Translations under genes and position numbers: made by a program | Assembly (NCBI GenBank): GCA_012798135.1 | Contig: JAAZNU010000021.1 | Location: 124,001-188,000, forward strand | Direction of reading: 5' to 3' | Source: Veillonellaceae bacterium | GTDB lineage: Bacteria; Bacillota_C; Negativicutes; UBA1444 | DNA: 64,000 nt | Notes under the pieces: generated by a model | What the model was told of the DNA's origin: nothing | Databases searched by the model: none | What the model saw: only the letters and a program-made list of their open reading frames with translations | Shown: one piece after another, positions 1 to 64,000 of the stretch | How positions within the stretch are numbered: position 1 is the first letter of the stretch | Layout of the letters: each line of letters opens with the position of its first letter

Positions 1-84
1 TTCTGGGGCGGATTGGATAATAGTTACTAACAGGATTTATGTACGGATGCGTGGATCCGAGTATGATACAGGGATGGCGATCGA

Positions 85-1905
85 GTGAAGACCCTGCGGG
101 CCCATTTGTTCATCGGCGGGTTGCTGTTGATTTTGCTGCCGGCGCTGTTGTTGGCCGGTTATTATTTTCGGGAAGTTTCGCGAACCGGGACCATTCCATT
201 GACGATCGATCTGGAACCGGCGGTGGCGGGAGCGGCGGGCATCGTATTGCTGGCGCTGCTGCTGTTGCTGTGGGTGTATCGAAGCATTGTCGTGCCGCTG
301 CGACTGTTGACGGAGGCGGCTCGGGCGATTCGCGAAGGCCGGTTCGACGATCAGACAGAGGCCCGCTTTCCCTCATCGGGCCCGCTGGAAGTCCGCGAGC
401 TGTTGTATACGTTTGCCCGGATGGCCGAAAAGATCAACATGCAGATCCGGTCCCTGGAAAAGGCCAACGAGATCCTGGCGCAAAAGGAAGAACGCTGGCA
501 GCTAGCGCTGCAGGGAAATAAAGACGGAATCTGGGACTGGGATGTCGCGACCGACTCCATGTTTCATTCGGACCGCTACCGTGAACTGTTCGGATTCGTG
601 GCAGGCGAGGAACCGGCGACCCATGACGAGTGGTTATCCTGCATTCATCCTGAGGATCAGGCGATGGTGCGGCAGAAACTGGCCGATCATCTGCAGGGAT
701 TGTCGCCGTATTTCGAAGTGGAGTATCGCTGCAGGGACAAGGACGGACAGTACAAATGGATTCAGGACCGGGGCCGGGCGCACTGGGACGCGCAGGGGCA
801 GCCGGTCCGGATGGTGGGCTCGTCCACGGATATCACCGACCGTAAACAGATGGAAGAAAAGCTGATTTATTACAGCATGCGCGATTCATTGACTGGCCTG
901 TACAACCGGGCGTATTTCCAGGAAGAACTGCGTCGTCTGAACGACGGCCGGTACGCGCCGATTGCGGTGATCGTCTGCGATGTCGACGGCTTGAAGTTAT
1001 ATAACGACAGCTTCGGCCATCTGCTTGGCGACCGGCTGCTCAAGAAGGCGGCGGATCTGCTGGCGAAGACGTTCCGCAGCGGCGATGTGGTGGCCCGGAT
1101 CGGCGGCGACGAATTCGTCGTGCTGTTGCCACAGGCCTCGGCGGAAATCGTGGAGAAAACGATTCGGCGGCTGAAGGCTTCGATGGCGGAAGCCAATGTG
1201 CAGTCCGACGAGTTTTTGTTGAGCATGTCGATCGGCACGGCGATCAGCCCGGATGGGAAGGTCAATCTGACTCGTCTGTTCCGGGAGGCTGACAGCAATA
1301 TGTACCGCGAGAAGAGCCGCCGCGGCGCCGAGATTCGTTCGGCGATCATTCAGACCATCGTCCGGCTGCTCGAAAAACGGGACCATATCGCGGAAGGGCA
1401 TGCCCGCCGGGTGGAGGAGATTTGCGTACGGCTGGCTGAGACCGCCGGCTTTTCACCGGAACGGATCGACAGCATTCGGCTGTTGGCGGAGTATCATGAC
1501 CTTGGCAAAGTCGGGATTCCGGACCGAATTCTGTTCAAAAAAGGTCCGCTGACCAGCGTGGAAAAACGGGAGATTCAGCGCCACAGCGAGATCGGCCACC
1601 GGATCGCCTTGTCGGTAGCGGAAATTCGGCCGGTTGCCGAATGGATTCTGAAGCATCAGGAGTGGTGGGATGGCCACGGCTACCCCCTGGGGATCGCCGG
1701 CCAAGATATACCTTTGGAATGCCGGATTCTGGCGATTGCCGACGCCTACGACTCGATGACGAGCGACCGGCCGTATCGGCCGGCGATGAGCCACGAAGAA
1801 GCGATGGAGGAACTGCGGCGTTGCGCCGGTTCACAGTTCGATCCGGCCTTGATCGAGTTGTTCAACGGGATGGATCCTCGGCAATGGATGGAAAATGCGG
1901 GTTGA
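85..1905 (+). CDS. Membrane PAS-GGDEF-HD-GYP cyclic-di-GMP signalling protein
   Basis: Predicted bifunctional c-di-GMP enzyme of 606 aa, with a GTG start. Two hydrophobic segments (about residues 8-26 and 47-66) bracket a very short external loop and lead into a HAMP-like linker. A PAS domain follows (about 135-255), then a GGDEF domain with the intact motif at 340-344, and an HD-GYP phosphodiesterase domain with His471-Asp472 and Gly532-Tyr-Pro. An RxxD sequence (RSGD) lies five residues before GGDEF, as in product-inhibited diguanylate cyclases. All catalytic motifs are present, so both synthesis and breakdown are possible; which dominates cannot be told from sequence. The next gene starts 18 bases downstream. 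Confidence 0.9.
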   Translation: MKTLRAHLFIGGLLLILLPALLLAGYYFREVSRTGTIPLTIDLEPAVAGAAGIVLLALLLLLWVYRSIVVPLRLLTEAARAIREGRFDDQTEARFPSSGPLEVRELLYTFARMAEKINMQIRSLEKANEILAQKEERWQLALQGNKDGIWDWDVATDSMFHSDRYRELFGFVAGEEPATHDEWLSCIHPEDQAMVRQKLADHLQGLSPYFEVEYRCRDKDGQYKWIQDRGRAHWDAQGQPVRMVGSSTDITDRKQMEEKLIYYSMRDSLTGLYNRAYFQEELRRLNDGRYAPIAVIVCDVDGLKLYNDSFGHLLGDRLLKKAADLLAKTFRSGDVVARIGGDEFVVLLPQASAEIVEKTIRRLKASMAEANVQSDEFLLSMSIGTAISPDGKVNLTRLFREADSNMYREKSRRGAEIRSAIIQTIVRLLEKRDHIAEGHARRVEEICVRLAETAGFSPERIDSIRLLAEYHDLGKVGIPDRILFKKGPLTSVEKREIQRHSEIGHRIALSVAEIRPVAEWILKHQEWWDGHGYPLGIAGQDIPLECRILAIADAYDSMTSDRPYRPAMSHEEAMEELRRCAGSQFDPALIELFNGMDPRQWMENAG

Positions 1906-1923
1906 AGCGAGGTTCGGCGATTG

Positions 1924-3183
1924 ATGAAACGAGTTGTGGTCGTGGGTGGCGGAGCCGCGGGCCTGATGGCGGCAATCAGCGCTGCTGAAAACGGCGCTGC
2001 CGTGTTGGTGCTGGAAAAAATGCCGGCGCCGGGACGGAAAATTTTGATTACTGGCAAAGGCCGTTGCAATTTTACCAATCGGTGTGAGATTGACGATTTC
2101 CCCAAGTTTTTTCCCAACAACGGCGCGTTTTTGTATAGTGCGCTGCGGGCATTCGATAATCAGGAGCTGATCGATTTTTTTGCGGCGCATGGCGTGCCGT
2201 CGAAGCTGGAACGGGGTGGCCGGTTGTTCCCGGTATCCGACAAGGCGGCCGACATCGTGGACGCATTGGTGAAGACGGCGCGGCAGGCGGGAGTACGTAT
2301 CTTGACCGGACGTCCGGTCCAGTCGGTCCGGCTGGCCGATGGACGGGTCAGCGGGGTGATCGCGGGTGCGGAAACGACGCCGGCAGATGCCGTGATCCTG
2401 GCGACTGGCGGCCTGTCCTATCCGGGCACGGGTTCGACCGGCGACGGTTACCGGATGGCCAAGGAGCTGGGACACTCGGTGACGCCGTTGACCCCGGCCC
2501 TGGTGCCGCTGGAAGTGACGGAAGACTGGATCGGCGAACTGCAGGGCTTGTCGCTGAAAAATGTTTCGGCGTTGGTGCGGATCAACGGCCGTAAGGCGGA
2601 CAGCGATTTTGGCGAACTGATGTTCACGCATTTTGGCTTGTCGGGTCCGATCATTCTCAGCCTGAGCCAGGCGGCATCCCGGGCGCTGAAGCAAGCGCCA
2701 CGGCCGGAGATCGTGGTGGCCGTGAATCTGAAACCGGCCTTGACGCCGGAGACGCTCGATAAACGGTTGCAGCGCGATTTTACGGCGTTTGCCCGCAAAC
2801 AGTTCAAAAATTCGCTGGGCGATTTGCTGCCGGCGAAGCTGATTCCGGTGATGATCCGGCTCAGCGGTATTGCTCCGGAAAAACCGGTTCATCAGATCAG
2901 CCGCGACGAGCGCCGACAATTGGTCGAGCTGCTGCAGAACCTGTGCTTTACCATCCGGGGCACCCGGCCGGTCGCCGAAGCGGTGGTGACCGCCGGTGGG
3001 GTGGCGGTAAAGGAAGTTCAGCCGAAAACCATGGAATCCCGGCTGGTGGGCGGTTTGTATTTCGCCGGCGAGATCCTGGACGTGGACGGCTACACGGGCG
3101 GTTTTAATTTGCAGGCGGCTTTTTCCACCGGCTTTGTCGCGGGGCGCGCGGCGGCTTTGGCTGACGTCGGGGAACAGAAATAA
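1924..3183 (+). CDS. NAD(P)/FAD-dependent oxidoreductase, HI0933/BaiN (YhiN) family
   Basis: Flavoprotein of 419 aa. The N terminus carries the Rossmann dinucleotide-binding motif VVVGGGAAGLMAA, followed by the family signature ITGKGRCNFTN. Near the C terminus, GGLYFAGEILDVDGYTGGFNLQAAFSTG is the FAD-contacting segment typical of HI0933-like proteins. The substrate in this organism is unknown; family members include a bile-acid reductase, but many are uncharacterised. ATG at 1924 is preferred over the adjacent TTG at 1921. The stop codon shares a base with the ATG of the next gene (TAATG), so the two are probably translationally coupled. Confidence 0.88.
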   Translation: MKRVVVVGGGAAGLMAAISAAENGAAVLVLEKMPAPGRKILITGKGRCNFTNRCEIDDFPKFFPNNGAFLYSALRAFDNQELIDFFAAHGVPSKLERGGRLFPVSDKAADIVDALVKTARQAGVRILTGRPVQSVRLADGRVSGVIAGAETTPADAVILATGGLSYPGTGSTGDGYRMAKELGHSVTPLTPALVPLEVTEDWIGELQGLSLKNVSALVRINGRKADSDFGELMFTHFGLSGPIILSLSQAASRALKQAPRPEIVVAVNLKPALTPETLDKRLQRDFTAFARKQFKNSLGDLLPAKLIPVMIRLSGIAPEKPVHQISRDERRQLVELLQNLCFTIRGTRPVAEAVVTAGGVAVKEVQPKTMESRLVGGLYFAGEILDVDGYTGGFNLQAAFSTGFVAGRAAALADVGEQK

Positions 3184-5891
3184 TGAAACGGATCGCCGGC
3201 GGGCTTGTCTTTCTGGCGCTGACTTTCCTGCTGCTGTGGCCGGCAACGGCAGCGGTGGCGTCGGTTCGACCGGCGGAGATCCTGATTCTGCACTCTTACC
3301 ATTATGAGCTGGCTTGGTCCCGTGAGTTACAGCGGGGGATCGAAACCGCGATCGCCCAGGCCGGTCTGATGGCGAATTTTCAGACGGAGTTCATGGATGC
3401 GCGACGGTTCGAGTCCTCGCAATACAATGCGATGCTGGCCGACTTGTACGCGGCGAAATTCCAGCGCCGCCGCTTCGACGTGCTGATGGTGACAGACAAC
3501 AATGCGCTGGACTTCATGCTGCAATATCGGGATCGGCTGTTTCCCGGCGTGCCGGTGGTATTTTGCGGCATCAATGATTTCCACGCTTCCATGCTGAAAG
3601 GGGCTGCCGACATTACCGGGGTGGTGGAAACTCTGGATTTCGCGGATACCTTGTCAGTGGCATTGAAGCTGCACCCCCAAATCAAAAATGTGTATGTGTT
3701 CGGCGACAATTCCCTGTCCTATTTTGCAATCCAGCGAGATCTGTTGGCGGTGGCGCCGAAGTTCTCCGACTGGATCGCTTTTCGTTTTTATCACAGCGAA
3801 CGGCTGGAAGATGCGGTGGAAATCGTCCGGCAGCTGGGAGCGGCGGATATGGTGCTGATGGTGTCGGCCCTGCGGAACCGCCGCAATGAATTCGTTTCGT
3901 TCGAAGCGACGACGACCGCCCTGGCCAGCGCCGGCCAGACTCCGGTCTATGGGGTGTGGTCGTTTTTGCTCGGGCACGGCCTGATCGGCGGCAAACTGGC
4001 CGATGGCAGGACCCACGGCGAGGCGGCGGGGGCGATCGCGGCCAGAATCCTGCGGGGGGAGGACCCGGCACGAATTCCGGTGGTGATGCAAAGCCCCAAT
4101 CAATACATGTTCGATTACCGACAATTAGAACGTTTCCACCTTCGAGAGGACTCCCTGCCGCCGGGGTCCGTGCTGATCAACCGGCCCCCGACGACTTATA
4201 TGATCGAGAAGACGTGGGCGTTGGCCGGGCTGGCGTTGACCCTGTTCGGGATTCTCGTCGCTGCCGGTGCTTTTCTGTTGGCCCGACGCTGGCGACAGAT
4301 GAGCCGGCGGCTGAACCAGGAGAATTCCTATCTGAACTCGCTCCACGAAATGTCGCTGGGCTTGCTGAACCGGTTGGATCTGGAAGACGTGCTGGAGACG
4401 ATTGTGCAACGGGCCGCCGAGCTGGTGGACACCCGGCACGGGTTCCTGTTTCTGCACAATGCGGAGAAGGACGTCCTGGAGTTGCGCGTGGGAGCGGGCT
4501 TTTACCGGGACGCGGTCGGCTTGTGCCTGAAGCGTGGCGAAAGCATAAGCGGCCAGATCTGGTTGACCGGCAAGGCGATGTATGACAATCATTTTATGCA
4601 GTCGCCGTGGCGTGTTACCGACCCTCGTTTCTCGACAGTGCGGGCGACACTCAATGTGCCTTTGCTGCGCGGCGGCGAGGTCGTCGGGGTGATCGGCGTG
4701 GTGTACACGGAGCCGGGCCAGCAGTTCTCCGAACGGGAGGTGGCGCTGGTCAGCCGGTTTGCCGAACAGGCCATGATCGCCCTGGACAATGCCGGCTTGT
4801 ATCGACAGGTGCAGGCGGAGCTGCAGGAACGAAAATTATATGAGAAGAAGCTGCGTTTTCTCAGTTCGCATGATGCCATGACAGGCCTTCTGAATCGGCG
4901 GTGCCTGGATGAGGACCTGGAGCAGCTGAGCCGGCGAACGGAGGGGAATATCGCCGTTCTGGTCAGCGATGTCGACGGCCTGAAGCTGCTGAACGACACG
5001 TTCGGGCATGCGCAAGGCGACCGGTTGTTGGCGGCGGTGGCCCGAATTTTGCAAGAATGTATGCCTGCGCAAGGAAATGTCTACCGTACCGGCGGCGACG
5101 AGTTCGCCATACTGGTTCCTGACATCCGGCGCGAAGAACTGGAATCAATTTATCGTTGCATACACGAGCGAATTGCGCATAACAATCAACAGGATCCGAC
5201 GCTGTTTATCAGTCTGTCCGTCGGCTATGCCATCGGCGACGGGCGGGCGGATTCCCTCGCGGAAACGCTGAAGCAGGCGGACAACAACATGTATCGCGAA
5301 AAACTGCATCGCAGTCGCAGCGCGCGTAGCGCCATGGTACACACAGTGATGCAGATGATGTCGGAGCGGGATTTCATCACTGAGGAGCACGCCGAGCGGC
5401 TGCAGGACTGGGTGGTGGAGCTAGCCCAACGGGTCGGGGTGAGCGAGGAAAAGTATTTTGATCTGCGTCTGTTCGCGCAGTTTCACGATATCGGCAAAGT
5501 AGGCATTGCCGATTCCATTCTGAAAAAAGCGGGTCCGCTGACCGCCGACGAAATGGAAGATATGAAACGCCACTGCGAAATCGGTCATCGGATCGCCCAG
5601 TCGTCGCCGGAGTTGGCGCCGATCGCCGATTGGGTGCTGAAGCATCAGGAACGCTGGGATGGCATGGGGTATCCGTTCGGCCTGGCCGGGGAGAAAATCC
5701 CGCTGGAGTGCCGGATTCTGGCGTTGGTGGATGCCTATGACGCCATGACCAGCGACCGGCCGTATCGGCGGGCCATGGGGCATGACGCGGCGGTGGCGGA
5801 ATTGAGACGTTCGGCCGGCACGCAGTTTGATCCGCACCTGACCCGGCTGTTTCTGGATTTTTTGGCAGAGATCAAACCGGACAAAAAGTGA
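3183..5891 (+). CDS. Sensor with periplasmic ABC-binding-like domain, GAF, GGDEF and HD-GYP
   Basis: 902-aa membrane protein. A signal peptide or anchor (about 1-27) is followed by a periplasmic ABC-substrate-binding-like sensor region (about 30-300, starting PAEILILHSYHYELAWSREL). A transmembrane helix comes next (about 342-365), then a GAF domain (about 390-535), a GGDEF domain (motif at 637-641) and HD-GYP (His768-Asp769, Gly829-Tyr-Pro). Unlike the first gene of the window, it has no RxxD inhibitory site before GGDEF. The likely role is to tune c-di-GMP in response to an external small molecule; the ligand is unknown. It overlaps the preceding flavoprotein by one base. Confidence 0.88.
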   Translation: MKRIAGGLVFLALTFLLLWPATAAVASVRPAEILILHSYHYELAWSRELQRGIETAIAQAGLMANFQTEFMDARRFESSQYNAMLADLYAAKFQRRRFDVLMVTDNNALDFMLQYRDRLFPGVPVVFCGINDFHASMLKGAADITGVVETLDFADTLSVALKLHPQIKNVYVFGDNSLSYFAIQRDLLAVAPKFSDWIAFRFYHSERLEDAVEIVRQLGAADMVLMVSALRNRRNEFVSFEATTTALASAGQTPVYGVWSFLLGHGLIGGKLADGRTHGEAAGAIAARILRGEDPARIPVVMQSPNQYMFDYRQLERFHLREDSLPPGSVLINRPPTTYMIEKTWALAGLALTLFGILVAAGAFLLARRWRQMSRRLNQENSYLNSLHEMSLGLLNRLDLEDVLETIVQRAAELVDTRHGFLFLHNAEKDVLELRVGAGFYRDAVGLCLKRGESISGQIWLTGKAMYDNHFMQSPWRVTDPRFSTVRATLNVPLLRGGEVVGVIGVVYTEPGQQFSEREVALVSRFAEQAMIALDNAGLYRQVQAELQERKLYEKKLRFLSSHDAMTGLLNRRCLDEDLEQLSRRTEGNIAVLVSDVDGLKLLNDTFGHAQGDRLLAAVARILQECMPAQGNVYRTGGDEFAILVPDIRREELESIYRCIHERIAHNNQQDPTLFISLSVGYAIGDGRADSLAETLKQADNNMYREKLHRSRSARSAMVHTVMQMMSERDFITEEHAERLQDWVVELAQRVGVSEEKYFDLRLFAQFHDIGKVGIADSILKKAGPLTADEMEDMKRHCEIGHRIAQSSPELAPIADWVLKHQERWDGMGYPFGLAGEKIPLECRILALVDAYDAMTSDRPYRRAMGHDAAVAELRRSAGTQFDPHLTRLFLDFLAEIKPDKK

Positions 5892-5912
5892 TGCGAATTT
5901 TGCCTGTAGATA

Positions 5913-5942
5913 TTGACAGGCCAACGGCATGGATGGTACAAT
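5913..5942 (+). promoter_or_regulatory. Sigma-A-type promoter for the tRNA cluster
   Basis: TTGACA at 5913-5918 and TACAAT at 5937-5942 with an 18-base spacer. It lies about 48 bases upstream of tRNA-His, the right place to drive all four tRNAs. Confidence 0.75.
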
Positions 5943-5989
5943 AACTTCTGTCGCGCAGGGCGAATCCACGCCGGCAGCAACGGTTGCAT

Positions 5990-6066
5990 GGTGACTGTGG
6001 TGAAGTGGTTAACACGGCGGATTGTGGTTCCGTTACGCGTGGGTTCGATCCCCACCAGTCACCCCA
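5990..6066 (+). tRNA. tRNA-His (anticodon GTG)
   Basis: Cloverleaf with acceptor GTGACTG/CAGTCAC, anticodon stem GCGGA/TCCGT and loop TTGTGGT carrying GTG. The 5' neighbour G at 5990 can serve as the extra G-1 opposite discriminator C, as expected for tRNA-His. CCA is encoded at 6064-6066. Confidence 0.95.
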
Positions 6067-6079
6067 AGCTAGCTCTTAT

Positions 6080-6153
6080 TGGGGCGTCGCCAAGCGGTAA
6101 GGCTCTGGACTCTGACTCCAGCATCGGTGGTTCGAATCCATCCGCCCCAGCCA
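6080..6153 (+). tRNA. tRNA-Gln (anticodon CTG)
   Basis: Acceptor TGGGGCG/CGCCCCA, anticodon stem CTGGA/TCCAG, loop CTCTGAC with anticodon CTG, T-loop TTCGAAT, and encoded CCA. The weak U1-A72 acceptor end fits tRNA-Gln. It lies 13 bases after tRNA-His. Confidence 0.95.
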
Positions 6154-6184
6154 TATTTTTTTTCGTACCCCAAGAAGCTGCCTT

Positions 6185-6260
6185 TGGGGCGTAGCCAAGT
6201 CGGTAAGGCACGGGACTTTGACTCCCGCATGCGTTGGTTCGAGTCCAGCCGCCCCAGCCA
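6185..6260 (+). tRNA. tRNA-Gln (anticodon TTG)
   Basis: Acceptor TGGGGCG/CGCCCCA, anticodon stem CGGGA/TCCCG, loop CTTTGAC with anticodon TTG, and encoded CCA. The acceptor arm is identical to that of the preceding tRNA-Gln, suggesting local duplication with an anticodon change. Confidence 0.95.
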
Positions 6261-6263
6261 TAT

Positions 6264-6339
6264 GACCCACTAGCTCAGTCGGTAGAGCACCTGACTTTTA
6301 ATCAGGGAGTCCGCAGTTCGAGTCTGCGGTGGGTCACCA
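6264..6339 (+). tRNA. tRNA-Lys (anticodon TTT)
   Basis: Acceptor GACCCAC/GTGGGTC, anticodon stem CCTGA/TCAGG, loop CTTTTAA with anticodon TTT, T-loop TTCGAGT, and encoded CCA. It starts three bases after the preceding tRNA. It is the last of the cluster and borders a decayed AT-richer region. Confidence 0.95.
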
Positions 6340-6350
6340 CTCAAATAGAA

Positions 6351-6387
6351 CGGGTTCTCAGCATCGACTGGGAACCCGATTTTTATT
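6351..6387 (+). terminator. Intrinsic terminator after the tRNA cluster
   Basis: CGGGTTC pairs with GAACCCG around a 14-base loop and is followed by ATTTTTATTT. It sits 12 bases after the tRNA-Lys CCA end. Confidence 0.8.
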
Positions 6388-6761
6388 TGACACCCAAATT
6401 GACACCCAACGGCTATATTTGGTAGTCGATTTCGACGGTTTTGCCGTCGGATTTTTTTTGATCTTCCGGCGCCGACTTCGGTTCGATTTTCGCCGCACTG
6501 GCCAAGAATCATTACCACTTCACGGATGATGCTTAACATAAGTACACCTTCCAAGCTCCACTCTGCTCAAGGCGAATTTGGTCTCCGGCGGCAGCAAAGA
6601 AACGGGAGTTATTCACCCAAGTGTGCTGTTTTCCGATGTGGTGAAAGTGGCAAAACCGGTGAATGGCTGCAAGTGGCTTGCCGCCACGACAACAATCAAC
6701 GGCCAGAATCATTTTGGAGTCAACACGATGTAACGCGAGTATCTTTTTTGGGGGGGCTTAC
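6388..6761. other. Gene-poor, apparently decayed stretch downstream of tRNA-Lys
   Basis: No intact gene is recognised. TTGACACCCAA occurs twice almost in tandem at about 6387-6410. A plus-strand open frame running roughly from 6550 to the stop at 6731-6733 reads as a plausible protein tail (it contains HPSVLFSDVVKVAKPVNG and ends FGVNTM) but has no good start. It is best taken as a coding remnant of unknown family. The base composition is AT-richer than the flanking core genes, judged by eye. Confidence 0.4.
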
Positions 6762-7445
6762 ATGATGAGGCGGAGTTTCTGGTTAGGCTGTATAATTACA
6801 GCTTTACTGATGCTCATAATCTCACTTGCGGCAAATGCACACCCGCAGGACCACAATGGCATAGGCAGAAAAAGATGTCTGGTGCTTCTGGTCCAGTTTC
6901 CGGACGCCATTCCCCCGGTGGATGTCAATTTTGCAGCAGCACTTATCAACATGGGTTACTGGGACCCGATGTCGTGCCACTTTTACAAAAGGAACGTGTC
7001 ATCGCCGGGAATATCCGCGTGGACGAAACTGAGACTGGGCTGGATCACTCCGGAAAAGGTACAGACGGTATGGATGGATCAACCAAGTGAAGTGGTGCTC
7101 AGCCCACTCGAAAGCGAAACCTCTGAGACGTTGGTGATAAAAGTACCGCTGCCCGACTCGACGTATTATCTCATCGAAAAACGGCAGCCTATCGGTAATT
7201 TTGATCCATGCTTGCCAGGCAAAGGCGTATTAATTATGTATGTCGATGACCGGGTGATGGAATGCAGGTTTGGCAAGACGCCGGTAAAGCTGATGGACGC
7301 CAATTCTTCAATTCCGCATCTGGAGGGGGCTGCTTATGACTTGCCGGGCAAAGAACATTTTCGGGATGAAAAGAATAACATCGAGATACGACTTATAGAA
7401 CAGATCGGTTATGCTTATAAGATTCGGATCGGTAAAATCCGGTAG
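6762..7445 (+). pseudogene. Secreted M6-peptidase-like protein lacking the catalytic core
   Basis: 227 aa from ATG at 6762, with a G-rich run just upstream as a possible ribosome site. A signal peptide (about residues 1-27, ending AANAHP) is followed by RKRCLVLLVQFPD, which resembles the first strand of M6 (immune inhibitor A-like) metalloproteases. The sequence then jumps to MGYWDPMSC and ISAWTKLRLGWI, which in this family lie after the zinc site, and continues with YYLIEKRQ and LPGKGVLIMYVDD. No HExxH motif is present, so the catalytic segment appears to be missing in frame. It could be a relic or a non-catalytic secreted protein. Family assignment is from motif recognition only. Confidence 0.55.
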
Positions 7446-7630
7446 AGCTCAGGATGCTAAGGTGCTGTACAACTGCAGCCCGCAATCAGTTTTTTCCGAC
7501 TTAAAATCGGGCCAATGTCTGTGCGGTTGGGTCATCAGCTTGTGCGCTGCTTTCCTCTGGCTTGTTGGCACGTAATAAGGTCGAACATGATTTTGTGTAA
7601 GTGTAATGGCTAGTGGTTTTATATTAATCT

Positions 7631-7660
7631 TTTTCGGCAGGCAGGAATATCCGGTATAAT
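7631..7660 (+). promoter_or_regulatory. Possible promoter of the IclR-family gene
   Basis: TATAAT at 7655-7660 (CCGGTATAAT), with only a weak -35 match (TTTTCG, spacer 18). It lies about 60 bases upstream of the regulator start. The rest of 7446-7718 holds nothing recognisable. Confidence 0.4.
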
Positions 7661-7718
7661 AGATAAATAGTATTTTGTGAAGAAAATATGGAATAATAGT
7701 CCGTAAGGTGGAACAGAA

Positions 7719-8417
7719 ATGATGGATACCGACAATGTTCGTGCCGTTGAGCGTTCCCTGGATATTTTAGAAGCGCTAGTCGGTCAGCAAAGAGGAGTAG
7801 GTCTCACTGAACTGGCCAAATCGATTGGTATTCCCAAAACGACTACCTTACGTATCCTGAAAACATTAGCGCAACGCGGTTATGTCAAACAAGCGCAAGA
7901 CACACAATACTATTCGTTGGGACCGCAAACGTTGATTGTTGGCAAAGGCTTCCTCGATCAATTGAATTATCGGGCGGTAGCCTTTTCCTACATGAAAAAA
8001 CTTCGCGATTTGATCGATGAATCAGTAAGTTTGTATATCATGACGGACAGCAAGCGTTTGTGCATCGAACGCGTCGATAGCAAGCAACCGCTACGGACCA
8101 ATGTGTCAGTAGGTGATTTGTTGCCGCTGGATAAAGGCGCGGCAGGGAAATTATTACTGGCGTATTCAGGACGAAAATGTGAGCACCCGGAGTATCAACA
8201 AATTCTTCGGGATGGTTATGCACTCAGCCATGGGGAACGAGAGGCCGGCGGCTTGGCAGGTATTGCCATGCCGATCCGAGATTATCGAGGCGAGGTGTGC
8301 GCCGCTCTATCGATCTCGGGGCCGGCTCACCGGTATACGGGCGAACGAAAGGAGCAATATATTCAATTGATGCGGGAAACCGTATGGAGCATTTCCCAAG
8401 AAATCGGTTGCCGCTGA
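7719..8417 (+). CDS. IclR-family transcriptional regulator
   Basis: 232 aa. The N-terminal winged helix-turn-helix (about 8-60) reads AVERSLDILEAL, LTELAKSIGIPKTTTLRILKTLAQRGYV. It is followed by the effector-binding IclR domain, with ERVDSKQPLR, DKGAAGKLLLAY and GLAGIAMPIRDYRGEVCAALSISGP as hallmarks. The start is ATG with AAGGTGG upstream. It heads, in the same direction, a cluster of three PEP-mutase/lyase paralogues and two hydrolases, and is the obvious candidate regulator of that cluster; the effector is unknown. Codon choice and composition are AT-richer than in the core genes of the window. Confidence 0.9.
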   Translation: MMDTDNVRAVERSLDILEALVGQQRGVGLTELAKSIGIPKTTTLRILKTLAQRGYVKQAQDTQYYSLGPQTLIVGKGFLDQLNYRAVAFSYMKKLRDLIDESVSLYIMTDSKRLCIERVDSKQPLRTNVSVGDLLPLDKGAAGKLLLAYSGRKCEHPEYQQILRDGYALSHGEREAGGLAGIAMPIRDYRGEVCAALSISGPAHRYTGERKEQYIQLMRETVWSISQEIGCR

Positions 8418-8595
8418 GGATGGTGGACAGATTTTTCAATTAAACCTACTGTGGGGGGGATAAAATAGAAAGAAAAGTGCCGAAAAAACGGACTCGCGGT
8501 CCAACTGTCGGAACAAAACGTCGTAAACCTATTGGTTACATCCTGATGTGTTTAAAACTGTTGGCGCAATCTTAGATTAATGAGGGAGGAGCACA

Positions 8596-9534
8596 ATGAA
8601 CAAGACTACACGATTGAAACAACTGATTGCTGATGCGGAAATCTTGGTTATGCCAGGCGCCTATGATTGTTTGTCCGCCAAAATTATTGAACTGGCCGGT
8701 TTCAAAGCCATACAGTGTTCGGGGTACGGATTTTCCGCCTGCTTGCTGGGCCAGCCGGATGTTGGCCTGATGGGGTTTCAGGAAGTTCTCATCCATACTA
8801 AAAACATCGTTAATGCCGTGAACGTTCCGGTTATGGCAGACGGTGACACTGGCTACGGCAATGCGGTCAATGTCATTCGAACCGTGCGGGAGTTTGAAAG
8901 TGTCGGCGCTGCCGGAGTAAATTTGGAAGACCAGGCGTGGCCGAAGCGTTGCGGCCATATGGCGGGCAAGGAAGTCATTGCTTTGGAAGAAATGGTGAAA
9001 AAAATCGAAGCCGCCGCTTGGGCCAGACAGGATAAAGATTTTGTCATCAATGCCAGAACCGATGCGAGGGCTGTCTATGGCATCGATGAAGTCGTCAGAA
9101 GGGCGGAGGCTTATTGGGAGGCCGGAGCGGATCTTATTTTTCTGGAAGCGCCGCCTACCGTAGAAGAGTTAAAAGAACTGGCTAACCGACTCGTTCCCAA
9201 AGGAATTCGAATTAGTGCCAATATGGCGGATGGCGGCCGTACCCCGCTAATTTCTTTTAAAGAACTGGAGGCCATGGGCTACTCGCGTTGCAGTGTACCG
9301 GTGGCGCCGCTGTATGCAGCCGCCAAAGGCATGTTGGATGTGATGCGGCAGATATATCAGGAGGGAACGAATAAAAATATTCAGGAGCAACTGATTCCGT
9401 TCGCCGAATTTAACAAGCTGATCGGGTTACCGGGGATTCGTGACCTGGAAGCAAAATTTTTACCGACCGCCGCCGTTAATGCGAAATACGGTTCGGCGAG
9501 CGAACTGGAAATCAGCAAACAACAGGGACGATAA
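8596..9534 (+). CDS. Isocitrate lyase/PEP mutase family enzyme (first of three)
   Basis: 312-aa TIM-barrel enzyme of the PEP mutase/isocitrate lyase superfamily. Visible hallmarks are MPGAYDCLSAK, the metal-binding ADGDTGYGNA, LEDQAWPKRCGH with the catalytic-type Cys119 in the KRCGH loop, and INARTDAR. These features fit a carbon-carbon lyase acting on a 2-hydroxy di- or tricarboxylate, such as methylisocitrate or dimethylmalate; the exact substrate cannot be read from sequence. The start is ATG after GAGGGAGGAG. The 178 bases before it hold a short GGAC/GTCC hairpin and may contain the regulated promoter. Confidence 0.88.
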   Translation: MNKTTRLKQLIADAEILVMPGAYDCLSAKIIELAGFKAIQCSGYGFSACLLGQPDVGLMGFQEVLIHTKNIVNAVNVPVMADGDTGYGNAVNVIRTVREFESVGAAGVNLEDQAWPKRCGHMAGKEVIALEEMVKKIEAAAWARQDKDFVINARTDARAVYGIDEVVRRAEAYWEAGADLIFLEAPPTVEELKELANRLVPKGIRISANMADGGRTPLISFKELEAMGYSRCSVPVAPLYAAAKGMLDVMRQIYQEGTNKNIQEQLIPFAEFNKLIGLPGIRDLEAKFLPTAAVNAKYGSASELEISKQQGR

Positions 9535-9628
9535 TAGTCCGTATTGCGTGACCCGCCCGATAACTGTTTCCGTGAGTTCTCCGACAAGCAAATTGCGGTT
9601 TCCAAATTTTAAACGAGGGGATGAAAAA

Positions 9629-10483
9629 ATGAAAAAAACGGAACAACTTCGCCTGCTCCTAGCCAGCAAGGAGACCTTGATTGCACCATGCGCGTTCGAT
9701 GCGTTGTCGGCCAAGGCAATTGCGCATACGGGATTCAAGGTTGCGGGAACAACCGGGTTTGGAATCCACGGAACGATGCTGGGCGTGCCGGATAACGGAC
9801 TGCTAGCCTTTAATGAGATGGTAGCCGCGTGCGGCAAAATGGCCGATGCCGTTGATATTCCCATTCTCGCCGATGCGGAGGGAGGCTATGGCAACGCCAT
9901 CAATACGATGCGGACCGTCAGGGAGTTTGAAAAGGCCGGTTTGGCGGGTATTTTCATTGAGGATCAAAAATCTCCGCCCAATTGTCCGTTTATTAAACCG
10001 GCCGAAGTGATCAGTATGAACGAGATGGTTGGCAAAATTAAAGCCGCGGTGGCCGCACGCAGTGATCCGAATTTCGTCATCGTTGCCCGTACTGACGCGC
10101 CGTTTGACGAGGCGATCGAGCGGGCTCACGCCTATATGGAAGCCGGAGCCGATATGGTTAAGCCCATTCCCAAAAGCCGACGCGAACTTGAACTTTGGCC
10201 CCGAAAGATCGCTGCGCCTTTGCACGTCGGCTACATGACGGGGAAAGCAATTAATGACGGGATGACGTGTTGGGATATAGGCAACCTTGGCTATAAAATA
10301 GTCACTTTTCCCTTATCCATGCTATTTATGTGCACCAAAGCCATGCTTTCGTATTTGGCCGAAGTCAAGGCGAAAGGCTCAGACACCGCTTTGATGGACG
10401 AAATGCTCAGCTTCGACGAATATCAGCAGTTTATCGGGGTCGAAAAGTATATTGAATTGGAAAGAACATACGGTGAAAAATAA
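9629..10483 (+). CDS. Divergent PEP mutase/isocitrate lyase-like protein (second of three)
   Basis: 284 aa from ATG at 9629 behind GAGGGG. It aligns along its length with both neighbours (APCAFDALSAKAI, ADAEGGYGNAINTMRTVREFEKAG, VARTDAP). At the active-site loop, however, it reads IEDQKSPPNCPF where lyases have PKRCGH, so the Lys-Arg and the Gly-His around the cysteine are gone. A different reaction (such as a mutase, hydrolase or decarboxylase of the superfamily) or a non-catalytic partner role is possible; this is inference. It lies 94 bases after the first paralogue and 44 before the third. Confidence 0.82.
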   Translation: MKKTEQLRLLLASKETLIAPCAFDALSAKAIAHTGFKVAGTTGFGIHGTMLGVPDNGLLAFNEMVAACGKMADAVDIPILADAEGGYGNAINTMRTVREFEKAGLAGIFIEDQKSPPNCPFIKPAEVISMNEMVGKIKAAVAARSDPNFVIVARTDAPFDEAIERAHAYMEAGADMVKPIPKSRRELELWPRKIAAPLHVGYMTGKAINDGMTCWDIGNLGYKIVTFPLSMLFMCTKAMLSYLAEVKAKGSDTALMDEMLSFDEYQQFIGVEKYIELERTYGEK

Positions 10484-10527
10484 CGGCGAAGCCATTGTTT
10501 GGCCATGGAAGGGGGAGTAAAACAAGC

Positions 10528-11403
10528 ATGATGAAACACGCTGCGAAATTAAAGCAATTGATCGAATCCAAACAACTGGTAATGGCACCGGGGGCATATG
10601 ATGCGATTACCGCCACCCTGATTGGAAAGGCCGGCTTTCCCGCCGCTTATGTCACGGGATCGGGCGTATCGTTGAGTTTGTTAGGCCAACCGGATCTAAA
10701 TACCGTGAGCTATCTGGAACTGAAACTGCGAGTCGAAAATATAAGTTCGGTGCTGGATATTCCCTTGATTGTTGATATCGATACAGGATTTGGCGGGCCG
10801 TTGAACCTGATCCGTCTCATTAAAGAACTCGAACAACTGAATGTGGCGGCGGTGCAAATTGAGGATCAAGTGATGCCGAAACGCTGCGGTCACGAATTAG
10901 GCCGAAAAGTTGTTGCGACGGAAGAAATGTGTCGGCGTATTCGGACGATCACGGACAATCGCTGCCGCGAACAGGGGATTCTGATAATCGCCCGCACCGA
11001 TGCCCGTACTACTGAGGGGATTGAGGCCGCCATTCAGCGCGGTAATCAGTATTTGGCGGCGGGAGCCGATGCGATTTTTGTTGAAAGCCCTGAAACGATG
11101 GAAGAGATTCGGATGGTAGCGCAACAGGTAAAAGGGCCGGTGCTATTCAATAATGTCGAGGGGGGAAGATCGCCCTTTCTGTCGCGTTCAACTTTGCAGG
11201 AGCTAGGGATCCGGATTGTGATCTATCCCAACGCATTAACTCGAATTATGGTTAAAAGCGCTCAAGGACTTTTACATGAACTGAAGGAAACCGGTACGAC
11301 GGAAAGTCTTTGGGGACAGATGCTAAGTCATCGGGACTTGTTCGGGTTATTTGATCATGACCAATGGGTTGCTTTGGAGAAAAAGTATTCTAAGTTATCA
11401 TAA
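10528..11403 (+). CDS. Isocitrate lyase/PEP mutase family enzyme (third of three)
   Basis: 291 aa from ATG at 10528, preceded by GGGGGAG. Superfamily hallmarks are MAPGAYDAITATLI, VDIDTGFGGPLN, IEDQVMPKRCGH (Cys120) and IARTDARTTEGIEAAI. The KRCGH loop is intact, so lyase-type catalysis is expected, as for the first paralogue. DIDTGFG in place of DGDTGYG suggests a somewhat different substrate pocket. It ends 14 bases before the isochorismatase-like gene and is probably in the same transcript. The substrate is unknown. Confidence 0.88.
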   Translation: MMKHAAKLKQLIESKQLVMAPGAYDAITATLIGKAGFPAAYVTGSGVSLSLLGQPDLNTVSYLELKLRVENISSVLDIPLIVDIDTGFGGPLNLIRLIKELEQLNVAAVQIEDQVMPKRCGHELGRKVVATEEMCRRIRTITDNRCREQGILIIARTDARTTEGIEAAIQRGNQYLAAGADAIFVESPETMEEIRMVAQQVKGPVLFNNVEGGRSPFLSRSTLQELGIRIVIYPNALTRIMVKSAQGLLHELKETGTTESLWGQMLSHRDLFGLFDHDQWVALEKKYSKLS

Positions 11404-11417
11404 AGGAGTGGTCAAAA

Positions 11418-12050
11418 ATGAGTAAACAAAGTATTCTTAGAGATATAAAGGATATTTTGGCACCAGAGCATACGGCTTTAATTGTCGTTGATATGCAAAT
11501 AGATTTTTGCGCCGAAGACGGCCTGTTTGCCAGAGCAGGCAGAGATATTTCCAGCGTGCGCAAGATCATTCCGAACATTAAACGGCTGGTGGAAATCGCC
11601 CGAACAAGTGGGGCGATGGTTGTATTTTTACAGCAGGTGACCTTGCCTGGCGGGAAAAGTGATAATGACGCTTGGCTGGGTTTCAAGACGAGGGACGGAA
11701 AATCTGCGGAATATGCACGCCTGGGCAGCCAAGGATGCGAGATGGTTGCCGAGCTTGCTCCGCTGCCAGAGGAAGTTGTTGTACAAAAGTTCCGTCCCAG
11801 CGGTTTTCACGGGACTTTCTTGGATCAAATTTTGCGGGCTAATGGGATCAGGAGCGTCCTGATTACCGGGACGACAACCGAAGGCTGCGTCATGTCGACT
11901 GTTCTGGATGCTTCTTTCCATGATTATTATACTTGCGTGGTAAGTGATGGAGTTGCCTCTTCCGTGGCCAACATGCAGGAAACGGCACTGGCCTTTTTGA
12001 AGACCCGATATAAGATCCTAAGCACGGAGGAAGTCGTAAATTTGTGGTGA
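11418..12050 (+). CDS. Isochorismatase-family cysteine hydrolase
   Basis: 210 aa with the three catalytic positions of the family: Asp in LIVVDMQIDFC, Lys in VVQKFRPSGFHGT, and Cys in ITGTTTEGCVMSTVLDA. The cis-peptide segment before the Cys is conserved. Family members hydrolyse amides or vinyl ethers such as nicotinamide, N-carbamoylsarcosine and maleamate. In this cluster an amidase step before the C-C lyases is reasonable but unproven. The start is ATG after AAGGAG, closely following the third lyase paralogue. Confidence 0.88.
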   Translation: MSKQSILRDIKDILAPEHTALIVVDMQIDFCAEDGLFARAGRDISSVRKIIPNIKRLVEIARTSGAMVVFLQQVTLPGGKSDNDAWLGFKTRDGKSAEYARLGSQGCEMVAELAPLPEEVVVQKFRPSGFHGTFLDQILRANGIRSVLITGTTTEGCVMSTVLDASFHDYYTCVVSDGVASSVANMQETALAFLKTRYKILSTEEVVNLW

Positions 12051-12084
12051 CAGCTGAGTAAAAATCGCAGGGGTGAGCTTTCTT

Positions 12085-13761
12085 ATGGGCGAAATCAAAG
12101 AATATATGGTGCCTATGCGCGACGGCGCTGGACTATACACCAGAGTGTTTTTTCCGGAAGGCGTGGGACCATGGCCTACGGTGTTAATCCGTGACCCTTA
12201 TGGGAAGGCTAACCCGGTCATGGCTATGGCCGCTCGACGGTTTGCCGATCATGGCTATGCAACAGTCCTACAGCATGTACGCGGTACGGCCGGGTCCGAA
12301 GGGGAATGGGTACCGCATAAGAATGAGCGACAAGATGGCGTAGATGCGTTGCAATGGCTCATTGGGCAGCCTTGGATGAACGGCAATATCGGTACTTATG
12401 GCGTATCCTATCGGGGTTACGTTCAGTTGGCGATAGCCGACCAACTTCCGGTTGAAGTAAAAACAATGGTTGTCGGCAACTTCGGATTGGACCGGCATAA
12501 ACAAATGTACCAAGATGGTATGTTTCGACTGGATCTCATAACTTCTTGGGCTGTGCGAAACTGCGGCATCAACCCGGAAGCAATGGGAGAGCTGTATAAA
12601 AAAGCGTTGGGGATACGTCCCCATATCGATATGGACAAGGAGCTTTACGGAGTAGAGCTGCCCTGGTATCGTGAATTAATTACAAATGTCAGCCCCATTG
12701 CGGAGTTTTGGAATTCAGGGATTTGGCCGGAACTGCTCAGCGTGCCGCCAAAGGTGAAAGTTCCGTTTCTTTTTTTGGGTGGTTGGTTTGACTACTATTT
12801 GCCGATGATGTTGGAAAACTACGAACAATTGCCGGCTCCGGTGAGAGCGGCCAGTCGGTTTCAAATCTTCCCGGTTGCTCATAATTTTTCGATGCCCGGT
12901 GATCTAGCGCCGTTTACGGGTAGCGGTATGAGCGGAATGGTTCCCGAAGAACTGGAAGCGGTCACGTATGCCTTGGAATGGTTCGACTATCAGCTCAAAG
13001 GGCTGCCGTATCGGCGGCCGGTGGGCGTGATTGAGGCCTATGCAATAGGCGCAAATAAATGGGAACCCCTGAGAAACTGGCCACCCCGAACGGAGACTCA
13101 GCGCCTCTATCTGGCGGCAGACAATGTCGCTGGAGATACGGGAGGTAAGCTGTGCGAAGTGGCGGATGCTTCGCCAGAGACAATTTCCTATTGTTATGAC
13201 CCCAATAATCCCAGCTCGGCCCAGGGCGCAGATACGGTGTTTGCCTATTTACAACCAGCTTACGCCGATTATTCGCCGATGGCGGGGCCTGTCCGGCAAG
13301 ATCCGCCTGGTGCCCGTCCCGATGTGCTGACTTTCATGTCGCAATCGTTTCCGGCGGGAATGCTTCTTGCCGGCAGCATTAAGGTGCTGCTGCAAGTCGC
13401 GTCCGATGCGGAAGATACCGCATTTACGGTGAAAATTAGTGAGGTTCGTGCAGACGGAACAGCGTATAATATTCGTAATACGATAACGAGTTTGGCTTAC
13501 CGCAACGGTATGCCGATCCCACAGGTATACGAACCCGGCAGCGTTGTTTCTATCGGTTTCACACTGCGACCAATTGTTTGGCAATTGCCGGTAGGGGCAA
13601 AGTTGCGGCTGGATATTTCGTCATCGAATTTTCCGGAGTACCACAATCATTCCAACACAAGCGGCCCATGGGCGGAGCAGTGCGCTGTCAAAATTGCCAA
13701 ACAGACGATATATTTCGGCGGGCCCTATGCGTCCTATATAGAAGTGCCTGTCCGCACCTAG
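12085..13761 (+). CDS. CocE/NonD-family alpha/beta hydrolase (X-Pro dipeptidyl-peptidase-like)
   Basis: 558 aa from ATG at 12085, chosen over GTG at 12073 because AGGGGTGAG is then correctly spaced. The N-terminal alpha/beta hydrolase fold has the nucleophile elbow GVSYRG (Ser108), with PTVLIRDPYGK and LQHVRGTAGSEGEW before it. The C-terminal half carries the jelly-roll of the family (VLTFMSQSF, RLDISSSNFPEY). No signal peptide is seen. Family members hydrolyse esters or N-terminal X-Pro bonds. It probably supplies an ester- or amide-cleaving step in this catabolic cluster and is its last gene. Confidence 0.87.
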   Translation: MGEIKEYMVPMRDGAGLYTRVFFPEGVGPWPTVLIRDPYGKANPVMAMAARRFADHGYATVLQHVRGTAGSEGEWVPHKNERQDGVDALQWLIGQPWMNGNIGTYGVSYRGYVQLAIADQLPVEVKTMVVGNFGLDRHKQMYQDGMFRLDLITSWAVRNCGINPEAMGELYKKALGIRPHIDMDKELYGVELPWYRELITNVSPIAEFWNSGIWPELLSVPPKVKVPFLFLGGWFDYYLPMMLENYEQLPAPVRAASRFQIFPVAHNFSMPGDLAPFTGSGMSGMVPEELEAVTYALEWFDYQLKGLPYRRPVGVIEAYAIGANKWEPLRNWPPRTETQRLYLAADNVAGDTGGKLCEVADASPETISYCYDPNNPSSAQGADTVFAYLQPAYADYSPMAGPVRQDPPGARPDVLTFMSQSFPAGMLLAGSIKVLLQVASDAEDTAFTVKISEVRADGTAYNIRNTITSLAYRNGMPIPQVYEPGSVVSIGFTLRPIVWQLPVGAKLRLDISSSNFPEYHNHSNTSGPWAEQCAVKIAKQTIYFGGPYASYIEVPVRT

Positions 13762-14201
13762 CAGGAAGTTTAGCTTGGAGCCAATGATGAGCTGAACAGA
13801 TTTAGAACGCAATCCTGAGTTTTCTTCTTTCTGGGCCTCGACCCAGTCTGCGCGTGCCATCCAGTTGGACTGGCCGGTCATTTTTCTGATTGGATCGTCT
13901 ACAATGCTGTTTTGTGACGGCAGGAAGACCGGGCAGGCTTGAGATGTCGGAGAGCGCATCTTTGAGTTGGTACGCGAAAATAAGCGGTTTTCCCACTTTA
14001 TGAACGAGGCTTCTTTGCGAAACGGAATCAAACATGTTTCGGCCAACGGCGGGTCTACTTTGCCCGATGTTTGCGTTTCGATTGTCAAAGGGAATCGCCC
14101 CCCCTTAGTGAACAGTTTGTCAACAAAACGATGTGGTTGTCGGTGATCTGCTCCATGAAACTTGGCAGGCTGGTAGCGGATGTTGTGATGGCCGGTAGAA
14201 C
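13762..14201. other. Intergenic stretch without a recognisable gene
   Basis: A minus-strand open frame crosses about 13800-14090 but also runs into the 3' end of the CocE-type gene. It has no ribosome site or family I recognise. A short C/G run (CCCCCCC) lies near 14100. Nothing else is supported. Confidence 0.4.
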
Positions 14202-14234
14202 AAAGGCTCCCAGCAAAATTTGCTGAGAGCCTTT
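14202..14234. terminator. Strong hairpin between convergent units, probable terminator
   Basis: A 16-base arm (AAAGGCTCCCAGCAAA) pairs with TTTGCTGAGAGCCTTT, with one mismatch and a one-base gap at the tip. There is no clean T-run on either side. It lies between the end of the CocE-type gene and the end of the minus-strand cysteine-rich gene, where a bidirectional terminator would be expected. Confidence 0.55.
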
Positions 14235-14308
14235 GTGTTGTGCAATATGGGTATCGCCTTGAACTTCCTGGTCATGGATTTTGGCAGTTGTGGGCCAGTC
14301 GCCGTGGC

Positions 14309-14638
14309 CTATCTGGCCGGTTTATTGCAGATATAATAACTGTTGCCGCAAGCCTGGCGTGCGGCGGACTCACTGGAGTAGCAGCGATTTAGGTTCCGGC
14401 AGAGGAATTGTGCGTTGCTGGGACAACAGGTGTTGGAGCCGCAACATTGTCCGTCGTTCGCACAGGTGTAGCTGCCGCAATTGGTTGTGCCGAGGGGCGT
14501 CACGTTGCCGGAGACACTCGTGCTACATACGGAAGGCGTGGCCGAGGGGGCAGTCGACGAAGGATCTTCCGCCAGGACGATGGTCATGCCCAGCAGAACT
14601 GTCGCCATCAGGCAAAGTCCCAATATTTTCTTCAGCAT
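14309..14638 (-). CDS. Small secreted cysteine-rich protein
   Basis: 109 aa. A clear signal peptide (about 1-23, LLGMTIVLAED) is followed by a Ser/Thr/Pro-rich linker. The compact domain carries most of the 11 mature cysteines, including QCCGSNTCCPSN, a spacing reminiscent of granulin or knottin folds. This implies an exported disulfide-bonded miniprotein; the function is unknown. The start ATG has GGAGGA just upstream and its own promoter (14710-14738). There are no neighbours on its strand within 190 bases, so it is monocistronic. No bacterial family is recognised. Confidence 0.75.
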   Translation of the reverse strand: MLKKILGLCLMATVLLGMTIVLAEDPSSTAPSATPSVCSTSVSGNVTPLGTTNCGSYTCANDGQCCGSNTCCPSNAQFLCRNLNRCYSSESAARQACGNSYYICNKPAR

Positions 14639-14709
14639 CTTCCATTCCTCCTCTTTGTTGGCCGTGCTTTGGCAACTGCTGCGTGTCGGACTGTTTATCT
14701 ATTTCTTTC

Positions 14710-14738
14710 ATTATATTTGGAAAAGAGCGTAAATTCAA
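14710..14738 (-). promoter_or_regulatory. Sigma-A-type promoter of the cysteine-rich gene
   Basis: On the minus strand, TTGAAT (14738-14733) and TATAAT (14715-14710) are separated by 17 bases, about 70 bases upstream of the ATG. Confidence 0.7.
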
Positions 14739-14782
14739 GGCGCGGCATTGCGCGTCCATCGCAAGTTCCTGTCCAACAGACA

Positions 14783-14816
14783 AAAACCCGGCCTTCCATG
14801 ACGAGGGCCGGGTTTT
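14783..14816 (-). terminator. Bidirectional-looking terminator after the AbgT gene
   Basis: AAAACCCGGCC and GGCCGGGTTTT form a perfect 11-bp stem with a 12-base loop. A-rich and T-rich ends make it a good terminator for the minus-strand transporter gene, which ends at 14833. Confidence 0.85.
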
Positions 14817-14832
14817 CGGTGTAATGGTACGA

Positions 14833-16404
14833 TTATTTCAGTTGATAGAAGATACCGCCGTCGGGACCGAGAGGAATGTTGAACACGATGAACAGGATCA
14901 ACAGCAGGGTCCAGACGATGGCGAACGAGATGGAGAATGGCATCATGTTGGCGATGATGGTGCCCATGCCGGTTTTAGGTTCGTATTGTTTGGCAAAAGC
15001 CACGATGATTGGGAAGTAGGGGAACAGCGGCGACACGGGGTTGGTGATGGAGTCGCCGATCCGGTAGGCCATCTGGGTAAGGGCGGGGTCATAGCCGACC
15101 AACAGGAACATCGGCACGAACACCGGCGCCATGATGGCCCACTTGGCCGAAGCGCTGCCGACGAAGATGTTGATGAGCGAGGCGATGAAGATGAAGCCGA
15201 TAATCAGCCCGATGCCGGTGAAGCCGGCGTCTTTGAGAAATTCGGCGCCTTTGACGGACAGGATAATGCCCATGTTGGACCAGTTGAAATAGGCCAAAAA
15301 TTGTGAGGCCATGAAGGCCAGTACGATATAGCCGCCCATGCTGCTCATCGATTGACCCATCATGCCCACGACGTCCTTGTCGCTTTTGATACTTTTGGTG
15401 ATATAGCCGTACACTAGGCCGGGAATCAGGAACATACCGGTGATGAGGGGAACGATACCCTGCATGAGCGGCGCCTTCCAGGCCAGGATCGATTTGGTGG
15501 CGGGGTCGGCCATGAAGGCTTTGTCGCCGACCGACAGCGCGGCGATGACGGCCACATACAGCAGGCAGGATATTCCCGCCCATTTCAGGCCTTTGGACTG
15601 GACATCGGTTAGCTTTTCCAGCCCATTGCTGCCAGTAGCGGCTGTGCCGGTGTAGACGCCGAGGCGTGGTTCGACGATTTTGGCATTGACCAGGACGCCG
15701 GTACCCGCCAGAAGCAGGGTGGAGGCAAAGATAAAGTAGTAGTTCATGGCCGGGGACGAAACATATTTCGGATCAATGACCTGGGCGGCGGGAATGGTGA
15801 ATCCGGCAGCCAGGACGTCGGACATGTTCACCATCAGGTTAGCGGCGAAGCCGGCGGCCACGCCGCCGTAGGCCACGAAGATGCCGGCCAGGGGATGCCG
15901 GCCGATCGCCAGGAACACGACAGCGGCCAGCGGCGGCAGAACGATGAAGCCGGCATCACCGGCGGCATTGGCACAAATGCCGGCCAGCATGACCATGAAG
16001 GTCACGAAACCGGCCGGAACTTTGGTCACGAAGTGTTTCATGGTGGTTTCCATCAGACCGGTTTTTTCGGCGACGCCCACGCCGAGCATGACGACGAGCA
16101 CCAAACCGAGCGGCGGGAAACTCTGGAAGTTGCCGACAATCTGGCCAAGAATTTTTTGCAGGTTTGCCTTGGTCAACAGGCTGACGGCGGTGACCACTTT
16201 TTTCGTGGAGGGATGGACCACCGACACGCCGGCGTTAGCGACAACATCGGAGATCAGAATGACCAGGACGCAGAAGATCAAAAACAGGGTCACGGGATCC
16301 GGCAGTTTGTTGCCGGCGGCTTCTACGAAATTCAGCAGCTTGTTGAAAAAGCTGTTGTTTTTCGACGCCGGCTGATCGGTGTGAAGGGGAGGATTTTGAC
16401 TCAT
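14833..16404 (-). CDS. AbgT-family transporter (aminobenzoyl-glutamate type)
   Basis: 523-aa integral membrane protein with about a dozen hydrophobic segments. Family features include FFNKLLNFVEAAGNKLPDPVTLF at the N terminus, GVGVAEKTGLM, AGDAGFIVLPPLAAVVF, FIFIASLINIFVGSASAKWAIMAPVFVPM and RIGDSITNPVSPLFPYFPI. Known members move p-aminobenzoyl-glutamate inward or export sulfonamide-like compounds. It lies 39 bases after the M20 peptidase gene on the same strand, the classic abg pairing of peptidase plus transporter. The start ATG has AAAGGAGC upstream. Confidence 0.92.
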   Translation of the reverse strand: MSQNPPLHTDQPASKNNSFFNKLLNFVEAAGNKLPDPVTLFLIFCVLVILISDVVANAGVSVVHPSTKKVVTAVSLLTKANLQKILGQIVGNFQSFPPLGLVLVVMLGVGVAEKTGLMETTMKHFVTKVPAGFVTFMVMLAGICANAAGDAGFIVLPPLAAVVFLAIGRHPLAGIFVAYGGVAAGFAANLMVNMSDVLAAGFTIPAAQVIDPKYVSSPAMNYYFIFASTLLLAGTGVLVNAKIVEPRLGVYTGTAATGSNGLEKLTDVQSKGLKWAGISCLLYVAVIAALSVGDKAFMADPATKSILAWKAPLMQGIVPLITGMFLIPGLVYGYITKSIKSDKDVVGMMGQSMSSMGGYIVLAFMASQFLAYFNWSNMGIILSVKGAEFLKDAGFTGIGLIIGFIFIASLINIFVGSASAKWAIMAPVFVPMFLLVGYDPALTQMAYRIGDSITNPVSPLFPYFPIIVAFAKQYEPKTGMGTIIANMMPFSISFAIVWTLLLILFIVFNIPLGPDGGIFYQLK

Positions 16405-16443
16405 TCACTTCAGCTCCTTTTATTATGGTCGTTGTTAGTTTGC

Positions 16444-17667
16444 TTAGCGCGATGCGTTTAACAGGTCCAGAGCCGCCTGGGCGTAAATCACGGGCAGGGT
16501 GGCCAGGACATCCTCGTCAACGTCGAACTGTGGATGATGCATGTCGTGGGTGATGCCTTTGGCTGCGTTGCGGATACCGACCCGAATGAAGGTGCCGGGA
16601 ACTTGCAACAGATAGTAGGAGAAGTCCTCGGCGCCCATGGAGGCCCGTTGGCCCGTTCGGACATTTTCGGTTCCGATGATTTTGGCGGCCGACTGGCGTA
16701 CGGATTCGGTGACGCCGGCGTCGTTGACGGTCACCGGATAGCCGAAATAGTAATCCAGTTCATAGGTGGCGCCGTAGGGTTCGGTGATGCCGCGAATGAT
16801 GCCTTCGATTTTCTTGGGAATTTCCTGCCGCAACGTGTTGTTCAGAGTGCGGACGGTGCCTTCCAGATAGGCGGAATGGGGAATCACGTTGAAGGTGTCG
16901 CCGGCCCGGAACAGACAAATGGAAATAACGACGGCTTCGGTCGGATCCGTCTGACGGCTGACGATTTTCTGGAGGGCGCTGACGATCTCGCTGCCGATGA
17001 TGACCGGATCAATCGTGGTGTGGGGCTGCGCGGCGTGCCCGCCTTTGCCGTGGATCGTCAGACGGATGATGTCCGAGGACGCCATGATCGGTCCGGGCAG
17101 GACTTCGATGACGCCGCTGTCCAGGCTACCCCAGACATGGCCGCCGATGATGGCGTCGACTTTGGGATTTTCCAGCGCACCGGCCTGGATCATCGGTTCG
17201 GCGCCGCCGGGCGTTTCTTCCGCCGGCTGAAAGATGAACTTGACGTTACCGGCGAGGGATTCCCGATGCTGGGCCAGCAGCATCGCCGTGCCGATGGCGG
17301 CGGTGATGTGAACGTCATGGCCGCAGGCGTGCATTTTGCCGGGAGTCTGGGATTTGTAGGGAACTTCGTTCATCTCCTGGACTGGCAGGGCGTCGATGTC
17401 GGCGCGTACGGCAACGGTTTTGCCGGGTTTGTCGCCTTTTAGCAAGGCGATGACGCCGGTTTTGGCGACATCGCGCTGCACTTCCAACCCCAAACCCTCC
17501 ATAATCTCGGCAATCCGGGCGCTGGTTTTGATTTCTTCAAACCCCAGTTCTGGATTCTCATGAAAATGACGGCGGATTTGGATAAGTTCAGCGAGGTTTT
17601 TGCGTCCGGATGCTTGCAGAGCTTCCGGTGTCGGCAACGGACGCGGGGTATGGTTGTCTTCTGTCAT
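16444..17667 (-). CDS. M20-family metallo-amidohydrolase (AbgB/aminoacylase-like)
   Basis: 407 aa from ATG at 17667; AAGGAG is 7 bases before it, which rules against the upstream TTG. M20 hallmarks are HENPELGFEE, ADIDALPVQE, MHACGHDVH (metal His and Asp), FQPAEETPGGAEPMI (catalytic Glu pair), GKGGHAAQPH in the lid domain and HHPQFDVDE near the C terminus. It is predicted to cleave N-acyl amino acids or p-aminobenzoyl-glutamate in the cytoplasm. It is the first gene of a two-gene unit with the AbgT carrier. A perfect palindrome lies 27 bases upstream of its start. Confidence 0.92.
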   Translation of the reverse strand: MTEDNHTPRPLPTPEALQASGRKNLAELIQIRRHFHENPELGFEEIKTSARIAEIMEGLGLEVQRDVAKTGVIALLKGDKPGKTVAVRADIDALPVQEMNEVPYKSQTPGKMHACGHDVHITAAIGTAMLLAQHRESLAGNVKFIFQPAEETPGGAEPMIQAGALENPKVDAIIGGHVWGSLDSGVIEVLPGPIMASSDIIRLTIHGKGGHAAQPHTTIDPVIIGSEIVSALQKIVSRQTDPTEAVVISICLFRAGDTFNVIPHSAYLEGTVRTLNNTLRQEIPKKIEGIIRGITEPYGATYELDYYFGYPVTVNDAGVTESVRQSAAKIIGTENVRTGQRASMGAEDFSYYLLQVPGTFIRVGIRNAAKGITHDMHHPQFDVDEDVLATLPVIYAQAALDLLNASR

Positions 17668-17693
17668 AAACAAACTCCTTTTTCTGCATAAAT

Positions 17694-17713
17694 TTACAAA
17701 ACCGGTTTTGTAA
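17694..17713. promoter_or_regulatory. Perfect 20-bp palindrome, candidate operator of the M20-abgT unit
   Basis: TTACAAAACC followed by its exact reverse complement GGTTTTGTAA. It sits just upstream of the M20 peptidase ribosome site. Perfect symmetry without a loop or T-run fits a dimeric repressor site better than a terminator. No regulator gene lies next to it. Confidence 0.6.
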
Positions 17714-17851
17714 CTTTTAAAAAATTCGCCCTGGCAGGCGGAAAATCCTGCTGTTTCAACGATGAATGTGAAAAAACGGACAACTATGTTTGTAAATTTG
17801 CACTGGTTAACTATTCTTTAAAACGCGGCAACTCAATTAGAATCGATTATA

Positions 17852-17881
17852 TTGCTTTTGATAAGATTTTTCTGCTATAAT
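17852..17881 (+). promoter_or_regulatory. Promoter of tRNA-Leu
   Basis: TTGCTT at 17852-17857 and TATAAT at 17876-17881, with an 18-base spacer, 15 bases before the tRNA. Confidence 0.65.
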
Positions 17882-17895
17882 GCAACAGGAAATGT

Positions 17896-17979
17896 GCGGG
17901 CGTGGCGGAATGGCAGACGCACCAGACTTAGGATCTGGCGGGGCAACCCGTGGAGGTTCAAGTCCTCTCGCCCGCACCA
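17896..17979 (+). tRNA. tRNA-Leu (anticodon TAG)
   Basis: Class II tRNA with acceptor GCGGGCG/CGCCCGC, anticodon stem CCAGA/TCTGG and loop CTTAGGA (TAG). It has a long variable arm around GGGCAACCC and encoded CCA at 17977-17979. Confidence 0.95.
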
Positions 17980-18082
17980 TCCATTAATGGCCATCGCCAT
18001 TATGCGGTAAGATCTTTTGGCAACAACGGACTTGTGCCGCTGCGACGAAATCGTCAACAACATGGTTTTGCCTAATGAAAAA

Positions 18083-18115
18083 GTCGGGGTTTTTAGCCCC
18101 GGCTTTTTTTTCACC
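18083..18115 (+). terminator. Intrinsic terminator downstream of tRNA-Leu
   Basis: GTCGGGG and CCCCGGC (one G-T pair) around TTTTTAG, then a run of eight T. It lies about 100 bases after the tRNA. Confidence 0.8.
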
Positions 18116-18193
18116 GTATTTTTGTGAGCGCAATCTGACCTGGGCCGTTTCCTCTCAAAACGCAGGAAGCGGGATGCTGGTTCGAATATAAAA

Positions 18194-18330
18194 TGGAGCT
18201 ACCCCCAAAAAAGTAGTCCACTTTGAAAGTAAAACATGCTACGATTAAGCAAATAGATGGACGAAATGAGAAAACAGAAAATTACCTTTGCCAGCAAAGC
18301 GTAATTACAAGAGACGTAGCTTATTGTTGT
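18194..18330 (+). mobile_element. Remnant of the left end of an IS3/IS150-like insertion sequence
   Basis: TGGAGCTACCCCCAAAAAAG followed by TAGTCCACTTT resembles the left ends of IS150-type elements. The ATG at about 18255 opens a short frame MDEMRKQKITFASKA, like the start of an IS3-family OrfA, before a stop. No transposase body or right end follows; the UspA gene starts at 18352. Assignment is by recognition of the end and N-terminal pattern only. Confidence 0.4.
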
Positions 18331-18351
18331 AATCGCTAGGGAGGTGATTTC

Positions 18352-19254
18352 GTGAAAAACCTTCGCACAATCCTTGTCGCGTATGATGGATCTCCAGATA
18401 GTCGAGCATCTCTTGATATTGCCATTCATCTGGCAAACAGGACAGGGGCCTCGTTGAATATTGTTAAGGTTTTCGAAACAGATGTGGGAGCTTCTTTGTG
18501 GGCCGATGGTCCGAACATAACCCGTATACTGGAAATTTTCGAAGCCGAAAAAGAAAATGGCCGGAAATTAGTCGAATTGGCTTGCGAACGATGCCGAAGC
18601 TTAGGGATAGAGGCGCAATCCACGTTGCTTGCCGGTCCTGTAGCGGCCTCATTGCTGAGGCATGTGCAAGAATATAAAATCGACTTGATTGTTGCGGGAA
18701 ATAAAGGCCAGGGAATTTTTCGAGAAGCAATGACCGGCAGCACAACCAGCAGCTTGGTTGAGTTGTCGCCGGTTCCCGTATTGGTTGTAAAGGAAAAAAA
18801 CCGGGTCGGCAAATTAAAGAAGCTACTGCTGGGCTATGATGGCTCGGACTCCAGCAAAAAAGCGCTAAATTGGGCAATGGATTTCTGCAAAGCGACCGGG
18901 GCGGAATTGAAAGCCGTAACGGTATCGGACCCGAGCAGTCTGGCGATGATCTATGTAATGTCCGGAGCCGAGTCGGCCGAGAGCTTTTCAAGGAAAATCG
19001 CTGCCTGGGTGGAGGAAGAAAAGAAGCTGTTATCAGAGATTGATGATTTCGGGAAAAAATCCGGGGTAAATGTGGCGGTAGAGGCGTTACAAGGCAATAC
19101 CGTAGACGCCATTATCAAATATGGGCAGCAGGCCGACGCGGATTTGCTGGTGGTCGGGTCTAAAGGCCGTAGCGCCGTTGCAGCATTGTTGCTCGGCAGC
19201 GTGGCGCGCGGTTTGCTTCACTTGTCAACCGTTCCGGTTCTTGTCGTCAAATAA
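18352..19254 (+). CDS. Tandem universal stress protein (two UspA domains)
   Basis: 300 aa from GTG after GGGAGGTGA. Each half starts with the family strand (TILVAYDGSPDSRASLDIA; KLLLGYDGSDSSKKALNWA). Each half ends with an ATP-binding type G-x2-G-x9-G-S/T loop (GNKGQGIFREAMTGST; GSKGRSAVAALLLGS) and VPVLVVK. The fused double-domain form is common in anaerobes and probably binds ATP. It lies 39 bases upstream of an MscS channel gene on the same strand, suggesting a joint stress role. The region is AT-richer than the core genes. Confidence 0.92.
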   Translation: MKNLRTILVAYDGSPDSRASLDIAIHLANRTGASLNIVKVFETDVGASLWADGPNITRILEIFEAEKENGRKLVELACERCRSLGIEAQSTLLAGPVAASLLRHVQEYKIDLIVAGNKGQGIFREAMTGSTTSSLVELSPVPVLVVKEKNRVGKLKKLLLGYDGSDSSKKALNWAMDFCKATGAELKAVTVSDPSSLAMIYVMSGAESAESFSRKIAAWVEEEKKLLSEIDDFGKKSGVNVAVEALQGNTVDAIIKYGQQADADLLVVGSKGRSAVAALLLGSVARGLLHLSTVPVLVVK

Positions 19255-19293
19255 GCGAACGGAAAATGTGCCGTTCACAAGGGAGGGCGCATA

Positions 19294-20205
19294 ATGGAGA
19301 CGGTGTTTGAAGTGCCGGTGCTGCCGACCGGGTTTGACAAACTAATAGCCGGAATAATGGGGTACATGATTATCGGCACGCTTATTCTTTTTTTAACGAA
19401 ATCCGTCAATAAGTATGTTTCAGATCCGGGATTGCGTTATCGTGCCAGGAAGGTATTCATTTACGCTGGATATGTAGTTATTATTATCTTTACGGTCATT
19501 TTATTCAATGAACAATTGGGCGGCGTAAGTGTTGTGCTTGGCGTCGCCGGCGCAGGAATCGCTTTCGCGCTGCAAGAAGTCATTATGAGTATTGCTGGCT
19601 GGGTGGCGATTTCGTTCGGCAATTTTTATTCTCCTACGGATCGCATTCAGCTTGGCGGGATTACCGGCGACGTGATCGACATCGGCATATTGCGTACAAC
19701 CTTGATGGAAACAGGGCAATGGGTGGAAGCGGACTTGTACAACGGCCGTGTGGTCCGCATTGCCAACAGTTTTGTTTTTAAGGAGCCTGTATTTAATTAT
19801 TCGGGTTCTTTTCCATTTTTGTGGGATGAAATAAAGGTGCCGATCAAGTATGGATGTGATCATCATTGGGTTAGGCAGACGCTAAACCAAATTGTCAACC
19901 AAGTAACAAGCGAATATGCAAGTGAAGCGCAAAAAGCATGGAATGTTGTGGCCAAACAGTATGTGGTTCGAGAAACCAGCTTAGCGTCGCAAGTCACTCT
20001 GGTGGCTACGGATAACTGGATTGAGTTCACCTTGCGGTATGTTGTGGATTACCGCTATCGTCGAACTGCGAAGGATGTTTTGTTTACGGCAATTCTTGAC
20101 AGGGTGCGCGATAGCGAAGGAAAAATGGCGATAGCTTCCGCTACGGTTCACATTGTTGAGGCGCCGTCTATTCGGGTGACTGCGGATTCTTCATGGAACG
20201 TTTAG
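19294..20205 (+). CDS. Small MscS-family mechanosensitive channel
   Basis: 303 aa with three predicted membrane helices. The third is the Ala/Gly-rich pore helix (GVAGAGIAFALQEVIMSIAGWVAI), followed by the MscS beta domain (DRIQLGGITGDVIDIGILRTTLMETG, NGRVVRIANSFVFKEPVFNYS). It is predicted to release solutes on hypo-osmotic shock. It starts 39 bases after the UspA gene behind GGGAGG. Its 3' end overlaps the 3' end of a convergent second MscS gene by 38 bases. Confidence 0.9.
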   Translation: METVFEVPVLPTGFDKLIAGIMGYMIIGTLILFLTKSVNKYVSDPGLRYRARKVFIYAGYVVIIIFTVILFNEQLGGVSVVLGVAGAGIAFALQEVIMSIAGWVAISFGNFYSPTDRIQLGGITGDVIDIGILRTTLMETGQWVEADLYNGRVVRIANSFVFKEPVFNYSGSFPFLWDEIKVPIKYGCDHHWVRQTLNQIVNQVTSEYASEAQKAWNVVAKQYVVRETSLASQVTLVATDNWIEFTLRYVVDYRYRRTAKDVLFTAILDRVRDSEGKMAIASATVHIVEAPSIRVTADSSWNV

Positions 20206-21838
20206 CGTGGGATAGCCGAAAGACGGGAGAAACATAATCCGGGGGCAGGTATTCAGCTGGGACGGTTGTGCGGTTTCCGTCACGCAGCGCCGAATAGTGC
20301 GGTGACAGAATCTCGACGTTAGCATCGTTAAAGCTGTCCTGAATATGGTTATGCAAATTCGAATAGATTTGAGCCATGTTGTTTGAATTTCTGGTATAAG
20401 CGTTGATTTCATAGGTTATAAAAGAATCGTCAAGGCTTTTTTGAAATACGAAGGGTTCCGGCTCGGAAAGAATATCCGGCGTTTTTTGGGCCGCATCGAT
20501 GAGCAACTGATGCACCAGTCGCCAGGGCGTATCGTAGCCGATGGATACTGTGGTATGTAAAATCAGTCCCAGTTTAAAGTCGTTTGCACTGTAGTTGATG
20601 ATGGCGGTTCCTAATATTTTGGAATTTGGAACAAATACTTCGACATTCTTTATGGTGCGGATACGGATGCCAATCAAGGTTTTCTCTACGATATCGCCGA
20701 TAATATCATCATCACTGACCCGAACTCTGTCGCCGATCTGAAAAGCCCGCGTGTAGGTCAACACAATACCGGATACTATGTTGGAAATTAAAGAATTTGA
20801 GCCCAGGGAGAGCAAAACGCCGAGAAAGACGGAAACTCCCTGGAATGCCGCCGATTGCGATCCGGGAATGTATGGATAGATCGTGACAAGCATCAAGGCA
20901 ACGATAAAAATTCGGGTGATTTCATGTGTTGTGTCCGCCCATTCTTCATAGAATCCTGGCAAGACGATGACTTTTGCTTTCACTCGACTGAAAAAGAAAT
21001 TGCTCAGAAAAATTAGGTAGCGACTGATCGCTAGAATAATTGCTATGGTGATCAGGTTGGGAAGAAAGCCAACAAAAGCGTCAAACAGTGAAATCATCGG
21101 TTCGAGTGCGTACTTTAACAAATGCTTGGAATATTTGCGCGTTTGGGGGAATAACCCGGTAATGCCGTATAAATAGATGTAAAGCATAAAAAACAGCAAC
21201 AGGAGGGAAAAAACTTTATTCAACCAGAGAGCGACCTTTGTGTATGGGGGTAACGGAAAGGGGATGAGTTTTTGCACTTGTGGCAAAACACCGCTCTCGT
21301 CTGCTACGTGTTTGGTGATTTGAGCGCGTATGGCATTGTAAGAACGTTTAAGCAATAAAAGCGAAAAAAGTAGGAACAGGGAGAAGAACACGGCATACGC
21401 ACTGCTTTGGTAAATTTGTTCTGTGGTGCGTTCTTTTCTATAGGCAGAAATTGCATTCTGAACGACGGTAAGGCGTTCAATGGCCAAATAGCTTAACAAC
21501 GACTGTTCTTCCTCGGCATCGTTTTCGGTAATCAAGAGCAAAATTTGTTTGCCGGCCATTATCGCAATGCTGGTATCCACCGGTTTCAGACGGATCGATT
21601 CCGGGCTGATTGCCGGATTGTTAGCGGCTTGAATGATGCGCGACCTAATGAGTGCGGCGCGTTCGCGCGCTGATAATGAACCGGTGCCGGAATATATTTC
21701 AAAGAGGGTTCTCCCATCGATGGATACGGGGTGCGGCGAACCTTCGCTGTCGAGTTCGCTGACAGCGAAAGTGATTTGAACAAGAACTATCAACAATATT
21801 AATACGATTAACCCGATATTACGCGCTCGCTGAAACAC
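20168..21838 (-). CDS. Large MscS-family channel with N-terminal periplasmic domain
   Basis: 556 aa from GTG at 21838, chosen because AGAAAGGA lies about 8 bases upstream and the protein then begins with a signal peptide (MFQRARNIGLIVLILLIVLVQ). A periplasmic region (about 30-130) precedes several membrane helices. The pore and beta domain follow: FLGVLLSLGSNSLISNIVSGI, FQIGDRVRVSDDDIIGDIVEKTLIGIRIRTIKNVEVFVPNSKI. The predicted role is an osmotic safety valve, possibly tuned by the periplasmic domain. It is convergent with, and overlaps, the smaller MscS gene. Confidence 0.88.
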   Translation of the reverse strand: MFQRARNIGLIVLILLIVLVQITFAVSELDSEGSPHPVSIDGRTLFEIYSGTGSLSARERAALIRSRIIQAANNPAISPESIRLKPVDTSIAIMAGKQILLLITENDAEEEQSLLSYLAIERLTVVQNAISAYRKERTTEQIYQSSAYAVFFSLFLLFSLLLLKRSYNAIRAQITKHVADESGVLPQVQKLIPFPLPPYTKVALWLNKVFSLLLLFFMLYIYLYGITGLFPQTRKYSKHLLKYALEPMISLFDAFVGFLPNLITIAIILAISRYLIFLSNFFFSRVKAKVIVLPGFYEEWADTTHEITRIFIVALMLVTIYPYIPGSQSAAFQGVSVFLGVLLSLGSNSLISNIVSGIVLTYTRAFQIGDRVRVSDDDIIGDIVEKTLIGIRIRTIKNVEVFVPNSKILGTAIINYSANDFKLGLILHTTVSIGYDTPWRLVHQLLIDAAQKTPDILSEPEPFVFQKSLDDSFITYEINAYTRNSNNMAQIYSNLHNHIQDSFNDANVEILSPHYSALRDGNRTTVPAEYLPPDYVSPVFRLSHAKRSMKNPQSPE

Positions 21839-22282
21839 GCTCAATTCCTTTCTGCCTGCGAACCGGCTGTACGGAGGTGCAGGCAATAAATCGATGAGTG
21901 CCTTAGGCTGAAATCTATCGACAGACCATCAGACTGCGCGGTTGTGTTTAATCTATTCGTTTAAACGGAGCGTTTTCCTGCCTGGATAGTTGGCGACTTG
22001 TTAAAAAGACGGAACATTCTGCGCTAACCTTGCGGAATCACTGGCTTGGGAAACGTGTTATAATAAAAATGGTTATCCGTTGCGACGGCTGCGTGCGTTT
22101 GTACACACAGCCGTTAGCCGGAAATCGGGGAGGTGATTGCGATTTTCTCGCGTATTGGACAATTCATGAAGAATTTTTGCAGCCCCTGAATGTTGATCTG
22201 GGTCCTGGCAGGACTCGTTCTGTTGGTGCAATGGCTGCTGGTCCGTTGAACCGTTGCCGGATCGGTGATGTCGGATCGGCTA
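21839..22282. other. Intergenic stretch before tRNA-Gly
   Basis: No gene with a recognisable product is present. A hairpin (ACGGCTG/CAGCCGT) lies near 22085-22117. A 19-codon hydrophobic frame, ATG at 22190 to TGA at 22249 (MLIWVLAGLVLLVQWLLVR), resembles a membrane micropeptide but has no clear ribosome site. Confidence 0.4.
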
Positions 22283-22312
22283 TTGACAAATAAAACGGAC
22301 AGGAGTTAAAAT
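22283..22312 (+). promoter_or_regulatory. Promoter of tRNA-Gly
   Basis: TTGACA at 22283-22288 and TAAAAT at 22307-22312, with an 18-base spacer, 16 bases upstream of the tRNA. Confidence 0.7.
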
Positions 22313-22327
22313 ATTTTTTGTCATAGT

Positions 22328-22402
22328 GCGGAAGTAGCTCAGTGGTAGAGCATCGCCTTGCCAAGGCGAGGGTCGCGAGTTCGAATCTCGTTTTCCGCTC
22401 CA
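22328..22402 (+). tRNA. tRNA-Gly (anticodon GCC)
   Basis: Acceptor GCGGAAG/TTTCCGC with one G-T pair, anticodon stem TCGCC/GGCGA, loop TTGCCAA (GCC), T-loop TTCGAAT, discriminator T and encoded CCA. Confidence 0.95.
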
Positions 22403-22411
22403 GGGAATGAT

Positions 22412-22437
22412 CCGGCAGTTTTCTGCCGGTTTTTCTT
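22412..22437 (+). terminator. Intrinsic terminator after tRNA-Gly
   Basis: CCGGCAG-TTTT-CTGCCGG is a perfect 7-bp stem followed by TTTTTCTTT. Confidence 0.88.
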
Positions 22438-22545
22438 TGTCGATTGTTTTTTATTGGCAAGAATGTTACAATTAAATTCAATGCAAAGGGCTGTTTTCGG
22501 CTCCTTGCCGAAGAAGTTCCCGCAGGATTCAAAGGAGGATATTAC

Positions 22546-23835
22546 GTGAAAGTTTCAGTAACAAAAAAAGAACACAATACCACGGAGATGGTCATTGAAT
22601 TACCGGTGGAAGAGGTTGCCAAGGCCTACGACAAGGCATTTAACAAGCTGGTGCAACAGGTAAATATTCCGGGATTCCGCAAAGGGAAGGCCCCGCGCAA
22701 AATGGTGGAACGGCGTGTCGGTGAAGACGGGATGCGTTCCGAAGCCTTCGATTTCATCATCCCTGACGCTTATCGGCAGGCGGTGCTGGACAATAATATC
22801 GAGCCTGTGGGGCGTCCGGAAGTGACGGATGTCACGTTGAACGAGGGCGAACCCTGCGTGTTTACGGTCAGCGTCATCACCAAGCCCGAAGTAACGCTCG
22901 GCGACTACCAGGGCTTGCCGATCACGGCGCCGGTGACGGAAGTCGCGGATGAGGACGTGGACAAAGAGATCAACACGCTGCGCGAACGGCATGCCAAAAT
23001 GGTGGTGGCCGAAGGCGCCGAACTGGCCCAGGGCGACTTTGCGCTGATTGACTTTGACGGTACGGTTGACGGCAAACCGTTCAGCGGCGGCCAGTCGAAG
23101 GGTTATCCGCTGGAAGTCGGTTCCGGCAGCTTCATCCCCGGTTTTGAGGATCAATTGATCGGCGCCAAGGCTGGCGATGAGCGGGAAGTGAAAGTGACGT
23201 TCCCGGCGGATTACTTTGTGCCGGAACTGGCGGGCAAGGAAGCCGTGTTTGTCACGAAGATCAACGATGTTAAACGCAAGGAACTGCCGGAACTGAATGA
23301 CGATTTCGCCAAGGAAGCCGGCGACGCCGACACCTTTGAGGAAATGAAGACGAAAACGAAGGAGAAACTCGTCGCGACGGCGAAAGAGAAAGATGAAGCG
23401 GCATTCCGGGAAGCGGCCCTGAAACAGGCCGTGGCCAATGCCACGATCGAAATTCCCGACATCATGGTGGACGATCAGGTCGACCACATGATTCAGGACC
23501 TGGATTTCAACTTGCGGCAGCGCGGCCTGGAGCTGGAAAAATATCTGGGCTATATGAACACCGACATGGCCGGCCTGCGGGAACGCTATCGCCCGGCGGC
23601 CCTGGAGGAGGTCCGTAGCGAACTGACGCTGGAAGCGATCGTGAAGGCGGAAAGCCTGACGGTTTCGGACGAAGAATATGCGGAAGAAACCCAAAAGATG
23701 GCGAAGACTTATAAGATGCCGGAAACCGAACTGAACAAGCTGCTCGTGGACAAGCGCCATACCGAGGCTGTGAAGGATACGCTCCTGCGCCGCAAGGCCG
23801 CCCAGCTCATTGTGGATTCGGCGGTCAAATCCTGA
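22546..23835 (+). CDS. tig: Trigger factor, ribosome-bound chaperone and peptidyl-prolyl isomerase
   Basis: 429 aa from GTG at 22546, directly behind AAAGGAGGAT. The N-terminal ribosome-binding domain carries the signature [14 protein letters not shown] (GFRxGxxP). The central FKBP-type isomerase domain (about 150-245) has [16 protein letters not shown] and [25 protein letters not shown]. The helical C-terminal arms complete the standard length. It binds nascent chains at the ribosome exit. It is the first gene of the conserved tig-clpP-clpX-lon-engB order and ends 20 bases before clpP. Confidence 0.97.
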
Positions 23836-23855
23836 ATATTAATGAGGTGAATGCC

Positions 23856-24461
23856 TTGAATTTCGTACCGATTGTTGTGGAACAATCCAACCGGGGCGAG
23901 CGCGCGTATGATATCTGGTCGCGTTTGCTCAAGGACCGGATTATCTTTTTGGGCGGGCCGATCGATGATACGGTTGCCAATTTGATCATTGCCCAACTGC
24001 TGTTTTTGGAGGCGGAAGATCCCGACAAGGACGTGCAGATGTACATCAACTCGCCTGGCGGCGTGGTAACGGCCGGCATGGCGATCTACGACACCATGAA
24101 TTACATCAAACCGGATGTGGCGACGATCTGTTTGGGCCAGGCGGCTTCGATGGGAGCGTTCCTGCTGGGTGCCGGGGCCAAGGGCAAGCGCTACGCCCTG
24201 CCGTATTCCCGGATCATGATCCATCAGCCGTGGGGCGGCGCCCAGGGACAGGCGACCGACGTGGAAATCCACGCCCGCGAAATTTTACGGCAGCGCGAGT
24301 TGCTCAATGAGATACTGGCGGCCAATACCGGTCAGCCACTGACAAAAATTCAGCAGGACACCGAACGGGATTATTTCATGTCGAGCGAGCAGGCCAAGGA
24401 GTACGGTCTTGTGGACGCAATCATGGCCCGCAGAGGTTCCGGCGGCGAAACAGCCCGATAG
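23856..24461 (+). CDS. clpP: ATP-dependent Clp protease proteolytic subunit
   Basis: 201 aa. TTG at 23856 is chosen because GAGGTGA is well spaced and the product then begins [25 protein letters not shown], matching the family N terminus. The catalytic triad is visible: Ser98 in GQAASMGAF, His123 in MIHQPWGG, and Asp within the conserved DTERDYFMS segment. It forms the double-heptamer chamber fed by ClpX, encoded 11 bases downstream, which supports a tig-clpP-clpX operon. Confidence 0.97.
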
Positions 24462-24472
24462 GGGGTATGGCT

Positions 24473-25741
24473 TTGAAATTTAATGATGAAAAGGTTCAAC
24501 TGAAATGTTCATTCTGCGGTAAGCTGCAGGAGCAGGTCAAAAAACTGGTGGCCGGTCCAGGCGTCTATATCTGTGACGAGTGCATCGAGCTGTGCAACGA
24601 GATCATCGAAGAAGAACTCGGTGAGGAAACGTCGGTAGGCGGTGGCAAGGAGCTGCCGAAGCCGAAGGAAATCAAGCAAATCCTGGACGATTACGTGATC
24701 GGCCAGGAGCAGGCGAAGCGAATTCTGGCGGTCGCGGTATACAACCATTACAAACGCATCGAGATGGGCAACAAGGCCGCCGATGTGGAACTGCAGAAGT
24801 CCAACATCGTGATGCTGGGGCCCACCGGCAGCGGGAAAACGCTGCTGGCGCAGACGCTGGCCCGGATCCTGAATGTGCCGTTCGCCATGGCGGACGCCAC
24901 TTCGCTGACCGAAGCCGGCTATGTCGGCGAGGATGTCGAGAATATCCTGCTGAAACTGATCCAGGCGGCGGATTACGACGTGGAGAAGGCCGAACGCGGC
25001 ATCGTCTACATCGACGAGATCGACAAGATCGCCCGCAAGTCGGAGAATCCGTCGATCACGCGCGATGTTTCGGGCGAAGGCGTGCAGCAGGCCCTGCTGA
25101 AGATTCTGGAGGGAACGGTGGCCAGCGTGCCGCCGCAGGGAGGCCGCAAGCATCCGCATCAGGAATTCATCCAGATCGACACTACCAATGTACTGTTCAT
25201 TTGCGGCGGGGCGTTCGATGGCATCGACAAGATCATCGCCAACCGGGTCGGCACGAAAACCATGGGTTTCGGGGCCGAGGTCAAGAGCAAGGATGACCGT
25301 AGCGTCGGCCAGCTGTTGCGCTTTTTGATGCCGGAGGATTTGCTGAAGTTCGGCCTGATTCCGGAGTTCGTCGGTCGCCTGCCGGTGACCGTCACCCTGG
25401 AATCTCTCGACGAAAATGCGTTGGTGAAGATCCTGACCGAGCCGAAAAACGCGCTGGTAAAGCAGTATCAGAAATTGCTGGAGCTGGACGGCGTGCAGCT
25501 GGAGTTCAAGGAGGAAGCCCTGCGGGCGGTGGCTCAGGCGGCCCTGCAGCGTAAGACCGGCGCGCGAGGTCTGCGTTCGATCATCGAGGAAGTCATGTGC
25601 AATGTCATGTATGACGTTCCTTCCCGTAGCGATGTCAATAAGTGCATCGTCACCAAGGAATGCATCCTGAACAAGGATGAGCCGATCCTGGTGACCAGCG
25701 GCGAGCGCACCAAACCGAAAAAGAAGGAAGAGTCGGCCTGA
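24473..25741 (+). CDS. clpX: ClpX unfoldase, ATPase subunit of the ClpXP protease
   Basis: About 422 aa. TTG at 24473 has GGGGG at proper spacing; the in-frame ATG at 24467 is only one base after it, but cannot be excluded. An N-terminal zinc-binding domain ([14 protein letters not shown]) precedes the AAA+ module, with Walker [16 protein letters not shown], Walker [12 protein letters not shown], pore-loop [14 protein letters not shown], sensor segment PEFVGRLPV and C-terminal TGARGLRSI. It delivers unfolded substrates to ClpP. A strong terminator follows. Confidence 0.97.
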
Positions 25742-25783
25742 TTCGACCGGAGTCTTCCCAGGAACATTGTAATTGCATCTGCA

Positions 25784-25817
25784 AATTCCGGGAACTTATT
25801 TTCCCGGAATTTTTTTC
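25784..25817 (+). terminator. Intrinsic terminator of the tig-clpP-clpX unit
   Basis: AATTCCGGGAA pairs perfectly with TTCCCGGAATT around CTTATT and is followed by a T-run, 43 bases after the clpX stop. Confidence 0.92.
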
Positions 25818-25907
25818 TGACAGGAATTTTGCCGGTCGAGTGAGAACATACATACAGACAAATATGAACAGGACCTTTGATCAGCTAAATGAAGGAGGGG
25901 CTTTACC

Positions 25908-28262
25908 ATGCCGGAAAACAAAACGAAGCTCAGGACAATGATCATGTTGCCGTTGCGCGGGGTACTGGTCTTTCCGTATATGATTATTCATTTGGACGTG
26001 GGTCGCGAAAAATCGATCAATGCCCTGGAACAGGTTATGATGCAGGACCGCTTGATCATGCTGGCGACGCAGCGCGACGCACAGAACGACAAGCCGGGTC
26101 CGGACGATATCTACGAGGCGGGCACGGTCGCCGAGATCAAACAACTGCTGAAACTTCCCGGCGGGACGATGCGCGTGCTGGTGGAAGGCCTGTATCGGGC
26201 CCGCATCCACAGCTACCTGAAGGAAGAACCGTATTTCGAAGTCGAAGTGGAGGAATTCCGGGATGTTGCCGCCCGCAAGACGCCGGACCTGGAGGCGCAG
26301 GCCAGGTTGTTGGCGCGTCAGTTCGAACAGTGGGCGAAGCTGAGCAAAAAGATCCCGCCGGAAACGCTGGTCACGGTGCTCGCCGTCGAAGATCCGGACC
26401 GGCTCAGCGATCTGATCCTGGGGCATTTGCCGCTAAAGCTGGAGGATAAGCAGGAACTGCTGGCGGCGGTCGACATTGAAAAACGTTTGGGCTTGCTGAC
26501 GGACATTATCAACCGTGAGATGGAGATCCTAGAGATCGAGAAGAAAATCAGCGGCCGGGTCCGCAAGCAGATGGAGAAGACCCAGAAAGAGTATTTTCTG
26601 CGCGAGCAGATGAAAGCGATCCAGCAGGAACTCGGCGAAAAGGATGAGCGAACATCCGAGGCGGAGGAGTACCGCCAGAAGATGAAGGATCTGGACCTGC
26701 CCAAGGAAGTGGCGGAGCGAGTCGCCAAGGAAATCGACCGGCTGGAGAAAATGTCGCCGATGTCGGCGGAGAGCGGCGTGATCCGGACGTATCTGGACTG
26801 GCTGCTGGGCCTACCCTGGTCGATTGAGACGGCAGATCGGCTGGACATCGATCTGGCGGAAAAAAACCTGGAAGAAGACCATTACGGGCTGGAAAAGGTG
26901 AAGGAACGGATTCTGGAATACTTGTCGGTGCGAAAACTGGCAGAAACCATGAAGGGACCGATTCTGTGCCTGGTTGGCCCGCCCGGCGTCGGCAAGACTT
27001 CGTTGGCCCGGTCGATCGCCCGGTCCATGGAACGCAAATTCGTCCGGGTGTCGCTGGGAGGCGTCCGGGACGAGGCTGAGATTCGCGGCCACCGGCGCAC
27101 CTATGTGGGCGCGCTGCCGGGCCGGATCATTCAGGGCATGAAGACGGTGGGATCCAAGAATCCGGTGTTCCTGTTGGACGAGATCGACAAGATGAGTTCG
27201 GATTTCCGGGGCGATCCCGGTGCGGCGCTGCTGGAAGTGCTCGACCCCGAGCAGAATAATTCATTCAGCGACCATTACATTGAATTGCCGTTCGACCTGT
27301 CGCACGTACTCTGGGTGGTTACCGCCAATGCGCTGCATAATATTCCGCGGCCACTGCTCGACCGGATGGAGATGATCACGATCTCCGGCTACACCCAGGA
27401 GGAGAAGGTCCAGATCGCGAAAAAATTTCTCATTCCCAAGCAGCAAAAGGAGAATGGCCTGAACGGCCGCAACATATCCTTCCCGGATGCCGGCATCGAG
27501 AAAGTGATCCGGAATTATACCCGGGAGGCCGGGGTCCGCAATCTGGAACGCAGTCTGGCGATGTTGTGCCGCAAAGTGGCGCGCCAGATTGTCCAGAAGA
27601 AGAAAAAAACAGTGCGGATGACGCCGGAGAACGTGGAAGTGTTCCTCGGCCCGCCGAAGTATCACTGGAACGAGGCGGAGCGCAGCAGCCAGGTCGGCGT
27701 GGCCACCGGGCTGGCCTGGACGGAGACCGGTGGCGATGTGCTGCCGGTGGAAGTCACCACCATGAAGGGCAAAGGGGCGCTGACGCTGACCGGCCAACTG
27801 GGCGAGGTCATGAAGGAGTCGGCGCAGGCCGGGTTCAGCTATATTCGCTCCCGGGCCCAAGAACTGGGCATTGCCGAGGATTTTTACGAGAAAGTGGACA
27901 TTCACGTGCACTTGCCAGAAGGGGCCATCCCCAAGGACGGTCCGTCGGCCGGAATCACGATGGCGACGGCCATGATTTCCGCCCTGACCAATATCAAGGT
28001 CCGCAACGATTTGGCCATGACCGGTGAGATCACGCTACGCGGCCGGGTACTGCCGGTCGGCGGCATCAAGGAGAAGGTGCTGGCGGCACATCGCGCCGGC
28101 ATCCGCACGCTGTTGCTACCGAAGGAGAACAAGCGGGATTACACTGAGATCCCGGAGAATGTCCGTCAGAATCTGGACTTTGTCTGGGTGGAGCATTTGG
28201 ATGAGGTGCTGAACCAGGCGCTGATCCGCGACGAACGGAGCGGCGAATGCGCTGGGAAATAA
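25908..28262 (+). CDS. lon: Endopeptidase La (Lon protease, LonA type)
   Basis: 784 aa, standard LonA length. The N-terminal substrate-binding LON domain (about 10-200) is followed by a coiled linker ([16 protein letters not shown]). The AAA+ module has Walker [10 protein letters not shown] (Lys363) and Walker [11 protein letters not shown]. The C-terminal protease domain has the catalytic Ser680 in [14 protein letters not shown] and the Lys in [15 protein letters not shown]. It degrades damaged and regulatory proteins in the cytoplasm. The start ATG lies after GGAGGGG. It overlaps engB by 16 bases. Confidence 0.97.
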
Positions 28263-28882
28263 TCAAGTCGGAGTATGTGGCTTCGGCGGTGAAGGCCTCG
28301 CAGTTCCCCCCGGGCGAGGAGCCGGAAGTGGCGTTTATCGGCCGTTCCAACGTCGGCAAATCCAGTCTGATTAATTCGTTGTGCCATCACAGCGGTCTGG
28401 CCCGGACCAGCAGCGCTCCAGGCAAGACCCGGACGGTGAACTTTTACCGGGTGACGCTGAAACGGGAGGACGGCCTGCGGCGGGACCTGTGGCTGGTCGA
28501 CCTGCCCGGCTACGGCTATGCGCAGCGCAGCAAATCGGAACGGCAGGATCTGCTCGACTGGACGCAGCATTATTTTCGGGAGTCGAAACGCTTGAGGCTG
28601 GTGCTGCAGCTGCTGGACATCCGGCGGGAGCTGCAGCCGCTGGACCAACAGGTGCATGGCTGGCTGCAGGCGGAAGGGCTACCGGTGCAGCCGGTCGCAA
28701 CCAAACTGGACAAACTGGGCCGGGGCGCCGCCAGTGCGGCACTGCGGGCCTTGGGCGCCAAGCTTGGTTTGCCGGCGGGCCGGGGCATGCTGGGCTATTC
28801 GGCGCTGACGCCGGCCGGCCGGCCGGAATTGTTGCAACGATTGGTGGAAGCGGTGGACTTTGATGGAATTGACGCAGTTTGA
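28247..28882 (+). CDS. engB: Ribosome biogenesis GTPase EngB (YsxC/YihA)
   Basis: 211 aa TRAFAC-class GTPase: G1 [15 protein letters not shown]2 region [13 protein letters not shown]3 DLPGYGYAQ and G4 TKLDKLGR. It assists assembly of the large ribosomal subunit. It overlaps the lon end by 16 bases and the following ahbA start by 20, so the three are probably co-translated. lon-engB is a widespread pairing in Firmicutes. Confidence 0.96.
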
Positions 28883-29318
28883 CAAGCAGTTGCTGAACCT
28901 GGTTCAGACAGGATTGCCATTGACGCCGGCGCCGTTCGCCGACCTTGCGGATCGGCTCGGCTGCCCGGAGCAGCAGGTGCTCGAACAGTTGGCCCGGCTG
29001 CGGGACGAGGGGATCATCCGGCGGCTGGGAGCTTTTTTTGATGCGGAAGCGCTGGGATACCGGGGCTGGCTGGTGGCGGTCAAAGTGGAACCGGTGCTGC
29101 TGGCGGAGGTGGCGCGGGCGGTGAACGCCTGGCCGGAGGTCACTCACAACGACGAACGGGATCATGAATACAACCTGTGGTTTACGATCCAGACCCGCAG
29201 CGAAGCCCGGCAACAGGAATTGCTATGCCGGATCGGCGCGATGGCCGGGGTGTCGGCGGTGATCGTCCTGCCGACGACGGACCGGTACAAGGTCAATGTC
29301 GAATTTCGGATGGAGTAG
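28863..29318 (+). CDS. ahbA: Siroheme decarboxylase alpha subunit, Lrp/AsnC-like
   Basis: 151 aa from ATG at 28863, preferred over the TTG at 28860. An N-terminal AsnC-type helix-turn-helix (LADRLGCPEQQVLEQLARLRDEGIIRRLG) precedes an RAM-like domain with the AhbA signature HNDERDHEYNLWFTIQT. With AhbB it converts siroheme to 12,18-didecarboxysiroheme in the alternative heme and heme d1 route, rather than acting as a DNA-binding regulator. Its start lies inside the engB end and ahbB follows 7 bases later, which supports a heterodimer. Confidence 0.9.
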   Translation: MELTQFDKQLLNLVQTGLPLTPAPFADLADRLGCPEQQVLEQLARLRDEGIIRRLGAFFDAEALGYRGWLVAVKVEPVLLAEVARAVNAWPEVTHNDERDHEYNLWFTIQTRSEARQQELLCRIGAMAGVSAVIVLPTTDRYKVNVEFRME

Positions 29319-29325
29319 GTGCGAT

Positions 29326-29808
29326 GTGACGGATACGGTGGACCAACAAATCATCCGGCGGCTGCAGGGGGAGTTTCCGCTCGTATCGGCGCCTTACCGG
29401 GTTCTGGCCGACGAGATCGGCATCGCCGAGGCGGAACTCCTGGCGCGTCTGCAGCGGATGAAAACTGCGGGGATTTTGCGAAAAATGGGCGCGGTGCTGC
29501 AACACCGAGTGGCCGGTTTTCACGGCAACGCTCTGTGCTGCTGGCAGGTTCCGGCGGCGGCGGTGGCAGGCGTGGTTGCGCAACTGGTGGGGCGTCCCGC
29601 CATTTCCCATGTGTATCTGCGGCAGCCGCAGGAACAGTGGCCCTACAATTTATACACCGTCTTTCACGCCCACACGCGGGAAGAATGTCTGGCGCAAATT
29701 GAGCGGACGGCGCAGGAACTGAATCTGACCGATTATCGGGTGCTATTCAGCCGAAAGAACTGGAAACGTTCCCAGCTGGTCTTGCTGCGGGAATCGTCGG
29801 AGGAGTGA
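29326..29808 (+). CDS. ahbB: Siroheme decarboxylase beta subunit, Lrp/AsnC-like
   Basis: 160 aa from GTG at 29326, chosen for the AGTAGGTG ribosome site and alignment of the N terminus with the family. The helix-turn-helix-like region reads YRVLADEIGIAEAELLARLQRMKTAGILRKMG. The AhbB signature SHVYLRQPQEQWPYNLYTVFHA lies in the catalytic half. It partners AhbA encoded immediately upstream. The next gene starts within a few bases of its stop, in a tightly packed run. Confidence 0.9.
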   Translation: MTDTVDQQIIRRLQGEFPLVSAPYRVLADEIGIAEAELLARLQRMKTAGILRKMGAVLQHRVAGFHGNALCCWQVPAAAVAGVVAQLVGRPAISHVYLRQPQEQWPYNLYTVFHAHTREECLAQIERTAQELNLTDYRVLFSRKNWKRSQLVLLRESSEE

Positions 29809-29813
29809 TGAGC

Positions 29814-30716
29814 ATGATTACGCGATATGCCGAACTGATCGAGGAAGTCCTGAAGTCGGAACCGGCCCGGGTGGCGGTGGCCGCCGCCCAGGACGACGCG
29901 GTGCTGCAGGCCTGCCAAAGCGCGTACGAACAAAAATTGGCCACGTTTTCGCTGTTCGGTGATCAGGCGCGGATCGAGGCGGCGGCGCAGAAGGCCGGCG
30001 TGAATTTGGCGGGCATGCAGATCGTGCATGTGGCCGATGACATGCGGGCCGCGATGCAGGCGGTGGAATTTGTAGCAACCGGCAACGCCGACATCGTGAT
30101 GAAGGGACTGATCAACACCGGCGACCTGCTGCGGGCGGTGCTGGACAAGACCATCGGTCTGCGGACCGGGCGGGTGCTCAGTCATCTGGCGGTGTTTGAA
30201 CTGAACGGCTTCGACCGGCTGATCGGCGTGACCGACGGCGGGATGAACATCGTGCCGACGTTGCCGCAGAAGGCGGACATCATCCAGAACGCGGCGGTCG
30301 TGTTTCAGCGGCTGGGCGTCGACCCGGTGAAGGTGGCGGTGTTGGCGGCGGTGGAAACCGTGAACGCCGACATGCCGGGAACGATAGACGCGGCGGCGCT
30401 GGCCAAGATGGCGGACCGGGGACAACTCAGGGGCGTCGTCGTCGACGGACCGCTGGCCCTGGACAATGCCGTCAGCGAAGCGGCGGCTCACCACAAGGGT
30501 ATCGTCAGTCCGGTCGCCGGCAAGGCGGATATCCTGCTGGTGCCGAATCTCGAAGTCGGCAATATTCTGGGCAAATCGCTGGTCTATATGGGCGGCGGCA
30601 AGATCGCCGGCCTGATTCTCGGCGCCCGGCGACCGGTCGTGGTCACGTCCCGGGCCGATACCCCGGAGAGCAAGGTGATATCGATTGCGCTGGCGTCCCT
30701 GTGCGGTAAAAAATAA
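29814..30716 (+). CDS. Phosphate butyryltransferase-like acyl-CoA:phosphate acyltransferase
   Basis: 300 aa from ATG at 29814, spaced about 10 bases from GGAGG. Family traits of the phosphate acetyl/butyryltransferase fold are visible: VMKGLINTGDLLRAVLDKTIGLR, LSHLAVFEL, TDGGMNIVPTL, VDGPLALDNAVS and LLVPNLEVGNILGKSLVYMGGG. It exchanges an acyl-CoA with phosphate to give an acyl phosphate. No butyrate or branched-chain kinase gene is next to it. The 2-oxoacid oxidoreductase downstream could supply branched acyl-CoA substrates (inference). Confidence 0.87.
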   Translation: MITRYAELIEEVLKSEPARVAVAAAQDDAVLQACQSAYEQKLATFSLFGDQARIEAAAQKAGVNLAGMQIVHVADDMRAAMQAVEFVATGNADIVMKGLINTGDLLRAVLDKTIGLRTGRVLSHLAVFELNGFDRLIGVTDGGMNIVPTLPQKADIIQNAAVVFQRLGVDPVKVAVLAAVETVNADMPGTIDAAALAKMADRGQLRGVVVDGPLALDNAVSEAAAHHKGIVSPVAGKADILLVPNLEVGNILGKSLVYMGGGKIAGLILGARRPVVVTSRADTPESKVISIALASLCGKK

Positions 30717-30722
30717 CGGAAC

Positions 30723-30896
30723 AGGCTGTTGATAAAGGCCCATCTGCGGCGCACTCGCAAGGAGTAGGCCGCATTTCTAAGCGCTAAAGCGCAAGAACTG
30801 CGCTCTCACGACTGCGTTTGCTTGCTTGCGTACAGGCAGTACGCGGCACGGCGCAAGCCTCGCCGTTTCTTGCATCTGGACCTTTCTGAACAGCCT
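30723..30896. repeat. Repeat family A, copy A1 (MITE-like, 174 bp)
   Basis: Begins AGGCTGTTGATAAAGGCCC and ends GGACCTTTCTGAACAGCCT, imperfect terminal inverted repeats of about 25 bp. Inside is a GCGTAC-AGGCA-GTACGC hairpin. It is highly similar to copy A2 at 34952-35120. There is no coding capacity. It lies directly after the phosphate acyltransferase gene. Confidence 0.85.
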
Positions 30897-30913
30897 TGGT
30901 AATGAGACGGGAC

Positions 30914-30935
30914 GGGCTGTTGATAAAGGCCGATT
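30914..30935. repeat. Repeat family A, partial left end (A3)
   Basis: GGGCTGTTGATAAAGGCCG repeats the left end of family A, but the sequence then departs. It lies 17 bases after complete copy A1. The remaining bases to the next gene hold a TACAAT box at 30991-30996 without a clear -35. Confidence 0.65.
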
Positions 30936-31052
30936 TCCAAATTTCGGCTTTAACGTGTCGGATGGGTAGCGTTTTCGCAAAGCGAAGTAGTACAATAGGT
31001 CTTGTGAGTTCTGTAGACCAGAGGCTGCATAATTATTACTGGAGGTGTTCTT

Positions 31053-32132
31053 ATGGCCGAGTTTGCTCTGAAGGGAGAGCAAAGAGTGTTCATGACGGGG
31101 AACGAAGTCTGCGCCTGGGCATGTGTCGCTGCCAAAGCGGATATCATGTACGGCTACCCCATCACCCCGCAGAACGAAGTAATGCACTATTGGACACGGT
31201 TGGCTCCGAAACGCGGCAAAAAGTTCCTGCAAACCGAAGATGAGATTTCTGCCGGTTTCACCACCCTCGGTGGCGTCATGTCCGGCCGCAAGGCGTTCAC
31301 GGCGACGGCTGGCCCCGGCAACGTTCTGATGCAGGAATCGGCGACCATGGCCGAAATGATGCGTTTGCCGGTCGTGTATATCATCCAGCAGCGCGGCGGC
31401 CCCTCCACGGCAACCGTTATTTATTCGCAGCAGGAACTGACTTTGACGACGTTCGGCGGCAATGGCGAAGGTCACCGCATCGTATATTCGACCTCGAACC
31501 ACCAGGAACTGTTCGATTACACCATCAAAGCCTTTAACGCTGCCTGGACCTACCGCTTCCCGACATTTATCCTCGGTGACGGCTATCAGGCGAAAATGCG
31601 TGAATCTCTGACCTTGTACGATCCGGAAGAACGGGGTATTAAACTGGTGCCACCGGAGCCGATGCTCGGTGATACCACGAAACCGAACCGGCCGTTCCGC
31701 AATATGCGCAACACTTATAATACGGAAGAAGAATTATACAACGTCGTCATGGAGCACCAGAAAGACTGGGACGCCATGGCGCCGCAAGTGGTCGAGTGGG
31801 ATGAACGCGGCTGCGCCGATGCGGAAACGATCATCGTCAGCCATGGCGTGGTCGCCCGGGCGGCGATTGGCGCCTACGACGCCCTGCGCGCCGCCGGCAA
31901 GAAGGTCGGTTATTTCCGGCCGATCACCGTGCGCCCGTTCCCGGCGGAGCAGCTCCGCAAAGCCATCGGCAATGCGAAGCGGATCTTTGTGCCGGAATCT
32001 TCCTACGGGCAACTGGTCAAAGTGATCCACGGCGCGATTTACGGCAGCCAGATTGAGATCATTCCGATGTATCGTCCCGGTCTGGGCATCACCACCGAAG
32101 AAATTATCGCCGAATGCGGCAAAAACTGCTAA
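31053..32132 (+). CDS. 2-oxoacid:ferredoxin oxidoreductase, alpha subunit (VorB/KorA type)
   Basis: 359 aa. It contains the pyrimidine-binding domain of the pyruvate/2-oxoacid:ferredoxin oxidoreductase superfamily (GNEVCAWACVAAKADIMYGYPITPQNEV, FLQTEDEISAGFTTLGGVMSGRKAFTATAGPGNVLMQE). The C-terminal transketolase-like domain has VGYFRPITVRPFPAEQL. It is the first of four consecutive genes for a split oxidoreductase. Sequence style fits branched-chain (VOR) or 2-oxoglutarate (KOR) forms; the substrate cannot be fixed by eye. The start ATG lies after GGAGG. Confidence 0.9.
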   Translation: MAEFALKGEQRVFMTGNEVCAWACVAAKADIMYGYPITPQNEVMHYWTRLAPKRGKKFLQTEDEISAGFTTLGGVMSGRKAFTATAGPGNVLMQESATMAEMMRLPVVYIIQQRGGPSTATVIYSQQELTLTTFGGNGEGHRIVYSTSNHQELFDYTIKAFNAAWTYRFPTFILGDGYQAKMRESLTLYDPEERGIKLVPPEPMLGDTTKPNRPFRNMRNTYNTEEELYNVVMEHQKDWDAMAPQVVEWDERGCADAETIIVSHGVVARAAIGAYDALRAAGKKVGYFRPITVRPFPAEQLRKAIGNAKRIFVPESSYGQLVKVIHGAIYGSQIEIIPMYRPGLGITTEEIIAECGKNC

Positions 32133-32150
32133 GGGCGGGGAGGGATTACG

Positions 32151-32921
32151 ATGCAGGATACAAAAGGAAACACCGCTTTGACTCCGGCCATGCCCAAAAG
32201 CTGGAATCCGGAGACGAAACCGCATAAGTTCTGCCCTGGCTGCGGCCATGGCATCATTCTGAAAATGGTTGGCGAAGCGATTGACGAACTGGGCATTCAG
32301 GGAACCACCGTGTTCGGTTGCGATATTGGCTGTTCACTGCTGGCCTGGGACCTGTTCGCGGTGGACTCGGTGCAGACTCACCACGGCCGCACGACCCCGG
32401 TCATCACCGGCATGAAGCGCGCCAATCCCGATATCATCGGCATTGCCTACATGGGCGACGGCGGCGGCTATGCCATCGGCTCCCAGCACCTGTTCAACGC
32501 GGCGGTCCGCAATGAGCGGATCACCATCATCCTTTGTAACAACGGCAACTATGGCATGACCGGCGGTCAGATGGCACCGACCACCCTGCCGGGCGTGAAA
32601 ACCGAAACCTCGCCCTACGGCCGCGATTGCGACAAGACCGGTTACCCGACCAAGGGACCGGAAATGGTGGCGGCGGTGGCGCCGGAAGGCGCATATGTCG
32701 CCCGCGGTACTGTGGCCAACCCGCGCCAGCTGAAAGGCTTCATCAAAAAGGCGCTGGAAAATCAGATCGCCGGCAACGGCATCTCCTTCGTCGAATGTCT
32801 GTCCGGCTGTCCGACCAACTGGCGGACCAATGCCAAACAGACCTGGGAGTATATCGAAAAAGACATGGCGCAATACTTCAAAGTCGGCGAACTGCGGGTT
32901 CCGCAGACAAAGGAGGGCTGA
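32151..32921 (+). CDS. 2-oxoacid:ferredoxin oxidoreductase, TPP-binding beta subunit
   Basis: 256 aa. HKFCPGCGHGIILK opens the subunit as in KorB/VorA proteins. The thiamine diphosphate site is visible as YMGDGGGYAIG with NNGNYGMTGGQMAPTT downstream, and HHGRTTPVITGMKRANP lies between. It carries out decarboxylation of the 2-oxoacid and passes electrons to the Fe-S subunit encoded two genes on. It lies 18 bases after the alpha gene and 3 bases before the gamma gene. Confidence 0.92.
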   Translation: MQDTKGNTALTPAMPKSWNPETKPHKFCPGCGHGIILKMVGEAIDELGIQGTTVFGCDIGCSLLAWDLFAVDSVQTHHGRTTPVITGMKRANPDIIGIAYMGDGGGYAIGSQHLFNAAVRNERITIILCNNGNYGMTGGQMAPTTLPGVKTETSPYGRDCDKTGYPTKGPEMVAAVAPEGAYVARGTVANPRQLKGFIKKALENQIAGNGISFVECLSGCPTNWRTNAKQTWEYIEKDMAQYFKVGELRVPQTKEG

Positions 32922-32924
32922 ACC

Positions 32925-33638
32925 ATGGCGAAGGATAGCAAAGTGATTAAAATCGCGCTGGCTGGTGAAGGCGGCCAGGGTGTGCAGTCCATTGCGGAAA
33001 TTTTGGCGGAAGCCGCCAACGAGGGCGGCAAGAACGCCCTGTACATTCCGAACTTCGGCGTGGAGCAGCGCGGCGGTGTGTCGATCGCGTTCGTGCAGAT
33101 TTCCGACGGTGAAATTGGCGCGCCAAAATTTCAGAAGGCGGATATCCTGATTCCGCTCAGCCCGCGGGCGGTCGACCGGACCCAGATGCACGCCGGTTCC
33201 GACACGATTTACATTTATGACAACTCCCTCATCACCGAGGCCGAAGTCGGCGACAACATCGTCGGTATGCAGTATTTCGACGTGACGCCGATGTGCCCGA
33301 CGGATTCCAGCACCCAGCAGGAGCTGTTGCCCGGCGAGACCCGGACTTGCTCGTTCACTAAACCGAGCCCGGGCATCGACCCGGCGAAACTGCCAAAAGT
33401 CAAAAAACTGGTGGCGATTCCCGCCAACGACATTGCCAAGAACGAGCTACATCCTCGCGTGTTCAACATCATCATCCTCGGCGCGGTCATCGCCGCGACG
33501 GAAGTGTTGCCGTTGGAGGCCATCAAGAAGGCGCTCGACGTGAAACTGGCCGACAAGTTCGCCAACAACGAGGCGCTACGGACCATGAATTTCAAGGCGC
33601 TGGACCGTGGCTACGAGCTCGTCAAGAGCGCAATGTAG
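32925..33638 (+). CDS. 2-oxoacid:ferredoxin oxidoreductase, gamma subunit
   Basis: 237 aa. Contains the gamma-domain signature AGEGGQGVQSIAEILAEAAN, followed by FGVEQRGGVSIAFVQIS and ADILIPLSPRAVDR. The C-terminal half ends with the usual VLPLEAIKKALDVKLADKF. It binds coenzyme A in the complex. It begins three bases after the beta gene stop with AAGGAGG overlapping the end of that gene, so translation is coupled. Confidence 0.92.
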   Translation: MAKDSKVIKIALAGEGGQGVQSIAEILAEAANEGGKNALYIPNFGVEQRGGVSIAFVQISDGEIGAPKFQKADILIPLSPRAVDRTQMHAGSDTIYIYDNSLITEAEVGDNIVGMQYFDVTPMCPTDSSTQQELLPGETRTCSFTKPSPGIDPAKLPKVKKLVAIPANDIAKNELHPRVFNIIILGAVIAATEVLPLEAIKKALDVKLADKFANNEALRTMNFKALDRGYELVKSAM

Positions 33639-33651
33639 AGGAGGGAACGAG

Positions 33652-33894
33652 ATGTCGAAAGAAATGGAAGTGGCCGTCGTCGACGGCGTCAAAGCGACTT
33701 GGGCGGTTTTTCCCGGCCTCTGCAAAGGGTGCGGTCTGTGCATCGAAAAATGTCCGGTCAAATGCATTACTTGGTCGGAGGACTTGGGCGTCTACGGGAC
33801 GCCCCGCGTTCAGGCCGACGGCGACAAATGCATTGCCTGCGGGTTGTGCCAGTTGGTTTGCCCGGACTGCGCGCTGCTCGTGAAACGGAAATAG
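33652..33894 (+). CDS. 2-oxoacid:ferredoxin oxidoreductase, ferredoxin-like delta subunit
   Basis: 80 aa from ATG at 33652, behind GAGGAGGGAA. It has two [4Fe-4S] binding patterns, CKGCGLCIEKCPVKC and CIACGLCQLVCPDC. It relays electrons from the TPP subunit to soluble ferredoxin. In this gene order the ferredoxin subunit is last, whereas many operons place it first. A G/C-rich hairpin follows. Confidence 0.92.
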   Translation: MSKEMEVAVVDGVKATWAVFPGLCKGCGLCIEKCPVKCITWSEDLGVYGTPRVQADGDKCIACGLCQLVCPDCALLVKRK

Positions 33895-33922
33895 AGATTA
33901 ACCAACGTTGACCCGTCAGGAG

Positions 33923-33957
33923 CCTCCCTCAGTCCCTCCAGACAGGACCGGGGGAGG
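33923..33957 (+). terminator. Hairpin after the oxidoreductase operon
   Basis: CCTCCCTCAGTCC can pair with GGACCGGGGGAGG around a 9-base loop with small mismatches. Only TTT follows, so it may be a weak terminator or an mRNA-stabilising hairpin. Confidence 0.5.
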
Positions 33958-33990
33958 TTTCCATGATTTTTCGGAAAGGATGTGGCCAGC

Positions 33991-34203
33991 ATGTTCGGAT
34001 TGGGGATGCCGGAACTGATCTTGATTCTGGTGATCGCTCTGGTGATTTTTGGCCCGAAAAATCTACCAGATATCGGCAAAGCGCTCGGCAAGACGATTCG
34101 GGAATTTCGCAACGCTTCCAACGGGGAAGCCGACAAAACCGAACCGGCAAAGAAGGAACTGCCGCCGGCGGAGAAGGATAAGGACCGGGAAGTTCGGAAA
34201 TGA
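33991..34203 (+). CDS. tatA: Twin-arginine translocase subunit TatA/TatE
   Basis: 70 aa from ATG at 33991; GTG at 33982 is too close to the AAAGGA site. A single N-terminal membrane helix ([16 protein letters not shown]) is followed by the conserved [20 protein letters not shown] amphipathic helix and a charged tail. It forms the pore or weakened-membrane component for folded-protein export. It lies 9 bases upstream of tatC; no tatB is present, as usual for minimal Firmicute systems. Confidence 0.94.
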
Positions 34204-34212
34204 GGCGGTAGC

Positions 34213-34938
34213 ATGGAGCAGACACCGGAAAAAGAAACTCGGGATGCGCGGGAGATGACGCTGATCGGCCATCTCAGCGAATTGCGCCGGCGGATCATTG
34301 TGGCGGTCGTGGCCATTGTGATCGGTACCTTGGTTGCATATTTTTATGTCGATGAACTGATGCGGTTTGTAACAGCGCCGGCTGGCAAGCTGTACTTCAT
34401 GAGTCCGGCCGAAGGATTTTTCGCCTACCTGAAGTTGGCGGTATTCGCCGGCTTCATGCTGGCGTTGCCGGTGGTGCTGTGGGAAATCTGGGCGTTTGTC
34501 GCGCCGGCATTGACTACGCATGAGAAGCAATGGGCGGTCATTATGGTTCCTGGCGCGGCGCTGCTGTTTTTTATCGGTGAGGCGTTTGCCTACTTGCTGG
34601 TTTGGCCGGCTGCCGTCAAGTTTTTCCTTGGTTTCGGCAGCGAGTCGCTGCAGCCGATGCTGTCGCTCGGCCAGTATTTGTCGTTTTTATTGTCCTTTAT
34701 TTTGCCGTTCGGCGTTATTTTTAATTTGCCGTTGCTTCTGCTCGTATTGGCGAAAATAGGTATCATCAGTTCCGGCTTTTTGGCGAAGCAGCGTCGAATC
34801 ATGATTCTGTTGGCGTTCATCATCGGCGGGATCATCACGCCAACCCCGGATATCTTTACCCAGACGATGATGGCGATTCCGATCATTCTGCTGTACGAGG
34901 CCAGCATCTGGGCTGTGAAAATATTGTTGCGCAAATGA
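34213..34938 (+). CDS. tatC: Twin-arginine translocase subunit TatC
   Basis: 241 aa with six predicted membrane helices. Family markers are HLSELRRRIIVAVVAI at the N terminus, SPAEGFFAYLKLAVFAGFMLALPVVLWEIWAFVAPALTTHEK, and GGIITPTPDIFTQTMMAIPIILLYEASIW. It is the receptor for twin-arginine signal peptides. It follows tatA in one operon. No Tat substrate is evident among the immediate neighbours. Confidence 0.95.
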   Translation: MEQTPEKETRDAREMTLIGHLSELRRRIIVAVVAIVIGTLVAYFYVDELMRFVTAPAGKLYFMSPAEGFFAYLKLAVFAGFMLALPVVLWEIWAFVAPALTTHEKQWAVIMVPGAALLFFIGEAFAYLLVWPAAVKFFLGFGSESLQPMLSLGQYLSFLLSFILPFGVIFNLPLLLLVLAKIGIISSGFLAKQRRIMILLAFIIGGIITPTPDIFTQTMMAIPIILLYEASIWAVKILLRK

Positions 34939-34951
34939 GCGCCGATGATGC

Positions 34952-35120
34952 AGGCTGTTGATAAAGGCCCATCTGCTGCATTTTAGAGCGGGCTGCATTT
35001 CTAAGCGCTAAAGCGCAAGAACTGCGCTCTCACGACTACGTTTGCTTGCTTGCGTACAAAGAGTACGCGGCGCAGCGCAAGCCACGTTGTTTCTTGCATC
35101 TGGACCTTTCTGAACAGCCT
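34952..35120. repeat. Repeat family A, copy A2 (MITE-like, 169 bp)
   Basis: Same ends as A1 (AGGCTGTTGATAAAGGCCC and GGACCTTTCTGAACAGCCT), with a nearly identical core (TTTCTAAGCGCTAAAGCGC, TTTGCTTGCTTGCGTAC). The internal hairpin is GCGTAC-AAAGA-GTACGC: the loop differs from A1 while the stem is kept. It lies 13 bases after tatC. Confidence 0.85.
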
Positions 35121-35197
35121 GAAAACGTAGATGTGGATTGGATTTGACGGACTGTATGGGAAGTATGGCCTTGAATCCAACGAGATTGCTTTTGAGC

Positions 35198-35407
35198 GGC
35201 TGCATGGGAAGCCGTTCGATTGCAGAGATTCTCGCCGGAATTCGTAACGTCTCGCGGCTTGGTTTGTCGAACGCACCCAAAGGCTTCTTCCGTCGCCTGG
35301 GTGCTAAAATCAACTTCCTGTTGATTTTTCCGACAAAGCCTGCGCCGCTGCGACGACGAATTCATCGCCTCCAATCTAAAGCAATCTCAGCGGCTTTCCA
35401 TGCAGCC
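35198..35407 (+). repeat. Structured repeat family B, copy B1
   Basis: About 210 bp folding back on itself. The outer stem is 35198-35214 (GGCTGCATGGGAAGCCG) with 35391-35407 (16 of 17 Watson-Crick plus one G-T). A second pairing joins GAATTCGT near 35238 and ACGAATTC near 35355. Inside are GCACCCA/TGGGTGC and AAAATCAAC-TTCCT-GTTGATTTT. The core is nearly identical to B2 while the outer stem is unrelated in sequence. No coding potential. Confidence 0.8.
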
Positions 35408-35491
35408 TGGGTTTCGCGCCTGTCTTAATATTGAGTTCGCTTTTCTGATACGGTCACATCTCCAATCCATGCACATCTCCGATCCGTCCGC

Positions 35492-35520
35492 TTGACAAAA
35501 CAGCCGCAGATGGATATATT
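35492..35520 (+). promoter_or_regulatory. Sigma-A promoter of the valS leader
   Basis: TTGACA at 35492-35497 and TATATT at 35515-35520 with an ideal 17-base spacer, just upstream of the T-box leader. Confidence 0.85.
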
Positions 35521-35532
35521 GGGAATACAACT

Positions 35533-35785
35533 TCATGTGTACAGGCGAAGAAGGGAAGAGTAACGCAAGGCGGCCAGACAGAGAAGGAACCCGCAGGCTG
35601 GAAGGTTCCGTGGCTCATCTTCGCGCGAAGGTCATCCCGGAGCTGTCCGGCTGAACTGCCAGTAAGCCGGGCCGGTTTGTCCCGTTACGACAGTCAAGTG
35701 CCTGCCGGCGGCAGGAATTTCGGGTGGTACCGCGGAAGCATGTCCTTTCGTCCCATAGATACGGGGATGGAGGGGCTTTTTCATT
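35533..35785 (+). promoter_or_regulatory. T-box riboswitch controlling valS, specifier GTC
   Basis: A tRNA-sensing leader. The stem I elements CAGAGAAGGAACC and GGTTCC are present. The specifier region GCGAAGGTCATC places the valine codon GTC at 35631-35633. The antiterminator T-box GGGTGGTACCGCGG lies at 35722-35735 and pairs with the NCCA end of uncharged tRNA. A competing terminator (GTCCC...GGGGATGG, then CTTTTT) ends near 35785. Uncharged tRNA-Val should allow read-through into valS, which starts about 40 bases later. Confidence 0.92.
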
Positions 35786-35821
35786 TATTTACAAGAGTCG
35801 GAAGTCGGGGAGGAAATGACA

Positions 35822-38473
35822 GTGGCAAAAGAAAATATTTCAACAGTGTATGATCCGGCGGCGGTGGAAACCAAGTGGTATCAGCAGTGGGAAGCGGACG
35901 GGGTGTTCCATGCGGAGCCCAGGAGCGACGGCGAACATTACAGCATCGTCATTCCCCCGCCGAACGTCACCGGCCAGCTGCATATGGGCCATGCCCTGGA
36001 CAATACTTTGCAGGATATCCTGATCCGCTGGCGGCGGATGCAGGGCTACGATACGTTATGGATGCCCGGCTGCGACCATGCCGGCATCGCCACCCAGATC
36101 AAGGTGGAGGAAGTGCTGGCCAAGGAAGGAATTTCGCGCTACGACCTTGGTCGCGAGAAATTCATCGAACGGGTCTGGGAATGGAAACAGCAGTATGGTA
36201 ACCGGATCACCAACCAGCTGAAGCGCCTGGGCGCCTCCTGCGACTGGGAGCGGGAACGGTTCACGATGGATGAGGGCTGTTCGAAAGCGGTTCGCGAAGT
36301 GTTCGTCACTTTATATGAAAAGGGCCTGATCTATCAGGGCGACCGGATCACCAACTGGTGCCCCCGCTGCAACACCGCGCTGTCGGACATCGAGGTCGAA
36401 CACGAGGATACGGCGGGCAAGCTGTACCATGTGCGTTATCCGATGCAGGACAATCCGAACGAATACGTGACGGTGGCGACGACCCGCCCGGAAACGATCC
36501 TCGGCGATACCGGGGTGGCGGTGAATCCGGCCGACGAACGTTATACCAACGTGGTGGGCAAAAATCTGGTGCTGCCGCTGGTGGGACGGGTGTTGCCGAT
36601 TATCGCCGACGAGTATGTGGATCCGGCATTCGGCACCGGCGCGGTGAAAGTGACGCCGGCCCATGACCCGAACGACTTCGAGATGGGGCAGCGGCACAAT
36701 CTGCCGACGCTCCGGGTAATCGGCAACGACGGGGCGATGACGGCGGATGCCGGCGAAGCTTATGCCGGGCTCGACCGCTACGAGTGCCGCAAAAAACTGG
36801 TGGCGGATCTGGATGCCGCCGGTTATCTGGTGAAGATCGACGACCATTCCCATGCGGTCGGCCATTGCCAACGCTGCAACACCGTGGTGGAGCCGCTGGT
36901 GTCCAAGCAGTGGTTCGTGCGGATGCAGCCGCTGGCCGAGCCGGCGATGGAAGTTGTGCGGGCCGGCCGGACCGAGTTCGTGCCGGAGCGGTTTACGAAG
37001 ATTTACATGAACTGGCTGGAAAACATCCGGGATTGGTGCATTTCCCGTCAGATCTGGTGGGGTCACCGCATTCCCGCCTGGTATTGCACCGGCTGCGGCC
37101 AGACGATCGTGTCGCGGCAGGACGTTACGGCCTGCCCGCACTGCGGCGGAGCCGTGGAGCAGGACCCCGATGTGCTGGATACTTGGTTCAGTTCGGCGTT
37201 GTGGCCCTTTTCGACGATGGGCTGGCCGGAACAGACCAAGGAACTGGCCCGCTACTATCCGACCAGTGTGCTGGTGACCGGTTACGACATCATTTTCTTC
37301 TGGGTGGCCCGTATGATGTTCATGGGCATGGAGTTCCAGCACGAAGTGCCGTTCCGTCATGTGTTTATCCACGGACTGGTCCGGGACTCCCAGGGCCGCA
37401 AGATGTCCAAGTCGCTCGGCAACGGCATCGATCCGTTGGAAGTCATCGAGAAGTACGGCGCGGATACGTTGCGTTTTACCTTGGTGACCGGCAACACCCC
37501 CGGCAACGACATGCGGTTCTACTGGGAACGGGTGGAGTCGAGCCGCAATTTTGCCAACAAGATCTGGAACGCATCCCGGTTCGTGCTGATGAATCTGGAA
37601 GATTACGAGCCGGCAACGGCTTGCGGCGAACTGGCCCTGACCGACCGCTGGATACTGTCGCGCTACGCCCAGACGGTGGCCGGCGTGACGGCGAACATGG
37701 AGAAATTCGAGCTCGGCGAAGCCGCCCGGATGTTGTACGATTTCATCTGGGGCGAGTTCTGCGACTGGTACATCGAGCTGGTCAAGCCCCGTTTGTACAA
37801 CAAGGAAGGCGCGACCGGCCGGCGGACGGCGCAGTATGTGCTGGCCTTTGTGCTGGAGCGGATGATGCGGCTGCTGCACCCGTTCATGCCGTTCATCAGC
37901 GAAGAGATCCGCGAACATCTGCCGCATGAAGCGGGCAGCATCGTACGCGCGGCCTGGCCGAAAGCGGAGCCGGCCCGGATCGACGAGGCGGCGGAAGCCC
38001 AGATGACCGCCGTGATGGAAACGATCAAGGCGGTGCGCAACATGCGGGCGGAGATGAACGTGCCGCTCGGACGAAAGGGCGAAGTGATCCTGCAGCCGGC
38101 CACAGCGGAACTGGCAGCGGTGCTGACGGAAAATCTGCCGTTCATCAAAACCATGGCGACGGCGGAGCCGGTTCAGATCATCGCGGCGGGCGACGCCAAA
38201 CCGGAGAACGCGGTGTCGCGCGTAATCAGCGGGATCGAAGTGTATCTGCCGCTGAAGGGTCTGATCGATGTCGAAAAAGAGACCGCCCGGATGAACAAGG
38301 AACTGCAGGGGTTGGAGAGCGAACTGACCCGCATTGATGGCAAACTGTCCAACGAAGGGTTTCTGGCCAAGGCGCCGGCGGCGGTATTGGAGCAGCAGAA
38401 GGCGCGGCGGGCGGAAGTGACGGAGAAGATGGCGGCGATTCGCGGGCAGATTGAGTACTTCGCAAACCTCTAA
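35822..38473 (+). CDS. valS: Valine--tRNA ligase
   Basis: 883 aa from GTG at 35822, 7 bases after GGGGAGGA; ATG at 35816 is in frame but too close to that site. Class I synthetase with HIGH motif His54-Met-Gly-His in [13 protein letters not shown], an editing domain ([19 protein letters not shown]), KMSKS motif starting at Lys527 ([14 protein letters not shown]), a zinc-ribbon-like pair CTGCGQ/CPHCGG, an anticodon-binding domain and a C-terminal coiled coil (about 810-880) that grips tRNA. A T-box leader controls it. Confidence 0.97.
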
Positions 38474-38478
38474 TTTTC

Positions 38479-38503
38479 AGGCTGTCCATAAAGGCTCATC
38501 TGC
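38479..38503. repeat. Repeat family A, partial left end (A4)
   Basis: AGGCTGTCCATAAAGGCTC then ATCTGC matches the first 25 bases of A1 and A2 with a few changes. It begins 5 bases after valS and runs into element B2. Confidence 0.6.
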
Positions 38504-38510
38504 AATGCAA

Positions 38511-38722
38511 CCGTCTGTCCTGAATCCTTTCGATTGTCGTGATTCTCGCCGGAATTCGTAACGTCTCGCGGTTTGGTTTGGCGAACGCACCCAAAGGCTT
38601 CTTCCGTCGCCTGGGTGCTAAAATCAACATCCTGTTGATTTTTCCGACAAAGCCTGCACCGCTGCGACGACGAATTCAACGGCTCCCATCCAACGCAATC
38701 TCAATGGATTCAGGACAGATGG
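38511..38722 (+). repeat. Structured repeat family B, copy B2
   Basis: The core is almost identical to B1 (CCGGAATTCGTAACGTCTCG, GCACCCA/TGGGTGC, AAAATCAAC-ATCCT-GTTGATTTT). The outer stem is a different sequence: 38511-38527 (CCGTCTGTCCTGAATCC) pairs with 38706-38722 over 17 bases with one G-T. Same orientation as B1. It lies between valS and folC. Confidence 0.8.
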
Positions 38723-38773
38723 CCGCCATTACGTCCAAATCGTTCGGTCGTTGCTAAAGACCTACCTGCGATG

Positions 38774-38992
38774 CCATGATTTTATGGGAAAAGGCTAAGG
38801 TTGCGTTCGATTTGAACCGTGTAATTCGCCGACGAAGCGGCGGCGGAATAACGGCAAAATCAACATGGATGTTGATTTTAGGACGTATGGCGCAGGATGA
38901 AGCCATTACGTCCGGCCGTGGTCCGGCGTCGCAAGTCGATTGCGAATTCCGGTGAAAATCGCAGCAACCGGGCTTTTCCCAAAAAATCATGG
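38774..38992 (-). repeat. Structured repeat family B, copy B3 (inverted orientation)
   Basis: The outer stem is CCATGATTTTATGGGAAAAG at 38774 with its near-perfect complement ending at 38992. Read on the minus strand it shows the family order: CCGGAATTCG, a hairpin GGACGTA/TACGTCC in the place of GCACCCA/TGGGTGC, then TAAAATCAAC-ATCCAT-GTTGATTTT, then a CG-rich GAATT return arm. It is more diverged from B1 and B2 than they are from each other. The folC ribosome site lies 20 bases after it. Confidence 0.72.
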
Positions 38993-39028
38993 AGTAAGAT
39001 ATAATTCGCACCGAAGGAGAGACTGCAG

Positions 39029-40342
39029 ATGACGTATGAACAAGCGTTGGCCTATTTCGAGTCACTCGGTAAATTTGGCATCCAGCTTGGACTGGCCCGA
39101 ATTGAGGCGCTGCTGGAACGGCTCGGCCATCCGGAACGCCGCTTCCGCTCGGTGCACGTGACCGGCACTAACGGCAAGGGCAGCACGACGGCCATGATCG
39201 CCGCCGTTCTGAACGAAGCCGGCATCCGTACCGGCATGTATACCTCGCCGCACCTGATCGACTACCCGGAACGGTTGCAACTTTGCGGCGCGAATATTTC
39301 CCGGCCGGCTTTCGCCGAGGTGATCGAACAGACCAAGGCAATGGCCGACGCGATGATCGCCGATGGGCTGGAAAGCCCCACCGAGTTCGAGGTGCTGACA
39401 GCGGCGGCGTTTCTGTGGTTCGCCCGGGAACGGGCGGAGATCGTGGTGGTGGAAGTGGGCCTCGGCGGCCTGCTCGACTCCACGAACGTCATTTTGCCGG
39501 AGCTGGCGGTGATCACCAATGTGACGCTGGAGCATACTGACCGCTGCGGCGACACTGTGGAAGAAATTGCCCACCATAAGGCAGGGATCATCAAACCCGG
39601 CGTTCCTGTGGTGACCGGGGCTGCCGGTGCGGCGCTGGCGGTGATCGAAACGGCAGCCAGGCAGCACGGATCGGTTTGCGAAGTGCTGGGCCGGGAGTTC
39701 ACGGTGACCGGCAGCCAAATTGAGCAGGCACGGCAAGTTTTTGAACTGCGGGTCGGCCAGACGCCGCCGGAGTTTTATTCCATCGGTCTGTTGGGCCGCC
39801 ACCAGACCGAAAATGCGGCGCTGGCGGTCCGGGCCTGTCAGTTGTTGGCGCAAGGCGACGAACGTCTGACGCCGGCGGTGATTCGGGACGGTTTGGCGAA
39901 AGCCGTCTGGCCGGGGCGGTTCGAGATTTTTCCCGGGACGCCGCTGCTGATTCTGGACGGAGCGCACAATCCGGACGGAATCCGTACTTTGCGACAAACG
40001 CTCGATGATGTGTTCCCCGGTCGGGCGATCATGTTTTTGTTCGGGGTACTGGCCGACAAGAATCATGCCGAGATGGCCCGGACCCTGTTCCGCAGCTGTG
40101 ACCGGGCCGTGGTGGTCCGGCCGCATTCCGACCGGGCTGCCGCTGCCGCGGATATTGCCCGGGAAATAGCCGGCTTTGTGGCGGCGGTCAAGACCGGCGA
40201 TACGATCGGGGAAGGGCTGGCGCTGGCGAAGGAGTGGGCCGGTCCGGACGGGATCGTCTGCGCGGCCGGGTCCCTGTATATGATCGGCGAGGTCCGGCGC
40301 ATTGTGGTCGGCGAAATGTCCGCCAATACCGCGCGGGGATGA
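39029..40342 (+). CDS. folC: Bifunctional folylpolyglutamate/dihydrofolate synthase
   Basis: 437 aa Mur-ligase-like ATPase. P-loop TGTNGKGSTTAM (about residues 45-56), TSPHLIDYPERLQLCG, VVEVGLGGLLDSTNVI, LEHTDRCGDTVEEIAHHKAGIIKPG with the carbamylated-Lys region, and ILDGAHNPDGIRTL in the C-terminal domain. It adds glutamate to dihydropteroate and folates in the cytoplasm. The start ATG lies after AAGGAGAG. It follows valS as in many Firmicutes, but here the two are separated by about 550 bases filled with structured repeats. Confidence 0.95.
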   Translation: MTYEQALAYFESLGKFGIQLGLARIEALLERLGHPERRFRSVHVTGTNGKGSTTAMIAAVLNEAGIRTGMYTSPHLIDYPERLQLCGANISRPAFAEVIEQTKAMADAMIADGLESPTEFEVLTAAAFLWFARERAEIVVVEVGLGGLLDSTNVILPELAVITNVTLEHTDRCGDTVEEIAHHKAGIIKPGVPVVTGAAGAALAVIETAARQHGSVCEVLGREFTVTGSQIEQARQVFELRVGQTPPEFYSIGLLGRHQTENAALAVRACQLLAQGDERLTPAVIRDGLAKAVWPGRFEIFPGTPLLILDGAHNPDGIRTLRQTLDDVFPGRAIMFLFGVLADKNHAEMARTLFRSCDRAVVVRPHSDRAAAAADIAREIAGFVAAVKTGDTIGEGLALAKEWAGPDGIVCAAGSLYMIGEVRRIVVGEMSANTARG

Positions 40343-40617
40343 TCGGTCATTGATGCTACAACGACTGCGGACGAGAACGCTGCGACGCTTCGTTTAACCT
40401 CTGCTTATTTCGCACCACAGTCGTTTTGCAGGTTTTTCCCGATGACCGCGCCGCTGCCTGGGAGACATGGACTGCCGGCGGAAGCGTCCTTGGACTGATT
40501 CCCGGTGCAGTGAATTGGCTTTGTTTCGAACTGGGTTTAAATATTTGATATAATATAAATCACATTGTTTCGTTTCTTCACTGGTTTGATTTTTTTACAC
40601 GAAGAAGAGAGGCTGTC
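40343..40617. other. Intergenic region with a hairpin and a -10 box
   Basis: GCTACAACGACTGCGG near 40354 can pair with CCACAGTCGTTTTGC near 40420, enclosing about 55 bases, and the right arm is followed by AGGTTTTT. This may be the folC terminator. TATAAT at 40549-40554 lies 64 bases before the next start with a weak -35. No gene is seen. Confidence 0.45.
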
Positions 40618-41967
40618 TTGGAAAATAAACAAACTTATACGGCGATGGCGCCGTTGTTTCGTTTTTTGCGGAATCAGGACCCGGGCATGGCTTGCCTGCT
40701 GGCGGGGGTCTTTTTTTTGCCGCTGTTTTTGCCGGTGGCGATTGTTTGTCTGACGGCTGCAGGGGTGCTGTGGCTGGGGCGATTGATTTGGACGGGCGAA
40801 GTCTGTCTGCACCGGTCGCCGCTGGATCTGTGGCTTGCGCCTTTTGCGGCGCTGGCGGCGCTGTCGATCCCGCAGTCGGCTCATGCGGCGGCGGGCTGGT
40901 ATAACTATATGTGTCTGGTGGGCCTTTATCTTCTCGCTTACTTCCTTGTTGTCCAGATGGTGCGTACCCGGCAGGACGCAGTTCGGTTGGTCGCTGTATT
41001 GCTCGTTTCGGCCGCGGTGGTCTGTCTGTGGGGACTGTGGCAATACCAGGCTGGGATCGATGTGACGGCGGAGCACTGGGTTGACGGTGAGCAGTTCCCC
41101 GGTCTGAAAACACGGGTGTTTTCGACACTCGGCAATCCGAATGTGCTGGCGGCGTTTCTGATCATGATTGTCGGCCTGACCGCCGGCTGGATTCTGGATG
41201 TGCGCGGGCGTTGGCCGCGGTTGGCGCTGTTGGGTTTGTTGGGCGTATCGGTTTTGTGCGTGTTGCTGACTTATTCGCGCGGCGCCTGGCTGACGTTGGG
41301 CGTGATGGCGCTGGTGACGGCTGCCGCCTGGAAACATTGGACTTGGCGGATGGTGGCGCTGGCCGCTGTGGCGGTGGCTGTGGTCGGCGTGGCGGCGCAG
41401 GATGCCTTTATGGCCAGGCTGCTCTCGATCCGGGGAATGTTTAATCCGGCGGATTCCTCGGTGGCGCTCCGCTGGGCGCTCTGGGAAAGCACGCTGGCAA
41501 TGATCGAAGAGCATCCCTGGCTGGGACTGGGGTGGGGTTCGTACCGGTTTGTGTATCCGGAATATGATTTTTTCGTACAAAATCCCGACGTGATCATTTA
41601 CCATGGGCACAACACGCTGCTCAGCTTGGCCGCGGAGATCGGCATTCCCGGGATGATCTGCTTTGCTATGGCTTGGGCGACAGCCGCTTGCCGGACCCTG
41701 CTGGCGATGCATCGGACCGACCGGCCAAAGAAGGGTCCGTATCTGGGGCTGGCGCTGGCCTTGCTCGGTATGGCGGCGTTTTCCCTGACCGACCACGTGC
41801 TGTTCAACATCCAGGTGACGGCTGTTTTCTGGGTGCTGCTGGCGTTGGCGTCGGTGGCGCCGGTGGAGCGAACCGCCTCGGAACGGCAACTGGCATATTT
41901 TCATAAAAAATTTACCGGCGTGGCAGGAGTTTTTCGTTCGCGAGAGAATATCATACATGTGAAATAA
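40618..41967 (+). CDS. O-antigen ligase/polymerase-like (Wzy_C) membrane protein
   Basis: 449 aa with ten or more hydrophobic segments. The start TTG lies 8 bases after AGAGAGG. The hallmark large loop and its flanks read GLGWGSYRFVYPEYDFF and IIYHGHNTLLSLAAEIGIPGM, as in WaaL/Wzy_C proteins that join or polymerise lipid-linked glycans. RTRVFSTLGNPNVLAAFL-like text before it is also typical. No glycosyltransferase genes are nearby, so the substrate is unknown. It implies an outer membrane or cell-surface glycan. A terminator follows. Confidence 0.85.
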   Translation: MENKQTYTAMAPLFRFLRNQDPGMACLLAGVFFLPLFLPVAIVCLTAAGVLWLGRLIWTGEVCLHRSPLDLWLAPFAALAALSIPQSAHAAAGWYNYMCLVGLYLLAYFLVVQMVRTRQDAVRLVAVLLVSAAVVCLWGLWQYQAGIDVTAEHWVDGEQFPGLKTRVFSTLGNPNVLAAFLIMIVGLTAGWILDVRGRWPRLALLGLLGVSVLCVLLTYSRGAWLTLGVMALVTAAAWKHWTWRMVALAAVAVAVVGVAAQDAFMARLLSIRGMFNPADSSVALRWALWESTLAMIEEHPWLGLGWGSYRFVYPEYDFFVQNPDVIIYHGHNTLLSLAAEIGIPGMICFAMAWATAACRTLLAMHRTDRPKKGPYLGLALALLGMAAFSLTDHVLFNIQVTAVFWVLLALASVAPVERTASERQLAYFHKKFTGVAGVFRSRENIIHVK

Positions 41968-42062
41968 TTGGTGAAGATGGACAACTATTTTTTTGCGTTT
42001 AATAATAATATGATATGATCTCTGGAACAATTGGCGAATGAGTTGTCGATTTCGGACGAGAT

Positions 42063-42085
42063 GGGCTGAAAAGCCCCCTCTTTTT
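42063..42085 (+). terminator. Intrinsic terminator before the hydrogenase operon
   Basis: GGGCT-GAAA-AGCCC with a GNRA-type loop, then CCTCTTTTT. It separates the O-antigen-ligase-like gene from the Rex site. Confidence 0.75.
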
Positions 42086-42093
42086 GCCCAAAC

Positions 42094-42111
42094 ATGTGAA
42101 ATAGTACACAA
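42094..42111. promoter_or_regulatory. Rex-box operator upstream of the hydrogenase operon
   Basis: On the minus strand the site reads TTGTGTACTATTTCACAT, matching the Rex consensus TTGTGAAATATTTCACAA at 15 of 18 positions. It lies 46 bases upstream of the first gene of an operon whose last gene is rex. The NADH/NAD+-sensing repressor is expected to block transcription here when NADH is low. Confidence 0.8.
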
Positions 42112-42157
42112 TGTCTGTGCGGAAATACTGAAAGTGTAAACCTTAGGAGGGGCGCGC

Positions 42158-42529
42158 TTGAAACTGTTTGAGGTTCAGCAACTGCTCGGGGCAACACAGA
42201 TTTGGGGTCATCATTGCCTGGACCGGGAGGTGGCGACTGCCTGCGGCGCCGATTTGATGAGCGATGTCCTGGCTTTCACGAAAGACGGAGCGTTGCTGCT
42301 CACTGGCCTGACCAATCCGCAGGTGATCCGTACAGCGGATGTGGGCGGTCTGTCGGCCATTGTGTTTGTCCGCGGCAAAACACCGGCGCCGGAAGCGGCA
42401 GAGATGGCGAAGATGTTGGATATTCCTTTGTTTAGCACGCCACATACCCTGTTTGAAGCCTGCGGGATTTTGTTTTCGCAGGGATTGAAACCCTGTCCGC
42501 CTCGGGAAGGTAGTTCCGTTGAGGACTGA
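42158..42529 (+). CDS. DRTGG-domain protein, first gene of the hydrogenase operon
   Basis: 123 aa from TTG at 42158, directly after TTAGGAGGGG. A single small alpha/beta domain resembles DRTGG/HPr-kinase N-terminal-like proteins found in Firmicute hydrogenase operons (LLGATQIWGHHCLDREV, DVLAFTKDGALLLTGLTNPQVIRTADVGGLSAIVFVRGKTP). The biochemical role is unknown. A second DRTGG-type gene occurs three genes on. It overlaps the next gene by 11 bases. Confidence 0.7.
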   Translation: MKLFEVQQLLGATQIWGHHCLDREVATACGADLMSDVLAFTKDGALLLTGLTNPQVIRTADVGGLSAIVFVRGKTPAPEAAEMAKMLDIPLFSTPHTLFEACGILFSQGLKPCPPREGSSVED

Positions 42530-42950
42530 AGGTCAGGGGTTGGTTTTGGAGTTTCCGCTGGAGCATTATCGTTTTGAAACCGCTGGCGAGGCTTCCAGCA
42601 AAATCAAACAGGTGGTTCGGCAACTGGGCGTCAAGGCAGAGACCGCCCGGCGTATTTCTGTTTGCGCCTATGAAGCGGAATTGAACGCGATCATCCATGC
42701 CTACGGCGGTTTTATGCGGGTCACGGTGCTGCCGGACCGGACCGAGCTGGAAGTGACCGATGCGGGGCCGGGCATCCCGGATATTGCGGCGGCGATGCGC
42801 GAGGGGTTCTCTACGGCTCCCGACAATATCCGCGAAATGGGCTTCGGCGCCGGCATGGGCTTGCCCAATATGGCCAGATCTGCCGACGAATTTGAAATCA
42901 AGTCGTCAGCGGCAAGCGGAACGTGGATTCGTATGTTGGTTCGTCATTGA
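42519..42950 (+). CDS. ATP-binding protein, anti-sigma-factor/serine kinase-like (HATPase_c)
   Basis: 143 aa from TTG at 42519, with GGAAGG eight bases upstream. GHKL-type ATP-binding signatures are present: N box CAYEAELNAIIHAY, G1 VTDAGPGIPD, and G2 MGFGAGMGLPNMARSADEF. It resembles RsbW/SpoIIAB-like kinases but sits in a hydrogenase operon. A regulatory or redox-sensing role with the hydrogenase-like protein encoded next is likely but unproven. Confidence 0.82.
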   Translation: MRTEGQGLVLEFPLEHYRFETAGEASSKIKQVVRQLGVKAETARRISVCAYEAELNAIIHAYGGFMRVTVLPDRTELEVTDAGPGIPDIAAAMREGFSTAPDNIREMGFGAGMGLPNMARSADEFEIKSSAASGTWIRMLVRH

Positions 42951-42964
42951 AGGCAGGTGCGTAG

Positions 42965-44371
42965 GTGGAAAAGTACTACCATTCGGTTCGGTTGCTAGGG
43001 GATCGGTGTATCGGTTGCGTGAGCTGCGCTCGCCATTGTCCGACGGAGGCGATCCGGATTCGCGGCGGCAAGGCCCGTATTACGGAATCGCGCTGCATCG
43101 ACTGCGGCGAATGTATCCGCTACTGTCCCAACCATGCCAAGACGGCTGTTACTGATTCTTTGGACGACCTGAAAATTTATCGGTACAATATTGCGTTGGC
43201 GGCGCCGTCGCTGTATGCCCAGTTTGACAAAAACATTTCGGTGACATCGATTTTGGCTGGCTTGCAACGCCTGGGCTTCAACAAGGTGGCGGAAGTGGCG
43301 CGCGGGGCGGAAATCGCCACGGCGGCGCTGCGGGAGCATCTGCGGACTCCCGGAATCAAGCGGCCGGTAATCTCCTCAGCTTGTCCGGCGGCTGTCCGGC
43401 TAATGCTGGTGAAATTTCCCGAACTGATCGATCATCTGTCACCGATTGATGCGCCGGTGGAGATCGCCGCCCGCATCGCCCGACGAGAAGCGGTCGAAAC
43501 TCTGGGAATTCGGCCGGAATCGATCGGCGTCTGGTTCATCACCCCTTGTCCGGCGAAGATGACGGCGGTTTTGGAGCCGATTGGCGTTGTGCAGTCGGAA
43601 TTGACCGGCACGATTTCAATGATTTCGATTTACGGTGAGTTACTCAAAGAGATTCCCCGCGACGCGGCGTCGACGGAACCTCGGCTCGCTTCGGCGGAAG
43701 GAGTGGGTTGGGCCCTGGCCGGCGGTGAAGCAACCGGACTGGGCGACGCCAAAGTGCTGGTGGCGCATGGGATTCGCAATGTGTCCAACATTTTTGAGCA
43801 GGTGGCGCTTGGCAAGCTTAACGATGTGGATTTCATCGAATGCCTGTCCTGCGCCGGCGGCTGCATCGGCGGCCCGTTGACGCCCATTAACCGATTTGTG
43901 GCGGAAAATTCGCTGAAACAACGGTTGAAGGCGATGTGCGACCGCGGCGCGCAAACTCCTGCCGAACCGGTTGCGGCGGCGGAGATTGCCCTGGCTTTGC
44001 ACGAGGGGCGGACGATCGAGCCACGGCCGGCGCTGAAGCTGGATGACGACATCAGGGTGGCCATGCAGAAGATCGAACAAATCGACGAAACACTCAAACG
44101 GTTGCCGGGCTTGGATTGCGGCTCCTGCGGATCGCCCACCTGCCGGGCTCTGGCGGAAGATATCGTGCAGGGAACCGCCAGCGAGACCGACTGTGTGTTT
44201 CGGCTGCGCGAGATGGTCCGGGATTTGGCGGAAGAAATGGTGAATCTGTCGACGATGTTGCCGCCGTCCCTGAACCGGGAGTCGGTGAGCCGGGAGAATA
44301 CGGGAACGGCTCGCGCCGAACGAGTGTTGTCGGATGACAAAGTAGACAAAGTAACGGATAAGCGAGGGTGA
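42965..44371 (+). CDS. [FeFe]-hydrogenase-like iron-sulfur protein with altered H-cluster motifs
   Basis: 468 aa from GTG. The N terminus has two [4Fe-4S] motifs (CIGCVSCARHCP, CIDCGECIRYCPNHAK). The central hydrogenase-type domain shows the three H-cluster loops in changed form: SSACPAAV for TSCCPxW, ITPCPAKM for MPCxxKx(E), and CLSCAGGCIGGP for MACxGGCxxGGGQ. A C-terminal Fes-type cluster motif follows (LDCGSCGSPTCRALAEDIV). This layout fits the sensory or putative hydrogenase-like proteins (HydS/HsfB-like) of Firmicute hydrogenase operons rather than the main catalytic enzyme encoded at 48773. Confidence 0.85.
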   Translation: MEKYYHSVRLLGDRCIGCVSCARHCPTEAIRIRGGKARITESRCIDCGECIRYCPNHAKTAVTDSLDDLKIYRYNIALAAPSLYAQFDKNISVTSILAGLQRLGFNKVAEVARGAEIATAALREHLRTPGIKRPVISSACPAAVRLMLVKFPELIDHLSPIDAPVEIAARIARREAVETLGIRPESIGVWFITPCPAKMTAVLEPIGVVQSELTGTISMISIYGELLKEIPRDAASTEPRLASAEGVGWALAGGEATGLGDAKVLVAHGIRNVSNIFEQVALGKLNDVDFIECLSCAGGCIGGPLTPINRFVAENSLKQRLKAMCDRGAQTPAEPVAAAEIALALHEGRTIEPRPALKLDDDIRVAMQKIEQIDETLKRLPGLDCGSCGSPTCRALAEDIVQGTASETDCVFRLREMVRDLAEEMVNLSTMLPPSLNRESVSRENTGTARAERVLSDDKVDKVTDKRG

Positions 44372-44379
44372 GAAATTTC

Positions 44380-44721
44380 ATGACCTTACGGGAAATGGCG
44401 GCGGCCCTGGAACTCACGATTGTGTCGGATACGGCGGCTTTGGATCAGCCGCTCGCCGGCGGTTATGTCTCGGACCTGCTCAGTCATGTCATGGGCCAGG
44501 CCAAGGCCGGCCAGGTCTGGGTCACGATGCAGGGGCACCAGAACATTGTGGCGGTGGCTTCCCTGGTGGGACTCGGCGCAGTGATCGTGACCAGCGGCGT
44601 CGAGCCGGAAGAGCAGACCGTCAATAAGGCCATCGAACAGGAAGTGGCCCTGTGCATGACGAAACTACCGACCTATGAAGTGGCTGGTCGCCTGTATCAG
44701 TTGGATACGGCGGGAAAATGA
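44380..44721 (+). CDS. DRTGG-domain protein, second in the hydrogenase operon
   Basis: 113 aa from ATG at 44380, 8-9 bases after GAGGGTGAG. It is a compact alpha/beta domain (ALDQPLAGGYVSDLLSHVMGQAKAGQVWVTMQGHQNIVAVASLVGLGAVIVTSGVEPEE) of the DRTGG type, distantly like the first gene of this operon. The molecular function is unknown. It overlaps the following PHP gene by four bases (ATGA). Confidence 0.72.
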   Translation: MTLREMAAALELTIVSDTAALDQPLAGGYVSDLLSHVMGQAKAGQVWVTMQGHQNIVAVASLVGLGAVIVTSGVEPEEQTVNKAIEQEVALCMTKLPTYEVAGRLYQLDTAGK

Positions 44722-45467
44722 TGCGGTGGTTCCGGGCGGACCTGCATGTACACACGGTGTTGTCACCGTGTGCGGCGGTGGAAATGACTCCCCGGAACAT
44801 CATCCGGCATGCTCAAGAGGCCGGGATCGACATTGTGGCGATCACCGACCATAACGCCGGCGACAATGTTGCCGCTGCCTTGCGGGCGGCCGACGGCACG
44901 GCGGTCGCCGTGCTGCCGGGCATGGAACTGCAGACCCGTGAGGAAGTGCATCTACTGGCGCTGTTCGGCAAGATGCGGGATTTTGTGAAGTGGTGCGGAT
45001 TTGTGGCGCCGCACCGCAGCCCGTTACGCAATGATGAAGCCCGTTTCGGCGCGCAGTTTGTCGTGGACGAGACGGATGAGTTGATCAGGATTGAAGAGGC
45101 TATGCTGCTGGCCTCGACGGATTTGAGCCTGGAAGAGGCGGTGGTGCAGGTCAACGAATTGGGTGGCCTGGCGGTCGCGGCCCATGTGGACCGGCCGATG
45201 TTCAGCTGCCTGACGCAGCTCGGCTTCATTCCACCGGAACTCGGACTGGCAGCCGTGGAGGTGTCGCGCAACACGCGACTCGCTTCGGCCCGGGAAAAAT
45301 ATCCCGGCATCGGCGGCCTGCCGATCATCACTGCTTCGGATGCCCACACCATCGACGATTTTATTTCCGGCCCCAAAACGATGTTCCTTGCGGAAGCGCC
45401 GACTCTCGCCGAACTGCGGCAAGCTCTGGCCGGCAAGGCGGGCAGGCGTTTCAGCAATCCAGCATAA
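44718..45467 (+). CDS. PHP-domain metal-dependent phosphoesterase-like protein
   Basis: 249 aa. The PHP metal ligands are visible: DLHVHTVLSPCA, ITDHNAGDN, GMELQTREEVHLLALF, AAHVDRP and ASDAHTIDDF. PHP proteins hydrolyse phosphate esters with two or three metal ions. This one belongs to the set found inside hydrogenase operons, where a nucleotide or cofactor-related role has been suggested without proof. It overlaps the preceding gene by 4 bases and lies 29 bases before the NuoE-like gene. Confidence 0.85.
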   Translation: MMRWFRADLHVHTVLSPCAAVEMTPRNIIRHAQEAGIDIVAITDHNAGDNVAAALRAADGTAVAVLPGMELQTREEVHLLALFGKMRDFVKWCGFVAPHRSPLRNDEARFGAQFVVDETDELIRIEEAMLLASTDLSLEEAVVQVNELGGLAVAAHVDRPMFSCLTQLGFIPPELGLAAVEVSRNTRLASAREKYPGIGGLPIITASDAHTIDDFISGPKTMFLAEAPTLAELRQALAGKAGRRFSNPA

Positions 45468-45496
45468 TTGGAACATAGAACCAAGGAGGATGAAGA

Positions 45497-45994
45497 ATGG
45501 AAACCAAAGAAACCCAAGGCTGCTGCTGTGGAGGCGGCAAAGACCGGTTCGCCAAGGTCGATGCGATACTGGAACGCTTTGCGGGCGTGAAAGGCGCATT
45601 GATCCCGGTTCTCCAGGAAGCGCAACATGCGTATGGCTTCCTGCCCAAGGACATCATCGGGCGGATCGCGGAAACCCTCAAAATTCCGGTCAGCCAAGTT
45701 TACGGGGTGGTGACGTTTTATGCGCAGTTTCACCTGAATCCCCGGGGCCGGAATATCATCCGGGTATGCCAGGGAACGGCCTGTCACGTCCGGGGCGCCA
45801 AAAACGTCCTCAAAGCGCTGGAAGATGAACTGCACATCACGCCGGGACAGACGACCGCCGACGAACGCTTCACCCTGGAAACAGTGGCCTGTCTGGGCGC
45901 CTGCGGTCTGGCGCCGGTCATGATGGTCAACGACGACACCCACGGCCGGTTGACCCCCGAAACGGTCTGCAAGATTTTGGACCGGTACCAGTGA
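45497..45994 (+). CDS. hydC: NuoE-like [2Fe-2S] subunit of the NAD-dependent [FeFe] hydrogenase
   Basis: 165 aa thioredoxin-fold subunit with the four cluster ligands in VCQGTACHVRGA and ACLGACGLAPVMMV. The N terminus has a Cys/Gly run (CCCGGGK). It precedes NuoF-like and hydrogenase genes, so it is the small subunit of a trimeric, probably electron-bifurcating hydrogenase that couples NADH and reduced ferredoxin to hydrogen. The start ATG follows AAGGAGGATG. Confidence 0.92.
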   Translation: METKETQGCCCGGGKDRFAKVDAILERFAGVKGALIPVLQEAQHAYGFLPKDIIGRIAETLKIPVSQVYGVVTFYAQFHLNPRGRNIIRVCQGTACHVRGAKNVLKALEDELHITPGQTTADERFTLETVACLGACGLAPVMMVNDDTHGRLTPETVCKILDRYQ

Positions 45995-46006
45995 TTTTGC
46001 GATAAC

Positions 46007-46561
46007 ATGCACGAACTCTCGTTGCACGTTCTGGATCTCGTCGAGAATTCCACCGGCGCCGGCGCCGACCAAGTGACGGTCACGGTGGAGGAAGACGCCG
46101 GCCACGACGAATTGCGCATCCGTATCGAAGACAACGGGCGAGGCATGGATGACGAAATGGTCGCCAAGGTTACGGATCCGTTCGTGACGACCCGTACCAC
46201 CCGCAAGGTGGGGCTCGGCCTTCCGCTCATGGACATGACGACCCGGTTGTGCGACGGCCACCTGCGGATCGCCTCGACCGTCGGCGTCGGGACCACGGTG
46301 GACGCCGCCTGGCGCCTGGACCATCTCGACCGGCCGCCGCTTGGCAACATGGCAGCCACCTTGAAGACCATCCTGGTCATGAATCCCCAATTGCATTTCC
46401 AATATCGCCATACGGTCGGCGAACGATCTTTTTTGTTGGATTCCGAAGAAATCCGCCTGGCGTTGGGGGACCTGCCGCTGACGCAGCCGGAGGTTCTGGA
46501 GTGGCTTGATGGATATTTGGAGGAAAACTTGAGTATGTTATACGGAGGGAAGCAAGCATGA
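46007..46561 (+). CDS. Histidine-kinase-like ATPase domain protein in the hydrogenase operon
   Basis: 184 aa GHKL ATPase: N-box LHVLDLVENSTGAGA, G1 IEDNGRGMDD, F-box DPFVTTRTTRKVGLGLPLM and G2 STVGVGTTV. It has no dimerisation or sensor domain, so it is not a complete histidine kinase. It is placed between the NuoE-like and [2Fe-2S] ferredoxin-like subunits, as in many Firmicute bifurcating-hydrogenase operons; the role is unknown. It overlaps the next gene by 4 bases. Confidence 0.85.
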   Translation: MHELSLHVLDLVENSTGAGADQVTVTVEEDAGHDELRIRIEDNGRGMDDEMVAKVTDPFVTTRTTRKVGLGLPLMDMTTRLCDGHLRIASTVGVGTTVDAAWRLDHLDRPPLGNMAATLKTILVMNPQLHFQYRHTVGERSFLLDSEEIRLALGDLPLTQPEVLEWLDGYLEENLSMLYGGKQA

Positions 46562-46923
46562 AAACGGTGGAAGACCTCAAACGGTTGCGCGAACAGTTAC
46601 AGACCGACAACCGGATTCGCCACTCGGCGGGAACGCAGATCATTGTCGGTATGGGGACCTGCGGAATTGCGGCCGGCGCCCGCGAAGTGCTGGCGGCGAT
46701 TCTGGACGAGATCGCCAAACGGAACATTCAGGATGTCAATGTGACTCAGACCGGCTGTATCGGCATGTGCGAACAGGAAGTGCTGGTCGATGTCGTAAAG
46801 ACCGGTCAGCCGCGCATCAGCTACGGCAAGGTGACGCCTGATTTTATTCCGACTTTGATCGCTGAGCATGTCGTCAATGGCCGGATTGTGGAAGACCGTG
46901 TCATCGGCAAGATTACGAAGTAG
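46558..46923 (+). CDS. Thioredoxin-like [2Fe-2S] ferredoxin of the hydrogenase operon
   Basis: 121 aa. It carries a [2Fe-2S] thioredoxin-fold pattern with Cys in MGTCGIAAGAREVL and in TQTGCIGMCEQEVLVDV. It resembles the N-terminal domain of the NuoF-like subunit encoded next, as if that domain had been duplicated as a free protein. It probably shuttles electrons to or within the hydrogenase. Its ATG overlaps the stop of the preceding gene. Confidence 0.87.
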   Translation: MKTVEDLKRLREQLQTDNRIRHSAGTQIIVGMGTCGIAAGAREVLAAILDEIAKRNIQDVNVTQTGCIGMCEQEVLVDVVKTGQPRISYGKVTPDFIPTLIAEHVVNGRIVEDRVIGKITK

Positions 46924-46956
46924 TCGAATACAGACTGCGGGAGGGAATTGAGGAAC

Positions 46957-48747
46957 ATGAAACATATCAGATCACATGTGCTCGTCTGCGGCGGCACGGG
47001 GTGCGCTTCGTCCGGTTCCAAAAAAGTGATGGAATTGCTGAAACAGGAACTGGAGCAGAAAGGCCTCACATCTGAGGTCAAGGTTGTGGAGACCGGTTGT
47101 CACGGCTTCTGTGAAATGGGACCGATCATGATCATCTATCCGGAAGGCACCTTCTATTGCCGGGTGCAGCCGGAAGATGTGCCGGAAATCGTCGATGTTC
47201 ACCTTTACAAAGGTCGGATCGTCAACCGCCTGTTGTATCGCGAACCGATCTCCCATGAAATGATTCCAAATTTTGAGCACATGCAATTTTATAAGAAGCA
47301 GAAACGCCGGATTTTGACCAACTGCGGCCATATCAATCCGGAAATCATCGAAGAGTACATCGCCGTCGGCGGTTATGCCGCCCTTGGCAAGGCGCTTACC
47401 GAAATGAAACCGGAAGAAGTCATCGCCGAGATGAAAAAATCCGGTCTGCGAGGACGCGGCGGCGCCGGCTTCCCGACCGGTATGAAATGGGAATTTGCCC
47501 GGAACGCTCCCGGTACCCAGAAATATGTCGTCTGCAACGCCGACGAAGGCGACCCCGGCGCATTCATGGACCGCAGCGTGCTGGAAGGCGATCCCCACCG
47601 GGTGCTGGAAGGCATGGCCATCTGCGGATACGCCATGGGCGCCAGTGAAGGCTACATCTACTGCCGCGCCGAGTATCCGCTGGCAATCAAACGACTGCAC
47701 ATCGCCATCAAACAGGCGATGGACCTGGGCCTGTTGGGCGACGATATTTTCGGTTCCGGTTTCGGTTTCCACATCAAGGTGAAGGAAGGCGCCGGCGCTT
47801 TCGTGTGTGGTGAGGAAACCGCCCTGCTGGCCTCTATCGAGGGCCGTCGTGGCACGCCGCGTCCCCGGCCGCCGTTCCCGGCGATATCCGGTCTGTGGGG
47901 CAAGCCGACCAATATCAATAACGTCGAAACCTTCGCCAATGTTCCCAACATCATCAACGACGGCGCCGAAGCCTACGCTTCGGTCGGTACGGCGAAGAGC
48001 AAAGGGACGAAGGTTTTTGCCCTGACCGGCAAGATCAACAACACCGGTCTGGCGGAAGTGCCGATGGGCATCACGATGCGCGAGATCATCTACGAGATCG
48101 GCGGCGGCATCCCTAACGGCAAGAAGTTCAAGGCGGTTCAGATCGGTGGTCCGTCCGGCGGCTGTCTGCCGGAAGATATGCTTGATCTGCAAATCGACTA
48201 TGAATCGCTGACCGCGGCCGGCGCCATGATGGGTTCCGGCGGTCTGGTGGTCATGGATGAAACCACCTGTATGGTCGACGTGGCTAAGTTTTTCCTGAAC
48301 TTCACGCAGAAGGAGTCCTGTGGCAAGTGTACGCCCTGCCGCGAAGGCACCATGCGCATGTTGGAAATTTTGACCCGGATTACCGACGGCAAAGGCCGCG
48401 AAGGCGACATCGAGCTGCTGGAAGCCCTGGCAAAAAACATTAAGGCTACTGCGCTGTGCGGCCTGGGCCAGACCGCGCCAAATCCGGTGCTCAGCACGCT
48501 CCGCTATTTCCGGCATGAATACGAGGCCCACATTCGCGACAAAAAGTGTCCGGCCGGCGCCTGCAGCAAGCTGGCCGGCTATCGGATCACCGAACTTTGC
48601 AAGGGCTGCGGTTTGTGCAAGAAGTCCTGCCCGGTGGAGGCCATCAGTGGCGATATCAAGGGCCAACACGTCATTGATCAGGAAAAATGCATCAAGTGCG
48701 GCGCCTGTATGGCAAAATGTCCGTTCAAAGCGATTATTAAGGGCTAA
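46957..48747 (+). CDS. hydB: NuoF-like flavoprotein subunit of the NAD-dependent [FeFe] hydrogenase
   Basis: 596 aa from ATG at 46957. Domains in order: a [2Fe-2S] thioredoxin-like domain (CGGTGCASSGS, ETGCHGFCEMGP), NuoF core with NADH and FMN sites (GLRGRGGAGFPTGMKWEF, CNADEGDPGAFMDR), SLBB domain, a [4Fe-4S] site (SCGKCTPCREGTMRM), and C-terminal 2x[4Fe-4S] ferredoxin domain (CKGCGLCKKSCP, CIKCGACMAKCP). It oxidises or reduces NAD(H), and is the proposed bifurcation site in trimeric hydrogenases. It lies 25 bases upstream of hydA. Confidence 0.95.
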   Translation: MKHIRSHVLVCGGTGCASSGSKKVMELLKQELEQKGLTSEVKVVETGCHGFCEMGPIMIIYPEGTFYCRVQPEDVPEIVDVHLYKGRIVNRLLYREPISHEMIPNFEHMQFYKKQKRRILTNCGHINPEIIEEYIAVGGYAALGKALTEMKPEEVIAEMKKSGLRGRGGAGFPTGMKWEFARNAPGTQKYVVCNADEGDPGAFMDRSVLEGDPHRVLEGMAICGYAMGASEGYIYCRAEYPLAIKRLHIAIKQAMDLGLLGDDIFGSGFGFHIKVKEGAGAFVCGEETALLASIEGRRGTPRPRPPFPAISGLWGKPTNINNVETFANVPNIINDGAEAYASVGTAKSKGTKVFALTGKINNTGLAEVPMGITMREIIYEIGGGIPNGKKFKAVQIGGPSGGCLPEDMLDLQIDYESLTAAGAMMGSGGLVVMDETTCMVDVAKFFLNFTQKESCGKCTPCREGTMRMLEILTRITDGKGREGDIELLEALAKNIKATALCGLGQTAPNPVLSTLRYFRHEYEAHIRDKKCPAGACSKLAGYRITELCKGCGLCKKSCPVEAISGDIKGQHVIDQEKCIKCGACMAKCPFKAIIKG

Positions 48748-48772
48748 GGCATCGAAAGGAGAGCATGATACC

Positions 48773-50497
48773 GTGGATATGGTTAATGTAACAATCGACG
48801 GGCGCAAACTGCAGGTGCCGAAGAGCGCCACAGTGCTGACTGCCGCCCAGGCGGCCGGAATCAGCGTGCCCAGTCTTTGCTATCACCCCGAACTCCGGCC
48901 GGAAGGAGCCTGCCGCGTCTGCGTGGTGGAGGTGGAGGGTGCCAGAACGTTGGTTGCATCCTGCGTTTATCCGGTCAATGAGGGTATGGTCGTCCATACC
49001 AATAGCGCGGCGGTGCGCGAGGCCCGCAAGACAGTTGTGGAACTGCTGCTGGCGAACCATCCGCAAGACTGCCTGTCCTGCCAACGCAACACAAATTGTG
49101 AATTGCAGACCATCGCGGCGGATCTGGGGATTCGTAAAGTCCGCTTCGACGGCGTGAAGAAAAATCTGCCGCTGGACGCCAACAATCCGTCTTTGGTTCG
49201 CGACCCGAACAAGTGCATTTTGTGCGGCCGTTGCATCAAGGCCTGCAGCGACCGGCAGGGAGTCAACGTCTATAGCTTCGCCAAACGCGGTTTTGACACC
49301 GTGGTGGCGCCGGCATTCGAAGTTGGTTTGGAGCAGGCCCCCTGCACCTATTGCGGGCAGTGCGCCAGCGTCTGCCCGACGGCGGCCATTGTGGAGAAGG
49401 ACGATACCCAGGCGGTCTGGGCCGCCATCAGCGATACCACGAGGCATGTTATCGTGCAGACCGCGCCGGCTACGCGGGTGGCGCTCGGCGAAGCTCTCGG
49501 TATGAACAGCGGTTCGATCGTAACCGGCAAAATGGTCGCCTCTTTGCGGCGAATCGGTTTCAACAAGGTATTTGATACCGATTTCACGGCCGACCTGACC
49601 ATCATGGAAGAGGGGCACGAGCTTCTGCACCGTTTGCAGAACAAGGGCGTGTTGCCGATGGTCACCTCTTGCAGCCCTGGCTGGGTCAACTTTATTGAAC
49701 TGATGTATCCTGACCTGCTGCCGCACCTGTCGACGGCGAAGTCGCCGCAGCAGATGTTCGGCGCACTGGCGAAGACCTATTACGCAGAAAAGACCGGCAT
49801 CGACGTGAAGAACATCGTGTCGGTGTCGATCATGCCCTGTACGGCGAAAAAAGCCGAGGCGGTCCGGCCGGAATTTACGACAAACGGTGTGCAGGATGTC
49901 GATTACGTCTTGACGACCCGCGAACTGGGGCGTATGATCAAGGAAGCCGGCATTGATTTTGCCGCATTGCCGGCCGAGCAGTACGATGCGCCGTTTGGAA
50001 TTTCCACCGGCGCCGGTGTGATTTTCGGTTCTTCCGGCGGCGTCATGGAAGCCGCCCTGCGGACCGTGGCGGAAGTCGTTACCGGCAAACCGCTGGAATC
50101 CATCGATTTCAAGGAGGTGCGGGGTCTGGCAGGAATCAAGGAAGCCGCGGTACAGATCGGCGACCTGACGGTCAAGATTGCGGTGGCGAACACGTTGTCG
50201 AACGCCAGGATCATGATGGACAAGATTCGCGCCGGCGAAGCCGATTACCAGTTCATCGAAATCATGGCCTGTCCCGGCGGCTGCATCGGCGGCGGCGGAC
50301 AACCGGTGCCGGTATGCGAAGAAACCCGCCTGAACCGGATTGCGGCGATTTATGAATGCGACCAGGATTCGCAGCTTCGTAAGTCCCACGAAAACCCGGC
50401 CATCAAGGAACTCTATGAGACTTGGCTGGGCCAGCCACTGGGGGAAAAATCGCATCACCTGCTTCATACTCATTACAAGGCGCAGGTCCGGTGCTAA
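48773..50497 (+). CDS. hydA: Catalytic [FeFe]-hydrogenase subunit
   Basis: 574 aa from GTG at 48773 after AAGGAGAG; ATG at 48779 is an alternative. An N-terminal [2Fe-2S] domain (CYHPELRPEGACRVCVVEV) is followed by a His-Cys3 site (HPQDCLSCQRNTNC) and two [4Fe-4S] motifs (CILCGRCIKAC, CTYCGQCASVCP). All three H-cluster loops are canonical: TSCSPGWV, MPCTAKKAEA and EIMACPGGCIGGGGQP. The C-terminal small-subunit-like tail reads HENPAIKELYETWLGQPLGEKSHHLLHTHY. It makes or consumes H2. Its stop overlaps the rex start. Confidence 0.96.
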   Translation: MDMVNVTIDGRKLQVPKSATVLTAAQAAGISVPSLCYHPELRPEGACRVCVVEVEGARTLVASCVYPVNEGMVVHTNSAAVREARKTVVELLLANHPQDCLSCQRNTNCELQTIAADLGIRKVRFDGVKKNLPLDANNPSLVRDPNKCILCGRCIKACSDRQGVNVYSFAKRGFDTVVAPAFEVGLEQAPCTYCGQCASVCPTAAIVEKDDTQAVWAAISDTTRHVIVQTAPATRVALGEALGMNSGSIVTGKMVASLRRIGFNKVFDTDFTADLTIMEEGHELLHRLQNKGVLPMVTSCSPGWVNFIELMYPDLLPHLSTAKSPQQMFGALAKTYYAEKTGIDVKNIVSVSIMPCTAKKAEAVRPEFTTNGVQDVDYVLTTRELGRMIKEAGIDFAALPAEQYDAPFGISTGAGVIFGSSGGVMEAALRTVAEVVTGKPLESIDFKEVRGLAGIKEAAVQIGDLTVKIAVANTLSNARIMMDKIRAGEADYQFIEIMACPGGCIGGGGQPVPVCEETRLNRIAAIYECDQDSQLRKSHENPAIKELYETWLGQPLGEKSHHLLHTHYKAQVRC

Positions 50498-51129
50498 ATC
50501 CCAAGTATGGCAATATCTCACGGGCGACGGTGGATCGCCTGCCGCTATATTTCCGAACCCTCCGGCTGATCAAGTCGGAGGGCTCGGATATTGTGTCGTC
50601 CGAAGAACTCGGCCGGCGAATCGGCGTGACACCGGAACAGATCCGTAAAGATCTGGCGGGGTTCGGCGCTTTCGGCAAAAAAGGCGTCGGCTATCATGTG
50701 GCGGAACTGCTGAGCAATATCGGCGTCATTTTGGGGATCGACCGCCGTTGGAATATCTGTATCGTCGGCATCGGCCATCTGGGCTGGGCTTTGGCCAATT
50801 ACCGCAACTTCGCATCGATGGGCTTTCACTTGTCGGCTTTGTTCGATCAAAATCCGGCGTTGGTCGGCCAAGTTATCAACGGCGTGGAGGTGATGACCGT
50901 CGCGGACATGGAAATCACCATCGCCGACCGGAACATTCAGATCGGCGTCATTACCGTGCCGGCGTCGGAAGCACAGAACGTGGCGGACCGCATGGTCGCC
51001 GCCGGCGTCCACGGAATTTGGAATTTTGCCCCGGTGCGGATCCGGGTCCCAGAAACGGTCCAACTGGTGAGCGAAGACCTGTCGGTAGGGCTGACTACAC
51101 TTTCCTTTCATTTGAGGCAGCGCCTTTAG
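50491..51129 (+). CDS. rex: Redox-sensing transcriptional repressor Rex
   Basis: 212 aa from GTG at 50491, inside the end of hydA. The winged helix (ISRATVDRLPLYFRTLRLI, IVSSEELGRRIGVTPEQIRKDLAGFGAFGKKGVGYHV) precedes a Rossmann NADH-binding domain (ICIVGIGHLGWALANY). Rex leaves DNA when NADH is high. A close match to its operator lies at 42094-42111, upstream of the operon that this gene ends, predicting feedback control of hydrogenase by redox state. Confidence 0.96.
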   Translation: MLNPKYGNISRATVDRLPLYFRTLRLIKSEGSDIVSSEELGRRIGVTPEQIRKDLAGFGAFGKKGVGYHVAELLSNIGVILGIDRRWNICIVGIGHLGWALANYRNFASMGFHLSALFDQNPALVGQVINGVEVMTVADMEITIADRNIQIGVITVPASEAQNVADRMVAAGVHGIWNFAPVRIRVPETVQLVSEDLSVGLTTLSFHLRQRL

Positions 51130-51171
51130 TAAAATAAAAAAGTGGCGGTGGCCCAATTTGTTCAAAATTTT

Positions 51172-51201
51172 TTGTTGAATTTTTTTGCGAAGCAGTATAC
51201 A
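51172..51201 (+). promoter_or_regulatory. Candidate promoter of a leader upstream of the propionate operon
   Basis: TTGTTG at 51172-51177 and TATACA at 51196-51201 (spacer 18), with the sequence continuing as ATAATG. It opens a 250-base non-coding stretch that ends in a terminator-like hairpin. Confidence 0.5.
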
Positions 51202-51204
51202 ATA

Positions 51205-51445
51205 ATGTTCGGAACAATAGCGATCAATTTGTTGGCAATGAGAAATTCCGGAAAAGTATCCTTTGTCTGAAAAGGGGAGAGCGATCGGATTAGCCATCGG
51301 GAATCGGACGGCTCGAACGGAACGTAATATTGTGTATGTATAGACGGTCAGGCGATGCAGCGGGACTGAAAATACACGGACAAACAAATGACGCTTACGG
51401 TTTTACGGGGAAGAAAATTCTGAACGCTAAAACGGAACTAAGCAC
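51205..51445 (+). other. Non-coding leader between rex and the propionate operon
   Basis: No reading frame with a ribosome site is found. The stretch lies between a candidate promoter and a clear terminator. It could be an attenuated leader, an unrecognised riboswitch or a small RNA. I do not see the conserved boxes of the cobalamin riboswitch. Confidence 0.35.
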
Positions 51446-51495
51446 GCTTGGTTTGTAGTACGAAGATTCGTATATACATGCCAAGCTTTTTTTTT
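51446..51495 (+). terminator. Terminator-like hairpin ahead of the CoA-transferase gene
   Basis: GCTTGG at 51446-51451 pairs with CCAAGC at 51481-51486, with a nested TACGAA-GA-TTCGTA, followed by nine T. It lies 110 bases upstream of the operon start, so transcripts begun further upstream should stop here. Confidence 0.75.
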
Positions 51496-51606
51496 GTACA
51501 ATTACGGGAAGTTTTTCACGATTTTTCACAATCTGGTTACAGAGGTTTCTCCGGGGCTTCGGCCCTTCAGAATACTTAAGCCATAAATACGAGGAGGAGA
51601 GAATGC

Positions 51607-53112
51607 ATGATTGAAATCAAGGACCGTGTCCGCAACAGTGCGTTGCAGGCGAAGATTACCACGGCCGAAGCAGCAGCAGCCCTGATCAAACCGGGCATGA
51701 ACATCGGCACTAGTGGTTTTACTCCCGCCGGCTATCCGAAAGCAGTGCCGCTGGCACTGGCGGAGCGGATGAAAGCGTCGCCTTTTAAAGTCAATCTTTG
51801 GACCGGCGCTTCCGTCGGCAAAGAATTGGATGGCGCTTGGGCCGAAGTCAAGGGGATTGCCCGCCGCCTTCCCTACCAGACTAATGATGCGATTCGCAAA
51901 CAGATCAATAGTGGTGAGATTGCTTATACCGACCTGCATCTGAGCCATACGGCGCAAATGTCCCGTTATGGTTATCTGGGCGGCGATGTCGACATCGCGA
52001 TCGTTGAAGTTTGTGCAATCACCGAAGACGGCAACCTCATTCCAACCACATCAATGGGCAACTCTGCGTCCTTTGTTCAGAGCGCAAAACAGGTCATCGT
52101 CGAAGTCAACGTGACCCAGCCGCTCGAACTCGAAGGAATGCATGACGTATATGTGCCGCTGGATCCACCGAACCGGCTGCCGGTGCCAATCGTCAAGGTT
52201 GATGACCGGATCGGTACTCCGTATATTTCCTGCGACCCGGCGAAGATCGTGGCGATCGTTCCCTGCGACATTCCCGACTTTGTGCGTCCGCTGGCGGCCA
52301 TCGATGATGACGCCAAAGCCATGAGCGCGCATTTGATCGATTTCTTCCAATATGAAATCAAAAACGGCCGTTTGCCCAAGAACCTGTTGCCGTTGCAATC
52401 CGGCGTGGGTTCCGTGGCCAACGCGGTGGTCTGCGGCCTCGTGGACTCGCCGTTCTCCAATCTGACCGTGTTTACGGAAGTCATCCAGGACGGCATGTTC
52501 GACCTGATCGACGCCGGCAAACTGGACTTCGCATCAGGCACGTCGCTGACCCCGTCGCCGGAAGGTCTCAAACGCTTTTACGATAATATCGCCGAGTATC
52601 GCAAGAAAATCATCCTGCGGCCGCAAGAAATCGCCAACAGCCCGGAAACGGCCCGGCGTCTCGGCATCATTGCCATGAATACCGCGATTGAATTCGACAT
52701 CTACGGCCATGTCAACTCGACCCATATCATGGGCAGCAAGATGATGAACGGCATCGGCGGTTCCGGCGACTTCGCCCGCAACGGCAAACTGACGTTCTTC
52801 TTCTCGACCTCCACGGCGAAGAAAGGCGATATCTCCTCGATCGTGCCGATGTGCTCGCATATCGACCACACCGAGCATGACGTGGACGTATTCATCACCG
52901 AACGCGGCGTTGCCGATATCCGCGGTCTGTCGCCGAAAGAGCGCGCCCAGGTCATCATCGACAAATGTTCGCATCCCGATTTCAAACCGATGCTGCAAGA
53001 CTACTTTGACCGCGCCAAGGCCGCGACCAAAAACGCTCACACTCCGCACATCATGGAAGAGGCTCTTTCGTGGCACGCTCGGTTCCTGCAAACCGGCACC
53101 ATGAAGAAATAG
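51607..53112 (+). CDS. scpC: Acetyl-CoA hydrolase/transferase family CoA transferase (propionyl-CoA:succinate type)
   Basis: 501 aa, ATG after GAGGAGAGAATGC. Family features are GTSGFTPAGYPKAVPLALAERM at the N terminus, GNSASFVQSAKQVIVEVN, PLQSGVGSVANAV, and the catalytic-type Glu291 in LTVFTEVIQDGMFDLIDAGK, with HIMGSKMMNGIGGSGDFARN in the C-terminal half. As the first gene of a methylmalonyl-CoA operon it most likely moves CoA from propionyl-CoA to succinate, closing the cycle without spending ATP. The symbol is by context; the family also uses acetate. Confidence 0.88.
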   Translation: MIEIKDRVRNSALQAKITTAEAAAALIKPGMNIGTSGFTPAGYPKAVPLALAERMKASPFKVNLWTGASVGKELDGAWAEVKGIARRLPYQTNDAIRKQINSGEIAYTDLHLSHTAQMSRYGYLGGDVDIAIVEVCAITEDGNLIPTTSMGNSASFVQSAKQVIVEVNVTQPLELEGMHDVYVPLDPPNRLPVPIVKVDDRIGTPYISCDPAKIVAIVPCDIPDFVRPLAAIDDDAKAMSAHLIDFFQYEIKNGRLPKNLLPLQSGVGSVANAVVCGLVDSPFSNLTVFTEVIQDGMFDLIDAGKLDFASGTSLTPSPEGLKRFYDNIAEYRKKIILRPQEIANSPETARRLGIIAMNTAIEFDIYGHVNSTHIMGSKMMNGIGGSGDFARNGKLTFFFSTSTAKKGDISSIVPMCSHIDHTEHDVDVFITERGVADIRGLSPKERAQVIIDKCSHPDFKPMLQDYFDRAKAATKNAHTPHIMEEALSWHARFLQTGTMKK

Positions 53113-53136
53113 ACAAAAAGAAAAGGAGGAACACAA

Positions 53137-54783
53137 ATGGCTAATGAATCACTGAAAGCCAAACAAGAAGCCTATGCCGCCAAAGTTGAGAAAGCTATTG
53201 CCAAGAACCCTGAGCGGATTAATCTGCCCAAGATGAGACTGGCAACCCCGCTGGATATTGAGGGCTTCGACTACGAGAAAGATCTCGGATTCCCGGGCGA
53301 ATATCCGTTTACCCGTGGCGTACAGCCGACCATGTATCGCGGCCGGTTCTGGACCATGCGGATGTATGCGGGCTTCTCCACTGCGGAAGAGTCCAACAAG
53401 CGGTATCGCTACCTGCTTGAGTCCGGCGGAACGGGACTATCCTGCGCGTTTGACCTGCCCACCCAGATCGGCTTGGACTCCGATGACCCCAAAGCCGAAG
53501 GCGAAATTGGCAAGGTCGGCGTGGCCATCGACTCTCTGGCGGACATGGAAATCCTGTTCGACAAGATCGACCTTGGCAAGGTTTCTACTTCGATGACGAT
53601 CAACGCGCCGGCTTCCGTACTGCTGGCCATGTACATCGCCGTTGCCGAAAAACAGGGCGTAAGCGCCGATAAGCTGAACGGCACCATTCAGAACGATATC
53701 CTGAAAGAGTATGCCGCCCGCGGCACCTACATTTTCCCGCCGAAACCCTCAATGCGGCTGATCACCAACATCTTCGAATATTGCTCGAAGAACGTTCCCC
53801 ACTGGAACACGATTTCGATCTCCGGTTACCACATCCGTGAAGCCGGTTCGACCGCTTCCCAGGAAATCGCCTTCACGATCGCCGACGGCATCGCATATTG
53901 CGAAGCGGCTATCAAAGCCGGCCTGAACGTTGACGATTTCGCAGGCCGTCTGTCCTTCTTCTGGAACGCCCATAACAACGTACTCGAAGAAGTCGCGAAA
54001 TTCCGCGCTTCCCGCCGCGTCTGGGCGAAAGTTATGAAAGAGCGCTTTGGCGCGACCAACCCGAAATCCTGGATGCTGCGCGTGCACACCCAGACTGCCG
54101 GTTCCATGCTGACCGCCCAACAGCCGGACAACAACGTCGTCCGCGTGGCCTTGCAGACTGCGGCTGCCGTCATGGGCGGAACCCAGTCCCTGCACACCAA
54201 CTCCAAGGACGAAGCGCTGGCTCTGCCGACGGAAGATTCCGTGCGCGTAGCGCTGCGGACCCAACAGATCGTTGCCGAAGAAAGCGGTCTGGCCGATACC
54301 GTCGACCCGCTGGGCGGCTCCTACTACGTGGAATATCTGACCAACAAGATTGAAGCCGAATGCTGGGATTACATCAAGAAAATCGACGACCTCGGCGGCG
54401 CCGTCGTTGCCATCGAAAAAGGCTACATCCAACGGGAAATCCAGGATAGCGCCTACAAGTGGCAGATGGAAGTCGAGAAGAAAGAACGCATCATCGTCGG
54501 CGTCAACAAATATCAGATCAAAGAAAAACCGCCCGAAGGATTGCTGCGGGTTGACGCGTCCGTCGGCGAATTCCAGAAGAGCAAGTTAGCGAAAATGAAA
54601 GCTGGCCGTGATGCCGCCGCCGTCGCCGCGAAACTCGCCGCCCTGGAAGGCGCCTGCAAAGATGAAAGCGTCAATCTGATGCCGTTCATTTTGGATGCGG
54701 TCAAAGCGTATGCAACCCTGGGCGAAATTTGTGGCGTAATGCGCAAAGTGTTCGGCGAATATCAGCCGCACGTCAGCTTATAA
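53137..54783 (+). CDS. Methylmalonyl-CoA mutase, catalytic chain without B12 domain
   Basis: 548 aa TIM-barrel mutase chain. Substrate and barrel motifs are visible: [72 protein letters not shown] and [14 protein letters not shown]. The cobalamin domain is absent and is encoded separately 21 bases downstream, the split arrangement of archaea and many anaerobes. It interconverts succinyl-CoA and (R)-methylmalonyl-CoA. Ribosome site AAAGGAGGA. It is flanked by CoA transferase and B12 subunit genes in one operon. Confidence 0.95.
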
Positions 54784-54804
54784 GCGAGAGTAGGAGGGAC
54801 AACG

Positions 54805-55197
54805 ATGGAAAAACGTATTAGAGTATTGGTAGCCAAACCAGGCCTCGACGGACATGACCGCGGAGCCAAAGTCGTAGCCCGCGCTCTTCGCGACGCCGGT
54901 TTCGAGGTTATCTACACAGGCATTCGCCTGACCCCGGAACAAATCGCCGAAGCGGCATTGCAGGAAGACGTCAACGTAGTGGCACTCAGCCTGCTGTCCG
55001 GCGCCCACAATACACTGTTTCCCCGTATTGTGGAAATCATGAAGCAAAAAGGCATTAAAGATGTTCTGACCATTGGTGGCGGCGTTATTCCCGATGCCGA
55101 CATTCCTGGCTTGAAAGCCGCCGGGATTGCCGAAGTGTTCACACCTGGCACCCCGACCGAAAAGATCATCGAATTCATCAAAGCCAACGTAAAATAA
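54805..55197 (+). CDS. Methylmalonyl-CoA mutase, cobalamin-binding subunit
   Basis: 130 aa B12-binding domain with the base-off signature DGHDRG (DxHxxG) in [31 protein letters not shown]. It continues with [14 protein letters not shown] and [29 protein letters not shown], which complete the cofactor pocket. It carries adenosylcobalamin for the catalytic chain encoded just upstream. The small size equals that of stand-alone small subunits. MeaB, which protects or reloads this subunit, is encoded next. Confidence 0.95.
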
Positions 55198-55274
55198 GTC
55201 CAGTACGTCAAAACAGCGGGGCGGACAGAGCATCTGTCCGTTCCCGCTGAGAATTATCCTTAGGTGGTGCTTTT

Positions 55275-56210
55275 ATGGACATCGTCACAGAGTTGCTCAA
55301 CGGCTCCAAGTTGGCCATATCACGAGCCATCACGGCGGTGGAAAACGAGTATGACGATGCGGTGGAAATCATGCAAAAGATTTATCCGCATACTGGACAC
55401 GCCTATGTTATCGGCATTACCGGGCCGCCTGGCGCCGGGAAAAGTACTCTGACAGACAAATTAACCAAGGAATACCGCAGCCGGGGGAAAACCGTCGGCA
55501 TTATTGCCGTTGACCCGAGCAGCCCGTTTTCCGGCGGAGCGATTTTAGGCGATCGAATCCGCATGAACGAACTCACCATGGATGAAAACGTCTTTATTCG
55601 AAGTATGGCGACCCGCGGCAGTTTGGGCGGGATGTCCCGCAAGACCGCCGAAGTCGTAAAAGTCTTGGATGCGGCCGGAAAAGATATCGTTATTATTGAA
55701 ACAGTCGGTGTGGGGCAGTCGGAAGTAGATATTGTGAAGACCGCTGATACAACCCTGGTTGTGTTGGTCCCGGGTCTTGGCGACGACATCCAGGCCATCA
55801 AGGCCGGAATTTTGGAAATTGGCGATGTTTTTGCCATCAACAAGGCGGACCGCGACGGAGTGGAGCGGTTGCACATTGAAATGGAAATGATGCTGGACTT
55901 GGACCAGAACGAGACCGAATGGCGGCCAAAAATCACACGGACTATTGCCAGTCAGAGTCAGGGCGTGGTTGAACTGGTGGACAGTATCGAAGAACACGCC
56001 GCGTATATGGTGAAGTCGGGATTGATCGAAAAGCGGCGGTACGAACGGACTCGCAACGAAATTCTGACAATGCTGGACGAAGCGATCAAAGCCTACCTGA
56101 AGAAAAAGGTGGCCGGGACCAAATTCGAAGCATTGACCGAGGAAGTCTGCCAGCGCCAGAACGATCCTTATTCTGCCGTGAAGGTCATCCTGGCGGAAGT
56201 CCTGAAATAA
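55275..56210 (+). CDS. meaB: Methylmalonyl-CoA mutase-associated GTPase MeaB
   Basis: 311 aa G3E-type P-loop GTPase: Walker A ITGPPGAGKSTLTDKL, GIIAVDPSSPFSGGAILGDRIRM, Walker B IVIIETVGVGQSEVDIVKTADTTLVVLVPGLGD and NKADRDG for guanine recognition. It gates adenosylcobalamin loading of the mutase. It lies 77 bases after the B12 subunit, with GGTGG before the ATG, and precedes the epimerase gene. Confidence 0.95.
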   Translation: MDIVTELLNGSKLAISRAITAVENEYDDAVEIMQKIYPHTGHAYVIGITGPPGAGKSTLTDKLTKEYRSRGKTVGIIAVDPSSPFSGGAILGDRIRMNELTMDENVFIRSMATRGSLGGMSRKTAEVVKVLDAAGKDIVIIETVGVGQSEVDIVKTADTTLVVLVPGLGDDIQAIKAGILEIGDVFAINKADRDGVERLHIEMEMMLDLDQNETEWRPKITRTIASQSQGVVELVDSIEEHAAYMVKSGLIEKRRYERTRNEILTMLDEAIKAYLKKKVAGTKFEALTEEVCQRQNDPYSAVKVILAEVLK

Positions 56211-56256
56211 ATTAGGCCCTATTATTAATTTAGCATAGATAAAAGGAGGAAAAACC

Positions 56257-56688
56257 ATGTTCAAAATTCTTCACATCGATCACATCGGGATCGGAGTCAA
56301 CGACCTGGCGGCGATTAAAGACGTTTTCGGCGAAAAGCTGGGAATGTTCCATCAACCGGAAGACGAAGTCGTTGAGGAACAAAAAGTGAAAGTCAGCTTC
56401 TTCCCCTGCGGCGACGCGGAACTCGAATTCCTCGAGTCCACTTCTCCGGACGGCCCCATCGCCAAGGCCATCGAAAAGAATGGCGGCCGCAATCTGGTCC
56501 AGCACATTGCCCTGCGCGTTGACAACGTAGAGGCGGCGATTGCCGATCTGCAGGCCAAAGGCGTAGCAATGCTCGACAAGGCCCCCCGGTATGGTGCTGG
56601 CGGCGCGAAAATCGCCTTCGTGCATCCGAAATCCACTGGCGGCATCCTGATCGAAATTTGCGAGCACCCGGATCGCAAAGCCCACTGA
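56257..56688 (+). CDS. mce: Methylmalonyl-CoA epimerase
   Basis: 143 aa of the glyoxalase/vicinal-oxygen-chelate fold. Metal ligands are visible as His in IDHIGIGV, His in VQHIALRVDN and Glu in GGILIEICEHP. ELEFLESTSPDGPIAKAIEKNGG is typical of the family. It interconverts the (R) isomer made by the mutase and the (S) isomer used by the decarboxylase encoded next. Ribosome site AAAGGAGG. Confidence 0.95.
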   Translation: MFKILHIDHIGIGVNDLAAIKDVFGEKLGMFHQPEDEVVEEQKVKVSFFPCGDAELEFLESTSPDGPIAKAIEKNGGRNLVQHIALRVDNVEAAIADLQAKGVAMLDKAPRYGAGGAKIAFVHPKSTGGILIEICEHPDRKAH

Positions 56689-56739
56689 GACTATGGGGAA
56701 ACCCATGAAATAGTCTATTGACAATGATGGAGGTGTACA

Positions 56740-58269
56740 ATGGCTTCTATTCAGGAAAAAATTGAACTCATGAGAAAGAAACAGGCCAAGGTGCTGGCCG
56801 GAGGCGGCGAAAAACGCATCCAGAAACAGCACTCCACTGGCAAGAAGACCGCACGGGAACGCGTCGATCTTCTGCTGGATCCAGGCACGTTTGTGGAACT
56901 GGACCAGTTCGTCACCCATCGCTGCACCAACTTCGGCATGGAGAAAAAAGAACTGCCGGGTGAAGGTGTAGTCACCGGTTACGGCACCATCGACGGACGT
57001 CTGGTGTACGTGTTCGCCCAGGACTTCACAGTGGAAGGCGGCTCGCTCGGTGAGATGCATGCCGCGAAAATCTGCAAAGTGGCCGACCTGGCCATGAAAA
57101 TGGGCGCGCCCATCATCGGCATCAACGATTCCGGCGGAGCCCGGATCCAGGAAGCGGTTGATGCTCTGGCCGGTTACGGCAAGATCTTCTACAAAAATAC
57201 CCTGAGCTCCGGTGTGATTCCGCAAATCGCGGCCATCATGGGGCCCTGCGCCGGCGGCGCGGTGTATTCCCCGGCTCTGATGGACTTCATCTACATGGTG
57301 AAAAACACCAGCCAGATGTTCATCACCGGACCGCAAGTCATCAAAGCGGTCACGAACGAAGAAGTCACCGCCGAGCAACTGGGCGGCGCCATGACGCATA
57401 ACAGCGTATCGGGCGTTTCGCACTTTGCAGCGGAAAACGACGAAGACTGCGTTGCGCAGATCCGTCGCCTGATCAGTTTCCTGCCAAGCAACAACATGGA
57501 ACCGGCGCCGATCGTGGAAACCGGCGACGATCCGGAACGCGTTGATGAGTCTCTGAACGCGGTCTGCCCGGACAACTCCAACATGCCGTATGACATGAAG
57601 GAAGTCATCGCGAAGATCGTCGACAATGCGGATTTCTACGAAGTTCACCAACATTATGCCCAAAATATTATTACCTGCTTTGCCCGGATGGATGGACAAA
57701 CGGTGGGGATCATCGCGAACCAGCCGAAAGTCATGGCCGGTTGCCTGGATTGCAACGCCTCGGATAAGGGTGCTCGCTTCATTCGGTTCTGCGATGCCTT
57801 CAACATTCCGCTGTTGAACTTGGTCGACGTACCGGGCTTCCTGCCGGGAACGAACCAGGAATACGGTGGTATCATCCGCCACGGCGCTAAATTGCTCTAT
57901 GCATATTCGGAAGCCAGCGTGCCCAAAGTGACGTTGGTTACCCGTAAAGCCTACGGTGGTTCCTATCTGGCCATGTGCTCGCAAGACCTTGGCGCTGACC
58001 AGGTTCTCGCCTGGCCGCAGGCCGAGATTGCCGTTATGGGACCGGCGGGTGCTGCCAACATCATCTTCAAGGGCGATCCGGATATCGCCAAGAAGACCGA
58101 CGAATACGTCGAGAACTTCGCCAATCCTTACCAGGCAGCAGCCCGCGGCTTCGTCGACCGGGTCATCGAGCCGAAAGACTCCCGCCTGGAAGTCATCAAC
58201 GCCCTGCGGATGCTGGCCAGCAAGCGCGAAGCCCGTCCGGCGAAACGCCACGGCAATATTCCTCTCTAA
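56740..58269 (+). CDS. mmdA: Methylmalonyl-CoA decarboxylase, carboxyltransferase alpha subunit
   Basis: 509 aa acyl-CoA carboxylase beta-type carboxyltransferase: [58 protein letters not shown] in the first half, and [29 protein letters not shown] with [11 protein letters not shown] in the second. It transfers the carboxyl of (S)-methylmalonyl-CoA to biotin on the gamma subunit. The decarboxylase identity, rather than propionyl-CoA carboxylase, follows from the delta, epsilon, gamma and membrane beta genes directly downstream. Confidence 0.95.
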
Positions 58270-58302
58270 AACGAATCTGCGAATAGAAAAGAGGTGACTT
58301 TG

Positions 58303-58431
58303 TTGACCACTAATCCGTTGCTGATCCTCGTCATCAACATGGCTGTCGTTTTCTTCGTTCTGTTCGTATTGGAGTTATTGACGAGGGGTATCTATTACAT
58401 CGACCCGACACGCAAGAAGGCTGCCAAGTAG
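58303..58431 (+). CDS. mmdE: Methylmalonyl-CoA decarboxylase epsilon-like mini-subunit (42 aa)
   Basis: TTG start with GAGGTGA 8 bases upstream; 42 codons ending GCCAAGTAG. One membrane helix is followed by ELLTRGIYYIDPTRKKAAK. It is nearly identical in protein to the first 42 residues of mmdD, encoded 63 bases downstream, while many codons differ silently. That indicates both copies are under protein-level selection rather than one being junk. Size and place between mmdA and mmdD match the epsilon subunit described in Veillonella parvula (from memory). It probably helps hold the complex together at the membrane. Confidence 0.8.
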   Translation: MTTNPLLILVINMAVVFFVLFVLELLTRGIYYIDPTRKKAAK

Positions 58432-58444
58432 TCGTTAATAGATG

Positions 58445-58473
58445 GGTCCCGCCAGAAAAAAACTGGCGGGACC
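58445..58473 (+). terminator. Perfect hairpin between mmdE and mmdD
   Basis: GGTCCCGCCAG-AAAAAAA-CTGGCGGGACC, an 11-bp perfect stem without a following T-run. It more likely acts as a transcript-processing or stabilising element, or a partial attenuator, than as a full terminator. Confidence 0.6.
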
Positions 58474-58494
58474 GGTGAAAAGAGGTGAAAGAGT

Positions 58495-58836
58495 TTGACT
58501 ACTAATCCCTTGTTAATCCTCGTTATCAACATGGCTGTCGTTTTCTTCGTGTTGTTCGTATTGGAACTGCTGACGCGGGCGATCTATTACATCGATCCGA
58601 CACGAAAGAAAACAGCGCCGGCTGCGGCGGCGACAGAGGCACCTGTCGTAGCGGCCACAGCAGCGGCGCCGGAAGAAAGAGGCGATGATCTGGAAATCAT
58701 CGCAGTCATCGCGGCGGCGATAGCCGCCATGGGTGAGTCGGGCGGGCGCATCAGCGTGATCCGGCGACTGGACGGGACGGCCTGGACCCAAGTGGGACGA
58801 CTGGACGCCGTGAATGCCAGAACCCAGATGTACTGA
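58495..58836 (+). CDS. mmdD: Methylmalonyl-CoA decarboxylase delta subunit
   Basis: 113 aa from TTG after AGAGGTGAAAG. The N-terminal membrane helix (LLILVINMAVVFFVLFVLELL) and RAIYYIDPTRKK form an OadG-like anchor. An Ala-rich linker (about 45-65) leads to a cytoplasmic segment GDDLEIIAVIAAAIAAMGESGGRISVIRRL, typical of delta subunits. It links the carboxyltransferase to the membrane beta subunit. The preceding mini-gene repeats its first 42 residues. Confidence 0.88.
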   Translation: MTTNPLLILVINMAVVFFVLFVLELLTRAIYYIDPTRKKTAPAAAATEAPVVAATAAAPEERGDDLEIIAVIAAAIAAMGESGGRISVIRRLDGTAWTQVGRLDAVNARTQMY

Positions 58837-58895
58837 TTCCCAGAGAGAGAAACCAGAGAATCTATATGAAAAGAGCAGGAGGCATGTGAATAACT

Positions 58896-59294
58896 ATGAA
58901 AAAGTTCAACATTACCGTTAACGGTCAGGCATATGAAGTCGAAGTGGAAGAACTGGGCGGCAGCGCAGCTCCGGTAGCCGCAGCACCGAAGGCAGCCCCC
59001 GTGGCCGCAGCGCCCGCACCGAAAGCAGCCCCCGTAGCCGCGCCGGCGCCGAAAGCCGCCGCAGCCCCCGTACCGGCCGGAGCCGCCACCGTGAGCGCGC
59101 CGATGCCGGGCAAGATCATGAGCGTAGCCGTAAAACCTGGCGATGCGGTAAAACGCGGCCAGATACTGCTGATTCTGGAAGCGATGAAAATGCAGAACGA
59201 AATCATGGCCCCCAGCGACGCCAAAGTCGTTGACGTGCGCGTGTCGGCCGGTCAGAGCGTCAATACGGGCGACCCGATGGTTGTATTGGGATAA
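58896..59294 (+). CDS. mmdC: Methylmalonyl-CoA decarboxylase gamma subunit, biotin carrier
   Basis: 132 aa. A short N-terminal strand (KKFNITVNGQAYEVEVEEL) is followed by a long flexible Ala/Pro linker of repeated APVAAAPKA units. The biotinyl domain has the biotin-accepting lysine in LEAMKMQNEI. It swings carboxybiotin between the alpha subunit and the membrane pump. The repeat-rich linker length may vary between strains. Confidence 0.95.
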   Translation: MKKFNITVNGQAYEVEVEELGGSAAPVAAAPKAAPVAAAPAPKAAPVAAPAPKAAAAPVPAGAATVSAPMPGKIMSVAVKPGDAVKRGQILLILEAMKMQNEIMAPSDAKVVDVRVSAGQSVNTGDPMVVLG

Positions 59295-59349
59295 TTCGCC
59301 AACTGCTAATACATAACGGCAAAACAAAAACAATAGGAGGGATTTTTCC

Positions 59350-60477
59350 GTGCTTGAAGCATTTCAGGTCGCATTGACCTCTGTCTGGATGGACAGCGGT
59401 TTTGTGGGTTTTCAAATGGGCCAGGGCATCATGATCATTGTTGGCTTGGTGCTGCTGTACTTGGCGTTTGGTCAAGGATTTGAACCGTTGTTGCTTGCCC
59501 CGATCGCCTTTGGTTGCGTTTTGGCCAACATCCCGGCCAACGAAGCCATGATTACCGACCCCGGAGTTATGAAACTGATTTTGGCCGGTATCGAATTCGA
59601 AGTATTTCCGCCCCTGATTTTCTTGGGCGTAGGCGCGATGACCGACTTCGGTCCGCTGATCGCCAATCCGGCAACCCTGCGTCTGGGCGCTGCCGCGCAG
59701 TTCGGCGTGTTCATCGCTTTGTACGGCGCGATGCTGCTCGGCTTCAACGTAAAAGAAGCAGCGTCCATCGGCATCATCGGCGGTGCCGACGGTCCGACCG
59801 CCATTTATCTGACCACCAAACTGGCGCCGCATCTGTTGGGCGCGATCGCCGTGGCGGCGTATTCCTACATGTCGTTGGTGCCGCTGATCCAGCCGCCGAT
59901 CATGAAAATGTTCACGACTCAAAAAGAGCGTGAATGCGTCATGGAACAGCTGCGTCCCGTATCTAAATTCGAACGGATCGCATTCCCGGTTGTTTCCACG
60001 CTGTTCATCTGCTTCTTGCTGCCCCCGATCACCCCGTTGATGGGCATGCTGATGCTGGGCAACCTGTTCCGTGAATCTGGCGTGACCGACCGTCTGTCGG
60101 ATACTGCTCAGAATGCCATGATCAATATGGTCACGATCTTCCTGGCGACCGGCACCGGCCTCACGATGGCTGCCGACAAGTTCCTGAATCTGCAGACCAT
60201 CTTGATCATCTGCCTCGGTTTGGTCGCCTTTGCGGGCGGAACCTGGGCCGGCGTAGTCGTTGGCAAGATCATGTACTATACTTCGGGCGGCAAAGTCAAT
60301 CCGCTGATCGGTTCCGCCGGCGTGTCCGCCGTGCCGATGGCTGCCCGGGTGAGCCAGATTGTCGGACAGAAAGCCAACCCTGCCAACTTCCTGCTGATGC
60401 ATGCCATGGGCCCGAACGTGTCCGGCGTTATCGGCACCGCCGTTGCTGCCGGCACTATGCTGGCCATGCTCAAATAA
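59350..60477 (+). CDS. mmdB: Methylmalonyl-CoA decarboxylase beta subunit, Na+ pump
   Basis: 375 aa from GTG after ATAGGAGGG. It is an integral membrane protein of the OadB/MmdB/GcdB family: [40 protein letters not shown] with the conserved Asp of the ion path, [22 protein letters not shown], and [20 protein letters not shown] near the C terminus. It couples decarboxylation of carboxybiotin to Na+ export. It is the last gene of the operon; a terminator follows. Confidence 0.96.
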
Positions 60478-60493
60478 TATATTTTTTGCGTAT

Positions 60494-60553
60494 TTCCAGA
60501 GCAAACAGGCATAGTTAAACAAACCAGCGCTAAATTTTGCTCTGGAATTTTTT
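60494..60553 (+). terminator. Terminator of the propionate operon
   Basis: TTCCAGAGCAAA pairs with TTTTGCTCTGGAA across a long AT-rich loop and is followed by TTTTTTC, 17 bases after mmdB. Confidence 0.8.
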
Positions 60554-60678
60554 CGAGGCAGGAATTTTCAACATATTCACGAAAATCTAATGCAAGCCGG
60601 ACAGTATTTGTACAATGATTACTGCTTTGCTAGTGACCGGCTAATTTTCCGCAGAGATTAATGGAGAAGGGAGGACCG

Positions 60679-60762
60679 ATGCGTTTCCAAGCAGTTTTGA
60701 CTTATTGTGCTGTAATCTATCGTAAATCTGAAAAATCAAAGGAGGACCGTTCAGGTGGATAA
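60679..60762 (+). CDS. Possible 27-aa leader peptide overlapping the SLC13 gene start
   Basis: ATG with a strong GGGAGG site 5-6 bases upstream; 27 codons (MRFQAVLTYCAVIYRKSEKS, then KEDRSGG) ending TAA at 60760-60762. The stop lies 8 bases beyond the GTG start of the carrier gene, so translation of this frame would run over the carrier's ribosome site. It could couple or modulate translation. It is a small frame with no homology claim and may be fortuitous. Confidence 0.35.
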   Translation: MRFQAVLTYCAVIYRKSEKSKEDRSGG

Positions 60763-62035
60763 TGCAACATTGACACTCATTGTGTTGGCCTTTGTCGCGT
60801 TCTTTTTCGTAACCGAACTGATTCCCCTGGCCATGACCGCCATGTTGGGCGCCATCGCCGTCGGCGTTCTCGGTATCATTCCGATCAATCAGGTTTTGTC
60901 CGGCTTGTCGAACTCCACGGTTACGTTGTTCGGCGCCATGTTTGTACTTGGCGCAGCCATGTTCCACACCGGACTTGCTCAAAAAATCGGCATCACGGTT
61001 GTTAAATTCACCGGCACCGGCGAAAATTCGCTGATGTTCGGCACCATGTTCGTCGCGGCCGCCTTGTCGTCGGTCACCTCGAACACCGGCACCACGGCCT
61101 GCCTGATTCCGGTTGTTGCCGGTATCTGCGCTGCTGCCAAGATTTCTCCCACCCGCCAGATGATGCCGCTCGCGTTTGGCGCCGGCCTCGGCGGTACGAT
61201 CACTCTCGTCGGCACACCGCCGAACATCATCGCCGCCGGTGCGCTGAAAGCTGCCGGATTGCGGCCGTTCGGCTTTTTTGAATTTGCCTGGATCGGCATT
61301 CCGCTGACCATTGCCGGCATCCTGTACATGATGTTCCTGGGCAAATACATGTTGCCGAAAGCCGGCGCAGTATCCGAGTTGGACGCGGAAGCGGCCAAAG
61401 AAGCGGAAGCCGGCGATGCCAGCGTGACCAAACAGTGGATCACAGGATTGACCCTGTTGGTCGTCGTTGTCGTCATGGCCTTGGACATCAAGAAGTTCCC
61501 GCTGGAAGTCGCGGCCACGTTGGGCGCTATCTTCCTGGTTCTGACCAAGTGCCTCAGTGAAAAAGATGCTTACAAAGGCATCGACTGGGTGACGATCTTC
61601 CTGTTCGCCGGCATGATGCCCGTCGCGACCGCGATGGACAAATCCGGCGCCGGCAAGTTGATCGCCAACTGGGTCGTAGGAGCAATGGGCGGCAGCCCGA
61701 GTCCGCTGATGGTGACGATCGTGCTGTTCGCGCTGTCGGCCGGCCTGACCCAGTTCATGTCCAACACCGCCGCCACGGCGCTGCTCGCGCCGATCGGCAT
61801 CGGCATCGCCAAGGGCCTGGGCGCCAGCCCGCACGCCGTACTGATGGCTATCGCCATCGCCGCGTCCTGCGCGTTCGCGACCCCGGTCGGCACCCCGCCC
61901 AACACGTTGGTGCTGGGACCTGGCGGCTACAAATTCATGGACTATGTCAAGGCCGGTACCGGTCTGGTCATTGTCTGCCTGATCGTATCCGTCATCGTGA
62001 TTCCGATGGTTTGGCCGTTCTTCCCGGCTAAGTAA
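60755..62035 (+). CDS. SLC13/DASS-family anion or dicarboxylate carrier
   Basis: 426 aa, GTG after AAAGGAGGA. About eleven membrane segments. It carries the two pseudo-symmetric SNT/TPPN motifs of divalent-anion:Na+ symporters (SVTSNTGTTACLIPV with LVGTPPNIIAAGAL; SNTAATALLAPIGIGIA with TPVGTPPNTLVLGPGGY). It probably imports succinate or a related di- or tricarboxylate with Na+. Its position right after the Na+-exporting decarboxylase operon makes succinate a sensible substrate (inference). Confidence 0.88.
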   Translation: MDNATLTLIVLAFVAFFFVTELIPLAMTAMLGAIAVGVLGIIPINQVLSGLSNSTVTLFGAMFVLGAAMFHTGLAQKIGITVVKFTGTGENSLMFGTMFVAAALSSVTSNTGTTACLIPVVAGICAAAKISPTRQMMPLAFGAGLGGTITLVGTPPNIIAAGALKAAGLRPFGFFEFAWIGIPLTIAGILYMMFLGKYMLPKAGAVSELDAEAAKEAEAGDASVTKQWITGLTLLVVVVVMALDIKKFPLEVAATLGAIFLVLTKCLSEKDAYKGIDWVTIFLFAGMMPVATAMDKSGAGKLIANWVVGAMGGSPSPLMVTIVLFALSAGLTQFMSNTAATALLAPIGIGIAKGLGASPHAVLMAIAIAASCAFATPVGTPPNTLVLGPGGYKFMDYVKAGTGLVIVCLIVSVIVIPMVWPFFPAK

Positions 62036-62075
62036 GCCGCGGGCGTTTCTGTCGGAAAGTTTACAGTAACCGCTT

Positions 62076-62133
62076 GAATTCCGCCATATGCCTGTCTTGG
62101 CTTGCCCAGGGACAGGATATGGCGGAATTTTTC
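62076..62133 (+). terminator. Long-stem terminator after the SLC13 gene
   Basis: GAATTCCGCCATATGCCTGTC pairs almost fully with GACAGGATATGGCGGAATT across a 14-base loop and ends in TTTTTC. Confidence 0.9.
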
Positions 62134-62182
62134 AAGATGGACTATAATAACATACGAAACTATTTCGGATGGAGAGACGTGA

Positions 62183-62698
62183 ATGAAGATAAGCGAACTT
62201 TCGGCAGTCGATTCCCGGCGGCAAGTGTGGTTGATGGTCACATTGGTTGGCTGGCTGGCCTTGAGCGGCTGGGAGCTATCCTCGTGGTATTCCCGAGGCA
62301 GCATTGTGGGCTTGGCCTATATTCCATTTTTTTTGGGGCTGATTATTTGGCGGTGCGCTTTTCAGTATGAGGTTTCCGTCGAGGACGGCAAAGTATCGGT
62401 GGTTATGGCTGGGTTCAGCTATCGCGGTGTGTGGGAGTCCCCGGTGGAAGAAACCTGTATGCTGCTGCCGATCCGTAAACGCATGTTGCTGAGGGAACTG
62501 GGAGTTAGCCGGTTCAGTCATCAGTATTCATCGCTGGACGCTAATCCGTTGCGTGTCCTGCTGATCCAGCGCAAGGGCAAAAAACATCCGCATGCATTGC
62601 TGTTCAAGGCGAGCGACGAGTTTTACGAAAAAATGGCCCAAGAGTTGAAACGGCAGAATCGGGATATTATCATCCGAACGAAGCAAAACACTATTTGA
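62183..62698 (+). CDS. Membrane protein of unknown function, PH-like
   Basis: 171 aa. Two N-terminal membrane helices (about 14-35 and 40-58) precede a soluble domain beginning FQYEVSVEDGKVSVVMAG, a pattern like bacterial PH/YdbS-type membrane domains. The rest is basic (RKGKKHP, KRQNRD). No enzyme motif is seen. The start ATG lies 12 bases after GGAGAG. A TATAAT box near 62143 may be its promoter. The next gene starts 65 bases after its stop. Confidence 0.6.
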   Translation: MKISELSAVDSRRQVWLMVTLVGWLALSGWELSSWYSRGSIVGLAYIPFFLGLIIWRCAFQYEVSVEDGKVSVVMAGFSYRGVWESPVEETCMLLPIRKRMLLRELGVSRFSHQYSSLDANPLRVLLIQRKGKKHPHALLFKASDEFYEKMAQELKRQNRDIIIRTKQNTI

Positions 62699-62763
62699 CG
62701 ACGTCGTCAAACATAATATTGATTTTGGATTTTGGATTATTGGATTAATGGAGGAATGACTGG

Positions 62764-63021
62764 GTGCAAATTGCGGAACGAATGGCGCTTACCTGTCTCG
62801 GGTGGTTTGTGATGATTGCGGCGGTGGCTTGGGTGTTGGGACCGGAACGGAAGCGCAAATGGTTCCGGCAGCGGGATCAGCGGAAGAGTTTTCTGAATCG
62901 ACGGGGTTTTTTGGGCGAATATATCCATTTTGGCTATCCCTGTACCCGCGAGGGCTGGACGGTATTCGCCGGACTCATGACGGTGGTTTTGAGCACGGCT
63001 TATCTGGCTATTTTTGTGTGA
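62764..63021 (+). CDS. Small membrane protein of unknown function
   Basis: 85 aa from GTG behind GGAGGAATG. Two hydrophobic helices (about 6-25 and 65-83) flank a strongly basic loop (PERKRKWFRQRDQRKSFLNRR), so the loop should face the cytoplasm. No family is recognised. It lies between the PH-like membrane protein and a thioesterase gene on the same strand. Confidence 0.6.
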   Translation: MQIAERMALTCLGWFVMIAAVAWVLGPERKRKWFRQRDQRKSFLNRRGFLGEYIHFGYPCTREGWTVFAGLMTVVLSTAYLAIFV

Positions 63022-63113
63022 CAATTTGTTTTTTCCCCTTGCTGATTTTTTCCTAATGATGTAAAATTAAGTCAGGAAATAGTCGGAAATTTCAGTGAAA
63101 GGGGTTGGAATGG

Positions 63114-63545
63114 ATGGAACCGATGCCGGATTTCAAAGTCGGGGCAAGCGCAGTGATCCAAAAACGGATCGAGGAATCGGATACCGCGAGGGGAATGGGG
63201 CGAGATTCGCTGGAAACGTTGCTGGCGACGCCAACGTACGTCGATCTGATGATTCGCGCCGCCATCGAAGTCCTGAAACCCAACTTTCCTTATCAGAGCG
63301 GATTTATAACGGTGGGAACGGCGATGTCGTTTGTGCATGAGGCGCCGAGCGCTTTGGGGATGACGGTGAGTGTGAAGGCGACGCTGACAAAGATCGATGG
63401 AAATCGATTCTTCTTCGACATCGAAGCTTTCGATGAAATGGGCGTGATCGGTCGGGGAACCCATGAACGGCAAATGGTCAAGTTGCAGGGCCTGCTGGAC
63501 AAAGTTAAGGAACGGACGGCAAAATTGGTGGAAACGGTAAAATAA
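63114..63545 (+). CDS. Hotdog-fold thioesterase, FlK-like
   Basis: 143 aa from ATG at 63114, about 9 bases after AAAGGGG; the TTG at 63105 is too close. The hotdog fold pattern includes TPTYVDLMIRAAIEVLKPNFP, VGTAMSFVHEAPSALGMTVSVKATLTKIDGNRFFFDIEAFDEMGVIGRGTHERQMV, as in fluoroacetyl-CoA thioesterase-like proteins. It probably hydrolyses a short acyl-CoA; the substrate is unknown, though the neighbourhood of propionate genes makes a CoA housekeeping role plausible. A terminator follows. Confidence 0.82.
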   Translation: MEPMPDFKVGASAVIQKRIEESDTARGMGRDSLETLLATPTYVDLMIRAAIEVLKPNFPYQSGFITVGTAMSFVHEAPSALGMTVSVKATLTKIDGNRFFFDIEAFDEMGVIGRGTHERQMVKLQGLLDKVKERTAKLVETVK

Positions 63546-63568
63546 CGCCTGGTCGGTTGGCTGTGCAA

Positions 63569-63602
63569 GAGGCGGAGGAAGATTATTCTCCGTCTCTTTT
63601 CT
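63569..63602 (+). terminator. Terminator after the thioesterase gene
   Basis: GAGGCGGAG pairs with CTCCGTCTC (one G-T pair) around a 10-base loop and is followed by TTTTCTTG. Confidence 0.82.
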
Positions 63603-63646
63603 TGTTGCCGTAGTATCTCTGGATAGTGTAAAATATATAAAAGCAG

Positions 63647-63670
63647 GTCCTTGGGCGGCAAGGACTTTTT
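63647..63670 (+). promoter_or_regulatory. Short hairpin with T-run in the leader of the last gene
   Basis: GTCCTT-GGGCGGC-AAGGAC then TTTTT, preceded by a TATAAA box near 63635. It looks like a minimal promoter-plus-terminator module, either an attenuator or a very short RNA, 87 bases before the DUF4321-type gene. Confidence 0.45.
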
Positions 63671-63756
63671 CTGTTATGCGACGAATTTTATATTGTTAAT
63701 CAATCGATAATTATGCGGGTAACGGACCGGAGCGATTTCTTTGGGAGGGAAGCAGG

Positions 63757-64000
63757 TTGCGGGGAGGCAGGACAAAGGGATTTCTGGTATGGGTGCTGTT
63801 TTTTCTTGCCGGGGCGATCATCGGCGGACTGTTGGGCGAGGTAATCACCGCTAGTCCGGCTCTGGCGGGACTGGCGCCGTATCTGACCAAGAAATACATC
63901 ATTTTTGATATGGCGCCGGCCAGCATCAACCTGTTTATTGTGCAGTTAAAATTCGGCCTGACGCTGCAACCCAACCTGATCAGCGTGCTGGGCGTGGTCA
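63757..64000 (+). CDS. DUF4321-type membrane protein (partial, cut by window end)
   Basis: 81 codons from TTG at 63757, behind GGGAGGGA; no stop before the window ends. A first membrane helix (GFLVWVLFFLAGAIIGGLLGEVI) is followed by FDMAPASINLFIVQLKFGLTLQPNLISVLG, the layout of the DUF4321 family, which in Firmicutes usually precedes maf and radC. The function is unknown. The family call is from pattern memory. Confidence 0.7.
   Translation, partial: MRGGRTKGFLVWVLFFLAGAIIGGLLGEVITASPALAGLAPYLTKKYIIFDMAPASINLFIVQLKFGLTLQPNLISVLGVV

Follow-up and report, generated by a model that had tools for sequence, protein, structure and literature searches.

Three long hairpins in the window (the whole 64,000-nucleotide stretch of DNA that was analysed) probably belong to a family of mobile, non-coding DNA palindromes specific to their lineage, similar in kind to REPIN and ERIC repeats, whose complementarity is kept at the level of folded DNA and not in one RNA strand. 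The three elements, B1, B2 and B3, are imperfect hairpins of approximately 210-220 nt that share a common core and carry self-complementary outer arms unrelated from one element to the next. Their features are located as follows.

35198..35407, + strand: B1, whole element (core model match 35227-35377; outer arms 35198-35214 and 35391-35407)
35273..35304, + strand: B1 hairpin 1 (stem GCACCCA/TGGGTGC, differing among copies; loop with a conserved TTCCG)
35306..35328, + strand: B1 hairpin 2 (AAAATCAAC/GTTGATTTT), the conserved apex hairpin
38511..38722, + strand: B2, whole element (core 38541-38691), absent from the matching UBA1444 site
38723..38773, no strand: spacer separating B2 from B3, which point in opposite directions; its end is a diverged second copy of the flank at 38478-38505
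38774..38992, - strand: B3, whole element, in reverse orientation (core 38808-38960)

The outer arms are 94% complementary over 17 nt in B1 (35198-35214/35391-35407), 90% over 20 nt in B2 (38511-38530/38703-38722) and 95% over 20 nt in B3 (38774-38793/38973-38992). The motif AAAATCAAC-N(3-8)-GTTGATTTT occurs three times in the window and not once in 100 shuffles, and the folding z-scores of B1, B2 and B3 against their own shuffles are -8.2, -8.8 and -10.2, respectively. The first-pass annotation had described three hairpin elements with these positions and sequences, and our sequence, arm and fold checks agree. It had presented them as three copies of a shared core, which is correct; however, B3 is reversed (CCGGAATTCG lies on its - strand) and B1 and B2 are much closer, being 91% identical over 189 nt, so that the three elements are not equally distant. 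B1 and B2 are 95% identical in the core and 30% identical in the distal arms (the average copy pair shows 52-53%), and their differences, as read from the sequence, increase toward the element ends, a pattern that would fit conversion of the centre by a neighbouring copy.

Read from the outside inward, an element starts with an outer arm that varies, followed by an internal loop and then by an inner stem around CGATTGC/GCAATC; next come another loop, GATT/AATC, a GCCGGAATTCG stem and a two-hairpin apex. The stem of hairpin 1 varies strongly among copies (3.1 Watson-Crick types per pair) and is 95% paired, with a conserved ATCC or TTCC in its loop, and hairpin 2 varies little (1.6 Watson-Crick types per pair). 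Conservation is highest at the apex, and the ends are the least conserved part of the element.

B1 has tatC (34213-34938) on one side and the T-box leader of valS (35539-35758, from Rfam; valS itself occupies 35816-38473) on the other, and B2 and B3 both lie in the interval between valS and folC (39029-40342), these gene names being our reading of ORF translations. No terminator-like site falls inside an element, the region 34900-39100 containing three where 4.0 are expected. A promoter-like pair, TTCCCA-18-TATAAT at 38976-39005, stands ahead of folC and overlaps the right arm of B3, with the scan returning sites at chance level (2 versus 1.8 expected).

A loose genome-wide pattern scan returned 91 stretches, mostly chance AT hairpins, and the true members among them were L018 and L038, contigs of the Negativicutes MAG UBA1444, and L037, from the Sporomusaceae MAG SM1-B11.1. 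The BLAST match of L018 and L038 extends well past the hairpin, and L037 was recognised by reading plus further comparison. The first-pass annotation had proposed a covariance-style search of relatives; a model of the core (151 positions, built from 19 copies, with compensatory changes in 19 of 34 predicted pairs) matches 14 places in the UBA1444 genome (G001, two of them partial), 13 in the SM1-B11.1 genome (G002) and three above noise in the window, the two genome counts being at least 14 and at least 13, as scoring covered 150 of 1522 and 150 of 2060 candidates from the first look. Run over 0.7 Mb of SM1-B11.1, twelve UBA1444 loci and the window, the model gave 28 matches, one more in this part of SM1-B11.1 than the genome-wide search. 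Family- and order-level sweeps returned only these two genomes. At class level, where distant relatives could escape, a model sweep (10 candidates scored per genome) hit 2 of 300 genomes and a DNA sweep (at most two candidates scored per genome) hit 6 of 380, namely the same two genomes and four stretches of 26-37 bp.

Plasmid and phage collections held no match to B2 and B3, and viral contigs yielded two pattern matches, neither of which was recovered by BLAST of the elements. In keeping with the earlier statement that no named family matches, Rfam at gathering score identified only the valS T-box and tRNAs across the whole window, and B1 searched at permissive settings gave two snoRNA matches, both sub-threshold. 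In the literature searched, which took in few subscription journals, we found no description of such a repeat in Negativicutes or of the same pattern.

Comparison of the copies qualifies the view that each core carries outer stems of its own. The arms of B1, B2 and B3 are indeed mutually unrelated and each pairs with its own partner, but arms are not always private across the family: five SM1-B11.1 copies at different sites have GGAACCGCTGAATAA or a near-identical arm, and a sixth has a variant (a set chosen by hand). Arms are common within subfamilies only. Oppositely oriented copy pairs are present in the window, L145 and L135. In two SM1-B11.1 copies, L147:7648-7879 and L139 (the same copy as L112), another repeat has inserted in or beside hairpin 1. 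The copy at L147:7648, with its extra insert, was left out of the fold-mismatch count and the 26-copy alignment, the partial or weak copies L137, L138, L139 and L140 were left out of later comparisons, and L124 was added from the arm comparison onward.

Covariation is commonly regarded as the best evidence of functional RNA structure, and in this family it is strong. We aligned 26 copies with MAFFT and took 76 stem pairs from folds computed with G-U disallowed. Watson-Crick combinations filled 1585 of 1967 cells, compared with 1151 (sd 14) in 500 shuffles and 1103 (sd 26) in 60 tree simulations, and 58 of the 76 stem pairs showed two or more Watson-Crick types. As the 76 pairs derive from the same sequences, more weight falls on the freer test of all column pairs, in which seven pairs reached E<0.05 against 60 simulations replaying substitutions on a FastTree tree; all seven were stem pairs. 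The covariation test proposed in the first-pass annotation, run here with our own script in the manner of R-scape and not with R-scape itself, thus finds significant pairs in a wider alignment, and the compensatory change that had been reported is real and exceeds a tree-based null.

What had been drawn from that change is less secure. In DNA hairpins, compensatory change is not a safe sign of selection on structure, as template switching can rewrite several stem pairs per event according to PMC8794818, which gives neighbouring compensations, stem extension and inverted loops as its marks; PMC8604942 gives arm homogenisation and spacer inversion. We suggest that template switching at the replication fork may occasionally rewrite one arm from the other. 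Among the closest copies (four copy pairs at identity of at least 0.85), 21 double changes stand against 22 half-broken pairs, and in a wider set the double changes comprise 178 transitions and 172 transversions, so that about half cannot have passed via G-U. Double changes cluster in neighbouring pairs at identity 0.85 (8 versus 4.8; 8 of 500 shuffles reach 8) and at identity 0.70 (39 copy pairs; 77 versus 61.7; 1 of 500 shuffles) and not significantly at 0.78 (8 versus 5.7; 60 of 500 shuffles), in a test where copy pairs are non-independent and uneven rates along the helix would also cluster changes. At the UBA1444 site of B3, the left flank and outer arm are collinear with B3 and the interior then runs inverted (alignment score 99.5 inverted, 56 collinear); the right side is occupied by another copy, leaving a single visible junction for the inversion. 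These features resemble the template-switch hairpins of the two papers, which describe neighbouring compensatory changes, arm homogenisation and an inverted loop or spacer, but those hairpins lie in RNA genes and yeast coding DNA, whereas the present family is a mobile bacterial repeat.

Template switching on its own should erase internal loops, yet these persist: opposing columns pair in 16/78, 6 to 15/51, 15/52 and 4/51 cells in the four outer loops and in 25/75 and 30/77 cells in the two nearer the apex, counts that come from columns picked as unpaired. Selection is therefore needed too. Template switching, judged as a separate part of the explanation, is a serious candidate that we hold slightly less likely than not. 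The conserved apex may be kept because something recognises the folded DNA, and pairing could then be maintained by template switching combined with selection on that fold. By analogy, the recognising factor might be a protein; Y1 transposases recognise the hairpins of IS200/IS605 elements. We tentatively put forward a more specific form of this idea, without holding it to be likely: the family would be shape-read mobile DNA, in which an enzyme reads the folded apex and end sequence is irrelevant, and template switching plus selection on folded single-stranded DNA would allow private, well-paired arms and strong covariation with no functional RNA.

A rival reading is a structured RNA family, either a small RNA or an mRNA element, selected as RNA. 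It would account for the strong covariation and stable folds, and transcripts could run through copies that lie between tandem genes (L142 and L037 sit between a stop codon and the start region of the next gene). An RNA of the element strand under selection should, however, show more GT than AC mismatches. Across the 1967 alignment cells we counted 53 GT, 77 AC and 252 other mismatches; in the outer arms of 26 copies, 14 GT, 13 AC and 73 others; and among one-by-one mismatches in the folds of 26 copies, 14 GT, 24 AC and 29 others. Hairpin 1 (7 pairs in each of 26 copies) has no GT at all, with 4 AC and 5 other mismatches, and 10 copies between tandem genes, turned to the gene direction under a rough ORF rule, give 6 GT and 7 AC. 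Relative to its share of mismatches, GT shows no enrichment (p 0.15). For comparison, 14 tRNAs of the window and SM1-B11.1 have GT at 28 of their 311 stem pairs, the GT share alone being used since ARAGORN shows no AC. That GT does not exceed AC or other mismatches argues against selection on element-strand RNA (a structured RNA family was one of the two readings first offered), as does the opposed orientation of B2 and B3 within one gene interval. The excess of AC over GT (77 versus 53, p 0.043) would suit an RNA from the other strand, which may be under weak selection. Taken as a whole, the RNA reading seems to us unlikely. By a rough ORF rule that drops ORFs overlapping the element and picks some false ones, 15 copies are flanked on each side by a neighbour of 150 aa or longer; 7 of these lie between convergent, 6 between tandem and 2 between divergent genes, and no 3'-end enrichment is claimed.

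Presence and absence of copies suggest that the family is mobile. The 14 UBA1444 and 13 SM1-B11.1 loci have no clear flanking protein in common (a single 26% match), the valS-folC junction of SM1-B11.1 is empty, with a gap of ~35 bp and no element, and in UBA1444 the B1 and B3 sites are occupied while B2 is missing from its site. The stretch 35100-35253, which takes in the B1 left arm and the 100 nt upstream, is 94% identical to UBA1444, compared with 84% for the coding neighbours. The other suggestion of the first-pass annotation, a fold-dependent mobile element, fits better than RNA, and these insertion differences favour its mobility, but we found no enzyme for it.

Terminal inverted arms, multiple copies, insertion differences and arms common to a subfamily are also what an ordinary MITE of a cut-and-paste IS with decayed terminal repeats would show, the case that the first-pass annotation had named as counting against its own reading. 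Against this, target duplications of at least 4 bp are absent from all 27 copies, where mismatched flanks would predict 1.24, TA ends are rare, and the conserved part is the apex and not the ends; terminal inverted repeats common to the whole family were not found. One of the 27 copies has a 3-bp duplication, lengths of 2-3 bp being too short to judge. We consider an ordinary MITE improbable. Insertion into pre-existing hairpins, with the outer arms being target DNA, is very improbable: B1 and B2 do combine 95% identical cores with distal arms that, at 30%, fall below the 52-53% average, but conversion of the centre between neighbours, with differences piling up at the ends, explains that contrast, the unoccupied UBA1444 site lacks B2's arms, and five SM1-B11.1 copies at different sites have the same arms.

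Among the Y1 transposases and integron integrases searched in UBA1444 and SM1-B11.1, we found no mobilising enzyme. The five Y1 transposase matches comprise three in UBA1444 and two adjacent pieces in SM1-B11.1; within the loci read, only one has a copy nearby, and that copy is truncated; a Y1 transposase is not favoured as the driver. The gene concerned (L137:110-799) encodes an IS200-type Y1 transposase of 151 aa and lies ~140 nt from the truncated copy, in which hairpin 2 reads AAAACCGGC/GCCGGTTTT, a paired change in an otherwise conserved stem. Integron attC sites, like the present elements, are folded single-stranded DNA with little sequence conservation. We recognised no attC core motif by eye, and neither genome has an integron integrase above the curated cut-off, an absence that is soft as both are MAGs.

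The kind of element described here is already known: PMC2267715 lists 92 stem-loop repeat families, and according to PMC3116915 the hairpins of REPINs commonly carry compensatory changes. As described in PMC3116915 and PMC3733652, REPIN/REP sequences share with the present family mobile palindromic repeats, inverted pairs, a hairpin formed as a folded single strand and compensatory hairpin changes. They differ in that a REPIN is conserved at its two 16-bp ends and varies between them, whereas the B1-B3 family has a conserved middle and variable ends; it also has no common end tag of the GTAG/CGTC type, and a linked RAYT did not turn up in the loci read. ERIC, Correia/NEMIS, RUP and other bacterial MITE-like repeats are, according to PMC2229807 and PMC2267715, likewise lineage-restricted, non-coding single long stem-loops of ~100-200 bp. 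Their terminal repeats are common to the whole family, usually with TA ends, and they make target duplications, whereas the B1-B3 family has no such terminal repeats, few TA ends and no target duplication of 4 bp or more; Rfam, plasmid and phage searches gave no sign of a sequence relationship. What is new is the family itself, its reversed conservation, with the apex kept and the ends free, and the absent G-U preference.

The family thus adds a palindromic repeat conserved at its apex instead of its ends, and its strong, tree-aware covariation with no RNA-type G-U preference makes it a test case for DNA-level sources of covariation. We suggest that GT be compared with AC on each strand of a covarying repeat before it is classed as an RNA.

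In contrast to the B1-B3 family, a second palindromic repeat in the window, with conserved ends CAGGCTGTTNATAAAGGNCCA, looks like an ordinary MITE. It occupies 30722-30897 and 34951-35121, with a half copy at 38478-38505 (6 end matches versus 0 expected), and recurs close to copies of the B1-B3 family in L137 and, in a short version of 44 nt, in L018.
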